Origin: Sphingomonadales bacterium
GTDB taxonomy: Bacteria; Pseudomonadota; Alphaproteobacteria; SMXS01
Direction: 5' to 3'
DNA: 47,037 bases
NCBI GenBank assembly: GCA_022844405.1
Contig: JALHLV010000031.1
Coordinates: 1-47,037, forward strand
Shown here: piece after piece, positions 1 to 47,037 of the stretch
Layout of the letters: each line of letters begins with the position of its first letter
Position numbering within the stretch: position 1 is the stretch's first letter
Made by a program: the position numbers and the translations under genes
Notes under the pieces: generated by a model
Told to the model about the DNA's origin: nothing
The model's database searches: none
Seen by the model: the letters and a program-made list of their open reading frames with translations, nothing else

Positions 1-1
1 C

Positions 2-88
2 GCGCCGGCCGAGGGCGCTGCGCCCACCGATGGCGCCGCCCCGGCGGAGCCGGCTGAAGGCGCGGCCGAGGCCGCGCCACACGGCTGA
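2..88 (+). CDS. C-terminal tail of an unidentified protein (partial)
   Basis: An open frame runs in from the left edge and stops with TGA at 86-88. The 28 visible residues are almost only Ala, Glu, Pro and Gly (for example APAEGAAPTDG), a low-complexity acidic tail. A clear terminator follows 22 bases later, which supports a real gene end. Several alphaproteobacterial proteins carry such tails, so the family cannot be named. Confidence 0.55.
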   Translation, partial: APAEGAAPTDGAAPAEPAEGAAEAAPHG

Positions 89-110
89 AAAACCCAGTCT
101 CTCTGGTATG

Positions 111-139
111 AAAAAGGGTCGCTCCGGCGGCCCTTTTTT
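111..139 (+). terminator. Rho-independent terminator
   Basis: AAAAAGGG and a short GC stretch pair across a small TCCG-type loop with a GC stretch and CCCTTTTTT, which ends in six T. It lies just after the gene ending at 88 and before the yej-type operon, so it should separate the two transcripts. Confidence 0.8.
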
Positions 140-200
140 GCGCGGGGTTGCATGGGTGTTATATCTTCGGAACGGGTTGCGACAGCGAGGCGAAATACCG

Positions 201-2042
201 ATGAAGAAAGCGATTCTGGCCGCGGCACTGGTTCTTGCCGGCATGCTCCCGGCGATGGCGCAGCAGAAGCCAACGGTAAAGACCGTCAACGCCCTGTCGC
301 TGATCGCCGAGCCCAGATACAAGCCCGGCTTCGACCATTTCGACTTCGTCAACCCGAACGCGCCCAAGGGCGGCGCCGCCCGGCTCAGCGTGGCGCCCGG
401 CACCTTCGACAGCCTCAATCCCTGGATCGTCGCGGGCACGCCGCCGGCGGGCATCGGCCTGGTCTATGAAAGCCTGACCAAGGACAGCCTCGGCGAGCCG
501 TCGACCGCCTACGGCCTGATCGCCGAGACCATGACGGTGCCCTCGGACAACTCCTGGGTGGAATTCAACCTGAACCCCAAGGCGAAGTGGCACGACGGCA
601 AGCCGATCACGCCCGAGGACGTGATCTTCTCGTTCAACACGCTGATGGAGAAGGGCACGCCGTTCTGGGCCCAGTACTACCACAACGTGAAAAAAGCCGA
701 GAAAACCGGGGCTCGGAAGGTGAAGTTCAGCTTCGACCAGGCCGGCAACCGCGAGTTGCCCATGATCATGGGCCAGCTTCCCGTGCTGCCCAGGCACTAC
801 TGGCAGGGCCGCAAGTTCGACGCGCCGACCCAGGAGCCGCCGCTGGGCAGCGGCCCGTACCGCATCGCCGACGTGAAGCCGGGCCGGTCGATCAGCTATG
901 AGCGGGTGAAGGACTTCTGGGGCAACGACCTGCCGGTGAACAGGGGCTTCTACAATTTCGACCGCATCACCTACGAGTATTTCCAGGACGAGACCGTCGA
1001 GCTCGAGGCGCTGAAGACCCACAAGTTCGACTTCATCAGCGAGAACACCGCCAAGACCTGGGCCACCCAGTACACGCCGCAGAGCTTTCCGGCGCTGAAG
1101 GCCGGCCTGGTGAAGAAAGAGGAGCTGCGCCACAAGAACCCGACCGGCATGCAGGCGTTCGCCTTCAACATCCGCCGCGACGTGTTCAGGGACGTCCGCG
1201 TGCGCCGGGCGCTGGGGCTGGCGTTCGATTTCGAATGGACCAACAAGAACATGTTCTACGGCCAGTACACCCGGACGCAGAGCTTCTTCTCCAACTCGGA
1301 CCTGGCCAGCAGCGGCCTGCCCTCGGCGGCCGAACTGGCGTTGCTGAACCCGCTCAAGGGCAGGATTCCCGCCGCCGTGTTCACCCAGCCCTTCAAGGCG
1401 CCCGCCACCGACGGCACCGGCAACAATCGCGACAATCTGCGGCAGGCGGTGGCGCTGCTGCAGCAGGCCGGCTACGAGATCAGGGACCGCGCGCTGGTCA
1501 ACAAGCAGACCGGCAAGGCGCTGGCGTTCGAGATTCTCAACACCCAGCCGGCGTTCGAGCGGATCATGCTGCCTTATGTGGAAGCGCTGAAGAAACTGGG
1601 CGTCGAGGCGCGCATCCGCACGGTCGATCCGGCGCAGTACGAGCAGCGGATGAAGGATTTCGACTTCGACATGACTGTCGAGACCTTCGCCCAGTCGGAA
1701 TCGCCCGGCAACGAGCAGCGCGAGTTCTGGAGCACGGCCGCCGCCAGCCGCAAGGGCAGCCGCAACATCATCGGCATCAGCAACCCGGCGGTGGATACGC
1801 TGATCGACAAGGTCATCTTCGCCCCGGACCGGGCCGGCCTGATCGCCGCCTCGCGGGCGCTCGACCGGGTGCTGCTCAACAACTACTACGTCATCCCCAT
1901 GTGGCACACGCGGGTGTTCCGCATCGCCTATTGGGACAAATTCAGCCGTCCGGCGACGATGCCCGGATACCATCATGGTTTCCCGGTGATCTGGTGGCTC
2001 GATGCGACCAAGGACGCCGCGCTCAGGGCGAAGATGAAGTGA
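201..2042 (+). CDS. yejA: Peptide ABC transporter substrate-binding protein, YejA type (copy 1)
   Basis: Periplasmic binding protein of solute-binding family 5 (613 aa), which captures oligopeptides for the importer encoded just downstream. The start at 201 is chosen because it opens a textbook signal peptide (MKKAILAAALVLAGMLPAMA, cleavage after residue 20) and follows GAGGCGA at a good distance; the frame is open further upstream but codes nothing recognisable there. Family features include the FDSLNPW region near the N-terminus, WHDGKPITPEDV and GSGPYRI. The E. coli homologue takes up microcin C and peptides. The exact substrate is unknown. A second copy follows directly. Confidence 0.9.
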   Translation: MKKAILAAALVLAGMLPAMAQQKPTVKTVNALSLIAEPRYKPGFDHFDFVNPNAPKGGAARLSVAPGTFDSLNPWIVAGTPPAGIGLVYESLTKDSLGEPSTAYGLIAETMTVPSDNSWVEFNLNPKAKWHDGKPITPEDVIFSFNTLMEKGTPFWAQYYHNVKKAEKTGARKVKFSFDQAGNRELPMIMGQLPVLPRHYWQGRKFDAPTQEPPLGSGPYRIADVKPGRSISYERVKDFWGNDLPVNRGFYNFDRITYEYFQDETVELEALKTHKFDFISENTAKTWATQYTPQSFPALKAGLVKKEELRHKNPTGMQAFAFNIRRDVFRDVRVRRALGLAFDFEWTNKNMFYGQYTRTQSFFSNSDLASSGLPSAAELALLNPLKGRIPAAVFTQPFKAPATDGTGNNRDNLRQAVALLQQAGYEIRDRALVNKQTGKALAFEILNTQPAFERIMLPYVEALKKLGVEARIRTVDPAQYEQRMKDFDFDMTVETFAQSESPGNEQREFWSTAAASRKGSRNIIGISNPAVDTLIDKVIFAPDRAGLIAASRALDRVLLNNYYVIPMWHTRVFRIAYWDKFSRPATMPGYHHGFPVIWWLDATKDAALRAKMK

Positions 2043-2055
2043 TGCGCGTTGCGCG

Positions 2056-2158
2056 TCCCTCATCCGGCGCTTCGCGCCACCTTCTCCCCGGCGGGGAGAA
2101 GGGAACAGGCCATCCCGCATCTTACCCTCCCCGCCGGGGAGAGTGCAGGGTGAGGGGG
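2056..2158. repeat. Intergenic palindromic repeat element
   Basis: Two hairpins lie in tandem: CTTCTCCCC/GGGGAGAAG (2081-2101) and CTCCCCGCCGGGGAG (2127-2141). They are enclosed by an outer pair, CCCTCATCC near 2057 and GGGTGAGGG near 2148. This is the common alphaproteobacterial type of dispersed repeat. It sits between the two yejA copies and could weaken read-through or stabilise the upstream message (inference). Confidence 0.7.
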
Positions 2159-2217
2159 ATGACCGCGGCCGTGCGCAACATGCTGTCATCGCTTTCCGAT
2201 GCCGTTATGATCGTGGC

Positions 2218-4074
2218 ATGAGAGCCTTCGCCACCGCCGCTTTCGCGGCCTTCCTGTCCTTCGGCAGCATCATCGCCGGCCCGGCCGCCGCCGCGCCGGT
2301 CCACGGCCTTTCGGCCTTCGGCGCGCTGAAATACAAGGCGGATTTCAAGCACTTCGACTATGTGAACCCGCAGGCGCCCAAGGGCGGCGCCATGGCGCTG
2401 ATGGGGACGAGCGGCAAGACCACCTTCGACAGCCTCAACCCGTTCATCCTGGCGGGCACCGGCGCCGAGCTGATCGACAACAGCGAGCCGCGCAGCCTGG
2501 TTTACGATTCCCTCATGACCCGCGCCCATGACGAGCCCGACGCGGTCTATGGCCTGGTCGCCGAAAGCGCCGAGCTGGCGCCCGACCGGAGCTGGGTGGT
2601 GTTCAATCTCAGGCCCCAGGCCAGGTGGCACGACGGCACGCCGATCACCGCCGCCGACGTGGTGTTCACCTTTCATGCGCTGAAGGACAAGGGGCATCCC
2701 AGCTTCGCCGCCAGGCTGGCCGACGTGAAGGGCGCCGTGGCGCTGTCGCCGCGCAAGGTGAGATTCACCTTCGACCCGAAGGGCGCGGTGCGCGACCTGC
2801 CCATGACCGTGGCCCAACTGCCGATCCTGTCGAAGGGCTGGTACACCAAGCATGACTTCACCAAGCCCTCGTTGCAGCCGCCATTGACCAGCGGGCCTTA
2901 CAGGATCGGCAAGGTCCTGCCGGGCCGGTCGGTGAGCTTCGAGCGGGTGAAGGACTATTGGGGCCGGGATCTGCCGGTCAGCGTCGGCCGGATGAATTTC
3001 GACGTGATCCGCCTCGAATACTATCAGGACCGCGCCATCGCCATGGAGGCGTTCCTCGCCGGCGCCTACGACTTCCGCGAGGAATTCACGTCGAAGACCT
3101 GGGCGACCGAATACAAGGGTCCCGGCATCGACCGCAAATGGATCTTGCGCGACACGCTGAAGGACAACCGGCCATCGGGCGCCCAGTTCTTCTTCATCAA
3201 TCTGCGCCGCGACCAGTTCAAGGACGTGCGCGTGCGCGAGGCGCTCGATCTGGCGTTCGACTTCGAATGGACCAACCGGGCGATCTTCTACGGCGCCTAT
3301 GGCCGCACCGGCAGCGTGTTCGAGAATTCCGAGCTGGCCGCCACCGGCATGCCCAGCCCGGCCGAACTGGCGCTGCTCGAGCCTTACCGCAAGCAGCTGC
3401 CGCCGGCGGTGTTCGGCACCGCGTTCGAGCCGCCGAAAAGCGACGGCCGGGGCGGCAACCGCGAGAACCTGCGCAAGGCCGTGACCCTGCTGCAACAGGC
3501 GGGCTTCACCATGAAGGGCGGCGTGCTGACCGGCAGGGACGGCAAGCCGCTCACTGTCGAGATACTGAACTACGAGCCTGGTTTCGAGCGGGTGCTGCTG
3601 CCCTATATGGAAAGCCTCAAGCGCATCGGCGTGCAGGGGACGCTGCGTACCGTCGATCCGGCCCAGTACGAGCAGCGGGTCAAGGACTTCGACTTCGACC
3701 TGACCATGGAGCGCATCGCCTGGCCGAACACGCCGGGCGTCGAACAGCGCGCCTACTGGTCGTCGGCCGCGGCCGACGTCAAGGGCAGCTTCAACCTGGG
3801 CGGCATCAAGAACCCGATGGTGGATGCCATGATCCGGGCCATACTCGGTGCCAGGGACAGGCCGTCGCTGATCGCCGCTGCGCGGGCGCTCGACCGGGTG
3901 ATCATGTTCAACCGCTACATGGTGCCGCAGTACTACAAGGGCAGCCACACCATCGCCTGGTGGGACAAGTACGGCCGCCCCAAGGCGAAGCCGCCGTTCG
4001 AGCGGGGCGTGCAGGACCTGTGGTGGTACGATCCCGCCAAGGCCAAGGCGCTGGCCGCCGCGCGGGGACGCTGA
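2218..4074 (+). CDS. Peptide ABC transporter substrate-binding protein, YejA type (copy 2)
   Basis: Second solute-binding family 5 protein (618 aa), clearly paralogous to the copy at 201-2042. Both share the FDSLNP motif, [14 protein letters not shown], the RVKDYWG region and a similar C-terminus (QDLWWYDP here). The start at 2218 opens a signal peptide ([17 protein letters not shown], cleavage near residue 25). The stop overlaps the next start by one base (TGATG), so it is translationally coupled to the permease. Two binding proteins sharing one transporter suggest a broadened peptide range; that is inference. Confidence 0.9.
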
Positions 4075-5195
4075 TGGCCGCCTATATCCTGCGCCGCCTG
4101 CTGCTGATCATCCCGACCCTGCTCGGCATCCTGGTCATCAACTTCGCCATCGTGCAGGTGGCGCCGGGCGGCCCGGTGGAGCAGATGATCGCCCAGATCA
4201 CCGGCACCGACGCCGGCTCGACCGCGCGCCTGGGCGGCGGTACCGGTGGCGACATGGGCTCGGCGGCGCGCCAGGCCGACGTGGCCGGCCAGGGCGCCGG
4301 CGCCGACGTGAAATACCGCGGCGCGCAGGGGCTCGATCCGGCGCTGATCGCCCGCATCGAGAAGCAGTTCGGCTTCGACAAGCCGGCCCATGAGCGCTTC
4401 TGGATCATGGTGCGCGACTACGCCACGTTCGATTTCGGCGAGAGCTTCTTCAAGGGCAGGCCGGTGCTCGACCTGATCCTCGACAAGCTGCCGGTGTCGA
4501 TCACGCTGGGGCTGTGGACCACGCTCATCGTCTACCTGGTGTCGATCCCGCTCGGCATCCGCAAGGCGGTGCGCGACGGCACCCGCTTCGACACCTGGAC
4601 CAGCGCCGCCATCATCGTCGGCTACGCCATTCCCGGCTTCCTGTTCGCGGTGCTGCTGATCGTACTGTTCGCGGGCGGCAGCTACTGGGACATCTTCCCG
4701 CTGCGCGGGCTGACGTCGGACAACTGGGACCAGCTCACCTGGTTCGGCAAGGCGCTCGATTATCTCTGGCACATCTGCCTGCCGGTCCTCGCCATGACCA
4801 TCGGCGGCTTCGCCAGCCTGACCATGCTGACCAAGAACTCGTTCCTCGACGAGATCAACAAGCAGTATGTGATGACCGCCCGCGCCAAGGGGCTGACCGA
4901 GCGCCGGGTGCTCTACGGGCATGTGTTCCGCAACGCCATGCTGATCGTCATCGCCGGTTTCCCGGGCCTGTTCGTCGCCGTCCTGTTCGGCAACTCGCTG
5001 CTGATCGAATTCATCTTTTCGCTCGACGGGCTGGGCCTGCTGACTTTCGAGGCGCTGATCCAGCGCGACTATCCGATCATGTTCGGCTCGCTCTACGTGT
5101 TCACCCTGATCGGCCTGATCGTGAAGCTGATTGGCGACCTCACCTATGTGTGGGTCGACCCGCGCATCGACTTCGCCACGCGGGACGTCGGATGA
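4074..5195 (+). CDS. yejB: Peptide ABC transporter permease, YejB type
   Basis: Inner-membrane permease (373 aa; E. coli YejB is about 364). The N-terminus is the usual [14 protein letters not shown] transmembrane start. A Gly/Ala-rich soluble insert lies at about residues 45-85, and the C-terminal half holds the binding-protein-dependent transport domain. A coupling region resembling the EAA loop follows [10 protein letters not shown]. The start overlaps the upstream stop by one base and the stop overlaps the next start by four, so it lies inside a tight operon. With the YejE-type permease it forms the transmembrane channel. Confidence 0.92.
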
Positions 5196-6265
5196 CCGGA
5201 CAGCCCGCCGCCCGCCGCTTCCTGTTCTGGAAGATCACGCCGCTGGGCGAGCGGCGCTGGACCGTGTTCAAGCGCAACCGGCGCGGCTACTGGTCGCTGT
5301 GGATCTTCGGGGTGCTGTTCGTCCTCTCGCTGTTCGCCGAGTTCATCGCCAACGAGCGGCCGCTGGTGCTGGAGTACAAGGGATCGATCTACGTGCCGGT
5401 GCTGCGGGATTACCCGGAGACCGAGTTCGGCGGCTTCTTCGAGACGCCGACCGACTACCGCGACCCCTATGTGCAGAACCTGATCAGGGAAAGCGGCGGC
5501 TGGATCGTCTGGCCGTTGATCCCCTACAGCCAGAACACCATCAACCGCAACATTCCGGTGCCGGCGCCGGCGCCGCCGAGCTGGGACAATCCGCTGGGCA
5601 CCGACGACCAGGCCCGCGACGTGGCGGCGCGGGTCATCTACGGCTTTCGCGTCTCGGTGCTGTTCGGTCTACTGCTGACCGTGTTCTCGTCGATCATCGG
5701 CGTCTGGGCGGGCGCGGTTCAGGGCTATTTCGGCGGCAAGATCGACCTGGCTGGCCAGCGTTTCATCGAGATCTGGGGCGGCCTGCCCGAGCTGTTCATG
5801 CTGATCATCCTGGCCAGCATCGTCACCCCCAACTTCTGGTGGCTGCTGGGCATCATGGTGCTGTTCCGCTGGACCAGCCTGGTCGACGTGGTCCGCGCCG
5901 AGTTCCTGCGCGCGCGCAACTTCGACTATGTCCGCGCCGCCCGCGCGCTCGGCCTGGGCGACGGCCGGATCATGGTCAAGCATGTGCTGCCCAACGCCAT
6001 GGTGGCGACGCTGACCTTCATGCCGTTCATCCTCAACGGCTCGATCACCACGCTGACCGCCCTCGACTTCCTGGGTTTCGGGCTGCCGCCGGGCTCGGCG
6101 TCGCTGGGTGAGCTGCTGAAGCAGGGCAAGAACAACCTTCAGGCGCCGTGGCTCGGCATCTCGGCGTTCCTGGTGCTGGCCGTCATGCTGTCGCTGCTGA
6201 TCTTCATCGGCGAGGCGGTGCGCGACGCGTTCGATCCGCGCAAGACCGTAGGCGGGCGCAAATGA
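5192..6265 (+). CDS. yejE: Peptide ABC transporter permease, YejE type
   Basis: Second permease subunit (357 aa). The N-terminus carries the typical [16 protein letters not shown] cytoplasmic start before the first membrane helix. A periplasmic stretch at about residues 55-145 contains the [17 protein letters not shown] signature of the OppC/DppC family. The coupling loop is near [12 protein letters not shown]. It starts inside the yejB stop (ATGA) and its own stop overlaps the ATPase start, which indicates stoichiometric expression with its partners. Confidence 0.92.
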
Positions 6266-7884
6266 GCCTGCTCGAGGTGAGCGACCTGTCGGTGCACTTC
6301 CGGGCCGAGGACCGGATCGTCGAGGCGGCGCGCGGCGTATCGTTCTCCATCGACAAGGGCGAGACCCTGGCGCTGGTCGGCGAATCAGGCTCGGGCAAGT
6401 CGGTCAGCGCGCTGTCGGTCCTGCAGCTGTTGCCCTATCCGACGGCGTTCCATCCGACCGGCTCGATCAAATTCGAGGGACGCGAGCTGGTCGGCGCCGA
6501 CGAGAACACGCTGCGGTCGATCCGCGGCAACCGCATCTCCATGGTGTTCCAGGAGCCGCTCACCTCGCTCAACCCGCTGCATAGCGTCGAACGGCAGATC
6601 GGCGAGGTGCTGGCGATCCACAAGGGCTTGCGCGGCGAGCAGGCCCACGCCCGCATCGTCGAGCTGCTCAAGCTGGTTGGCCTGGGCAACGTCACCGAGC
6701 GGCTGAAGGCCTATCCGCACGAGCTGTCCGGCGGCCAGCGCCAGCGGGTGATGATCGCCATGGCGCTCGCCAACGAGCCGGACCTGCTGATCGCCGACGA
6801 GCCGACCACGGCGCTCGACGTCACCATCCAGGCCCAGATCCTGGCGCTGCTGCGCGACCTGCAGCAGCGCATGGGCATGGCGATCCTGATGATCACCCAT
6901 GACCTCGGCATCGTCGAGAAATTCACCGACCGGGTCTGCGTGATGACGGGCGGCGAGATTGTCGAGAGCGGCCCGTCCAAGGAAGTCTTCGCCAATCCTC
7001 GGCATCCCTATACCCAGAAGCTGCTGGCATCCGCGCCGCGCGGCCGGCCCGCGCCCAAGCCGGACGGCCTGCCCGTGCTGGTCGAGACCGACAATCTGAA
7101 GGTGTACTTCCCGATCAAGGGCGGCCTGCTGCGCAAGACCGTCGATTACGTGCGCGCCGTCGATGACGTCACCATCTCGGTGAAGTCGGGCACCACGCTC
7201 GGCATCGTCGGCGAATCCGGCTCGGGCAAGACCACGCTGGGCCTCGCCATCCTGCGGCTGATCTCCAGCAAGGGGCCGATCCGCTTCGCCGGCCAGGACG
7301 TGGCGGGACGCTCGTTCGACGACATGCGCCCGCTCCGGCGCGAGATGCAGATCGTCTTCCAGGACCCGTTCGGCTCGCTCAGCCCGCGTCTTTCGGTGGC
7401 GCAGATCATCGAGGAAGGCCTGACCATCCACGAGAAAGCGCTGACCGAGGCCGAGCGCGACGTGCGCGTGGTGGAGGTGATGGGCGAGGTCGGCCTCGAC
7501 CCGGACATGCGCCACCGCTATCCGCACGAGTTCTCCGGCGGCCAGCGCCAGCGCATCTCGATTGCCCGGGCCCTGGTGCTCAAGCCGCGCTTCCTGGTGC
7601 TCGACGAGCCGACCTCGGCGCTCGACATGTCGGTGCAGGCCCAGATCGTCGACCTGCTGCGCGCGCTGCAGCAGCGCCACGACCTGACCTATATGTTCAT
7701 CAGCCACGATCTGCGCGTGGTGCGCGCCCTGTCCGACCAGGTGCTGGTGCTGAAGGACGGCAAGGTGGTCGAGCACGGTCCGGCCGAAAAGGTCTTCGAG
7801 CATCCGGAAACCGACTACACCAAGGCGCTCATGGCCGCAGCGTTCAACCTCGAAGTGGCCCACGCCAACGCGGTCGGGACGTAA
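6262..7884 (+). CDS. yejF: Peptide ABC transporter ATPase with two nucleotide-binding domains, YejF type
   Basis: Fused double ATPase (540 aa; E. coli YejF 529) that powers the importer. Domain 1 has its Walker A motif at residues 40-47 (GESGSGKS), then signature LSGGQRQR and Walker B LLIADEP. Domain 2 has Walker A at 317-324 (GESGSGKT), FSGGQRQR and LVLDEP. The H-loops are ITHD and ISHD. The oligopeptide-type C-terminal segment after domain 1 (HPYTQKLL) is present. This is the last gene of the operon. Confidence 0.93.
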
Positions 7885-7894
7885 GGCGACCAAA

Positions 7895-7916
7895 CCACTA
7901 TCGTATAAACTAGTGG
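7895..7916. terminator. Possible weak hairpin between convergent genes
   Basis: CCACTA (7895-7900) and TAGTGG (7911-7916) form a six-pair stem with a ten-base loop. It lies between the end of yejF and the end of the EF-G-like gene on the other strand. There is no T tract, so a terminator role is only suggested by position. Confidence 0.3.
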
Positions 7917-7942
7917 CCGAAGACTTTGCCGGATTCCACGTC

Positions 7943-8917
7943 CTACAGACCTTCCAGTGTCAGGCGGTGGCGCGCTGCGTTCCAGTCCTCGTGCAAGTCG
8001 GCGCCGCCACTCACCGCCACAAGACGCGCACCCTTCGGCGGGTTGTAGGAACCGTCCCCTGGCGAGGGTGACGGGATGTAGCGACTGAAAGCGACTTTGG
8101 CGACACCGCCGAACTGATCGATTGCGGCCAAGCAGCTGACAAGTCCGCTCGCTGGAACTTCTCCGGCGATGATTGCGGCTTCCGGTTCACGCAACCTCCA
8201 GCTTCCGCCGATCCGGGCTAATGTATCCATGAGATTTTCAGCCTTCCGAACGGAAATCAGAATCTCGACGGCAGCCACGGGCTCGACCGTTTGTGTCCTC
8301 GCTCGGGCACATGCCCTGAGAAACGCCTCGCAACCGGCGATCTCAAAGGCAGCGGCCGACGAATCGACATCGTGATATGCGCCGTCCAGCAACTCCGCTC
8401 GGAATCCGATGACTGGAAACGGCTCGAAGGCGAGCGCCGAACGCATGACGCCAGCCTCGACCGCAGGTATGAAATCAAGCGGAACACTGCCGCCGACCAC
8501 GCGGGATGAAAAAACGTCGTTGCAATCGAAGGCTGCCGGCATGATCGCCAGTTGGACGCGCGCGAATTCACCCGACCCGCCGGTCTGCCTCTTGTGGGTA
8601 TAGTCGACCCGAGCCTCGCCCAGTAGCTGCTCCCGCCAAGCGACCTGCGCCTCACCGACCTCGAGTTTCATGCCGGGCTCGAGCGCAAGTCGGGCAATCG
8701 CTTCATTGATCAAGCCGGGCGTCGGCCCGCCGATAAGCGCGCCGCTACCTTCAGGGTCCTGGCGCAGGGAGAGCGTTGGCTGCGCGAACGCTATTTCGGC
8801 AAGTGCGGCCCAAAGCAGCGGCTGAGCCTCGCGCGAGACGTGCGAAACATGGACTTCCAGCAAAGGCGGCGAACCGAGGCGCATCGGCTTTCCATGGCGT
8901 ATAATGTGTCCCAGCAT
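7943..8917 (-). CDS. EF-G-like protein lacking the GTPase domain (domains III-V only)
   Basis: The 324 residues line up with the C-terminal half of elongation factor G. Domain III is at about 18-93 (ending QVAWREQL), domain IV at 94-210 (QTGGSGEFARVQL, GGSVPLDFIPAVEAGV, YHDVDSSAAAFEIAG) and domain V at 211-285. A tail of about 40 residues follows that EF-G lacks. Nothing resembling the G domain or domain II is present: there is no P-loop, DxxG or NKxD, nor room for them, because a divergent gene starts at once. The frame is intact. Base composition looks less GC-rich than the neighbours. The start is uncertain (ATG 8917, ATG 8884, or TTG 8941). A ribosome-binding or EF-G-modulating role is inference. 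Confidence 0.72.
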   Translation of the reverse strand: MLGHIIRHGKPMRLGSPPLLEVHVSHVSREAQPLLWAALAEIAFAQPTLSLRQDPEGSGALIGGPTPGLINEAIARLALEPGMKLEVGEAQVAWREQLLGEARVDYTHKRQTGGSGEFARVQLAIMPAAFDCNDVFSSRVVGGSVPLDFIPAVEAGVMRSALAFEPFPVIGFRAELLDGAYHDVDSSAAAFEIAGCEAFLRACARARTQTVEPVAAVEILISVRKAENLMDTLARIGGSWRLREPEAAIIAGEVPASGLVSCLAAIDQFGGVAKVAFSRYIPSPSPGDGSYNPPKGARLVAVSGGADLHEDWNAARHRLTLEGL

Positions 8918-8933
8918 TGCGGGGAAGGGCGCG

Positions 8934-9098
8934 GTGATCAAGAAAATCTATCTTGCCGGCGCGGTGGCCACGTTCGTCTATCTGCTGGCGTTCGACGGCT
9001 TCAACTACTCCCACGGCAACTGGGCGACACAGGCGCCTGCGGCGTTCGTCGCGTCCATGCTCTGGCCGGTCTATTGGGGCGTACTATACTGGCTCTAG
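8934..9098 (+). CDS. Small two-helix membrane protein
   Basis: A 54-residue frame starts at GTG 8934, preceded by GGGGAAGGG with good spacing. It has two hydrophobic stretches, IYLAGAVATFVYLLAF near the N-terminus and a second, Trp/Tyr-rich one at the C-terminus that ends VLYWL. The family is not recognised. It is divergent from the EF-G-like gene, and the two 5' ends overlap or nearly touch. Confidence 0.5.
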   Translation: MIKKIYLAGAVATFVYLLAFDGFNYSHGNWATQAPAAFVASMLWPVYWGVLYWL

Positions 9099-9533
9099 TC
9101 AGAGGTCGCCGGTAACCCTGTCGGGCCACAGGAAGTGCAGCCGGGCGCGGGCGATCTTCCAGTCGCCGCCCACCTTGCGGTAGACGTCGTCGTAGACGCC
9201 CATGATGGCGGGCGGGAATTCCACGCCCTCGCGGACGTTGAAGTCCAGCAGGTACCAGCGGCCGGTCGCGTCGTTCGGTCCCAAGACCTTCACCACATGG
9301 TTGGTCCCGGCGTGCAGCGAGGGATAGGCGGGCGGCGTCGCGTATTTCTGGTAGTTGGCGCGAATGGCGTCGCGGCCGATCCAATGGCCGCCGTACTTCT
9401 CCGAGAACTCGCAGACGGCGTCTTCGGTGAACAGGTCGGCCAGCTTGTCGACCTCGCGGCCGTCATAGAGATGGCCCCAGAGTGCCCGCAGCGCCCTGAT
9501 CTCCTCGATCGCCAGCAATTCGTCGATGGTCAT
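9099..9533 (-). CDS. SnoaL-like / NTF2-fold protein
   Basis: 144 residues with the layout of the SnoaL-like fold: an N-terminal helix pair (IEEIRALRALWGHLYDGR), the LADLFTEDAV strand, a central helix with YQKYATPP, and C-terminal strands ending in WKIARARLHFLW. Members are small cone-shaped enzymes (isomerases, dehydratases, hydroxylases) or binding domains, so the reaction cannot be read off. The start at 9533 is preferred over the upstream ATG because GGGGAGAG lies five bases before it. Confidence 0.7.
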   Translation of the reverse strand: MTIDELLAIEEIRALRALWGHLYDGREVDKLADLFTEDAVCEFSEKYGGHWIGRDAIRANYQKYATPPAYPSLHAGTNHVVKVLGPNDATGRWYLLDFNVREGVEFPPAIMGVYDDVYRKVGGDWKIARARLHFLWPDRVTGDL

Positions 9534-9590
9534 CGCCGCTCTCCCCAAAGCCAACCATAGCGCGTCGGCGGCAGCCGCGTCGATGGCGCG

Positions 9591-10439
9591 TTAGACAAGC
9601 CGTCTTATCGCCGTGACCGGCGTCGGGTTCTTCTTGGCGATCTCGGCGACCACGTAGCGCAGCGGGTGCGGCGAAACCATCATGTCCCAGGCGTTGGCGT
9701 GGAGCAGCACGCCGTCATCAATGACGAGGCCCACATGGCCGGGGAAGAACACGAGGTCGCCACGCCGGGCGAGGCGGGCATCCGGTTCGATGGCGTCGCC
9801 CAGGCCGGCCGCCTGCATGTCGCTGTCGCGCGGGCAGTTGAGGATGCCGGCGAAGCGCAACGAGGTCTGCACCAGGCCCGAGCAGTCGAGGCCCATGCTG
9901 GTGTTGCCGCCCCACAGATAGGGCACGCCGATGAAGCGGATGGCGGTGGTCAGGTAGTCGGCTTCCACCTCGTCCACGGGCTTCAGGTGGCCGGTGAACA
10001 CCCAGCCGCCGCCGTCGATGGCGGTGAACTCGCCTTCGTCGCCGGTGGCGGCGACGGTCGCGCCCAGGCTGGCGGCGCCGAGAACCGGGGACTTCAGGTC
10101 GGGCCTGCGGTAGATGAAGGTGCGCAGCGCGGCCACCTTGTGGGTTGCCTCCGGGCCGGGCTCGCCCAAGGCTACGCTCGGCATGTAGCCCACATAGCCG
10201 TCGGCGGCGAGTTGGCACCACGACCAGCCGCCCTTTTCCTCATAGACGGTGACCGCCTCGCCCATCAGCGCCTCGGTCAGCCGGCCGGTGGCGGTGTCGG
10301 GCAGTTTGTGCAGCGGCGCATAGGGCAGGCGAACCTGCTTCGGCACGCCCTTGGCATAGCCGGCGACCTTGACGACCGAGCGCAGGTAGTCGGCCGCCAG
10401 ATCCTCGCGGGCCGGCGTGATGCGCGGATCGCCCGTCAT
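9591..10439 (-). CDS. NlpC/P60 (C40) cell-wall peptidase with SH3-like domains
   Basis: 282 residues. The N-terminal part (about 40-155) looks like two bacterial SH3-type domains (for example GGWSWCQLAADGYVGYM and GGWVFTG). The C-terminal NlpC/P60 domain has the catalytic Cys186 in DCSG, His235 in GHVGLV and His247 in LHANA. Such enzymes cut peptidoglycan stem peptides. No signal peptide is visible, which fits a cytoplasmic muropeptide-recycling role like YkfC; that is inference, supported by the nearby M17 aminopeptidase. ATG 10439 is used; the longer frame begins with TTG. Confidence 0.85.
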   Translation of the reverse strand: MTGDPRITPAREDLAADYLRSVVKVAGYAKGVPKQVRLPYAPLHKLPDTATGRLTEALMGEAVTVYEEKGGWSWCQLAADGYVGYMPSVALGEPGPEATHKVAALRTFIYRRPDLKSPVLGAASLGATVAATGDEGEFTAIDGGGWVFTGHLKPVDEVEADYLTTAIRFIGVPYLWGGNTSMGLDCSGLVQTSLRFAGILNCPRDSDMQAAGLGDAIEPDARLARRGDLVFFPGHVGLVIDDGVLLHANAWDMMVSPHPLRYVVAEIAKKNPTPVTAIRRLV

Positions 10440-10452
10440 GGGCAAGGCCGCG

Positions 10453-10800
10453 TCAGGCGTCGTAGCCGGCCGTGACGATGATGTCCGAGAGCTGGCCCAG
10501 ATAGTTCGCCCCGCGCGGCGTCCGCTCGATCAGCACGTTCCGCTTGTCGGCCGTGTCGCGCCGGCGTTTCAGCAGGCCCAACCTGCCCAGCGTATCCAGC
10601 GCCCGCGTCACCACCGGCTTGGTGATGTCCAGCTCGGCGGCGAGGCCGCGCACGGTGTGCGGGCCGGGATTGAGATAGACGGTAAGCAGGATCGCCATCT
10701 GACGCGACGTCAGATCGTGCGTTTCCTCGCCGCGGACCAGCGTGCTTACGGTGTTCAGCCAAAGGCTAAGTGCCTGGGGATTTGTGATTTGCAACGTCAT
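10453..10800 (-). CDS. MarR-family winged-helix regulator
   Basis: 115 residues. The core matches a MarR winged helix: LTSRQMAILLTVYL, then LAAELDITKPVVTRALDTLGRLGLL (recognition helix at about 60-72) and a wing with RRDTADKRNVLIERTPRG. It sits between the aminopeptidase upstream and the NlpC/P60 peptidase 13 bases downstream on the same strand, so it may control this small peptide/cell-wall group. The ligand is unknown. Confidence 0.82.
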   Translation of the reverse strand: MTLQITNPQALSLWLNTVSTLVRGEETHDLTSRQMAILLTVYLNPGPHTVRGLAAELDITKPVVTRALDTLGRLGLLKRRRDTADKRNVLIERTPRGANYLGQLSDIIVTAGYDA

Positions 10801-10851
10801 AGCAAGAGTATCGGTTTCCGGGCTTCGATTACAAGCGCCCCCGCAACAAAT

Positions 10852-12345
<1,494 letters not shown>

Positions 12346-12445
12346 TTCGGCAGATGGCTAAAAATTGCCCAATCTGTGCCCATGGATTGGCCGGTACGGT
12401 GTGAAGCCGGCCACCAACGCAGACGAAACCGCGCAACTGCGGCGC

Positions 12446-12461
12446 TGGCACGGGAGTTGCT
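12446..12461 (+). promoter_or_regulatory. Sigma-54 (-24/-12) promoter of the guanidine operon
   Basis: TGGCACG, four bases, TTGCT matches the sigma-54 consensus at every defining position. The GG (12447-12448) and GC (12459-12460) are separated by exactly ten bases. Transcription would begin about 12 bases further on, near 12472, right where the riboswitch starts. Sigma-54 with NtrC controls nitrogen scavenging in proteobacteria, which suits a guanidine-nitrogen operon. I found no convincing NtrC site in the 90 bases upstream. Confidence 0.75.
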
Positions 12462-12473
12462 TGTTAACCAGCA

Positions 12474-12581
12474 TAGGGCGGCTAGGGTTCCGGCGCGGCG
12501 CTCCGCGCGACTGGTCCGAGAGCCGCCGCTCGTCCGGTGTACAGCGGCCGAGTACACGGCGGGACAAAAGCCCGGGAGGTC
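12474..12581 (+). promoter_or_regulatory. Guanidine-I riboswitch (ykkC class)
   Basis: All conserved blocks of the guanidine-I aptamer occur in order: CTAGGGTTCCG, a GCGCGG/CCGCGC hairpin, CTGGTCCGAGAG, a GTGTAC/GTACAC hairpin (12537-12557), then ACGGCGGGACAAAAG and CCCGGGAGG. It lies between the sigma-54 type promoter and the importer gene of a guanidine degradation operon. This is the established genetic setting of the class, where guanidine binding switches expression on. Confidence 0.93.
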
Positions 12582-12584
12582 ACC

Positions 12585-12662
12585 ATGATGCTGGGATTGG
12601 CATCATACAAACGGCCTCGCCAATCCCCGGATCAGCACTCGTTTTTTTGGAGGATTGGGACT
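12585..12662 (+). promoter_or_regulatory. Candidate expression platform of the guanidine riboswitch
   Basis: Three mutually exclusive pairing segments are visible. A is GGGATTGGC (12593-12601), B is its exact complement GCCAATCCC (12619-12627), and C is GGATTGG (12652-12658), which overlaps the ribosome site GGAGG of the binding-protein gene. A:B leaves the site free; B:C buries it. A local hairpin ATGATGC/GCATCAT (12585-12606) would hold A in its loop. A run of seven T (12642-12648) is present but 14 bases from the A:B stem, so translational control looks likelier than termination. Confidence 0.55.
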
Positions 12663-13733
12663 ATGCAGAAAACATCCAGGTTCGTCGCCGCGCTGGCCAT
12701 CGCCGCCATGACGTTGACCGCGTTTGCCGCGCCGGCGAGCGCGGCCAAGAAGACCGAATTCAAGTTTGCCTGGTCGATCTATGCCGGCTGGATGCCGTGG
12801 GGCTGGGCCGCCGATCAGGGCATCGTCAAGAAGTGGGCCGACAAATACGGCATCAAGATCGACGTGGTGCAGTTCAACGACTATGTGGAATCGATCAACC
12901 AGTACACCGCCGGCGCCTATGACGGCGTGGTCGCCACCAACATGGACGCCCTCGCCATCCCGGCGGTCGGCGGCGTCGACACCACGGCGCTGATCGTCGG
13001 CGACTTCTCCAACGGCAACGACGCCATCATCCTGAAGGGCAAGACCAAGCTGCCCGACCTGATCGGCCAGAAGGTCAATCTGGTCGAGCTGTCGGTGTCT
13101 CATTACCTGATGGCCCGCGCGCTGCAGTCCATCGGCAAGTCCGAGAAGGACGTCACCGTGGTCAACACCTCGGACGCCGACATGGTCGCTGCCTGGAAGA
13201 CCAAGGACGTCACCTCGGTGGTCACCTGGAACCCGCTGGTCGCCGAGATCCTCGCCGACAAGAACGCCCACAAGGTGTTCGATTCCAGCCAGATCCCAGG
13301 CGAGATCATGGACCTGTCGGTGGTCAACACCCAGACCCTGAAGGACAACCCGAATTTCGGCCGCGCGCTCACGGGCGCCTGGTACGAAACCATGACGATC
13401 ATGAGTTCGGACACGCCCGAGGGGAAGGCCGCCCGCGAGGCCATGGGCAAGGCGTCGGGCACCGACCTGGCCGGCTACGACGCCCAGCTCGCCACCACGC
13501 GCATGTTCTACACGCCCAAGGAAGCCACCTCCTTCACCATGGGCGCGTCGATCTACAAAACCATGGACCTGGTGCGGACCTTCCTGTTCTCCCACGGCCT
13601 GCTGGGGCAGGGCGCGGCCAGCGCCGACGTGGTCGGCATCGCCTTCCCCGACGGCAAGGTGCTGGGCGACAAGAACAACGTGAAGTTCCGCTTCACCGCC
13701 GCCTACATGAACGAAGCCGCCAAGGCCAAGTAA
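12663..13733 (+). CDS. ABC transporter substrate-binding protein, guanidine/urea operon
   Basis: Periplasmic binding protein (356 aa) of the NMT1/taurine-like group. The signal peptide begins MQKTSRFVAALAIAAM and is cut after ASA near residue 27. Family features include FAWSIYAGWMPWGWAADQGI and the NMDALAIPAV region. Its place just behind a guanidine-I riboswitch and ahead of the catabolic genes indicates guanidine, or a derivative, as the ligand (inference). The start is fixed by the signal peptide and GGAGG at 12649-12653. An in-frame upstream ATG at 12585 would add 26 residues. Confidence 0.88.
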   Translation: MQKTSRFVAALAIAAMTLTAFAAPASAAKKTEFKFAWSIYAGWMPWGWAADQGIVKKWADKYGIKIDVVQFNDYVESINQYTAGAYDGVVATNMDALAIPAVGGVDTTALIVGDFSNGNDAIILKGKTKLPDLIGQKVNLVELSVSHYLMARALQSIGKSEKDVTVVNTSDADMVAAWKTKDVTSVVTWNPLVAEILADKNAHKVFDSSQIPGEIMDLSVVNTQTLKDNPNFGRALTGAWYETMTIMSSDTPEGKAAREAMGKASGTDLAGYDAQLATTRMFYTPKEATSFTMGASIYKTMDLVRTFLFSHGLLGQGAASADVVGIAFPDGKVLGDKNNVKFRFTAAYMNEAAKAK

Positions 13734-13743
13734 GGACGTGCCG

Positions 13744-14595
13744 ATGGATAGGGCGGGCGGCAGGCCGGCGGTCATGCGCAAGCGCATGATCAATGTCTAC
13801 CCGACACGGGGCGCGGCGCTGTTCCTGGCGGCGCTCCCTTTCCTGCTGCTGCTGCTCGCCTACCTTGCCGGGTCGGCGGCCCGGCTTGCGGACAATCCCG
13901 ACGACAAGCTGCTGCCGTCCTTCGCGTCCATCGGCGCCGGCTTCGCCCGCATGGCGTTCGAGGCCGACCCGCGGACCGGCGATGTGCTGCTATGGGTCGA
14001 CACCGCCGCCAGCCTGGCCCGCCTGCTCGCGGGGCTCGCCATCGCCACGGTGATGGCCGGCGTGTTCGGCATCGCCATCGGCCTGGTTCCTTTCGTGCGC
14101 ACCACCTTCAACGGGTTCGTGGCGGTCATCGCCATGATCCCGCCGCTCGCCATCCTGCCCATCCTGTTCATCATCTTCGGGCTGGGCGAGACGTCGAAGG
14201 TGGCGCTCATCGTCATCGGCGTCGCCCCCGTGGTCATGCGCGACATGATCTTGCGGGTCGACGAGATGCCGAGGGAGCTGATGGTCAAGGCCCAGACGCT
14301 GGGCGCCTCCACCTGGCAGATCGCCCTGCGCGTGGTGGTGCCGCAGATGATGCCGCGGCTCATCGATTCGGTCCGGCTGTCGTTGTGCTCGGCCTGGCTG
14401 TTCCTGATCGCGGCGGAAGCCATCGCCTCCCAATCGGGGCTTGGCTACCGCATCTTCCTGCTGCGCCGCTACCTGGCCATGGACACCATCCTGCCCTACG
14501 TCGCCTGGATCACCCTGCTCGCCTTCGCGCTCGACTTCGGCCTGCGCCGCCTGCAAGGCAAGGCGTTTCCCTGGTTCGCGCAGGGGAGAACCTGA
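13744..14595 (+). CDS. ABC transporter permease, guanidine/urea operon
   Basis: Integral membrane permease (283 aa) of the SsuC/TauC type. Several hydrophobic helices are visible, beginning FLAALPFLLLLLAYLAGSA, and the coupling loop is LMVKAQTLGASTWQIALRVVVPQ. ATG 13744 is used because AAGGA lies seven bases before it; GTG 13738 is the alternative. It starts ten bases after the binding-protein gene and its stop overlaps the ATPase start by one base. Confidence 0.88.
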   Translation: MDRAGGRPAVMRKRMINVYPTRGAALFLAALPFLLLLLAYLAGSAARLADNPDDKLLPSFASIGAGFARMAFEADPRTGDVLLWVDTAASLARLLAGLAIATVMAGVFGIAIGLVPFVRTTFNGFVAVIAMIPPLAILPILFIIFGLGETSKVALIVIGVAPVVMRDMILRVDEMPRELMVKAQTLGASTWQIALRVVVPQMMPRLIDSVRLSLCSAWLFLIAAEAIASQSGLGYRIFLLRRYLAMDTILPYVAWITLLAFALDFGLRRLQGKAFPWFAQGRT

Positions 14596-15413
14596 TGACC
14601 GCCGTCAGCGTCCGGAACGTCTGGAAGGAATATGACGGGCGCATCGTGCTCGAGCAGGTCTCGCTCGAGGTCGAGCCCCATTCCTTCATCGCCCTGGTCG
14701 GCCCGTCCGGCTGCGGCAAGTCCACCTTCCTGCGCATGCTGCTGTCGGCCGAGACGCCGACCAAGGGCGACATCCTGTTCGAGGGCGAACGCTTGCCCGG
14801 CGAGCCCACCGCCGACCGCGGCGTGGTGTTCCAGCGGTACTCGGTGTTCCCGCATCTGACGGTGCTGGAGAACGTGGTGCTGGGCAAGGAATTCGCCGCC
14901 TCGCCGCTGCTCGGCAAGCTGTTCGGCAAGGCGAGGAAGCGGGCGCGCGAGGAGGCGGCGGAGATCCTTACCGCCGTCGGTCTGGGCGACTTCCTCCACC
15001 TCTATCCCAGCCAGCTTTCCGGCGGTATGCAGCAGCGCCTCGCCATCGCCCAGGCGCTGATCAAGCGGCCGAAGATCCTGCTGCTCGACGAGCCGTTCGG
15101 CGCGCTCGATCCCGGCATCCGCGCCGAGATTCACGTGCTGATGCTCAAGCTGTGGCGCGAAACCAGGATGACCGTGTTCATGGTCACCCACGATCTGTCC
15201 GAGGCGTTCCATCTCGGCACCCGCGTCATCGCCTTCGACCGGCCGCGCAACCGGCCCGAAGAGCGCGACCGGTACGGCGCGACCATCACGCACGATCTGG
15301 CTGTCTGGCCGCCGAAATATCCTGTATCAGACACGCACATTGCCTCGGGCGGGACGACCCGCCTGCTCGACGAGCTCGAGGCATTGCCGGGACGGCCCGG
15401 CGTCGGTCACTAG
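14595..15413 (+). CDS. ABC transporter ATPase, guanidine/urea operon
   Basis: Nucleotide-binding subunit (272 aa) of the nitrate/taurine type. Walker A is GPSGCGKS at residues 36-43, the signature LSGGMQQR and Walker [14 protein letters not shown] follow, and the H-loop is VTHD. The C-terminal tail (about 225-272) extends past the ABC core, is rich in Arg and Pro, and has no assigned role. It is coupled by a TGATG overlap to the permease. Together with the two upstream genes it forms the operon's importer. Confidence 0.9.
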
Positions 15414-15422
15414 GAGCAAGTC

Positions 15423-16250
15423 ATGACCGCGCTGGACAACGCCACCCCGGAAGAATTCCGCCGCCGCTACGAGGAACTGAGGGCCGGCGCCCACGAAAAG
15501 TCGCCGCGCCTCGCCCAGGCGGCGAAGGAACCGTCCAACCCCGCCCGCATCAAGCCGAAAAAGGTTCTCCACCGCGAGATCATCCCCGGCGGCTGGTACT
15601 GGGGCATGGTGATCCCGCGCGGCCGGACGCTACGCATCGTCAATGGCGGCACCGGCGGCGTCTCGGCACTGTTCTGGAACATCGACGACACCAGCGAACG
15701 GTACAACGCGGGCGACACCGTGAAGGTGCAGTGGCACGCCAACCTGTCGAAGGGCCGGGTGCTGTTCTCCGACATGGGCCGGGTGCTGATGTCGATCACC
15801 GACGACACCACCGCCGGCCGCCACGACTTCATCGCCGGCGGCTCGACGCCGTTCAGCAACAACCGGCGCTATGGCGACGACACGCTGCGCAACAGCCGCG
15901 ACAATTTCCGGCTGGCGGTCGGCAAATACGGCATGGGCGTCAAGGACGTGCCGCCCTGCGTCACCTTCTTCGCCGGCGTCTCGACCGGCGAGGACGGCCG
16001 CTTCGCCTGGACCGGCGGCCACGACAAGGCGGGCGACTACGTGGATCTGCGGGCCGAGATGAACGTGCTGGCGGTGCTGTCGAACTGCCCGCATCCGCTC
16101 GATCCGTCGCCGGTCTACGCGCCGAAATCCATCGAGGCCATCGTCTGGGACTCGCCCGAGCCCGACGAGGACGATCTCTGCCGCACGGCCACCGAGGAAG
16201 CGGTGCGCGGCTTCGAGAACACCGATCCGCTGTTCGGCAGCAGGGCATAG
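15423..16250 (+). CDS. Urea carboxylase-associated protein 1 (DUF1989); carboxyguanidine deiminase subunit
   Basis: 275 residues of the DUF1989 family, long annotated as urea-amidolyase-associated protein 1. The family with its partner is now known to form a heteromeric carboxyguanidine deiminase, which converts carboxyguanidine to allophanate and ammonia. Visible marks are the GGWYWGMVIPRGRTLRI start of the domain, the NVLAVLSNCPHPLDP motif and the KYGMG motif shared with the next gene. Cysteines occur at PPCVTF and SNCPH. The ribosome site GGAG precedes the ATG. Confidence 0.88.
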   Translation: MTALDNATPEEFRRRYEELRAGAHEKSPRLAQAAKEPSNPARIKPKKVLHREIIPGGWYWGMVIPRGRTLRIVNGGTGGVSALFWNIDDTSERYNAGDTVKVQWHANLSKGRVLFSDMGRVLMSITDDTTAGRHDFIAGGSTPFSNNRRYGDDTLRNSRDNFRLAVGKYGMGVKDVPPCVTFFAGVSTGEDGRFAWTGGHDKAGDYVDLRAEMNVLAVLSNCPHPLDPSPVYAPKSIEAIVWDSPEPDEDDLCRTATEEAVRGFENTDPLFGSRA

Positions 16251-16259
16251 GAGGCGGCC

Positions 16260-16895
16260 ATGACCAGGTTCATCGACCGCGACTATTCGACCGCCGTCTA
16301 CGATTTCATCATCCCCGCCCGGAAGCCCTGGTCGGGCGTGGTGAAGCAGGGTCAGGTGCTGCGCATCGTCGACCTGGAAAGCCAGCAGGCCGTCGACACC
16401 ATCCTCTACAACGCCCACAACACTACCGAACGCTACAGCGCCCAGGACACGCTGACCGCCCAGGGCGCCGCCTATATCGAGGCGGACACGGCGCTGATGT
16501 CCAACGAGGGCAACGTGATGGCGACGCTGGTCGCCGACACCTGCGGCCGGCACGACACCTCGGCCGGCGCCTGCTCGTGCGAGAGCAACACGGTGCGCTT
16601 CGGCCACCACACCAAATACATGCACGCCTGCCGCGAGAACTTCCTGCTGGAGGTGTCGAAATACGGCATGGGCAAGCGGGACATCGTCGGCAACATCAAC
16701 TTCTTCATGAACGTGCCGATCAGCCCGGGCGGCGCGGTCAACATCGACGACGGCATCTCCGAGCCGCTCGGCTATGTGGACCTGCAGGCGGCGATGGACG
16801 TGCTGGTGGTGATCTCCAACTGCCCGCAGGTCAACAACCCGTGCAACGGGTTCAATCCCACGCCGATCCGCGTGCTGATCTGGGACGCGGCGTGA
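16260..16895 (+). CDS. Urea carboxylase-associated protein 2 (DUF1989); carboxyguanidine deiminase subunit
   Basis: 211 residues, homologous to the preceding gene and its expected partner. It carries the Cys-rich stretch DTCGRHDTSAGACSCES, then HHTKYMHACREN, KYGMG and ISNCPQVNNPCNGFNPTP; Cys and His here are the likely metal ligands of the active site. AGGAGG lies just before the start. The stop is one base from the carboxylase start, consistent with joint expression. Confidence 0.88.
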   Translation: MTRFIDRDYSTAVYDFIIPARKPWSGVVKQGQVLRIVDLESQQAVDTILYNAHNTTERYSAQDTLTAQGAAYIEADTALMSNEGNVMATLVADTCGRHDTSAGACSCESNTVRFGHHTKYMHACRENFLLEVSKYGMGKRDIVGNINFFMNVPISPGGAVNIDDGISEPLGYVDLQAAMDVLVVISNCPQVNNPCNGFNPTPIRVLIWDAA

Positions 16896-16896
16896 C

Positions 16897-19800
16897 ATGT
16901 TCAACAAGGTCCTGATCGCCAACCGCGGCGAGATCGCCTGCCGGATCATCCGCACCCTGCGCCGCATGGGCATCGCCTCGGTCGCCGTCTATTCGGACGC
17001 CGACCGGCATGCGAGGCACGTGCTGATGGCCGACGAATCCGTCCGCATCGGCCCAGCGCCCGCCGCCGAGAGCTACCTCGACCAGCAGGCCATCATCGAC
17101 GCCTGCAACCTGACCGGCGCGGAAGCGGTGCATCCCGGCTACGGCTTCCTCAGCGAGAATCCCGGCTTCGCCGAGAGGCTGTGGCTGAACGGCATCCGCT
17201 TCATCGGCCCCGGCGCCGACCACATGCGCGCCTTCGGCCCCAAGCACACAGCGCGCGAGATCGCCGAGAAGAGCGGCGTGCCGCTGCTGCCCGGCACCGG
17301 TCTGCTGGCTGGCGTCGGCGAGGCGCTAACCGCTGCCGCTTCCATCGGCTATCCGGTGATGCTCAAGAGCACGGCGGGCGGGGGCGGCATCGGCATGCAG
17401 CTTTGCCACGCCGACGCGGACCTGACCGCCCGCTACGAGGAAGTGAAGCGGCTCAGCCAGAACAATTTCGGCGACGCCGGCCTGTTCATCGAGAAGTTCG
17501 TCAGCCGCGCCCGGCACATCGAGGTTCAGATCTTCGGCGACGGCAAGGGCAAGGTGGTGGCCCTGGGCGAGCGCGACTGCTCGCTCCAGCGCCGCAACCA
17601 GAAGGTCGTCGAGGAGACGCCCGCGCCGCATTTGTCGGCGCAGGGCCGGTTCGATCTGCATGCCGCCGCCATCGCGCTCGGTAAGACCGTCGACTACGAA
17701 TCCGCCGGCACCGTCGAGTTCGTCTACGACGTGGACGCGGAGGCCTTCTACTTCCTCGAGGTCAACACCCGGCTGCAGGTCGAGCACTGCGTCACCGAGG
17801 AGGTGTTCGGCGTCGACCTGGTGGAATGGATGGTGCGCCAGGCGGCGGGCGAGGAGCTTTCGCTCGATGTGCCCGCGCCAAAGGGCGCGGCCATCGAGGT
17901 GCGCATCTACGCCGAGGACCCGGCCAAGGATTTCCGTCCCAGCGCAGGCCGGCTCACCCAGGTGAAATTCCCCTGCGGCGTTCGCGTCGACGGCTGGGTC
18001 GAATCGGGCACCGAGGTGCCGCCCTATTACGATCCCATGCTGGCCAAGCTGATCGTTTCCGCGCCGACCCGCGCCGCCGCCGTCGAGAAGCTGGTGGAGG
18101 CGCTGGACAGATCGAGCCTCTACGGCATCGAGACCAATTTGGCCTATCTGCGCGAGATCGCCCGCTCTCAGGTGTTCCGCGACGGTAAGGCGATCACCGC
18201 CACGCTGAAATCCTTTCCGTTCGTGTCCAAGTCGGTCGAGGTACTGGCGCCCGGCGCCCAGTCCAGCATCCAGGACTGGCCCGGCCGCGTCGGCTACTGG
18301 AGCGTGGGCGTGCCGCCGAGCGGGCCCATGGATGCGTTTTCGTTCCGCCTCGCCAACCGGTTGGTCGGCAACGACGAGGGCGCGCCGGGTCTTGAGATCA
18401 CCCTGACCGGCCCGACCCTGTGCTTCGGTTGCGACGCGGTCATCGCGTTGGGCGGCGCGAAGATGAAGGCGACGCTCGACAGCGAGCCCGTCGCCTGGTG
18501 GCGGACGATGGCGGTGAAGGCCGGCCAGGTGCTGGCCATCGGTGCCATCGACGGACCGGGAAACCGGGCCTATCTGGCGGTCGCGGGCGGCTTCGACGTG
18601 CCCGACTATCTGGGCTCGGGCGCCACCTTCGGCCTCGGCGGTTTCGGCGGCCATGCGACAGGCACGCTGCGCACCGGCGACGTGCTGCGGCTGAACGGCA
18701 CCGAAAAGCCCTACATTCCGCAGGTGCTGCGCGACGACGCGCTGCCGCCGCTCACCCGGAGCTGGGAGATCGGCGTGCTCTACGGCCCGCACGGCGCGCC
18801 CGACTTCTTCACCGACGCCGACATCGAGACGTTCTTCTCGTCCGAGTACGAGGTGCATTTCAACAGCTCGCGCACCGGCGTGCGCCTGATCGGCCCCAAG
18901 CCGCAATGGGCGCGGGCCGACGGCGGCGAGGCGGGGCTGCACCCGTCCAACATCCACGACAATGCCTACGCCATCGGCGCCATCGACTTCACCGGCGACA
19001 TGCCGATCATCCTCGGTCCCGACGGCCCCAGCCTGGGCGGCTTCGTCTGCCCGGCGGTGATCGTCGACGCCGAGCTGTGGAAGACGGGCCAGCTCAAGCC
19101 GGGCGACAAGGTGCGGTTCCGCCGGCTCGAGCTGGAAGAAGCCGCGGCGCTGCGCCGGGCGCGGGACGCGGCGGTGATGAACCTGACGGTTCCGCCGCCC
19201 GTGGTCGCGCCCGTCGCCCGCAAGCGCGATGCCGTGCTGGAACGGTATTCCGAGGACAACGTGCCGGTGTGCTACCGCGCCGCCGGCGACCGCTACCTGC
19301 TGGTGGAATACGGGCCGCTGGTGCTCGACATCGCCCTGCGGATGCGGGTCCACGCGCTGATGCAGGCCATCGAGGCGGAAGGCTGGGCCGGCATCATCGA
19401 CCTGACACCCGGCATCCGCTCGCTGCAGATCCATTACGACAGCATCGCCCTGCCGCTGGGCAAGCTGCTGGGCGGCCTGAAGGCGCTGGAGCTCAGCCTG
19501 CCCGACGCCAAGGACATGCGGGTGCCGTCGCGGATCGTCCACCTGCCGCTGTCATGGAACGACGACCAGGCCCAGCTCGCCGCGCAAAAATACATGGACC
19601 TGGTGCGGCCGGATGCGCCGTGGTGCCCGTCGAACATCGAGTTCATCCGGCGGATCAATGGGCTCGACAGCGTCGACGACGTCTACCGGCTGTTCTTCGA
19701 CGCCAGCTACATGGTGCTGGGCCTGGGCGACGTCTATCTGGGCGCGCCGGTCGCCACGCCGGTCGATCCGCGCCACCGGCTCGTGACCACCAAGTACAAC

Positions 19801-20478
19801 CCGGCCCGCACCTGGACGCCGGAGAACGCGGTGGGCATCGGCGGCGCCTATCTGTGCATCTACGGCATGGAGGGGCCAGGCGGCTACCAGCTCGTCGGCC
19901 GCACCATCCAGGTGTGGAACACCTGGCGCCAGCCCAAGCCGTTCGAGGACAAGGTGCCGTGGCTGCTGCGGTTCTTCGACCAGATAAAGTTCTTCCCGGT
20001 CTCGGCCGAGGAGCTGCTGGAGGCCCGCGCCGATTTCCCTTATGGCCGCTACAGGGTCGACATCGAGGAAACCAGCTTCAGCCTGCGGGAGTACAGCCAC
20101 TTCCTTGACGCCAACGCAGACGGCATCACCGCCTTCAAGACCAGGCAGCAGGCCGCGTTCGAGGCCGAACGCCAGCGCTGGGCCGAGCAGGGCCTCGCCA
20201 CCTATGTGGGCGAGGAGACCGTCGCCGCCATTCCCGACGAGGGCGCGCTGCCGGAGGGATCGGTGGGCGTCGAGTCCCACGTCCCCGGCAACGTCTGGAA
20301 GCTGGTCGCCGAACCGGGCCAGTCGGTCGAGGCGGGCGACACCCTGGTCATCGTCGAATCCATGAAGATGGAGCTGGCCATCACCGCCCCGGTCGCGGGC
20401 GTGGTCAGCGAGTATCGCTGTCAACCCGGCCGTCCCGTGCAGGCGGGACAGGTCGTCGCCGTACTGAAGGCCGCCTGA
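16897..20478 (+). CDS. Guanidine/urea carboxylase, biotin-dependent
   Basis: 1193-residue multidomain enzyme. The biotin carboxylase domain (about 1-450) begins FNKVLIANRGEIACR and has the glycine-rich ATP loop AGGGGIGM after Lys157. A KipA/AHS2-type carboxyltransferase domain follows from about 448 (GAQSSIQDWPGRVGYW), then an AHS1-type domain near 780-860. The biotinyl domain closes the chain with Lys1157 in ESMKMEL. Such enzymes are annotated as urea carboxylase, but those linked to guanidine-I riboswitches and DUF1989 pairs act on guanidine; I infer guanidine here. Its stop overlaps the hydrolase start (TGATG). Confidence 0.92.
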   Translation: MFNKVLIANRGEIACRIIRTLRRMGIASVAVYSDADRHARHVLMADESVRIGPAPAAESYLDQQAIIDACNLTGAEAVHPGYGFLSENPGFAERLWLNGIRFIGPGADHMRAFGPKHTAREIAEKSGVPLLPGTGLLAGVGEALTAAASIGYPVMLKSTAGGGGIGMQLCHADADLTARYEEVKRLSQNNFGDAGLFIEKFVSRARHIEVQIFGDGKGKVVALGERDCSLQRRNQKVVEETPAPHLSAQGRFDLHAAAIALGKTVDYESAGTVEFVYDVDAEAFYFLEVNTRLQVEHCVTEEVFGVDLVEWMVRQAAGEELSLDVPAPKGAAIEVRIYAEDPAKDFRPSAGRLTQVKFPCGVRVDGWVESGTEVPPYYDPMLAKLIVSAPTRAAAVEKLVEALDRSSLYGIETNLAYLREIARSQVFRDGKAITATLKSFPFVSKSVEVLAPGAQSSIQDWPGRVGYWSVGVPPSGPMDAFSFRLANRLVGNDEGAPGLEITLTGPTLCFGCDAVIALGGAKMKATLDSEPVAWWRTMAVKAGQVLAIGAIDGPGNRAYLAVAGGFDVPDYLGSGATFGLGGFGGHATGTLRTGDVLRLNGTEKPYIPQVLRDDALPPLTRSWEIGVLYGPHGAPDFFTDADIETFFSSEYEVHFNSSRTGVRLIGPKPQWARADGGEAGLHPSNIHDNAYAIGAIDFTGDMPIILGPDGPSLGGFVCPAVIVDAELWKTGQLKPGDKVRFRRLELEEAAALRRARDAAVMNLTVPPPVVAPVARKRDAVLERYSEDNVPVCYRAAGDRYLLVEYGPLVLDIALRMRVHALMQAIEAEGWAGIIDLTPGIRSLQIHYDSIALPLGKLLGGLKALELSLPDAKDMRVPSRIVHLPLSWNDDQAQLAAQKYMDLVRPDAPWCPSNIEFIRRINGLDSVDDVYRLFFDASYMVLGLGDVYLGAPVATPVDPRHRLVTTKYNPARTWTPENAVGIGGAYLCIYGMEGPGGYQLVGRTIQVWNTWRQPKPFEDKVPWLLRFFDQIKFFPVSAEELLEARADFPYGRYRVDIEETSFSLREYSHFLDANADGITAFKTRQQAAFEAERQRWAEQGLATYVGEETVAAIPDEGALPEGSVGVESHVPGNVWKLVAEPGQSVEAGDTLVIVESMKMELAITAPVAGVVSEYRCQPGRPVQAGQVVAVLKAA

Positions 20479-22310
20479 TGCCCCACTCGTCGTTCCAGAT
20501 CGAAGACCTCATCGCCTCATACCGGGACGGGCGCACCACGCCCGAACAGGTGATCGCCGAGGTCTACGACCGGATCGACGCCTGGCCCGACAAGGCCGTG
20601 TGGATCAGCCTGTTTCCGCGCGAGGAGGCGCTGGCCAAGGCGAAGGCGCTGGCCGCGCGGCCCGAAGGCGTCGATGGGCTGCCGCTCTACGGCGTCCCGT
20701 TCGCGGTGAAGGACAACATCGACGTGGCCGGACTGCCGACCACCGCGGCGTGTCCCGACTACGCCTACCAGCCCTGGGAGAACGCCACGGCGGTGCAGCG
20801 CCTGCTCGACGCGGGCGCCATCGCCATCGGCAAGACCAACCTGGACCAGTTCGCCACCGGATTGAACGGCACACGCTCGCCCTATGGCGCGCCGCGCTGC
20901 GTGTTCGACCAGGAGTACATTTCCGGCGGCTCCAGCTCCGGCTCGGCCGTGGCGGTGGCCTCGGGCATGGTCTCGTTCTCGCTCGGCACCGACACGGCCG
21001 GATCGGGCCGGGTGCCGGCGGCGCTCAACAACATCGTCGGGGTCAAGCCGACCAAGGGTCTGCTCAGCACGGCGGGCGTGGTGCCGGCGTGCCGGTCGCT
21101 CGACTGCGTCACCGTGCTGGCGCTCAATGTCGGCGACGGCAACCGGGTGCGGCGCATCGCCTCGGCCAATGACGGCGACGATCCCTATGGCCGGACCATG
21201 ACGCCAAAATCGTTACCACTTCGCGGCTTCCGCTTCGGCGTGCTGGCCGGCGAGGACCGCAATTTCTTCGGTGACAAGGACTCGGCGGGCCTCTACGACC
21301 GCGCTTGCGAACGGCTCGCCAGCTTTGGCGGTCAGGCGGTGCCGTTCGACTACCAGCCGTTCCGCGATGCCGCCGCGCTGCTCTATGACGGGCCTTGGGT
21401 GGCCGAGCGGCTGGCGGCGATCCAGACCTTCTTCAACAACAATCCCATGGCGGTGCATCCGGTGGTGCGCCAGATCGTCCAGGGCGGCCGCCGGTTCAGC
21501 GCGCTCGACGCCTTCGAGGGCCAGTACCGGCTGAAGGCGCTGGAGCGGGTGGCGGCACGCGAGTGGGAGAAGTTCGACTTCATGCTGCTGCCCACCTGCC
21601 CGACCACCTACAAAGTGGCGGAGATGGAGGCCAATCCGGTCGAGTACAATTCCAACCTGGGCCTCTACACCAACTTCGTGAACCTGCTGGACTGCTGCGG
21701 TCTCGCGGTGCCAGCCGGCAAGCGCCGCGACGGCCTGCCGCTGGGCGTGACCCTGATCGGCCCGGCCTTCACCGACGATGCGCTCGGCGTGCTGGGCGAC
21801 CGGCTGCACCGGGCGCTGGTCGAGAGCGCCGGCGCCACCGGCCAGCTGCTGTCCGCCCGCTCGCTGGTCGCCGAACCGGCGGGCGCCGCGTATGTGGACC
21901 TGGCCGTGGTCGGCGCCCATCTGCGCGGCATGAAGCTGCACCACCAGCTCACCGAGCTCGACGCGCGGTTCGTGCGCGCCTGCCGCACCGCCGGCAGCTA
22001 CCGGCTGTTCGCCCTGCCCGACACGACGCCGCCAAAGCCGGGGCTGATCCGCGATCCGGACTTCAAGGGCAAGGGTCTGGAGATCGAGGTCTGGCGGCTG
22101 ACCGACGCCGCGTTCGGCCGCTTCGTCGGCCGCATCCCCGGCCCGCTCGGCATCGGCACCATCGAGCTGGAGGACGGCACCAGCGTGAAGAGTTTCCTCT
22201 GCGAGGAATGGGCGGTGCGCGGCGCCGAAGAGATCACCGGCTTCGGCGGCTGGAAGGGCTATTGTACGGCCTTGACCATGGGTAAGGCGGGGGTTGCATC
22301 GCCGGGTTGA
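20478..22310 (+). CDS. atzF: Allophanate hydrolase
   Basis: 610-residue amidase-signature enzyme that hydrolyses allophanate to ammonia and CO2, the last step of this operon. The triad Lys78 (FAVKDN), Ser152 (SGGSSSGS) and Ser176 (TDTAGSGR) is intact, with the spacing of characterised AtzF proteins (74 and 24 residues). The extra C-terminal domain of about 150 residues typical of full allophanate hydrolases is present (FALPDTTPPKPGLIRDP onward). It ends the operon. Confidence 0.93.
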   Translation: MPHSSFQIEDLIASYRDGRTTPEQVIAEVYDRIDAWPDKAVWISLFPREEALAKAKALAARPEGVDGLPLYGVPFAVKDNIDVAGLPTTAACPDYAYQPWENATAVQRLLDAGAIAIGKTNLDQFATGLNGTRSPYGAPRCVFDQEYISGGSSSGSAVAVASGMVSFSLGTDTAGSGRVPAALNNIVGVKPTKGLLSTAGVVPACRSLDCVTVLALNVGDGNRVRRIASANDGDDPYGRTMTPKSLPLRGFRFGVLAGEDRNFFGDKDSAGLYDRACERLASFGGQAVPFDYQPFRDAAALLYDGPWVAERLAAIQTFFNNNPMAVHPVVRQIVQGGRRFSALDAFEGQYRLKALERVAAREWEKFDFMLLPTCPTTYKVAEMEANPVEYNSNLGLYTNFVNLLDCCGLAVPAGKRRDGLPLGVTLIGPAFTDDALGVLGDRLHRALVESAGATGQLLSARSLVAEPAGAAYVDLAVVGAHLRGMKLHHQLTELDARFVRACRTAGSYRLFALPDTTPPKPGLIRDPDFKGKGLEIEVWRLTDAAFGRFVGRIPGPLGIGTIELEDGTSVKSFLCEEWAVRGAEEITGFGGWKGYCTALTMGKAGVASPG

Positions 22311-22362
22311 TCGGTGGGAGGGCGCCCAAATCGGCCGGACACAGGTGGGGTCACAGTCCAGG

Positions 22363-23229
22363 TCACGCTGGGTCACAACCGAGCTGCCTCAGAAATCCCT
22401 CAAGGTAATGGTCTGGGATGTCGGTCCCTAGATACTCGAGGACCAGCCGCAATTCGGTCTCCAGCGACTTCAGCCGGCCATCGTTGGACATTACCCCGTT
22501 GAAGTAGGTTCCGTAGACGGCGAATGTATTGTCAATCAGGTCATTCCGGGCCTTCCCGACATTCTTGCTGATAGTCCCACCCCTACGAACCAGCTCCAAT
22601 AGATAGAGTACTTGAGCTAGAGCCAACCGATAGGGAAAGGTCATAATTCGATCTTTGAATGGCAACTCCATCACGCCATTCTCCCGGGATGGCGTCATCT
22701 CCTCGCAAAGCTGATCGACAATCTCAAATATTTTCTTAATCAGTTCCTGAGAGCGTGGTTGAGAGGTCCGGATCACCCTAAGTTCCTCTCGAGTGAAATC
22801 TTCTGCAATCCATGCAAGCACATTTTGCAGCTCAGCCGCACCACCCTGAACCCGAAGGATTTGGTCATCAGCATTCCGGCCGTGGGCAACGATCTGCTCA
22901 ATGACTTTAGGATCGCCGTTCCTCGCTTGCCGGAACGCGAGTACCGTGTTTTCGAAGTCACTCTCCTCTCGGGACAGCAGCATCCGGTTAGCTAAGTCGA
23001 GCGCCTGAACATCTAAGGCGCTGACCGTATTCATACCCCGCGCGGTAAAAACTTGGCTTGGGAAGTCTACAAGAATGGCCGTCGATCTAAGAATCGAGGT
23101 TAGCGACTCGCCCTTGTAGGCTTCCATCCAAGCATAATCTGTAAGGATGACCTGGTTTTCCGAACAAGCAGAGAGGAAGCAGCGCAGTAAGTCCGCCTGT
23201 AGGCAATTGCTGTCGACCACAACCCGCAT
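22363..23229 (-). CDS. PIN-like domain protein (putative ribonuclease)
   Basis: 288 residues, no close family recognised. The N-terminus MRVVVDSNCL, Glu36 in AWMEAYKG, and late acidic residues Asp230/Asp233 (RNDLID) and Asp250 (SNDGRL) give the D..E..D..D order of PIN nucleases, with a long helical insert between. Start ATG 23229 follows GGAG; the longer frame begins with TTG. Codon use is visibly less GC-rich than the operons on either side, as in the next genes, which suggests transfer. A defence or stress role is only a guess. Confidence 0.55.
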   Translation of the reverse strand: MRVVVDSNCLQADLLRCFLSACSENQVILTDYAWMEAYKGESLTSILRSTAILVDFPSQVFTARGMNTVSALDVQALDLANRMLLSREESDFENTVLAFRQARNGDPKVIEQIVAHGRNADDQILRVQGGAAELQNVLAWIAEDFTREELRVIRTSQPRSQELIKKIFEIVDQLCEEMTPSRENGVMELPFKDRIMTFPYRLALAQVLYLLELVRRGGTISKNVGKARNDLIDNTFAVYGTYFNGVMSNDGRLKSLETELRLVLEYLGTDIPDHYLEGFLRQLGCDPA

Positions 23230-23349
23230 CAAGATTTCTCCGTCCAGCCGCCTTTGGCATTGTATCGGCTTCTACCAATCCTGCGGTTTCCCAGATCACG
23301 TGCCTGCCGTCACCCATTTCGTCAACGTCCGCTTTCCATTGAGGCTGTG

Positions 23350-23390
23350 GAGTTACGGTGACCGCTTACTAAACTTCCGCCTGCCTGCGC
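23350..23390 (+). repeat. Diverged repeat, copy 1 (encodes SYGDRLLNFRLPA)
   Basis: This 41-base stretch matches 24743-24783 at about 31 of 41 positions. Several of the differences are silent in the shared reading frame, so both copies read SYxDxLLNFxLPA. Copy 1 runs into a stop at 23408-23410. The copies flank the PD-(D/E)xK-like gene. Confidence 0.5.
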
Positions 23391-23498
23391 CTGAGGGTTC
23401 TCCTATTTAATACACTGTCACCGCAATCAATCCTTCAGGGCATCTAATCACGCCTTCACCGTGGTATACTCAACTGCCGGAGAGGAGGCCATGCCCCG

Positions 23499-24704
23499 GT
23501 GACCACGCATCAAATAGGACTGACCCCTTCTGAGCAGTTGGTGGCCGCTTTTTGCCATCGTTCCTTCCTGCGTCTCTGGACCCACCCAAATCCGAAAGGA
23601 AAGAAGGGAAAGGAACTGTGTGACTGCCTCATCGTCTGTGACCGGCACGTCGTCATTATATCCGTTAAGGACTGTGCTTACCGTGACACTGGCGACACCA
23701 CTGGTTGGGAGCGATGGAGAAAGAAGGCGATCGAGGAGTCTCTATCCCAGATTGCTGGTGCAGAGAGATGGCTGGCAAGCATCGATCATGTCGAACGCTC
23801 CGACGGACGGCTAGTGCAGCTTCCGCCCCACGATGTGCGGCAATACCACCGCATTGCGGTGGCTCTCGGCGCAAATGGTGAAGTCCCTGTCGAATGGGGC
23901 GATCTAGGTAAGGGGTTTGTCCACTTGTGCGATGAGCGCAGCCTCGAAGCTATCTTTTCTTCACTCGATACGATCACTGACTTCGTTAAGTTCCTTTCCG
24001 ACACCGAGGCTTTGTTCGCGGGCGGAACCCGAATCGTTTGTTCCGGCGGCGGAATCGAAGATTTGCTGGCGCTCTATCTTGGATGGGGGGAGAAGTACAG
24101 CGTTCCAAACAGTACAGGTGAAGTCATCCCCGATCTGATGATCTTAGAGAACGATCTATGGGCTGGCTTATCCTCCTCCGAAGAATTTAAGCAGAGGCAT
24201 AAGGATTTGGAAATTTCTTATGCTTGGGATCGCCTGATCGAGCACTATGCGAACGACCTATTGACCGATGGTATGTTTGATTTTTTTGCTAAGGAGGTCA
24301 CCCAGGATCAACTTGCACTCATCGAGATGACCAAACAGCCGCGGCACCATCGCGCGCAACTCGCCGAGGCGCTTCTAGACTATCTATCCAATTCCAAATC
24401 CGCTGCGAGGGTTGCGGTCGGGTATGGTGGAACAGCCTTTGTTTTCATGGCTCGCGGCAGCGCCGATAGGGACTTTAGAGTTAAGGAGTTGGCGTTGCGT
24501 TGTCAGATCGTCAGGGCGCGGTGTCCAGGCGTGACGAAGGTCGTCGGCATCGGCACCGACCGACCGGGCCGTTCCGCTATCGGCTATTCCTCGGACATCG
24601 TCTATCTCGACTATCCAGAGTTCACAGACGAGCAGCGGGTGATGACCTTGAAAATGCAGGAAGATCTAGGGTATTTCAAAGGAGTGGCTTGGGGTGGAGG
24701 GTGA
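23499..24704 (+). CDS. Uncharacterised protein with PD-(D/E)xK-like nuclease motif
   Basis: 401 residues. Near the N-terminus Glu12, then GKELCDCLIVCDRHVVIISVKD, give the strand pattern of a PD-(D/E)xK nuclease, with Asp42 and Lys57; the usual Glu of ExK is Ser55, so activity is not assured. The rest is unassigned. GTG 23499 follows AGGAGG (23483-23488) by ten bases. An ATG at 23491 opens a three-codon frame whose TGA overlaps this GTG. Lower GC than the flanking operons. Part of the island with the PIN-like gene. Confidence 0.6.
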   Translation: MTTHQIGLTPSEQLVAAFCHRSFLRLWTHPNPKGKKGKELCDCLIVCDRHVVIISVKDCAYRDTGDTTGWERWRKKAIEESLSQIAGAERWLASIDHVERSDGRLVQLPPHDVRQYHRIAVALGANGEVPVEWGDLGKGFVHLCDERSLEAIFSSLDTITDFVKFLSDTEALFAGGTRIVCSGGGIEDLLALYLGWGEKYSVPNSTGEVIPDLMILENDLWAGLSSSEEFKQRHKDLEISYAWDRLIEHYANDLLTDGMFDFFAKEVTQDQLALIEMTKQPRHHRAQLAEALLDYLSNSKSAARVAVGYGGTAFVFMARGSADRDFRVKELALRCQIVRARCPGVTKVVGIGTDRPGRSAIGYSSDIVYLDYPEFTDEQRVMTLKMQEDLGYFKGVAWGGG

Positions 24705-24737
24705 GTACCTCTACGGACGGCAACAGGCTGCGGGCGC

Positions 24738-24920
24738 ATGTCGAGTTACAGCGACGATTTACTAAATTTCCAACTACCAGCGCGCCAGGTACGCAAATTC
24801 AGTGTAGTGCACCCCTTGAATGAGACAGGAAAAAGGGTGCAGTTCACGTTCGTCAATTGCCCGATAGCCAGCCGTGGAGCGTCGTTTCGTGAGTGTTCCA
24901 GTGCCTATTCTGAGGGATGA
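24738..24920 (+). CDS. Small hypothetical protein containing repeat copy 2
   Basis: A 60-residue frame starting MSSYSDDLLNFQLPA. The first 15 residues match a translated stretch at 23350-23390, and some of the base differences are silent, which hints at coding constraint. No ribosome site is evident, and it overlaps the next frame by 47 bases. It may be the remnant of a longer gene. Confidence 0.3.
   Translation: MSSYSDDLLNFQLPARQVRKFSVVHPLNETGKRVQFTFVNCPIASRGASFRECSSAYSEG
24743..24783 (+). repeat. Diverged repeat, copy 2
   Basis: Partner of 23350-23390 (about 76% identical), lying downstream of the PD-(D/E)xK-like gene. Confidence 0.5.
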
Positions 24921-25269
24921 AGTTCAGGAACATCCAGTTCCGTCTGAATGGAGGTCCAAACTTCGTGAGATTGCTGACGCGCTCAACGACGGGAACTTCA
25001 ACCTGCATGGCCTTGAATGTGTCGAGCCACTGGACGAGGCCACCGCCGCTGGAATAGCTCGAAACATCGACGCTTACGGTTGCTCGTTGACTGCGTTGCC
25101 GGATGAAAGCTGGGACACATCGGTTTGCCAGTGGCAGTTGGCATACTGGGAAGTGTTGGTGGACCTGTTCACGGTCGAGGAAGGCCGAAGTGACTTGGTT
25201 CTGCATGTGAACGTTTTCGAGGAAGCTGGCAGTTTCGTCTTCAAAGTGCACTTCGTCTACGTGCCATAG
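24874..25269 (+). CDS. Hypothetical protein, possibly DUF7668-like
   Basis: 131 residues with no named function. The C-terminal half (WEVLVDLFTVEEGRSDLVL, then FKVHFVYVP) resembles small alphaproteobacterial proteins of unknown function that I associate with DUF7668, from memory only. The start is uncertain: GTG 24874, or GTG 24889, which has GGAG ten bases before it. It closes the low-GC island and is followed by a strong hairpin. Confidence 0.55.
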   Translation: MERRFVSVPVPILRDEVQEHPVPSEWRSKLREIADALNDGNFNLHGLECVEPLDEATAAGIARNIDAYGCSLTALPDESWDTSVCQWQLAYWEVLVDLFTVEEGRSDLVLHVNVFEEAGSFVFKVHFVYVP

Positions 25270-25295
25270 GACTGGCCTATCTGCCTTGATGCAAT

Positions 25296-25315
25296 GTCCG
25301 CTACCCATAGCGGAC
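25296..25315. terminator. Perfect hairpin between convergent genes
   Basis: GTCCGCTA (25296-25303), loop CCCA, TAGCGGAC (25308-25315): eight perfect pairs. It lies between the island's last gene and the end of the carboxylase gene on the other strand. There is no T tract. It may act as a two-way terminator or be a dispersed palindrome. Confidence 0.45.
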
Positions 25316-25354
25316 CTACAGGGTTGGTTCTCCACGGATGCGACGGCGGTTGAC

Positions 25355-27337
25355 CTATGCTCTCGCCGCGAATGTCACCAGCACAGTGCCCTCGGCTACC
25401 TGATCGCCCGCCGCCACGCGAATCTCGTCGACCACACCGGCAGCGGGCGCGACCAGAATGTGCTCCATCTTCATAGCCTCGAGGATCACCAGCGGCGCGT
25501 GTTTCGCCACCGCCTTGCCCCGCTCGGCCAGCACCTGCGCCACGCGGCCCGGTAGCGGCGCGCGGATGTCGGATGCGCTGTCCGCCGCATCGTCGCCCGC
25601 CGCGTCGGCCTGCACCAGCTCCAGACTGTGGGCGCATCCCTCGCGCAGCACGGTGATCGCGTCGCCCTCGGTGAAGACGTGGACCGATGAGCGCACGCCG
25701 CCGAGGCTGACGGCCAGGTCGCCGTTGCCCTCCTGCGCGAACGCGGCGGACAGGCTTTCGCCGTCGATCTCCAGCGTCAGCGACGGTGCGTGAGTCACCG
25801 TGACGCTGCGCTCGGTATCGCCGTCCTTCAGCACGAAGATTTCGCGGGACGGCAGGTTCACGCGCCATGCGGTGCGTTCGTCCCACGGATCGGCGGCGGG
25901 CTGCGTGCGCGCCGACAGGATCGACAGCACCGCCGCGCCCAGCGTCTCACGATCCACCGGCGTAGCAGCAGGGATCAGGTCGGCGGCGTGTTCGTCGATG
26001 AAGCCGGTGTGCAGGTCGCCCGCGAGGAAAGCGTCGTTACCGGCGATGGCGGCGAGGAAGCCCAGATTCGAGGCGATGCCCGCGAGCCTTGTCTGCTCCA
26101 GCGCCGTCTTCAGCCGCCGCGCCGCGCCGGCGCGCGTCGTGTCCCAGGCGATCACCTTGGCGATCATCGGATCGTAGAAGATGGATATGTCCTGGCCTTC
26201 CTCAACGCCCGAATCGATCCGGACATGCGCGCTCTCCGGCGGGAAGCGCAGACGCTTCAGCGGCCCGGCCTGCGGGAAGAACTTCTTCGCCGGGTTCTCG
26301 GCGTAGAGCCGCGCCTCGATGGCATGGCCGGTGATGGCGAGCTGATCCTGCGTCAGCGGCAGCTCCTCGCCCGAGGCGACGCGAAACTGCCATTCGACCA
26401 GGTCGGTGCCGGTGATCATCTCGGTGACCGGATGCTCCACCTGCAGCCGCGTGTTCATCTCCATGAAGAAGAAGTCGGCATTGGCCATCCCCTGGCTGCC
26501 GTCGACGATGAACTCGACCGTGCCCGCGCCGCGGTAGCCGATGGCTTTCGCCGCCGCCACCGCCGCGCCGCCCATGCGGGCGCGCAGCTCTTGTGTCATG
26601 CTTGGCGCGGGCGCTTCCTCGATCACCTTCTGGTGGCGGCGCTGGATCGAGCATTCGCGCTCGAACAGGTGGACGGCGTCGCCATGGCCGTCGGCGAACA
26701 CCTGGATCTCGATGTGACGCGGGCGCGAGACGAATTTCTCGACCAGCATGGTGTCGTCGCCGAACGCGCTCATCGCCTCGCGGCGCGCGGCCTTCAGCTC
26801 CTTGTCGAACGCGGCCGGATCGTCCACCCGGCGCATGCCCTTGCCGCCGCCGCCCGCCGCCGCCTTGATCAGCACCGGATAGCCGGCATGCTCGGCGGCG
26901 AGCGCCAGCACCGCGTCGGACTGGTCGGCGCCGTGATAGCCGGGGACGACCGGGACGCCGGCCCTGTCCATCAGCGCCTTGGCGGCGCTCTTGTTGCCCA
27001 TCTGGCGGATCGCCTCGACCGGCGGGCCGACGAAGACGATGCCCGAAGCCGCGCAGGCCTGCGCGAAGGCGGCGTTTTCCGACAGGAAGCCGTAGCCGGG
27101 ATGGATCGCCTCCGCGCCCGATTTGACGGCCGCCGCGATGATCCGGTCGATCTTCAGGTAACTCTCCAGCGCCGGCGGCGGGCCGATCAGATGCGCCTCG
27201 TCGGCGAAGCGCACATGCGGCGCGGCGGCATCCGCCTCGGAATGGACCGCGATCGTCCGCATCCCCATGCGCCGCGCGGTGCGCATGACGCGCAGCGCGA
27301 TCTCACCCCGGTTGGCGACGAGGACCGAACGGAACAT
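25355..27337 (-). CDS. mccA: 3-methylcrotonyl-CoA carboxylase, biotin-containing alpha subunit
   Basis: 660 residues. The biotin carboxylase domain starts FRSVLVANRGEIALRVMR, with the ATP loop AAAGGGGKGM and the MNTRLQVEHPVTEMITG signature. A linker domain follows, and the biotinyl domain ends the protein with the LEAMKMEH lysine. Acetyl-, propionyl- and methylcrotonyl-CoA carboxylase alpha subunits look alike; the choice rests on the adjacent beta subunit. Start ATG 27337 lies two bases after the beta-subunit stop and behind AGGATG. Confidence 0.88.
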   Translation of the reverse strand: MFRSVLVANRGEIALRVMRTARRMGMRTIAVHSEADAAAPHVRFADEAHLIGPPPALESYLKIDRIIAAAVKSGAEAIHPGYGFLSENAAFAQACAASGIVFVGPPVEAIRQMGNKSAAKALMDRAGVPVVPGYHGADQSDAVLALAAEHAGYPVLIKAAAGGGGKGMRRVDDPAAFDKELKAARREAMSAFGDDTMLVEKFVSRPRHIEIQVFADGHGDAVHLFERECSIQRRHQKVIEEAPAPSMTQELRARMGGAAVAAAKAIGYRGAGTVEFIVDGSQGMANADFFFMEMNTRLQVEHPVTEMITGTDLVEWQFRVASGEELPLTQDQLAITGHAIEARLYAENPAKKFFPQAGPLKRLRFPPESAHVRIDSGVEEGQDISIFYDPMIAKVIAWDTTRAGAARRLKTALEQTRLAGIASNLGFLAAIAGNDAFLAGDLHTGFIDEHAADLIPAATPVDRETLGAAVLSILSARTQPAADPWDERTAWRVNLPSREIFVLKDGDTERSVTVTHAPSLTLEIDGESLSAAFAQEGNGDLAVSLGGVRSSVHVFTEGDAITVLREGCAHSLELVQADAAGDDAADSASDIRAPLPGRVAQVLAERGKAVAKHAPLVILEAMKMEHILVAPAAGVVDEIRVAAGDQVAEGTVLVTFAARA

Positions 27338-27339
27338 GG

Positions 27340-28947
27340 CTACATCCTGAAGACGCCGAAGCGGGTTTCGGGGATTGGCGCGTTGAGGCTGGCCGAGATC
27401 GACAGGCCCAGCACCCTCCGCGTGTCCGCCGGATCGATGATGCCGTCGTCCCACAGCCGGGCGCTGGCGTAATAGGGATGGCCCTGTTCGTCGTACTGGG
27501 CGCGGATCGGCGCCTTGAACGCCTCTTCCTCGTCGGCGGGCCAGCTCTCGCCGCGCGCCTCCATGCCGTCGCGCTTCACCGTGGCGAGGACGGTCGCCGC
27601 CTGCTCGCCGCCCATCACCGAAATCCGCGCGTTGGGCCAGGTGAACAGCAGGCGCGGGCCGTAGGCGCGGCCGTTCATGGCGTAGTTCCCGGCGCCGAAC
27701 GAGCCGCCGACGATCACCGTGAACTTGGGGACGCGGGCATTGGCGACGGCCATGACCATCTTCGCCCCGTCCTTGGCGATGCCGCCCGCCTCGTATTTGC
27801 GGCCGACCATGAAGCCGGTGATGTTCTGCAGGAACACCAGCGGGATGCGCCGCTGGCAGCACAGCTCGATGAAATGGGCGCCCTTCAGCGCGCTTTCCGA
27901 GAACAGGATGCCGTTGTTGGCGACGATGCCGACCGGAAAGCCCCACAGCCGCGCGAAGCCGCACACCAGCGTCTCGCCGTAGAAGCGCTTGAACTCGTCG
28001 AAGCGCGAGCCGTCCACCAGCCGGGCGATGATCTCGCGCACGTCGTATGACTGGCGGCCTTCCTTGGGGATGATGCCGTAGATGTCCTCGGCCGGATACA
28101 GCGGTGCCTCGGGCGCGGCCAGGTCCAGGCCGACTTGCTTGCGCCGGTTCAGGTTGGCGACGATGCGCCGCGCCATGGCGAGCGCATGGGCATCGTTGCC
28201 GGCCAGATGGTCGGTGACGCCGGAAATCCGTGAATGCAAATCACCGCCGCCCAGCTCCTCGGCGCTCACCACCTCGCCGGTCGCCGCCTTCACCAGCGGC
28301 GGGCCGCCGAGGAAGATGGTGCCCTGGTTGCGGACGATGACGCTCTCGTCGGCCATGGCCGGCACATAGGCGCCGCCCGCGGTGCACGAGCCCATGACCA
28401 CGGCAATCTGCGGGATGCCGTCGGCGGACAGATTGGCCTGGTTGTAGAAGATGCGGCCGAAATGGTCCCGGTCGGGGAACACCTCGTCCTGGCGCGGCAA
28501 ATTCGCGCCACCCGAATCCACCAGATAGACGCAGGGCAGCCGGTTCTCGCGGGCGATCTCCTGCGCCCGCAGGTGCTTCTTCACCGTGACCGGATAGTAG
28601 GTGCCGCCCTTCACCGTGGCGTCGTTGCAGACGATCACGCATTCGGTGCCGGACACGCGGCCGATGCCGGTGATCAGCCCGGCGGCGTTGATGGTGTCCT
28701 CGTACAGGCCGTGGGCGGCGAACTGGGACAGCTCGAGGAACGGCGAGCCGGGATCGAGCAGCGCGTCGATCCGGTCGCGCGGCAGCAGCTTGCCGCGCGA
28801 GACGTGGCGCTCGCGGGAGCGTGCGTCGCCGCCTAGGGAGATAGCGGCGGCTTTCGCCCGCAAATCATCCACCAGCGACTGCATGGCGGCGGTGTTGTCA
28901 CGGAACGTGTCGGACGTGGTTTTGATGCTCGTGGCCAGCGGCTGCAT
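27340..28947 (-). CDS. mccB: 3-methylcrotonyl-CoA carboxylase, carboxyltransferase beta subunit
   Basis: 535 residues. The carboxyltransferase pair is clear: the N-half has [19 protein letters not shown] and the C-half has [19 protein letters not shown] and [19 protein letters not shown]. These match methylcrotonyl-CoA carboxylase better than propionyl-CoA carboxylase. The enzyme carboxylates 3-methylcrotonyl-CoA in leucine breakdown. Isovaleryl-CoA dehydrogenase and methylglutaconyl-CoA hydratase, often in the same cluster, are not in the window. GGGGAGA precedes the start. Confidence 0.9.
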
Positions 28948-28989
28948 GACGTCTCCCCGGACGTCAGTTGTAGCGCACTAATCTTTTCC

Positions 28990-29087
28990 CGTCATTGCGA
29001 GCGAAGCGCGGCAAGCCAGTCCATCCGCCCCACGGCTTTCGCGCGGCGAGACTGGGTTGCCGCGTCGCTTCGCTCCTCGCAATGACG
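28990..29087. repeat. Dispersed inverted repeat (GTCATTGCGAG family, copy 1)
   Basis: CGTCATTGCGAG at the left end (28990-29001) is the exact complement of CTCGCAATGACG at the right (29076-29087), with further pairing inward around GCGAAGC/GCTTCGC and CCAGT/ACTGG. It fills the gap between hbd and mccB. The same family occurs near 39232 and, degraded, near 40015. Confidence 0.8.
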
Positions 29088-29096
29088 AAGAATGGT

Positions 29097-29969
<873 letters not shown>

Positions 29970-30009
29970 GGCATCCGCCTCGACCCGTTGGAGCATGGGA
30001 TTAGTCCCG

Positions 30010-30939
30010 TCAGAGAGCCTTCTCGAGCTCCGGCACGGCCTGGAACAGGTCGGCGACCAGGCCGTAGTCGGCGATCTGGAAGATCGGCGCCTCTTCGTCC
30101 TTGTTGATCGCCACGATGACCTTTGAGTCCTTCATACCGGCCAGATGCTGAATGGCGCCTGAAATGCCGACCGCGATGTAGAGCTGCGGCGCGACGATCT
30201 TGCCGGTCTGGCCGACCTGGTGGTCGTTGGAGATGAAACCCGCGTCGACGGCGGCGCGCGAGGCGCCGACGGCGGCGCCCAGCTTGTCGGCCAGGCTCTC
30301 GATGATCGAGAACGCCTGGCTGGATCCCATGCCGCGGCCGCCGGACACGATGATCTTGGCGGCGGTCAGCTCGGGGCGGTCCGACTTGGCCAGCTCGGCA
30401 CCGACGAAGCGGGAATTGCCCGGGTTGGCGGCGGTGGCGACGCTGCGGATCTCGGCCGAGCCGCCGGTGGCGCTAGCGGCCGGGAAGCCGGTGCCGCGCA
30501 CGGTCATGACCTTCTTGGAATCGGTCGACTGCACGGTGGCGAGCGCATTGCCGGCATAGATCGGCCGGACGAAGGTGTCGGCCGACTCGACCTTCATGAC
30601 GTCTGAAATCTGGGCGACGTCGAGCTGCGCGGCGACACGCGGCAGGATGTTCTTGCCCGAGGTCGTGGTCGGCGCGACGATGGCGTCGTAGTCGCCGGCC
30701 AGCGAGACGATCAGCGGCGCGACGTTCTCGGCCAGACGGTTCTCGTAGGACGGGTCGTCGGCCAGCAGCACGACGGAGACGCCGTCGATCCGGGCGGCTG
30801 CGTCGGCGACGGCCCTGGCGCCCGAGCCGGCGACCAGCACGTGCACGCCGCCGCCAAGCTGCGACGCCGCGGTGACCGCGTTCAGCGTGGCCGGCTTCAG
30901 TTCCTTGTTGTCGTGTTCCGCGAGGACAAGCGCCGTCAT
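30010..30939 (-). CDS. etfA: Electron transfer flavoprotein alpha subunit
   Basis: 309 residues. The C-terminal FAD domain is well conserved ([69 protein letters not shown]). The protein carries electrons from acyl-CoA dehydrogenases to ETF-quinone oxidoreductase. Its start overlaps the etfB stop by one base. Electron donors nearby include methylsuccinyl-CoA dehydrogenase. Confidence 0.95.
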
Positions 30940-31688
30940 CAGATCACTCCCGCTTCGGTCTTCAGTTTCTCGATCAGCTCAGCGACGGTCTTGACCTTGA
31001 TGCCGCCGGCGCGCTTGGGCGGCTCTTCCACCTTCAGCGTCTTCAGGCGCGGCGAGATGTCGACGCCGTAGTCGGCGGCGGTCTTGACGTCGAGCTGCTT
31101 CTTCTTGGCCTTCATGATGTTCGGCAGCGAGGCATAGCGCGGCTCGTTGAGACGCAGGTCGGTCGTGACGATGGCCGGCAGGGTCAGCGCCACGGTCTCC
31201 AGGCCGCCGTCAATCTCGCGGGTCACCTCGATGCCGCCGTCCGTCACCTTGACGATCGAGGCGAAGGTGCCCTGGGGCCAGCCCAGCAGGGCGGCGAGCA
31301 TCTGGCCGGTCTGATTGCTATCGTCGTCGATGGCCTGCTTGCCAAGGATCACCAGCCTGGGCTGCTCGGCATCGACGACGGCCTTCAGCAGCTTGGCGAC
31401 GGCGAGCGGCTCGACGATGTCGTCGGTCTGGATCAGGATCGCGCGGTCGGCGCCCATGGCGAGAGCCGTGCGCAGCGTCTCCTGGGCCTGTGCCGGGCCG
31501 ATGGACACGGCGATGATCTCTTCCGCCTGTCCCGCTTCCTTCTTGCGAATCGCCTCTTCGACGGCGATTTCGTCGAACGGATTCATGGACATCTTGACGT
31601 TGGCCAGGTCCACGCCGGTCTTGTCGGCCTTCACGCGCGCCTTGACGTTGTAGTCAATGACCCGCTTTACAGGGACCAGAATCTTCAT
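30939..31688 (-). CDS. etfB: Electron transfer flavoprotein beta subunit
   Basis: 249 residues, typical length. Family marks are [41 protein letters not shown] and [19 protein letters not shown]. It binds AMP and partners EtfA. A good promoter and GGGAGAG lie upstream, making it the first gene of the etfB-etfA-hbd group. Confidence 0.95.
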
Positions 31689-31733
31689 GCCTCAGGTCTC
31701 TCCCGGTTTTTCTCGTTTTTTTCGCAGTGCACC

Positions 31734-31761
31734 AATTAACCCAAGGTCATATTAGTGTCAA
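31734..31761 (-). promoter_or_regulatory. Sigma-70 type promoter of etfB-etfA-hbd
   Basis: On the minus strand TTGACA (31756-31761) is followed after 16 bases by TTAATT (31734-31739), close to the housekeeping consensus. It gives a leader of about 40 bases before etfB. Confidence 0.5.
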
Positions 31762-31836
31762 CGACTCCACCCCCGCTCAAATTACACGGGGTATCGCCGT
31801 TTGCGCGCGGCTTGATCGACCGGGGCGTCTTTGCCG

Positions 31837-32142
31837 TCACCGGTCCGACAGGAGACGCGACGCGTGGTCCATGCGCTGGTGGAGGATGCGGACGATATCG
31901 ATTTGTCCATTGTCAGTCAGCCGGAGGAACAGGAAGTGCGATCCTACTGGATACTTCCGGTAGCCGGGGCGGGTGTGCTCGATAGAGCGCGCCACGAGCT
32001 TGCCGCCCGCGAGACCTTGGCATGCGTTTCGAATCGCCCGGACGTATGTATCTGCCTGCTCTTCGGACCAGTAGTCGGCGGTATAGTCCCAAATCTCGTC
32101 CAAGTCCGCTTCGGCGGCAGGCGATAGGACGTAGCCCGTCAT
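31837..32142 (-). CDS. parE: ParE-type toxin
   Basis: 101 residues of the RelE/ParE fold: YVLSPAAEADLDEIWDYTADYW, GYRKYPVGSHFLFLRL, and IDIVRILHQRMDHASRL at the end. ParE toxins poison DNA gyrase; the ParD partner upstream, rather than a RelB-type antitoxin, supports ParE. The start overlaps the antitoxin stop by four bases. The pair sits between etfB and the cobalamin adenosyltransferase gene. Confidence 0.9.
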   Translation of the reverse strand: MTGYVLSPAAEADLDEIWDYTADYWSEEQADTYVRAIRNACQGLAGGKLVARSIEHTRPGYRKYPVGSHFLFLRLTDNGQIDIVRILHQRMDHASRLLSDR

Positions 32143-32384
32143 TTTGCGCGTGAGGCCCTCTTGCGAGCCAGAAAGGCGTCGAAGTCGAAAGGCCGAGACG
32201 GGCCGCTGGCTTCTCCGGCGATGAGCGCGGCGCGCAATGCTTCGAGTTGCGTTTCCTGTTCTTCCAGGAGCCGAAGTCCCGCGCGCACGACTTCGCTGAC
32301 GGAACCGTACCTGCCTTCCTCGATCTGCTGATCGACGAACTCCATGAAATGATCGCTCAAAGTAACCGACGTATTCTTACCCAT
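32139..32384 (-). CDS. parD: ParD-type antitoxin
   Basis: 81 residues. The N-terminal ribbon-helix-helix domain (NTSVTLSDHFMEFVDQQIEEGRYGSVSEVVRAGLRLLEE) is classic ParD. The C-terminal tail (DFDAFLARKRASR) is the part expected to wrap the toxin. GGAGG precedes the start. It should repress its own operon through the palindrome at 32413. Confidence 0.92.
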   Translation of the reverse strand: MGKNTSVTLSDHFMEFVDQQIEEGRYGSVSEVVRAGLRLLEEQETQLEALRAALIAGEASGPSRPFDFDAFLARKRASRAK

Positions 32385-32412
32385 AGCCGCCTCCTGTGCC
32401 GGAAGGAGTTTA

Positions 32413-32427
32413 TACCAGATTCTGGTA
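32413..32427 (-). promoter_or_regulatory. Palindromic operator over the parDE promoter
   Basis: TACCAGA, one base, TCTGGTA is a perfect palindrome 29 bases before parD. On the minus strand it runs into TGGTATAAA, an extended -10 box, so a bound ribbon-helix-helix protein would block the promoter. Confidence 0.65.
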
Positions 32428-32448
32428 CTGCTCCAGTGTCAGAACAGA

Positions 32449-33012
32449 CTAGCGGTTCGCGCCGGGCACCCAGAGCACATCACTGGCGCCGTTGTCGTTG
32501 AGATGGCGCGCGAGCACGAACAGGTAGTCGGATAGCCTGTTGATATAGCGGATCGCCGCCGGATTGACGGGTTCGACCTCGGCCATGGCGACCATGTCGC
32601 GCTCGGCGCGGCGCGACACGGTGCGCGACAGGTGGAGCGCGGCCGCCGCCGGCGTGCCGCCGGGCAGGATGAACGAGGTCAGCGGCTTCAGGTGGTCGTT
32701 GAGCGCGTCGATCTCCTGCTCCAGCCGGACCACCTGGGCCTCGACGATGCGCAGGTTCGGCGTGTTCTCGAAATCCTCGCCTGGGGTGGCGAGGTCCGCG
32801 CCCAGGTCGAACAGGTCGTTCTGGATGCGCGCGAGGGCCTCGTCCACGGCACCGCTGGTGTGCAGCCGGGCCAGGCCGATGGTGGCGTTGGTTTCGTCGA
32901 CCGAGCCGTAGGCCGCCACCCGGGGTGCCGATTTCAGCACCCGGTCGCCACTGACCAGGGATGTCTTGCCGGTGTCGCCGCCGCGCGTGTAGATCCTGGT
33001 CAGCTTGACCAT
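32449..33012 (-). CDS. Cob(I)yrinic acid a,c-diamide adenosyltransferase, PduO type
   Basis: 187 residues. The N-terminal ATP motif is YTRGGDTGKTSL, followed by AAYGSVDETNATIGLAR and the central SRTVSRRAERDMV with the family's conserved arginines; the protein ends DVLWVPGANR. It makes adenosylcobalamin from ATP and reduced cobalamin. The nearby ethylmalonyl-CoA mutase needs that cofactor, which explains the linkage. It starts one base after the small membrane protein gene ends. Confidence 0.93.
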   Translation of the reverse strand: MVKLTRIYTRGGDTGKTSLVSGDRVLKSAPRVAAYGSVDETNATIGLARLHTSGAVDEALARIQNDLFDLGADLATPGEDFENTPNLRIVEAQVVRLEQEIDALNDHLKPLTSFILPGGTPAAAALHLSRTVSRRAERDMVAMAEVEPVNPAAIRYINRLSDYLFVLARHLNDNGASDVLWVPGANR

Positions 33013-33013
33013 G

Positions 33014-33208
33014 CTAGTTGGCCACGGCCAGCACGGCGAACAGCAGCAGCACGATGGCCAGCTGGATCGCCACCCGCATCTGCATCAGCTTGTTGGACCG
33101 GCGCGGATTGGTGCCGCCGTTGCGCGCCAGGCCGATGATGCCCATGCCGAGCACCACCACCAGCGCGATGACGAGCAACCCGATGACAATGAGAAAGGGT
33201 GTGGACAT
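33014..33208 (-). CDS. Twin-transmembrane protein (HIG1-like)
   Basis: 64 residues with two membrane helices, FLIVIGLLVIALVVVLGMGIIG and VAIQLAIVLLLFAVLAVA, joined by a basic loop with NPRRSNKLMQMRV. This matches the HIG1-domain small proteins of alphaproteobacteria. Some HIG1 proteins associate with respiratory complexes; the function here is unknown. Tightly coupled to the adenosyltransferase gene. Confidence 0.78.
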   Translation of the reverse strand: MSTPFLIVIGLLVIALVVVLGMGIIGLARNGGTNPRRSNKLMQMRVAIQLAIVLLLFAVLAVAN

Positions 33209-33239
33209 GCGCCTAACCTAGAACATTGTTCCGAAAACT

Positions 33240-33259
33240 CCAGAACGCAGGCGTTCTGG
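33240..33259 (-). terminator. Terminator-like hairpin after mcd
   Basis: CCAGAACG and CGTTCTGG form eight perfect pairs around a four-base loop. On the minus strand it follows the mcd stop directly and is followed by a short T-rich stretch (GTTTTC). The T tract is weak, so termination may be partial. Confidence 0.55.
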
Positions 33260-33265
33260 CGGTGG

Positions 33266-34957
33266 TCAGTTGCTTTCCAGCAGCCGCCGCGTGATCACCT
33301 CGGCCTGGATTTCGCCGGCGCCCTCGAACACGTTGAGGATGCGGGCGTCGCACAGCACGCGGCTGATCGGATATTCGAGCGCGTAGCCGTTGCCGCCATG
33401 GATCTGCATGGCGTTGTCCGCAGCCGCCCAGGCGACGCGGGCACCGAGCAGCTTGGCCATGCCGGCCTCCAGATCGCAGCGCAGTCCCTCGTCCTTCTCG
33501 CGGGCGGCGAAGTAGGACAGCTGGCGGGCCATCATGATCTCGACCACCATCCAGGCGATCTTGCCGAACACGCGCGGGAAATTGTAGATCGGCTTGCCGA
33601 ACTGGATGCGGTCGAGCGCGTATTTCAAGCCCAGTTCCATGGCGCACTGGGCCACGCCGATGGCACGCGCCGCGGTCTGGATGCGGGCCGACTCGAAGGT
33701 GGTCATCAGCTGCTTGAAGCCGTTGCCTTCCTCTCGCCCCAGCAGGTTCCGGGCCTTCACCTCGAAGCCGTCGAAGCCCAGCTCGTATTCCTTCATGCCG
33801 CGGTAGCCCAGCACGTGAATCTCGCCGCCGGTCATGCCCTTGGCCGGGAAATCCCCGGTCTCGTTCATCCGCGGCTTCTCGGCCAGGAACATGGACAGGC
33901 CGCGATAATCCTTGGTGTCCGGGTTGGTGCGCACCAGCATGGTCATCACGTCGGCGCGCGCCGCGTGGGTGATCCAGGTTTTGTTGCCGGTGATCCTGTA
34001 GACGTCGCCGTCCTTCACCGCGCGGGTGCGCAGGCTGCCGAGGTCCGAACCGGTGTTGGGTTCGGTGAACACGGCTGTCGGCAGGATCTCGCCCGAGGCG
34101 ATCTTCGGCAGCCACTCATGCTTCTGGTCCTCGGTGCCGCCGTTCAGGATCAGCTCGGCGGCGATCTCCGAACGGGTGCCCAGCGAGCCGACGCCGATGT
34201 AGCCGCGGCTCAACTCCTCGGACACCACGCACATGGACATCTTGCCCAGGCCCAGCCCGCCATACTCCTCGGGGATGGTCAGGCCGAACACGCCCAGCTC
34301 GCTCATGTGGGCGACCACGCTGGCGGGAATAAGCTCGTCCTTCAGATGCCAGTCATGGGCATGGGGAATGACCTGTTCCTCGGCGAAGCGGCGGAACTGG
34401 TCGCGCACCATGCCCAGCACATCGTCGAGGCCGGTGTCGCCGAACGCGCCGGACGACAGGCTGTCGGCCACCAGCTCGGCGATGCGGGCGCGGACCGCCT
34501 CGGTATTGCCGCCCTTGACCAGCGCGCGCACGGCCGGATGGCTGGCAAACGCGGCGATCTGCTCGTCCGAAGCGCCCATTTCCGACGGGCGCGCCCATTC
34601 CACCTGGCTCATCTGCAGCCCGCCGATGAGCTGGGCGCAGTATTCGCCGAAGCCGGCCTGCAGGATCAGCGTCTCGAGTTCGCCGCCGCGGGCCTCGGCC
34701 GTCAGCGCCTTGCGCCACGCCAGCGTCTGGCGCAACGCCTCGATATAGGTGGCGTACCAGCCATAGCCGTGGGCGACGGTCTGGTGGGCTTCCAGCAGCC
34801 TGCGGTCCACCTTGCCGTCGCGGACGATCAGGTTGGAGATGGCGGCGCGGACGGCCAGCGCGAGCGTCTCGGCCGCATCGAGCGCCTGCTCGCACAGCGG
34901 CACCAGATTATCGAGGTGCGCGCCCGCCAATTCTTCCTTCGCCAGGGTGGAGGCCAT
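33266..34957 (-). CDS. mcd: Methylsuccinyl-CoA dehydrogenase
   Basis: 563 residues, longer than ordinary acyl-CoA dehydrogenases because of an N-terminal extension of about 165 residues, a mark of Mcd. The flavoprotein core shows TEPNTGSDLGSLRTRA, ITGNKTWITHAARADVM and, near the end, ILNVFEGAGEIQAEVI with the catalytic-site Glu. It oxidises (2S)-methylsuccinyl-CoA to mesaconyl-CoA and passes electrons to ETF. It lies 49 bases downstream of ccr on the same strand. ATG 34957 is used; the longer frame reads through non-homologous sequence. Confidence 0.92.
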   Translation of the reverse strand: MASTLAKEELAGAHLDNLVPLCEQALDAAETLALAVRAAISNLIVRDGKVDRRLLEAHQTVAHGYGWYATYIEALRQTLAWRKALTAEARGGELETLILQAGFGEYCAQLIGGLQMSQVEWARPSEMGASDEQIAAFASHPAVRALVKGGNTEAVRARIAELVADSLSSGAFGDTGLDDVLGMVRDQFRRFAEEQVIPHAHDWHLKDELIPASVVAHMSELGVFGLTIPEEYGGLGLGKMSMCVVSEELSRGYIGVGSLGTRSEIAAELILNGGTEDQKHEWLPKIASGEILPTAVFTEPNTGSDLGSLRTRAVKDGDVYRITGNKTWITHAARADVMTMLVRTNPDTKDYRGLSMFLAEKPRMNETGDFPAKGMTGGEIHVLGYRGMKEYELGFDGFEVKARNLLGREEGNGFKQLMTTFESARIQTAARAIGVAQCAMELGLKYALDRIQFGKPIYNFPRVFGKIAWMVVEIMMARQLSYFAAREKDEGLRCDLEAGMAKLLGARVAWAAADNAMQIHGGNGYALEYPISRVLCDARILNVFEGAGEIQAEVITRRLLESN

Positions 34958-35006
34958 GTTCGATCCCTTCCGTCTCGTCGCGCTTGGCGTTCTTGATACG
35001 CGCGAC

Positions 35007-36320
35007 CTAGCTGGCCAGACCAGGCTCGTTGCCGGCCTCGATCGCATCCTCGATGGTGCGCAGGCCCGGATAACGGGCTGACACGAGGACCGCCATGTTG
35101 CCGGGCTTGTGCTCGTTGTGCCACATCTTGGTGTGCGCGCGCGGGATGTCCTCCCACGCGAACACCTCGGACATGCAGGGATCGATGCGGCGCTCGATCA
35201 CCAGCTTGTTGGCCTCGCTCGCCTGCATCAGATTGGCGAAATGGCTGCCCTGGATGCGCTTCTGGCGCATCCACACGAAGCGGGCGTCCATGGTCAGGTT
35301 GAAGCCGGTGGTGCCGGCGCAGAACACCACCATGCCGCCGCGCTTGACCACGAAGCAGCTCACCGGGAAGGTCGATTCGCCGGGGTGCTCGAACACCATG
35401 TCGACATCGACGCCCTTGCCGGTGATGTTCCAGATCGCCTTGCCGAACTCGCGGCACTTCTTCATGTAGTCGGCATAGACCGCCTGGTCGCCGACCGGTG
35501 GCAACTGGCCCCAGCAGTCGAAGTCCTTGCGGTTGATGACGCCCTTGGCGCCCAGCGACAGCACGAAGTCGCGCTTGGTCTCGTCGGAGATGACGCCGAT
35601 GGCGTTGGCGCCGGCGGTGGCGCAGAGCTGGATCGCCATGGAGCCCAGGCCGCCCGAGGCGCCCCACACCAGCACGTTGTCGCCCGGGCGGATGATGTGC
35701 GGCTTGTGTCCGAACAGCATGCGGTAGGTGGTGGCCAGCGTGAGCGTGTAGCACGCGCTCTCTTCCCAGGTCAGGTGGCGCGGCCGGTGCATGAGCTGGC
35801 GCGCCTGGATCTTGCAGAACTGGGCGAACGAGCCGTCCGGCGTCTCATAGCCCCAGATGCGCTGGGACGGCGAGAACATGGGGTCGCCGCCGTTGCACTC
35901 CTCGTCGTCGCCGTCGTCCTGGTTGCAATGCACCACCACTTCGTCGCCGACCTTGAAGCGCTTCACGCGGGAGCCGATCTTGTAGACGATGCCCGAGGCG
36001 TCCGATCCGGCGATGTGATAGGGCGCCTTGTGGACGTCGAACGGCGAGATCGGAATGCCCAGGGCGGCCCAGACGCCGTTGTAGTTGACCCCCGCCGCCA
36101 TCACCAGCACGACCACCTCGTCAGGGTCGATCTCGGGGGTATCGACCACCTCGACCTGCATGGATTGCTCGGGCGGGCCATGGCGTTCGCGGCGAATCGC
36201 CCAGGCGTACATCTTCGGCGGCACATAGCCCAGCGGCGGAATCTCGCCCACCTCGTAGAGGTCCTTGTAGACCTGGCCGGTGGACGGGGCGCTTTCTGCG
36301 GTCGCGGGCTGCGGGGTCAT
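35007..36320 (-). CDS. ccr: Crotonyl-CoA carboxylase/reductase
   Basis: 437 residues of the medium-chain dehydrogenase superfamily. Ccr marks include DLYEVGEIPPLGYVPPKMYAW, VMAAGVNYNGVWAALGIP, VVHCNQDDGDDEECNGGDPMF and the NADPH motif VWGASGGLGSMA. It reductively carboxylates crotonyl-CoA to ethylmalonyl-CoA, the key step of the ethylmalonyl-CoA pathway. ATG 36320 is chosen because AGGAG lies eight bases before it; ATG 36389 would add 23 residues. Divergent from ecm and probably co-transcribed with mcd. Confidence 0.95.
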   Translation of the reverse strand: MTPQPATAESAPSTGQVYKDLYEVGEIPPLGYVPPKMYAWAIRRERHGPPEQSMQVEVVDTPEIDPDEVVVLVMAAGVNYNGVWAALGIPISPFDVHKAPYHIAGSDASGIVYKIGSRVKRFKVGDEVVVHCNQDDGDDEECNGGDPMFSPSQRIWGYETPDGSFAQFCKIQARQLMHRPRHLTWEESACYTLTLATTYRMLFGHKPHIIRPGDNVLVWGASGGLGSMAIQLCATAGANAIGVISDETKRDFVLSLGAKGVINRKDFDCWGQLPPVGDQAVYADYMKKCREFGKAIWNITGKGVDVDMVFEHPGESTFPVSCFVVKRGGMVVFCAGTTGFNLTMDARFVWMRQKRIQGSHFANLMQASEANKLVIERRIDPCMSEVFAWEDIPRAHTKMWHNEHKPGNMAVLVSARYPGLRTIEDAIEAGNEPGLAS

Positions 36321-36419
36321 GGTGGTTTGCTCCTGTCGCCGGGCGGCTGTCCCGGAAGGCAGACCTTCCGAAGCAGCATTGTCGTTCAAGTCATTTTGCA
36401 GCGCAGCATCTATTATGAT

Positions 36420-36447
36420 ATTTCCGTTAAGCGGTCCATCCGGAAAT
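36420..36447. promoter_or_regulatory. Inverted repeat between divergent ccr and ecm
   Basis: ATTTCCG (36420-36426) and CGGAAAT (36441-36447) are exact complements, 14 bases apart, in the only A+T-rich stretch of the 176-base gap. The spacing suits a dimeric regulator acting on both genes. The regulator is unknown. Confidence 0.45.
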
Positions 36448-36496
36448 AAACGACTCCGTTACCACCCGGTAGCGCTAACAAACCACAGGAGAACCC

Positions 36497-38512
36497 ATGA
36501 GCGATACGTCAGCCAAGGGGGCCGACTCAGGCAAGCCGAAGACGGCCAGAGACAAGCCGTGGCTGATCCGGACCTATTCGGGCCACTCCTCGGCCAGGGC
36601 GTCGAACGAGCTCTACCGGACCAATCTGGCGCGCGGCCAGACCGGCCTTTCCGTGGCATTCGACTTGCCCACCCAGACCGGCTACGACAGCGATCATCCG
36701 CTGGCGCGGGGCGAGGTGGGCAAGGTGGGCGTGCCGGTCGGGCACCTGGGCGACATGCGCGCCCTGTTCGACGGCATTCCGCTGGAGAAGATGAACACCT
36801 CCATGACCATCAACGCCACCGCGCCGTGGCTGCTGTCGCTCTACATCGCCGCCGCCGAGGAGCAGGACGCGGACCGTGCCAAACTCAACGGCACCGTGCA
36901 GAACGACATCATCAAGGAGTATCTCAGCCGCGGCACCTACATCTTTCCGCCCGGGCCGTCGATGCGGCTGACCACCGACGTGATCAGCTACACCTACCGC
37001 GAGCTGCCCAAGTGGAACCCGACCAACGTCTGCTCCTACCATCTGCAGGAAGCCGGTGCGACGCCGGTGCAGGAGGTGGCGTTCGCGCTGGCGACCGCCA
37101 TCGCCGTGCTCGACTCGGTGCGCGACTCGGGCCAGGTGCCGAAGGACGAGTTCCCGACGGTGGTCGGCCGCATCAGCTTCTTCGTCAACGCCGGCGTGCG
37201 CTTCATCACCGAGATGTCGAAGATGCGCGCCTTCACCGAGCTGTGGGACGAGCTGACCGCCCAGCGCTACGGCATCGAGGACGAGAGCCTGCGCCGCTTC
37301 CGCTACGGCGTGCAGGTGAACTCGCTGGGCCTCACCGAGCAGCAGCCCGAGAACAACGTCTACCGCATCCTGCTGTCCATGCTGGCGGTCACCCTGTCGA
37401 AGAACGCCCGCGCCCGCGCGGTGCAGCTTCCGGCCTGGAACGAGGCGCTGGGCCTGCCGCGCCCGTGGGACCAGCAGTGGAGCCTGCGGCTGCAGCAGAT
37501 CGTCGCCTATGAGACCGACCTGCTCGAATACGCCGACATCTTCGATGGCTCCGTGGCCATCGAGAAGAAGGTGACCGCGTTGAAGCAGGAGATCCGCGAG
37601 GAGTTCGACCGCATCCAGGCCATGGGCGGCGCGGTCGCGGCGGTCGAGTCGTCCTACATGAAACAGGCGCTGGTGCAGTCGAACAGCCTGCGCATGAACG
37701 CCATCGAGGCCGGCGAGCTGCCGCTGATCGGCGTCAACATGTTCGCCGAATCGGCGCCCTCGCCGCTGACCGGTGGCGACGGCAGCATCTTGACCGTCGA
37801 TAAATCCGCCGAGAGCGAGCAGATCGCGCATTTGCAGGCCTGGCGCGCCCGGCGCGACGATAAGGCGGTCAAGGCCGCCATCGCCAATCTGGCCGCTGCG
37901 GCGAAGGAAGGCCGCAACATGATGCCGCCGTCGATCGAGGCGGCCAAGGCCGGCGTCACCACCGGCGAATGGGGCCAGGCGCTGCGCGAAATCTTCGGCG
38001 AGTACCGCGCGCCCACCGGTGTCGGCCGCGCCTCGGGCGGCCGGGGCACCGACCTCTCGGCGGTGCAGTCGAAGGTCGATGCCGTCTCACGCAAGCTCGG
38101 CCGCCGGCTGAAGATACTGGTCGGCAAGCCCGGCCTCGACGGCCACTCCAACGGCGCCGAGCAGATCGCCGTCAAGGCCCGCGATTCCGGTATGGAGGTT
38201 GTCTACGAGGGCATCCGCCTCACACCCGCCCAGATCGTCAATGCGGCGCTCGAGGAAGGCGTGCACGTGGTCGGCCTGTCGATCCTGTCCGGCAGCCACG
38301 TGGCGCTGGTCACCGACGTGATGGACCGCATGCGCGCCGCCGGCATGGGCGACATCCCCGTCGTCGTCGGCGGCATCATCCCGCCCGAGGACGAGCGGAC
38401 GCTGAAAGCCGCCGGCGCGGCGGCGGTCTACACGCCCAAGGACTATCAGATCAGCGAGATCATGAGCGACATCGTCGATCTGGTGGACCGCGCGCAGGAC
38501 AAGGCGGCTTAG
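36497..38512 (+). CDS. ecm: Ethylmalonyl-CoA mutase
   Basis: 671 residues. The N-terminal barrel has TGLSVAFDLPTQTGYDSDHPLARGEVGKVGV and the C-terminal B12 domain has DGHSNG (Asp548, His550, Gly553). It rearranges ethylmalonyl-CoA to methylsuccinyl-CoA with adenosylcobalamin. The family is close to methylmalonyl-CoA mutase; I call it Ecm because it is a single polypeptide next to ccr and mcd. AGGAG precedes the ATG. The stop overlaps the stop of the opposite gene. Confidence 0.92.
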   Translation: MSDTSAKGADSGKPKTARDKPWLIRTYSGHSSARASNELYRTNLARGQTGLSVAFDLPTQTGYDSDHPLARGEVGKVGVPVGHLGDMRALFDGIPLEKMNTSMTINATAPWLLSLYIAAAEEQDADRAKLNGTVQNDIIKEYLSRGTYIFPPGPSMRLTTDVISYTYRELPKWNPTNVCSYHLQEAGATPVQEVAFALATAIAVLDSVRDSGQVPKDEFPTVVGRISFFVNAGVRFITEMSKMRAFTELWDELTAQRYGIEDESLRRFRYGVQVNSLGLTEQQPENNVYRILLSMLAVTLSKNARARAVQLPAWNEALGLPRPWDQQWSLRLQQIVAYETDLLEYADIFDGSVAIEKKVTALKQEIREEFDRIQAMGGAVAAVESSYMKQALVQSNSLRMNAIEAGELPLIGVNMFAESAPSPLTGGDGSILTVDKSAESEQIAHLQAWRARRDDKAVKAAIANLAAAAKEGRNMMPPSIEAAKAGVTTGEWGQALREIFGEYRAPTGVGRASGGRGTDLSAVQSKVDAVSRKLGRRLKILVGKPGLDGHSNGAEQIAVKARDSGMEVVYEGIRLTPAQIVNAALEEGVHVVGLSILSGSHVALVTDVMDRMRAAGMGDIPVVVGGIIPPEDERTLKAAGAAAVYTPKDYQISEIMSDIVDLVDRAQDKAA

Positions 38513-39198
38513 ATCCCTAGCCAATCGAGCCCACCTGGAAGGTCGGCGGCGGCATAGTCCACCTGCAGCACGCGCCGTCGGTGCGGTGTCCGCGCGGCTT
38601 CCGATGCGTGCAGGATCGGCGTGGCGTATATCCAAACATCGCCCCGGTCGGCGAGGCACACTGCAATGCCGCATTGCTCCACGACGCGATCGATGTCCCG
38701 CTCGGCGACCCGCCCAAGCCGGTGCGAGCCCGGTGCGATCAACAACGGTGCGTTGGTTTCCGGCACGGGATCGAGGTGGACGCGAAGGGTCACCATGCTA
38801 GCCAGCAAGTCGAAGGGCGGCGCGACGTGCGGCAGGCCGCTTTTCACGGTCCATGGACCGTAGCCGCTGACCTCTATGCGCCGTTTGACGGCGATGGTCC
38901 GGTCCTGGTGCCACGCCAGTGACCAGTTCGTTGCTGGTGTCTTGTCGAAGAGGATGGCGCGCACGGGCTGGCACGTGCAGCCCAGAGCCATGGTCGCGAA
39001 CCGTCCGACCGGCCCGTCGGCCGACAACAGGGGTCGGAGCGCGGTGACGCCATGCAGTCTGATGCCCGCATGGTCCGCCGGCAAACCGCCGACCGCACTC
39101 TCGAGGTCCTCTATCAGCGCTGACAGCGCGCCGCGAAGGCGCTCGGCCCCATGAGCGGCGAAAGTGAGGGCGGTGTCGATGGGCGGAGTATGGTTCAT
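38509..39198 (-). CDS. Phytanoyl-CoA dioxygenase (PhyH) family protein
   Basis: 229 residues. The Fe(II)/2-oxoglutarate oxygenase ligands are visible: HQD in LAWHQDRTIAV, then His in PILHASEAARTPHRR with a following arginine for 2-oxoglutarate. LLIAPGSHRLGR is the usual family turn. The substrate is unknown. The stop codon overlaps the ecm stop (TTAG), so the two genes converge without a gap. A repeat lies just upstream. Confidence 0.85.
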   Translation of the reverse strand: MNHTPPIDTALTFAAHGAERLRGALSALIEDLESAVGGLPADHAGIRLHGVTALRPLLSADGPVGRFATMALGCTCQPVRAILFDKTPATNWSLAWHQDRTIAVKRRIEVSGYGPWTVKSGLPHVAPPFDLLASMVTLRVHLDPVPETNAPLLIAPGSHRLGRVAERDIDRVVEQCGIAVCLADRGDVWIYATPILHASEAARTPHRRRVLQVDYAAADLPGGLDWLGI

Positions 39199-39231
39199 GG
39201 CCTTCGCTTCTATCCTACCACCACCTCTACC

Positions 39232-39325
39232 CGTCATTGCGAGCGCAGCGAAGCAACCTAGGCTTTGGCGCCGTTGCTCTGCCGCTTCTGGGTCGCCGCG
39301 TCGCCTGCGGCTCCTCGCGATGACG
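39232..39325. repeat. Dispersed inverted repeat (GTCATTGCGAG family, copy 2)
   Basis: The left end CGTCATTGCGAGCGCAGCG pairs with a right end GGCTCCTCGCGATGACG. The outer arms match the copy at 28990-29087; the interior differs. It sits in the gap between PhyH and the HAD gene, both of which point away from it. Confidence 0.75.
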
Positions 39326-39408
39326 GACTGAGTTTGGCACGAGGCGGTAGCGACAGTGACATCGGCTGATCGCTGCGGCATCATGGCGCGCATTTCAGGA
39401 GGCATCCC

Positions 39409-40002
39409 ATGAAACAACCCGATCTCTGGCTCGTATTCGATCTGGGCGGCGTTCTGTTCGACTTCCATGGGGTCCACGGGCTGGCCGAGATCACCGGGCG
39501 CTCCTACGACACCATCCATGCTTCGCTGAAGCATTCGCCCGCCTGCCGGCTGTTCGAGAGCGGCCGGATCGGCGGCAATGAGTTCGCCGCGCTGCTGCGC
39601 GACGAACTGGAACTGGAGATGCCGCCCGCCGAGCTGCTGGAGCGCTGGGTCGGCTGGCTGGGCGGTCTGAAGCCCGGGGCGGACGAGCTGCTGGCCGAGG
39701 TCCGGGCGTGTTACCGGACCGCCTGCCTCAGCAACACCAACGAGCTGCACTGGGCCGGGCTGATGGATATCCACGGCCTGGGCGGCCTGTTCGAGCGCAC
39801 CTTCGCGTCTCACGAGATCGGCCACTGGAAGCCGGACCCGGAGATTTTCGCCCATGTGTCGGATGCGCTGGGGGCGGCGCGGATCGTCTATTTCGACGAC
39901 AACGCCCATATCGTCGACGGCGCGCGGGCGTTTGGCTGGGACGCGCACCAGACGGTGAACCCGGCGGAGATCAGGGCGGTGATGGGCAGGCTGGGTTTAT
40001 AA
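39409..40002 (+). CDS. HAD-family phosphatase (YihX-like)
   Basis: 197 residues. The HAD motifs are in order: motif I VFDLGGVLFDFHG (nucleophile Asp11), motif II ACLSNTNELHW, motif III Lys in GHWKPDPEIF, and motif IV VYFDDNAHIVDGARAFG. The DLGG form of motif I is the E. coli YihX type, a glucose-1-phosphate phosphatase, but specificity in this family is broad. AGGAGG precedes the start. Confidence 0.87.
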   Translation: MKQPDLWLVFDLGGVLFDFHGVHGLAEITGRSYDTIHASLKHSPACRLFESGRIGGNEFAALLRDELELEMPPAELLERWVGWLGGLKPGADELLAEVRACYRTACLSNTNELHWAGLMDIHGLGGLFERTFASHEIGHWKPDPEIFAHVSDALGAARIVYFDDNAHIVDGARAFGWDAHQTVNPAEIRAVMGRLGL

Positions 40003-40014
40003 TTATCCGCCTTC

Positions 40015-40091
40015 GCGAGCGGAGCGAAGCGATCCAGCCCATCCAGTGATGATTGCCTGACGGCGCTGCTGGATTGCTTCGCGGTGCTCGC
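40015..40091. repeat. Degraded dispersed inverted repeat
   Basis: GCGAGCGGAGCGAAGCGATCCAG (40015-40037) pairs imperfectly with CTGGATTGCTTCGCGGTGCTCGC (40069-40091). It resembles the inner part of the 28990 and 39232 elements without the outer GTCATT arms. It lies between two convergent genes. Confidence 0.65.
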
Positions 40092-40114
40092 AGAATCGGC
40101 GAATTCTGGCGCGG

Positions 40115-40774
40115 CTACTTCGGCTGCGGCACGATGCGCAGGTATGGCTTCACCGTCTTCCAGCCACCCGGGAACTTCGTCTTCGCCTGCTCGTCGGTGA
40201 CCGATGGGACGATGATCACGTCCTCGCCGTTCTTCCAGTTCACCGGCGTCGCCACCGAGTGCCTGGCGGTGAGCTGCATGGAGTCGATCACCCGCAGGAT
40301 CTCGTCGAAGTTGCGGCCTGTGCTCATGGGATAGATCAGCATCAGCTTGATCTTCTTGTCGGGGCCGATGACGAACACGGTGCGCACCGTGGCGTTGTTG
40401 GCGGCGGTCCGGCCTTCCGAGGTGTCGCCGGCGTCCTCGGGCAGCATGTCGTAGAGCTTGGCCACCTTCAGTTCCGGGTCGCCGATCATCGGGAAGTTCA
40501 CCGGCGAACCCTGGGTTTCCTCGATGTCCTTGGCCCATTCGCCGTGGTTCTTTACCGGATCGACGCTCAGGCCGATGACCTTCACGTTGCGCCTGGCGAA
40601 CTCGGGCGCGAGGCGGCCCACATAGCCAAGCTCGGTGGTGCACACCGGCGTGAAGTCCTTCGGGTGCGAAAACAGCACGCCCCAGCTGTCGCCCAGCCAT
40701 TCGTGGAAGTCGATGGTTCCCTGGGTGGTCTCGGCGGTGAAGTTCGGGGCGTCGGAATTGATGCGCAGCGACAT
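40115..40774 (-). CDS. 1-Cys peroxiredoxin (Prx6 type)
   Basis: 219 residues. The peroxidatic Cys45 lies in HPKDFTPVCTTELG; there is no other cysteine, so it is a 1-Cys enzyme needing an outside reductant. The long C-terminal domain (TGRNFDEILRVIDSMQLT, VATPVNWKNGEDVIIVP) is typical of Prx6. It reduces hydrogen and organic peroxides. ATG 40774 follows AGGAGG at six bases. Confidence 0.93.
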   Translation of the reverse strand: MSLRINSDAPNFTAETTQGTIDFHEWLGDSWGVLFSHPKDFTPVCTTELGYVGRLAPEFARRNVKVIGLSVDPVKNHGEWAKDIEETQGSPVNFPMIGDPELKVAKLYDMLPEDAGDTSEGRTAANNATVRTVFVIGPDKKIKLMLIYPMSTGRNFDEILRVIDSMQLTARHSVATPVNWKNGEDVIIVPSVTDEQAKTKFPGGWKTVKPYLRIVPQPK

Positions 40775-40889
40775 GGCCAACCTCCTGTGGTGGGGCGGCG
40801 TTGAACCTTGTAACGGAAACGCCAGACTTCGGCGGAAGGATACATCCTCGCCCACGTCGAATCCATGACGCCGCGCTTGAAAGCGCTTC

Positions 40890-41831
40890 TCAGCCGGCGG
40901 GCGGGCGCGGTTTGTTGGTCAGCGTCCACTCCTGCCGCGCGGCCCATTCGCGCATGGTCTCGAGCTTGATCGGGATGCGGTCGAGCACTGGCTTCATGTC
41001 GACCACGAAGGGCTTGGTCGGCGCGAAGTTGTTGTAGACGTAAAACTCGGCGATGCGGGCCGAGATGGCCGCGTGCTCTTCCGGGCTCACGCTGTCGCCG
41101 AACGCGTCGGCCAGCGCCTTGCCGAACTGGGCGGGCGTCCGCGGCACGAACTGGATCGGCCGCCCGAGCGTCTCGGTCAGCACCTGGGCCACGTCGTCGG
41201 GCACCATGCGCTCGGGGCCGCCGATGTTCATCCAGGCGCCTTCCAGGTCCGGCCGGTCGATGGCGGCGATCATGAACTTGGCCACGTCATCGAGGCTGAT
41301 CCAGTTGGCCTGCAGGAACGGGTTGTGCGGATAGGTGTAGATGCCGTCGCGCACGATCGACTCGAACGCCCAGCCGGTCAGCAGATTGTCCATGAACAGC
41401 ACCGAGCCGAACACGGTCGCCGGGCAGCCGGTGCGCCACAGCCTGTTGATGGCGACGGTGTTGGCGCCGTAAGCGCCTGGGTCGCCGGGACGGTCGGGAA
41501 TCCACATGGAGGTGTTCCACACCATCCGCTTCACGCCGGCTCGGGCGCAGGCCTGGCCGACGCGCTCCACCCAGACGACCCGGTCGCCCGCCGCGCGCAC
41601 CGGATGGGTGTAGAACACGGCGTCGGCGCCGTTCACCGCGTTCTGCAGCGAGGCGTCGTCGGCGGTGTCGGCGGGGACGACGTTGATCTTGCCCGTGCCC
41701 TCGAACACCTCGCCATAGAACGGGTCCCTGCTGCGCGACAGGGCGCGCACGTCGTGGCCCGCCTTCACCAGCTGGCGCACCTGCGCCAGCCCCTGGCGCC
41801 CGCTCGCGCCGAATACCGCCACCAAAGCCAT
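40890..41831 (-). CDS. NmrA-like NAD(P)-binding protein
   Basis: 313 residues. The N-terminal Rossmann motif is VAVFGASGRQGLAQVRQLVKAGHDVRALSR, followed by DAVFYTHPVRA and a C-terminal half like atypical SDRs of the NmrA group (ISLDDVAKFMIAAID, MNIGGPERM). These are NAD(P)H sensors or reductases. The substrate is not known. Confidence 0.85.
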   Translation of the reverse strand: MALVAVFGASGRQGLAQVRQLVKAGHDVRALSRSRDPFYGEVFEGTGKINVVPADTADDASLQNAVNGADAVFYTHPVRAAGDRVVWVERVGQACARAGVKRMVWNTSMWIPDRPGDPGAYGANTVAINRLWRTGCPATVFGSVLFMDNLLTGWAFESIVRDGIYTYPHNPFLQANWISLDDVAKFMIAAIDRPDLEGAWMNIGGPERMVPDDVAQVLTETLGRPIQFVPRTPAQFGKALADAFGDSVSPEEHAAISARIAEFYVYNNFAPTKPFVVDMKPVLDRIPIKLETMREWAARQEWTLTNKPRPPAG

Positions 41832-41883
41832 GGGGACCTCCTCCGCTGTTTCGCAGGGACATGAGCATAGTGGCCGATGGCGA

Positions 41884-42729
41884 TCAAGCGGGTTCGGCGG
41901 CGGTGGCCAGCGCCTGCACCTCGGCTGCGGTCATGCCCGCCGCGCGCAGGTCGCGCAGCGCCGGGGCACCTTTGGATTTCGCCAATCGCATGCCCTTTGC
42001 GTCCTTGATCAGGCCGTGGTGTCGGTAGTCCGGCACCGGCAGGTCCAGCAGGGCCTGCAGCAGCCGGTGGATATGGGTGGCGTGAAACAGGTCCTCGCCG
42101 CGCGTCACCAGGGTCACGCCCTGCAGCGCATCGTCGACCGTCACCGCCAGATGGTAGGACGTCGGGATGTCCTTGCGCGCCAGCACCACGTCGCCCAGCG
42201 AGGCCGGATCGGCGGCGATGTCGCCCCTCAGCCGGTCGTGCCAGCGCAGCGGGCCGGTGGCGGCCATGGCCTTGGCCACGTCGAGCCGGACGGCGTATTT
42301 CTCGCCCGCGCCGGTCCGCCGCCGCCTTTCCGCGTCGGTCAGGTGGCGGCAGATGCCCGGATAGAGCGCGCCTTCCGGGCCGTGCGGCGCGGCCGGGCTC
42401 CGGGCGATCTCGGCCGCGATGTCCTTGCGGGTGCAGAAGCAGGGATAGGTCAGGCCGTCGAGCCGGGCGAGCGCGGCCGCGTAGTCGGCGAAGTGCTCGG
42501 ACTGGCGGCGGACCGGCGTCTCCCACGCCAGGCCGAGCCACGCAAGGTCGTCGTAAATCGCCTGCTCGAATTCGGGCCGCGCGCGGGCCAGGTCGATGTC
42601 CTCGATGCGCAGCAGGAACCGCCCGCCCGCGTCCCGCGCCGCCCGGAACCCGGTCAGCGCCGACAGGGCGTGGCCCAGATGCAAATAGCCGTTGGGGCTC
42701 GGGGCGAAGCGGGTGACGGTGTCAGGCAT
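41884..42729 (-). CDS. gluQRS: Glutamyl-Q tRNA(Asp) synthetase
   Basis: 281 residues, the short GluRS-like form without an anticodon-binding domain. The HIGH-type motif is FAPSPNGYLHLGHA and the KMSKS-like motif is MRLAKSKGAP. Cysteines in CFCTRKD and YPGIC form the probable zinc site. The enzyme attaches glutamate to queuosine in tRNA(Asp). Its start overlaps the end of the methyltransferase gene by eight bases. Confidence 0.94.
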   Translation of the reverse strand: MPDTVTRFAPSPNGYLHLGHALSALTGFRAARDAGGRFLLRIEDIDLARARPEFEQAIYDDLAWLGLAWETPVRRQSEHFADYAAALARLDGLTYPCFCTRKDIAAEIARSPAAPHGPEGALYPGICRHLTDAERRRRTGAGEKYAVRLDVAKAMAATGPLRWHDRLRGDIAADPASLGDVVLARKDIPTSYHLAVTVDDALQGVTLVTRGEDLFHATHIHRLLQALLDLPVPDYRHHGLIKDAKGMRLAKSKGAPALRDLRAAGMTAAEVQALATAAEPA

Positions 42730-43390
42730 GGCGGTCGCGTATCGCCATCAGCGATTTGGGCATCAGCATCAGCCGCTCGGTTCTGATCACGGCGTCGGGG
42801 AAGAGGAAACGCAACTGGGTGCGGTCGAGCGTGCGGTTGTTTTCCAGCCATCGCGCGACCTTGCCGACGTCAGGCTTGTCCTTGCGCGCGCGCCAGGCCA
42901 GGACACGCAGCGCCACGGCGAACGGCAGCCAATGCACGAACGGCAGGCGGAAATGGGGTTCGAAGGGAAACCAGAAGCAGGGAGTCTGGACGTAATATCG
43001 ATCGGCGAGGCGCCGGACCTCCCGCGCGAACGCCTCCATGGCGACCCAGCCGCCCATGTGTTCGATGACCGAGTTGGCGTGGACCAGGTCGAAGCTGCGA
43101 TCGGCATGTTCGGGCAGATCGGTCGCGTCGCCATGGCCGAAGGTGAAAATGTCGTCGTCTTCGCCCTGCCTGCGCAGGTTCAGCACCAGAACCCGGCAAT
43201 TGCGCGACAGCAGGTAGTCGCGTTCGAAGAGGGTCCAGTACCGGGCCGTGCCCCCCAGATCCAGGATGCGGCAGGAGCCCTTCTCGGCGTGGATCTTGTC
43301 GATCAGCGCCTTGATGTGAAGACTGCGGCGTCTTCTCATCCTCATCGCCAGGGAATTGGGATCGCCAAGGTTCTGGAAACGCTTCAGCAC
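42722..43390 (-). CDS. Class I SAM-dependent methyltransferase
   Basis: 222 residues. Motif I is RILDLGGTARYW, the acidic loop follows FGHGDATDLPEH, and SFDLVHANSVIEHMGGW is the typical motif near the active site. The substrate is unknown; the C-terminal half (YVQTPCFWFPFEPHFRLPF) is seen in polysaccharide- or lipid-linked methyltransferases, which is weak evidence. The start is GTG 43390, behind AAGGGCG. Confidence 0.83.
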   Translation of the reverse strand: MLKRFQNLGDPNSLAMRMRRRRSLHIKALIDKIHAEKGSCRILDLGGTARYWTLFERDYLLSRNCRVLVLNLRRQGEDDDIFTFGHGDATDLPEHADRSFDLVHANSVIEHMGGWVAMEAFAREVRRLADRYYVQTPCFWFPFEPHFRLPFVHWLPFAVALRVLAWRARKDKPDVGKVARWLENNRTLDRTQLRFLFPDAVIRTERLMLMPKSLMAIRDRHA

Positions 43391-43477
43391 GGGTCGCCCT
43401 TGACCATGGCAGCCTCAGTCCCCGCCACCTTGTAAGCAAAGCGCCGGACGCGCAAGCATCGCAACGGGGCGGTGCGA

Positions 43478-43969
43478 TCATCGCAGCGTCAGCACCTGGT
43501 ATTCCTGGTCCACATCGCGGCCATTCACGCGAAGGCTGGCCTTCTCCAGACCGTAGACCTCGAAGCCGAACCGGGCATAGAGGCGCTTCGCCGGCGCGTT
43601 CTCGGCGGCCACCTTCAGCCAGATCAGATCAACGAGTGGCCGCGCGTGGTCGATGACCGCCTGCACCAGCGCGCCGGCCATGCCGGTTCCGCGTGCCGTA
43701 TCCCTCACATACATGGCATACAGCACGCCTCGGTGCCGTTCCTTGGCGCGGGGCATGACGAAGAAACCGACGATGCCGTCCAGCGCGCCGCCCTGGAAGC
43801 CGCCCCAGAACTGGTGCTCCTCCAGCATGGCGGCGAAGTGGGCCAGAGGCCGCTCCCTCTCCACCTCCCAGACGGTGCCGAAATTCTCCGGATGCAGGCG
43901 CAGGCATTCCAGCCGCGCCTCCCTGAACGCAGCGGTGTCTTCCGGTCCCAGCCGCCTGATCTCCATCAT
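43478..43969 (-). CDS. GNAT-family N-acetyltransferase
   Basis: 163 residues. The acetyl-CoA binding motif is RDTARGTGMAGALVQAVIDHA, preceded by the strand HRGVLYAMYV and followed by IWLKVAAENAPAKRLYARFGFEVYG, the standard GNAT end. The acceptor is unknown. GGGGAG lies upstream of the double ATG. Confidence 0.88.
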   Translation of the reverse strand: MMEIRRLGPEDTAAFREARLECLRLHPENFGTVWEVERERPLAHFAAMLEEHQFWGGFQGGALDGIVGFFVMPRAKERHRGVLYAMYVRDTARGTGMAGALVQAVIDHARPLVDLIWLKVAAENAPAKRLYARFGFEVYGLEKASLRVNGRDVDQEYQVLTLR

Positions 43970-44034
43970 CGGTTTCGCTCCCCTCGCCGGGCGGCTATCT
44001 TTGCCGCCAACCGTTCCCGCCGCAAGGAAGCACC

Positions 44035-44715
44035 ATGTCCGACCTGCCGAAACTGTCCGGTCCCGCCCTGCCGCCCTTCGACGGCGGGCGCCCGAAGAAG
44101 ATCCTCGTGCTGTGCCACGGCTTCGGCGCCAGCGGGCAGGACCTGAACGGGCTGGCGCTGGGCTGGCGCATGGCGTTCCCGCATACCGCGTTCTATTCGC
44201 CCGACGGGCCCGACCGGGTGCCGGGCATGGAGGACGGTTTCCAGATCGGTTACCAGTGGTGGCCGATCCGCACTTTCTCGGCGGCCGAGAGCGAGGCGGG
44301 GCTGGCCTATGCCGCGCCGATCCTCGACCATTTCCTCGACCGCATCCTGGAAAAGGCCGGCCTGACGGAGGCCGACCTGGCGCTGCTCGGCTTTTCCCAA
44401 GGCACCATGCTGGCGCTGCATGTGGGCCTGACGCGCGAGCGGCCGGTCGCCGGCATCATCGGCTATTCGGGCGCCATCGCCGCGCCCAAGCTGCTCGAGC
44501 CGCTGATCCGTTCGCGGCCGCCGGTGCAGCTCGTCCACGGCGACCTCGACACTATGATCCCGCCGATGGCGATGGATTCCGCTGCCAATTTCCTGCGCCG
44601 GAACCATGTTCCGGTGGAGACGCACCTGTCCGCCCATGTCGGCCACGGCATCGGCCCCGACGGCGTCGGCCTCGGCGAGGCCTTCCTGTCGCGGGTGCTC
44701 GGCCCTGAAAAATAG
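44035..44715 (+). CDS. Alpha/beta hydrolase, carboxylesterase/phospholipase family
   Basis: 226 residues. The nucleophile Ser121 sits in LLGFSQGTM, the acid is Asp172 (HGDLDTMIPP), and His204 in VGHGIGPDG completes the triad. ILVLCHGFGASGQDL is the oxyanion-hole region. The family covers acyl-protein thioesterase-like and short-chain esterases. AAGGAAG precedes the start. Confidence 0.9.
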   Translation: MSDLPKLSGPALPPFDGGRPKKILVLCHGFGASGQDLNGLALGWRMAFPHTAFYSPDGPDRVPGMEDGFQIGYQWWPIRTFSAAESEAGLAYAAPILDHFLDRILEKAGLTEADLALLGFSQGTMLALHVGLTRERPVAGIIGYSGAIAAPKLLEPLIRSRPPVQLVHGDLDTMIPPMAMDSAANFLRRNHVPVETHLSAHVGHGIGPDGVGLGEAFLSRVLGPEK

Positions 44716-44761
44716 TGGCGGCTGGCGTTGGCTCGTGCAAAACTTGGTGGTGTCATAACGG

Positions 44762-44785
44762 CGTCATACCCCATCTGGTATGACG
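44762..44785. promoter_or_regulatory. Inverted repeat before the HNH gene
   Basis: CGTCATACC (44762-44770) and GGTATGACG (44777-44785) are exact complements around six bases. It ends four bases before the HNH start, so it could be an operator, a message hairpin over the ribosome site, or the terminator of the esterase gene. Confidence 0.45.
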
Positions 44786-44788
44786 TGA

Positions 44789-45373
44789 GTGACTGAGGAA
44801 GCGGAACGTCCTGTGGAAACTGCCGTACCGACCCTGGAGAGCTGCCCCGCGCTGGTGCTGAACGCCGACTATCGTCCGCTCAGCTACTACCCGCTCTCGC
44901 TCTGGTGTTGGCAGGACGCCGTCAAGGCGGTGTTCATGGAGCGGGTGGTCATCGTCGCCGAATACGACCGCGTGATCCGCTCGCCCAGCTTCGAATTCCG
45001 GCTGCCCAGCGTGATCTGCCTGAAACGCTACGTGAAGCCGGCGCAGTTCCCGGCGTTCACCCGGTTCAACCTGTTCCTGCGCGACGAGTTCGCCTGCCAG
45101 TATTGCGGCAACCGGCACGATCTGACCTTCGACCATCTGGTGCCGCGCGCCTATGGCGGCATCACCACCTGGGAGAACGTCATCACCGCCTGCGCGCCGT
45201 GCAACCTGCGCAAGGGCGGCCGCACGCCGGGCGAGGCCGGCATGCACCCGCGCACCATGCCGTTCCGCCCCAGCCAGCACGATCTGCAGGACCGGGGACG
45301 GCGCTTCCCGCCCAACTACCTGCATGAAAGCTGGCGCGATTATCTCTACTGGGATGCGGTGCTGGAACCTTAG
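44789..45373 (+). CDS. HNH endonuclease
   Basis: 194 residues. The zinc and catalytic core is complete: Cys103 and Cys106 (CQYCG), Asp115-His116 (FDHLVPRAYGG), Asn130 and Cys135/Cys138 (CAPCN). The N-terminal half (ALVLNADYRPLSYYPLSLWCWQDAVKAV) is the usual partner domain of this widespread bacterial group, whose role is not settled. The start GTG 44789 lacks a clear ribosome site. The stop overlaps the antitoxin stop on the other strand (TTAG). Confidence 0.9.
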   Translation: MTEEAERPVETAVPTLESCPALVLNADYRPLSYYPLSLWCWQDAVKAVFMERVVIVAEYDRVIRSPSFEFRLPSVICLKRYVKPAQFPAFTRFNLFLRDEFACQYCGNRHDLTFDHLVPRAYGGITTWENVITACAPCNLRKGGRTPGEAGMHPRTMPFRPSQHDLQDRGRRFPPNYLHESWRDYLYWDAVLEP

Positions 45374-45678
45374 GCGGCGCTCGGCAGCGGCTTGGCACGC
45401 TCGATCCGGCTGCGCTCGGCGGGCGAGTTCATGGCCTCCCACAGATCGGTGCGGCGCTGCATGTTCAGCCAGAATTCCGGGCTGTTGCCGAACACCCGGG
45501 CCAGGATCAGCGCGGTCGGCGCGGTAACCGAGCGCCGGTCGTTGCACAGTTCGTTGACATGCTTGCGCGGCACGCCCATGGCCTCGGCCAATGCGCCTTG
45601 AGTCAACCCCAGCGGCTGCATGAATTCCTCGGTCAGCATCTCGCCCACGGTCACCGGTTTGCGCTTGGTCGTCAGCAT
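45370..45678 (-). CDS. higA: HigA-type antitoxin (XRE family)
   Basis: 102 residues. A helix-turn-helix (GLTQGALAEAMGVPRKHVNELCNDRRSVTAPTALILARVFG) and the SPEFWLNMQRRTDLWEA end are classic for HigA/VapI antitoxins. ATG 45678 gives the normal family length. It lies just downstream of the toxin gene, the toxin-first order typical of hig loci. Confidence 0.92.
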   Translation of the reverse strand: MLTTKRKPVTVGEMLTEEFMQPLGLTQGALAEAMGVPRKHVNELCNDRRSVTAPTALILARVFGNSPEFWLNMQRRTDLWEAMNSPAERSRIERAKPLPSAA

Positions 45679-45682
45679 GTCG

Positions 45683-45979
45683 TCACCTGTAGCTATGGTC
45701 GTCCAGATAGACCTCGTCCGCCTCGCCCCGGCCGCCATCCCATCGGAAAATCAGCCGCCATTGCTGATTGACCCGAATCGAATGGAGCCCTTTGAGCTTG
45801 CCGCGCAGCTTCTCGAAGTGATTGCTGGGCGGCATCCGCAGATCCTGATCACTGGTCGCGTCATCGAGCATCTGTAGCTTTCGGAAAAGCCGGTCCGCCA
45901 GATCGGGCGGGATGTTACGGGATTGAATGTCCGCCACGAAAAACGCACGCAGCCATTCATCACGAAACCCTAGGATCAT
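45683..45979 (-). CDS. higB: HigB-type toxin
   Basis: 98 residues of the RelE/HigB fold: ILGFRDEWLRAFF, a helical pair around LADRLFRKLQMLDDAT, FEKLRGKLKGLHSIRVNQQWRLIFRW and a C-terminal DEVYLDDHSY. HigB toxins cut mRNA at the ribosome. The stop is four bases before the antitoxin start, so the two are co-translated. Confidence 0.92.
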   Translation of the reverse strand: MILGFRDEWLRAFFVADIQSRNIPPDLADRLFRKLQMLDDATSDQDLRMPPSNHFEKLRGKLKGLHSIRVNQQWRLIFRWDGGRGEADEVYLDDHSYR

Positions 45980-46039
45980 CGCGTAACTCCAGAATAACCC
46001 TTTGTACCACTCAACGGGTCAAACTGCAAGTATTGCGCG

Positions 46040-46792
46040 CTACCGCGCCATATACCCGCCGTCCACCACCAGCGACGAGCCGGTGATGTAGCTGGCCATG
46101 TCGGACATCAGGAATATCACGGCGTTCGCCACGTCCTGGCCGGTGCCGAAGCGGCCGATCGGGTGCAGGTCGAGCAGCATCTTCTGGAATTCCTCCGGCA
46201 GCGGGCCGGAGCCCAGCCGGCCGTCGGAGATCACGGCGGGCGAGACCGCGTTGATGCGGATGCGGTCGCCGGCATATTCCAGCGCCGCCATCTTGGTGTA
46301 GCCCTCGACGGCGTGCTTGGTGGCCGGATAGTGGCCCGAGCCGGCGATGGTCACGTGCCCCTGCACCGAGCTGCAGTTGACGATGGCGCCGCCGGTGCCC
46401 TGCTTCAGGAACTGGCGGATCTCGTGCTTCATCGACAGGAACACGCCGCGCACGTTGATGTTGAACATGTCGTCGAAGGTGCTCGCGTCCATGTCGGCCA
46501 GCCTGCCGCCCGCCGCGCCGATGCCGGCGTTGTTGAACGCGGCGTCGAGCTTGCCGAATTTCCTCACCGTCTCGGCGACGGCCTTCTCGATGTCGGCCTC
46601 GTTTGAAACGTCGCCCTGCACGAACAGCGCCTGGCCACCCGCCTGCTCGATCAGCGCCACGCATTCGGCGCCTTCCTCGGGCCGCCGGCCGGTGACGGCG
46701 ACCTTGGCCCCGGCCTTGGCGATGGCCTGCGCGGTGATCCGCCCGATCCCGCTGCTGCCGCCGGTCACGAGCACGACTTTACCTTCAAGCAT
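46040..46792 (-). CDS. Short-chain dehydrogenase/reductase
   Basis: 250 residues. The cofactor motif is TGGSSGIG, then NNAGIG, the catalytic Ser in NCSSVQG, and YPATK with Tyr and Lys. The protein ends SLVVDGGYMAR, the usual SDR tail. The substrate is unknown. ATG 46792 follows GGGGAGA; the longer frame adds 15 unlikely residues. Confidence 0.9.
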   Translation of the reverse strand: MLEGKVVLVTGGSSGIGRITAQAIAKAGAKVAVTGRRPEEGAECVALIEQAGGQALFVQGDVSNEADIEKAVAETVRKFGKLDAAFNNAGIGAAGGRLADMDASTFDDMFNINVRGVFLSMKHEIRQFLKQGTGGAIVNCSSVQGHVTIAGSGHYPATKHAVEGYTKMAALEYAGDRIRINAVSPAVISDGRLGSGPLPEEFQKMLLDLHPIGRFGTGQDVANAVIFLMSDMASYITGSSLVVDGGYMAR

Positions 46793-46840
46793 GGTGTTCT
46801 CCCCTGGGTTCGCGGGGGAGTGTATTCGCAATCCCACCAG

Positions 46841-46903
46841 CCGTCATCCCGCCGGAGGGCGGGATCCAGTCCCCAGCAATAAGACCGGCGCGAAGCGCGC
46901 CGG
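46841..46903. repeat. Palindromic repeats upstream of the SDR gene
   Basis: CCCGCC/GGCGGG (46848-46863), set in CCGTCATCCCGCC and followed by GGGATCCAG, is a common dispersed element. A second palindrome, CCGGCGCG/CGCGCCGG (46885-46903), follows. I see no gene in 46793-47001. Confidence 0.6.
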
Positions 46904-47001
46904 ACTGTCAAGTCTGGGTCCCGGCCTTCGTGTTGCGTCCCGGAGGGTTGGGTTGATAGCTTTGGTGTAGCCTGTGGCATCCGCTGGGTGGAGGAACGCC
47001 G

Positions 47002-47037
47002 ATGCTTGTGAAGTTGCACGCGAATGCGACGACTACG
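47002..47037 (+). CDS. Start of a possible IS481-like transposase (partial)
   Basis: ATG 47002 follows a strong GGAGGAACGCCG ribosome site, and the 12 visible codons read MLVKLHANATTT. This resembles the N-terminus of IS481-type transposases. The window ends here, so neither the gene nor the element's ends can be confirmed. Confidence 0.4.
   Translation, partial: MLVKLHANATTT

Follow-up and report, generated by a model that had tools for sequence, protein, structure and literature searches.

A putative guanidine assimilation operon with two riboswitches

The window analysed here is a 47,037-nt stretch of DNA from a Sphingomonadales bacterium (contig JALHLV010000031.1). Within it, a Guanidine-I riboswitch aptamer occupies positions 12471–12580 of the forward strand (Rfam RF00442, 96.3 bits against a cut-off of 63) and is followed by a series of genes on the same strand. 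The first three encode an ABC importer, consisting of a substrate-binding protein (12663–13733; TIGR03427, 541.6 bits, cut-off 333.9), a permease (13738–14595, start codon provisional; PF00528) and an ATPase (14598–15413, start assigned in this analysis; PF00005). Two genes for DUF1989 proteins come next, UAAP1 (15423–16250) and UAAP2 (16260–16895); we take this family to be the same as COG3665. Both proteins matched PF09347 and scored above the cut-offs of TIGR03425 and TIGR03424, respectively, and they are the putative subunits of a carboxyguanidine deiminase. With a urea carboxylase family enzyme (16897–20478; TIGR02712, 1886.3 bits) and an allophanate hydrolase (20478–22310; TIGR02713, 802.6 bits), the gene set of the guanidine carboxylase pathway is complete. 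Among NCBIfam models, the best match to the carboxylase is named urea carboxylase. We assigned guanidine as its probable substrate because the operon contains two guanidine riboswitches and because of the enterobacterial operons described in a review (PMC12186494). The two ORFs directly past the operon, at 22363–23232 on the reverse strand and 23499–24704 on the forward strand, gave no Pfam match.

The second riboswitch, a Guanidine-II element with two ACGR-loop hairpins, was found at 15346–15400 of the forward strand (RF01068, 42 bits, cut-off 32). It occupies part of the 3' end of the ATPase gene and precedes the DUF1989 gene that starts at 15423. Because it falls wholly within the ATPase coding sequence, the same bases specify both protein and RNA structure.

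Between the Guanidine-I aptamer and the first importer gene is a putative expression platform (12581–12662, forward strand), which contains the repeats GGGATTGGC, GCCAATCCC and GGAGGATTGG (Shine-Dalgarno) and can form alternative helices. An RNAalifold consensus of eight leaders paired CCAATCC with GGATTGG, the latter overlapping the Shine-Dalgarno sequence; this pairing fitted poorly in the most distant of the eight. The leader also has GGATTGGC further upstream, a potential competitor for this pairing partner. The T-run after the aptamer differs in length between members of the genus, and a simple scan of 12340–12700 detected no terminator. The folding models suggest that the platform acts on translation. 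The switching scheme itself is put forward as a proposal, because a crude ligand-bound fold, in which the 3' end of the aptamer was barred from pairing, kept the Shine-Dalgarno helix closed. The direction and mechanism given below for both the Guanidine-I and Guanidine-II switches are likewise predictions from sequence.

A perfect sigma-54 promoter sequence at the edge of the aptamer

Sigma-54 recognizes the consensus TGGCACG-N4-TTGCW, in which the GG and GC elements are held at a fixed spacing, and transcription starts about 12 nt past the GC of the -12 element. Immediately upstream of Guanidine-I we found the box TGGCACG-GGAG-TTGCT (12446–12461, forward strand), which matched all 12 specified positions of the consensus. 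Its -12 GC ends at 12460, which places the predicted transcription start near 12472, about 5 nt ahead of the first P1 pair of the aptamer (12477, position 7 of the Guanidine-I model). The first-pass annotation had described a near-perfect -24/-12 promoter ending about 13 bases before the aptamer, with a transcript that would begin almost at the first aptamer base. The box proved to be perfect, and the stated distance holds, give or take a few bases, according to where the aptamer is taken to begin. We predict that the box is an active promoter whose transcript starts near 12472.

The same box, matching at 12/12 positions and at an identical distance from the aptamer, was present in all seven members of the genus. 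The genome of the window contains a single copy of rpoN (PF04552, E 5.8e-68). A simple consensus scan of 12340–12700 gave no sigma-70-like site. Over the whole genome (3.78 Mb), five perfect boxes were found, including the one in the window, and the reversed pattern occurred once.

Recurrence of the arrangement in alphaproteobacteria

We searched for Guanidine-I in the seven genus members, 385 genomes of the class and 398 genomes of the phylum. From the matches we used 85 loci. Alphaproteobacteria contributed 45 of them (44 genomes), and other Pseudomonadota the remaining 40 (27 genomes). We excluded six rows: one copy of G253 at a contig start, which had no upstream DNA, and five that scored below the Rfam cut-off (G341, G168, G090, G573 and the third copy of G469). 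Two other rows below the cut-off were retained, G298, which has a box, and G649, which has none.

In the alphaproteobacterial scan, a box was counted when it matched at least 10 of the 12 positions and started no more than 48 nt before the aptamer, giving 32 start positions. The first-pass annotation had proposed a search for -24/-12 elements at the same spacing before other alphaproteobacterial leaders, and such a box preceded the aptamer in 35 of the 45 Guanidine-I loci (34/44 genomes, 23/30 genera). When the GG and GC pairs were made obligatory, 32 of the 45 loci still had one. The gap between the C of the -12 element and the aptamer was 5–15 nt in these 35 loci, most commonly 10 nt (13/35); therefore, the predicted start lies 0–10 nt ahead of P1 in all 35.

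Taken alone, the box in the window might be a chance match without function, as the count for the reversed pattern implies about one match per genome. However, only 23 of 11478 control windows of equal size, taken downstream in the alphaproteobacterial loci, reached the box score, against 35 of the 45 loci. As far as sequence comparison reaches, this refutes a chance match, and we regard it as hardly credible.

All 34 alphaproteobacterial genomes with a box contained rpoN. It was also present in 8 of the 10 genomes having a Guanidine-I locus without a box; rpoN was absent from G602 and G696, two genomes of a single family. Another of these ten, G469, carries a box-bearing locus as well. With 10 of the 45 loci devoid of a box and rpoN retained in 8 of those 10 genomes, the pairing of sigma-54 promoter and riboswitch is therefore dispensable.

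Several loci showed variations of their own. Three loci of genus g44 (L090, L096, L102) that are without a box share the sequence TTTGCTGTAATTG(T/C)ATACAGAG right before the aptamer. It resembles a -12 remnant fused to a palindromic operator and may reflect a promoter swap. In L110 (G465), also without a sigma-54 box, Guanidine-I is followed by an arginase-family gene, a candidate guanidinase. In genus g208 (L087 of G332 and L092 of G253), the first large ORF after the box and Guanidine-I is a gene for a TonB-dependent receptor, which stands ahead of the importer and could encode an outer-membrane guanidine receptor.

Recurrence in other Pseudomonadota

The 48-nt scan detected a box in only 1 of the 40 loci from other Pseudomonadota, which gave the impression that sigma-54 control was limited to alphaproteobacteria. 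A scan of 300 nt upstream ruled this out, as 36 of the 40 loci had a box, although the one in L149, at -28, is possibly due to chance. In the other 35 loci (24/27 genomes, 15/18 genera) the box started 49–99 nt before the aptamer. Among control windows, 40 of 2526 reached the box score. Thus, with boxes at 35 of 45 alphaproteobacterial and 35 of 40 other loci, the predicted pairing is common and widespread in Pseudomonadota and not peculiar to the locus of the window. The spacing is short in alphaproteobacteria and long in the other Pseudomonadota.

We also scanned contigs for a wrong-spacing pattern with one extra base between the two elements. This gave 14 matches, 3 of which were at true Guanidine-I aptamers. 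At the correct spacing, the Psychromonas aptamer among these three had a box 74 nt upstream, and those of Bacillus and Chamaesiphon had none at 10/12.

The beta- and gammaproteobacterial loci (e.g. L127, L143, L153) have 30–80 nt between box and aptamer, with GTGCAGG and CACAATNTG recurring there. A consensus fold of these long leaders gave no common structure.

The position of Guanidine-II also differed between the two groups. We found Guanidine-II-like hairpin pairs in 20 of 45 alphaproteobacterial stretches and 24 of 40 stretches from other Pseudomonadota, where 5 of the 24 represent one element counted twice through overlapping stretches. Several stretches are not long enough to reveal such a pair. 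In alphaproteobacteria the element precedes the first DUF1989 gene and lies inside the ATPase gene in 15 of the 20, whereas in other Pseudomonadota it precedes the carboxylase gene and lies inside the upstream gene in none of the 24. Among 14 other loci checked, 10 scored above the Rfam cut-off for Guanidine-II; L079, L084, L091 and L099 were below it.

NtrC is the likely activator

The genome of the window has five matches to PF00158, three strong and two weak. The strong matches are NtrC (TIGR01818, 697.5 bits, cut-off 558.6), NtrX and RtcR, and all three exceeded the cut-offs of their NCBIfam models. The loop with which such activators contact sigma-54 carries the motif GAFTGA, which is present in NtrC and RtcR; NtrX has ERKQVGQ at that place. 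The RtcR gene adjoins a perfect box of its own (C3:87339-87354), located upstream of a divergent ORF. Because NtrX is without GAFTGA and RtcR stands beside its own box, NtrC is likely to be the activator by elimination; the two weak PF00158 matches may leave a loophole.

To describe candidate NtrC sites, we used one P-II gene of the genus, above whose box a dyad lies at 91–92 bp in all six genomes having that copy. A motif trained on those six P-II sites alone was applied at a threshold of 6 bits to the region 60–120 bp above each box. In the window it gave three overlapping 17-bp dyad-like sites, 11 bp apart and with no strand assigned, at 12355–12371, 12366–12382 and 12377–12393 (6.2, 7.8 and 7.1 bits), which together form a candidate NtrC enhancer. 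These scores are weak compared with those of up to 17 bits in other alphaproteobacterial loci. The segment 12355–12393 also lies upstream of a divergently oriented aminopeptidase gene, and the promoter of that gene may use the same DNA.

Dyads at threshold were found in 25 of the 35 alphaproteobacterial loci with a box, against a mean of 2.6 and a maximum of 9 in 200 dinucleotide shuffles, which control only in part for the AT-rich spacer columns of the motif. After leaving out the training genus, they were found in 18 of 28 loci (shuffles: mean 1.7, maximum 6). The remaining 10 of the 35 box-bearing loci had no dyad at threshold, and 1 of the 10 alphaproteobacterial loci without a box had one. 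With one site per genus from outside the training genus (n=16), the best sites showed an 11-bp phasing (R 0.73; p=0.00025 when compared with uniform positions). The exact pattern GCAC-N5-9-GTGC occurred in 1 of the 35 alphaproteobacterial loci and was too strict. The E. coli-type NtrC dyad is TGCAC-N7-GTGCA. With up to two mismatches, it was detected in 16 of 35 loci of other Pseudomonadota (shuffles: mean 2.0, maximum 6); for the trained motif the count was 12 of 35 (mean 1.3, maximum 6).

A real sigma-54 promoter that is driven by NtrX or RtcR would agree with the three strong activator-domain proteins in the genome and with the weakness of the window's own NtrC-like sites. The loop sequence of NtrX and the private box of RtcR argue against it, as does the match between the upstream dyads and those above P-II genes, and we consider it unlikely. 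The elimination within the genome and the resemblance to the P-II promoter motif both favour NtrC, which the first-pass annotation had named as the probable regulator.

Alternatively, the box might be a relic or of minor use, with transcription mainly from sigma-70 and control by guanidine alone; the 10 of 45 alphaproteobacterial loci that manage without a box would agree with this. Alphaproteobacterial sigma-70 promoters often match the E. coli consensus poorly, so a consensus scan may overlook them. Nevertheless, the box and its spacing have been kept over 23 of 30 alphaproteobacterial genera, the scan of 12340–12700 gave no sigma-70-like candidate, and phased upstream dyads would not persist above a relic. 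A relic therefore seems to us a little less probable still than a different activator.

A proposed gate combining nitrogen status and guanidine

We propose, with a probability of about 0.8, that the operon is a nitrogen-scavenging unit under an AND gate, in which nitrogen shortage would act through NtrC and sigma-54 and guanidine would then be sensed twice. Under nitrogen shortage, phosphorylated NtrC would bind near 12355–12393 and open a poised sigma-54 polymerase at 12446–12461, and transcription would begin near 12472, right at the border of the Guanidine-I aptamer. In the presence of guanidine, Guanidine-I would switch on expression of the importer, probably through release of the Shine-Dalgarno sequence. 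Guanidine-II, in the end of the ATPase gene, would in turn activate the genes for the deiminase and for degradation. The first-pass annotation had already suggested that the operon is gated both by an enhancer-binding regulator and by guanidine itself, an idea consistent with all of the sequence evidence. The proposed gate suggests that bacteria handle guanidine as an ordinary nitrogen source to be scavenged, drawn on only when better nitrogen is absent, and not just as a poison to get rid of. It would also bring together on one transcript enhancer-dependent transcription and riboswitches, which are usually studied separately.

A broader proposal, to which we give even odds, is that guanidine assimilation in Pseudomonadota is wired by default, and probably ancestrally, through this three-layer AND gate, with the promoter drawn in to the aptamer edge in alphaproteobacteria. 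If this is true, the fully protein-gated promoter of alphaproteobacteria would adjoin the RNA sensor without an intervening leader, and the two would act as one compact unit.

NtrC/sigma-54 promoters of nitrogen scavenging, such as those of P-II genes, share the -24/-12 box with the window and have dyads about 60–120 bp above it, where the window has weak candidate sites; unlike them, the window is predicted to give a transcript that opens with a ligand-sensing aptamer. Cyanobacterial gifB, which combines an NtcA promoter with a glutamine riboswitch, likewise places a nitrogen-status transcription factor and a riboswitch on a single transcript. That system differs from the window in that NtcA is no sigma-54 activator, and also in its ligand, its repressor logic and its phylum.

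Guanidine assimilation operons under Guanidine-I and Guanidine-II are already known in enterobacteria (PMC12186494). There, a single cluster has the importer and deiminase genes behind Guanidine-I and the carboxylase and allophanate hydrolase genes behind Guanidine-II. The window resembles it, except that in alphaproteobacteria Guanidine-II precedes the first DUF1989 gene. The passages on these enterobacterial operons name no sigma factor or nitrogen regulator. For alpha-, beta- and gammaproteobacteria, a second study predicted that 102 genes of COG3665, 59% of them annotated as urea carboxylase, are regulated by sigma-54 (PMC12316311). These genes very likely belong to the same operons as ours, and the study is the nearest anticipation of their sigma-54 control; its main text is without the word guanidine, and riboswitch occurs in the reference list only. 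Our search of open-licence PubMed Central found no paper joining guanidine riboswitches to sigma-54 or NtrC, which agrees, within that collection, with the first-pass annotation, where no standard arrangement of this kind was known to have been described. What is new is the predicted joining of NtrC/sigma-54 to guanidine riboswitches, widespread in occurrence and abutting in alphaproteobacteria.

The arrangement is also present in tractable named strains. We hand-picked 11 records from 361 having a match. Among them, two sphingomonad stretches showed no Guanidine-I core, Caballeronia had a box matching 10/12 positions at -64, and the plasmid locus of Sinorhizobium fredii CCBAU 25509 has the core but no box was found. 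In total, 7 of 8 named alphaproteobacterial plasmid loci with the core had a box: those of Rhizobium etli CFN 42, R. tropici CIAT 899, R. leguminosarum 248, Rhizobium CIAT894, Sinorhizobium B11, Allorhizobium and Peteryoungia.
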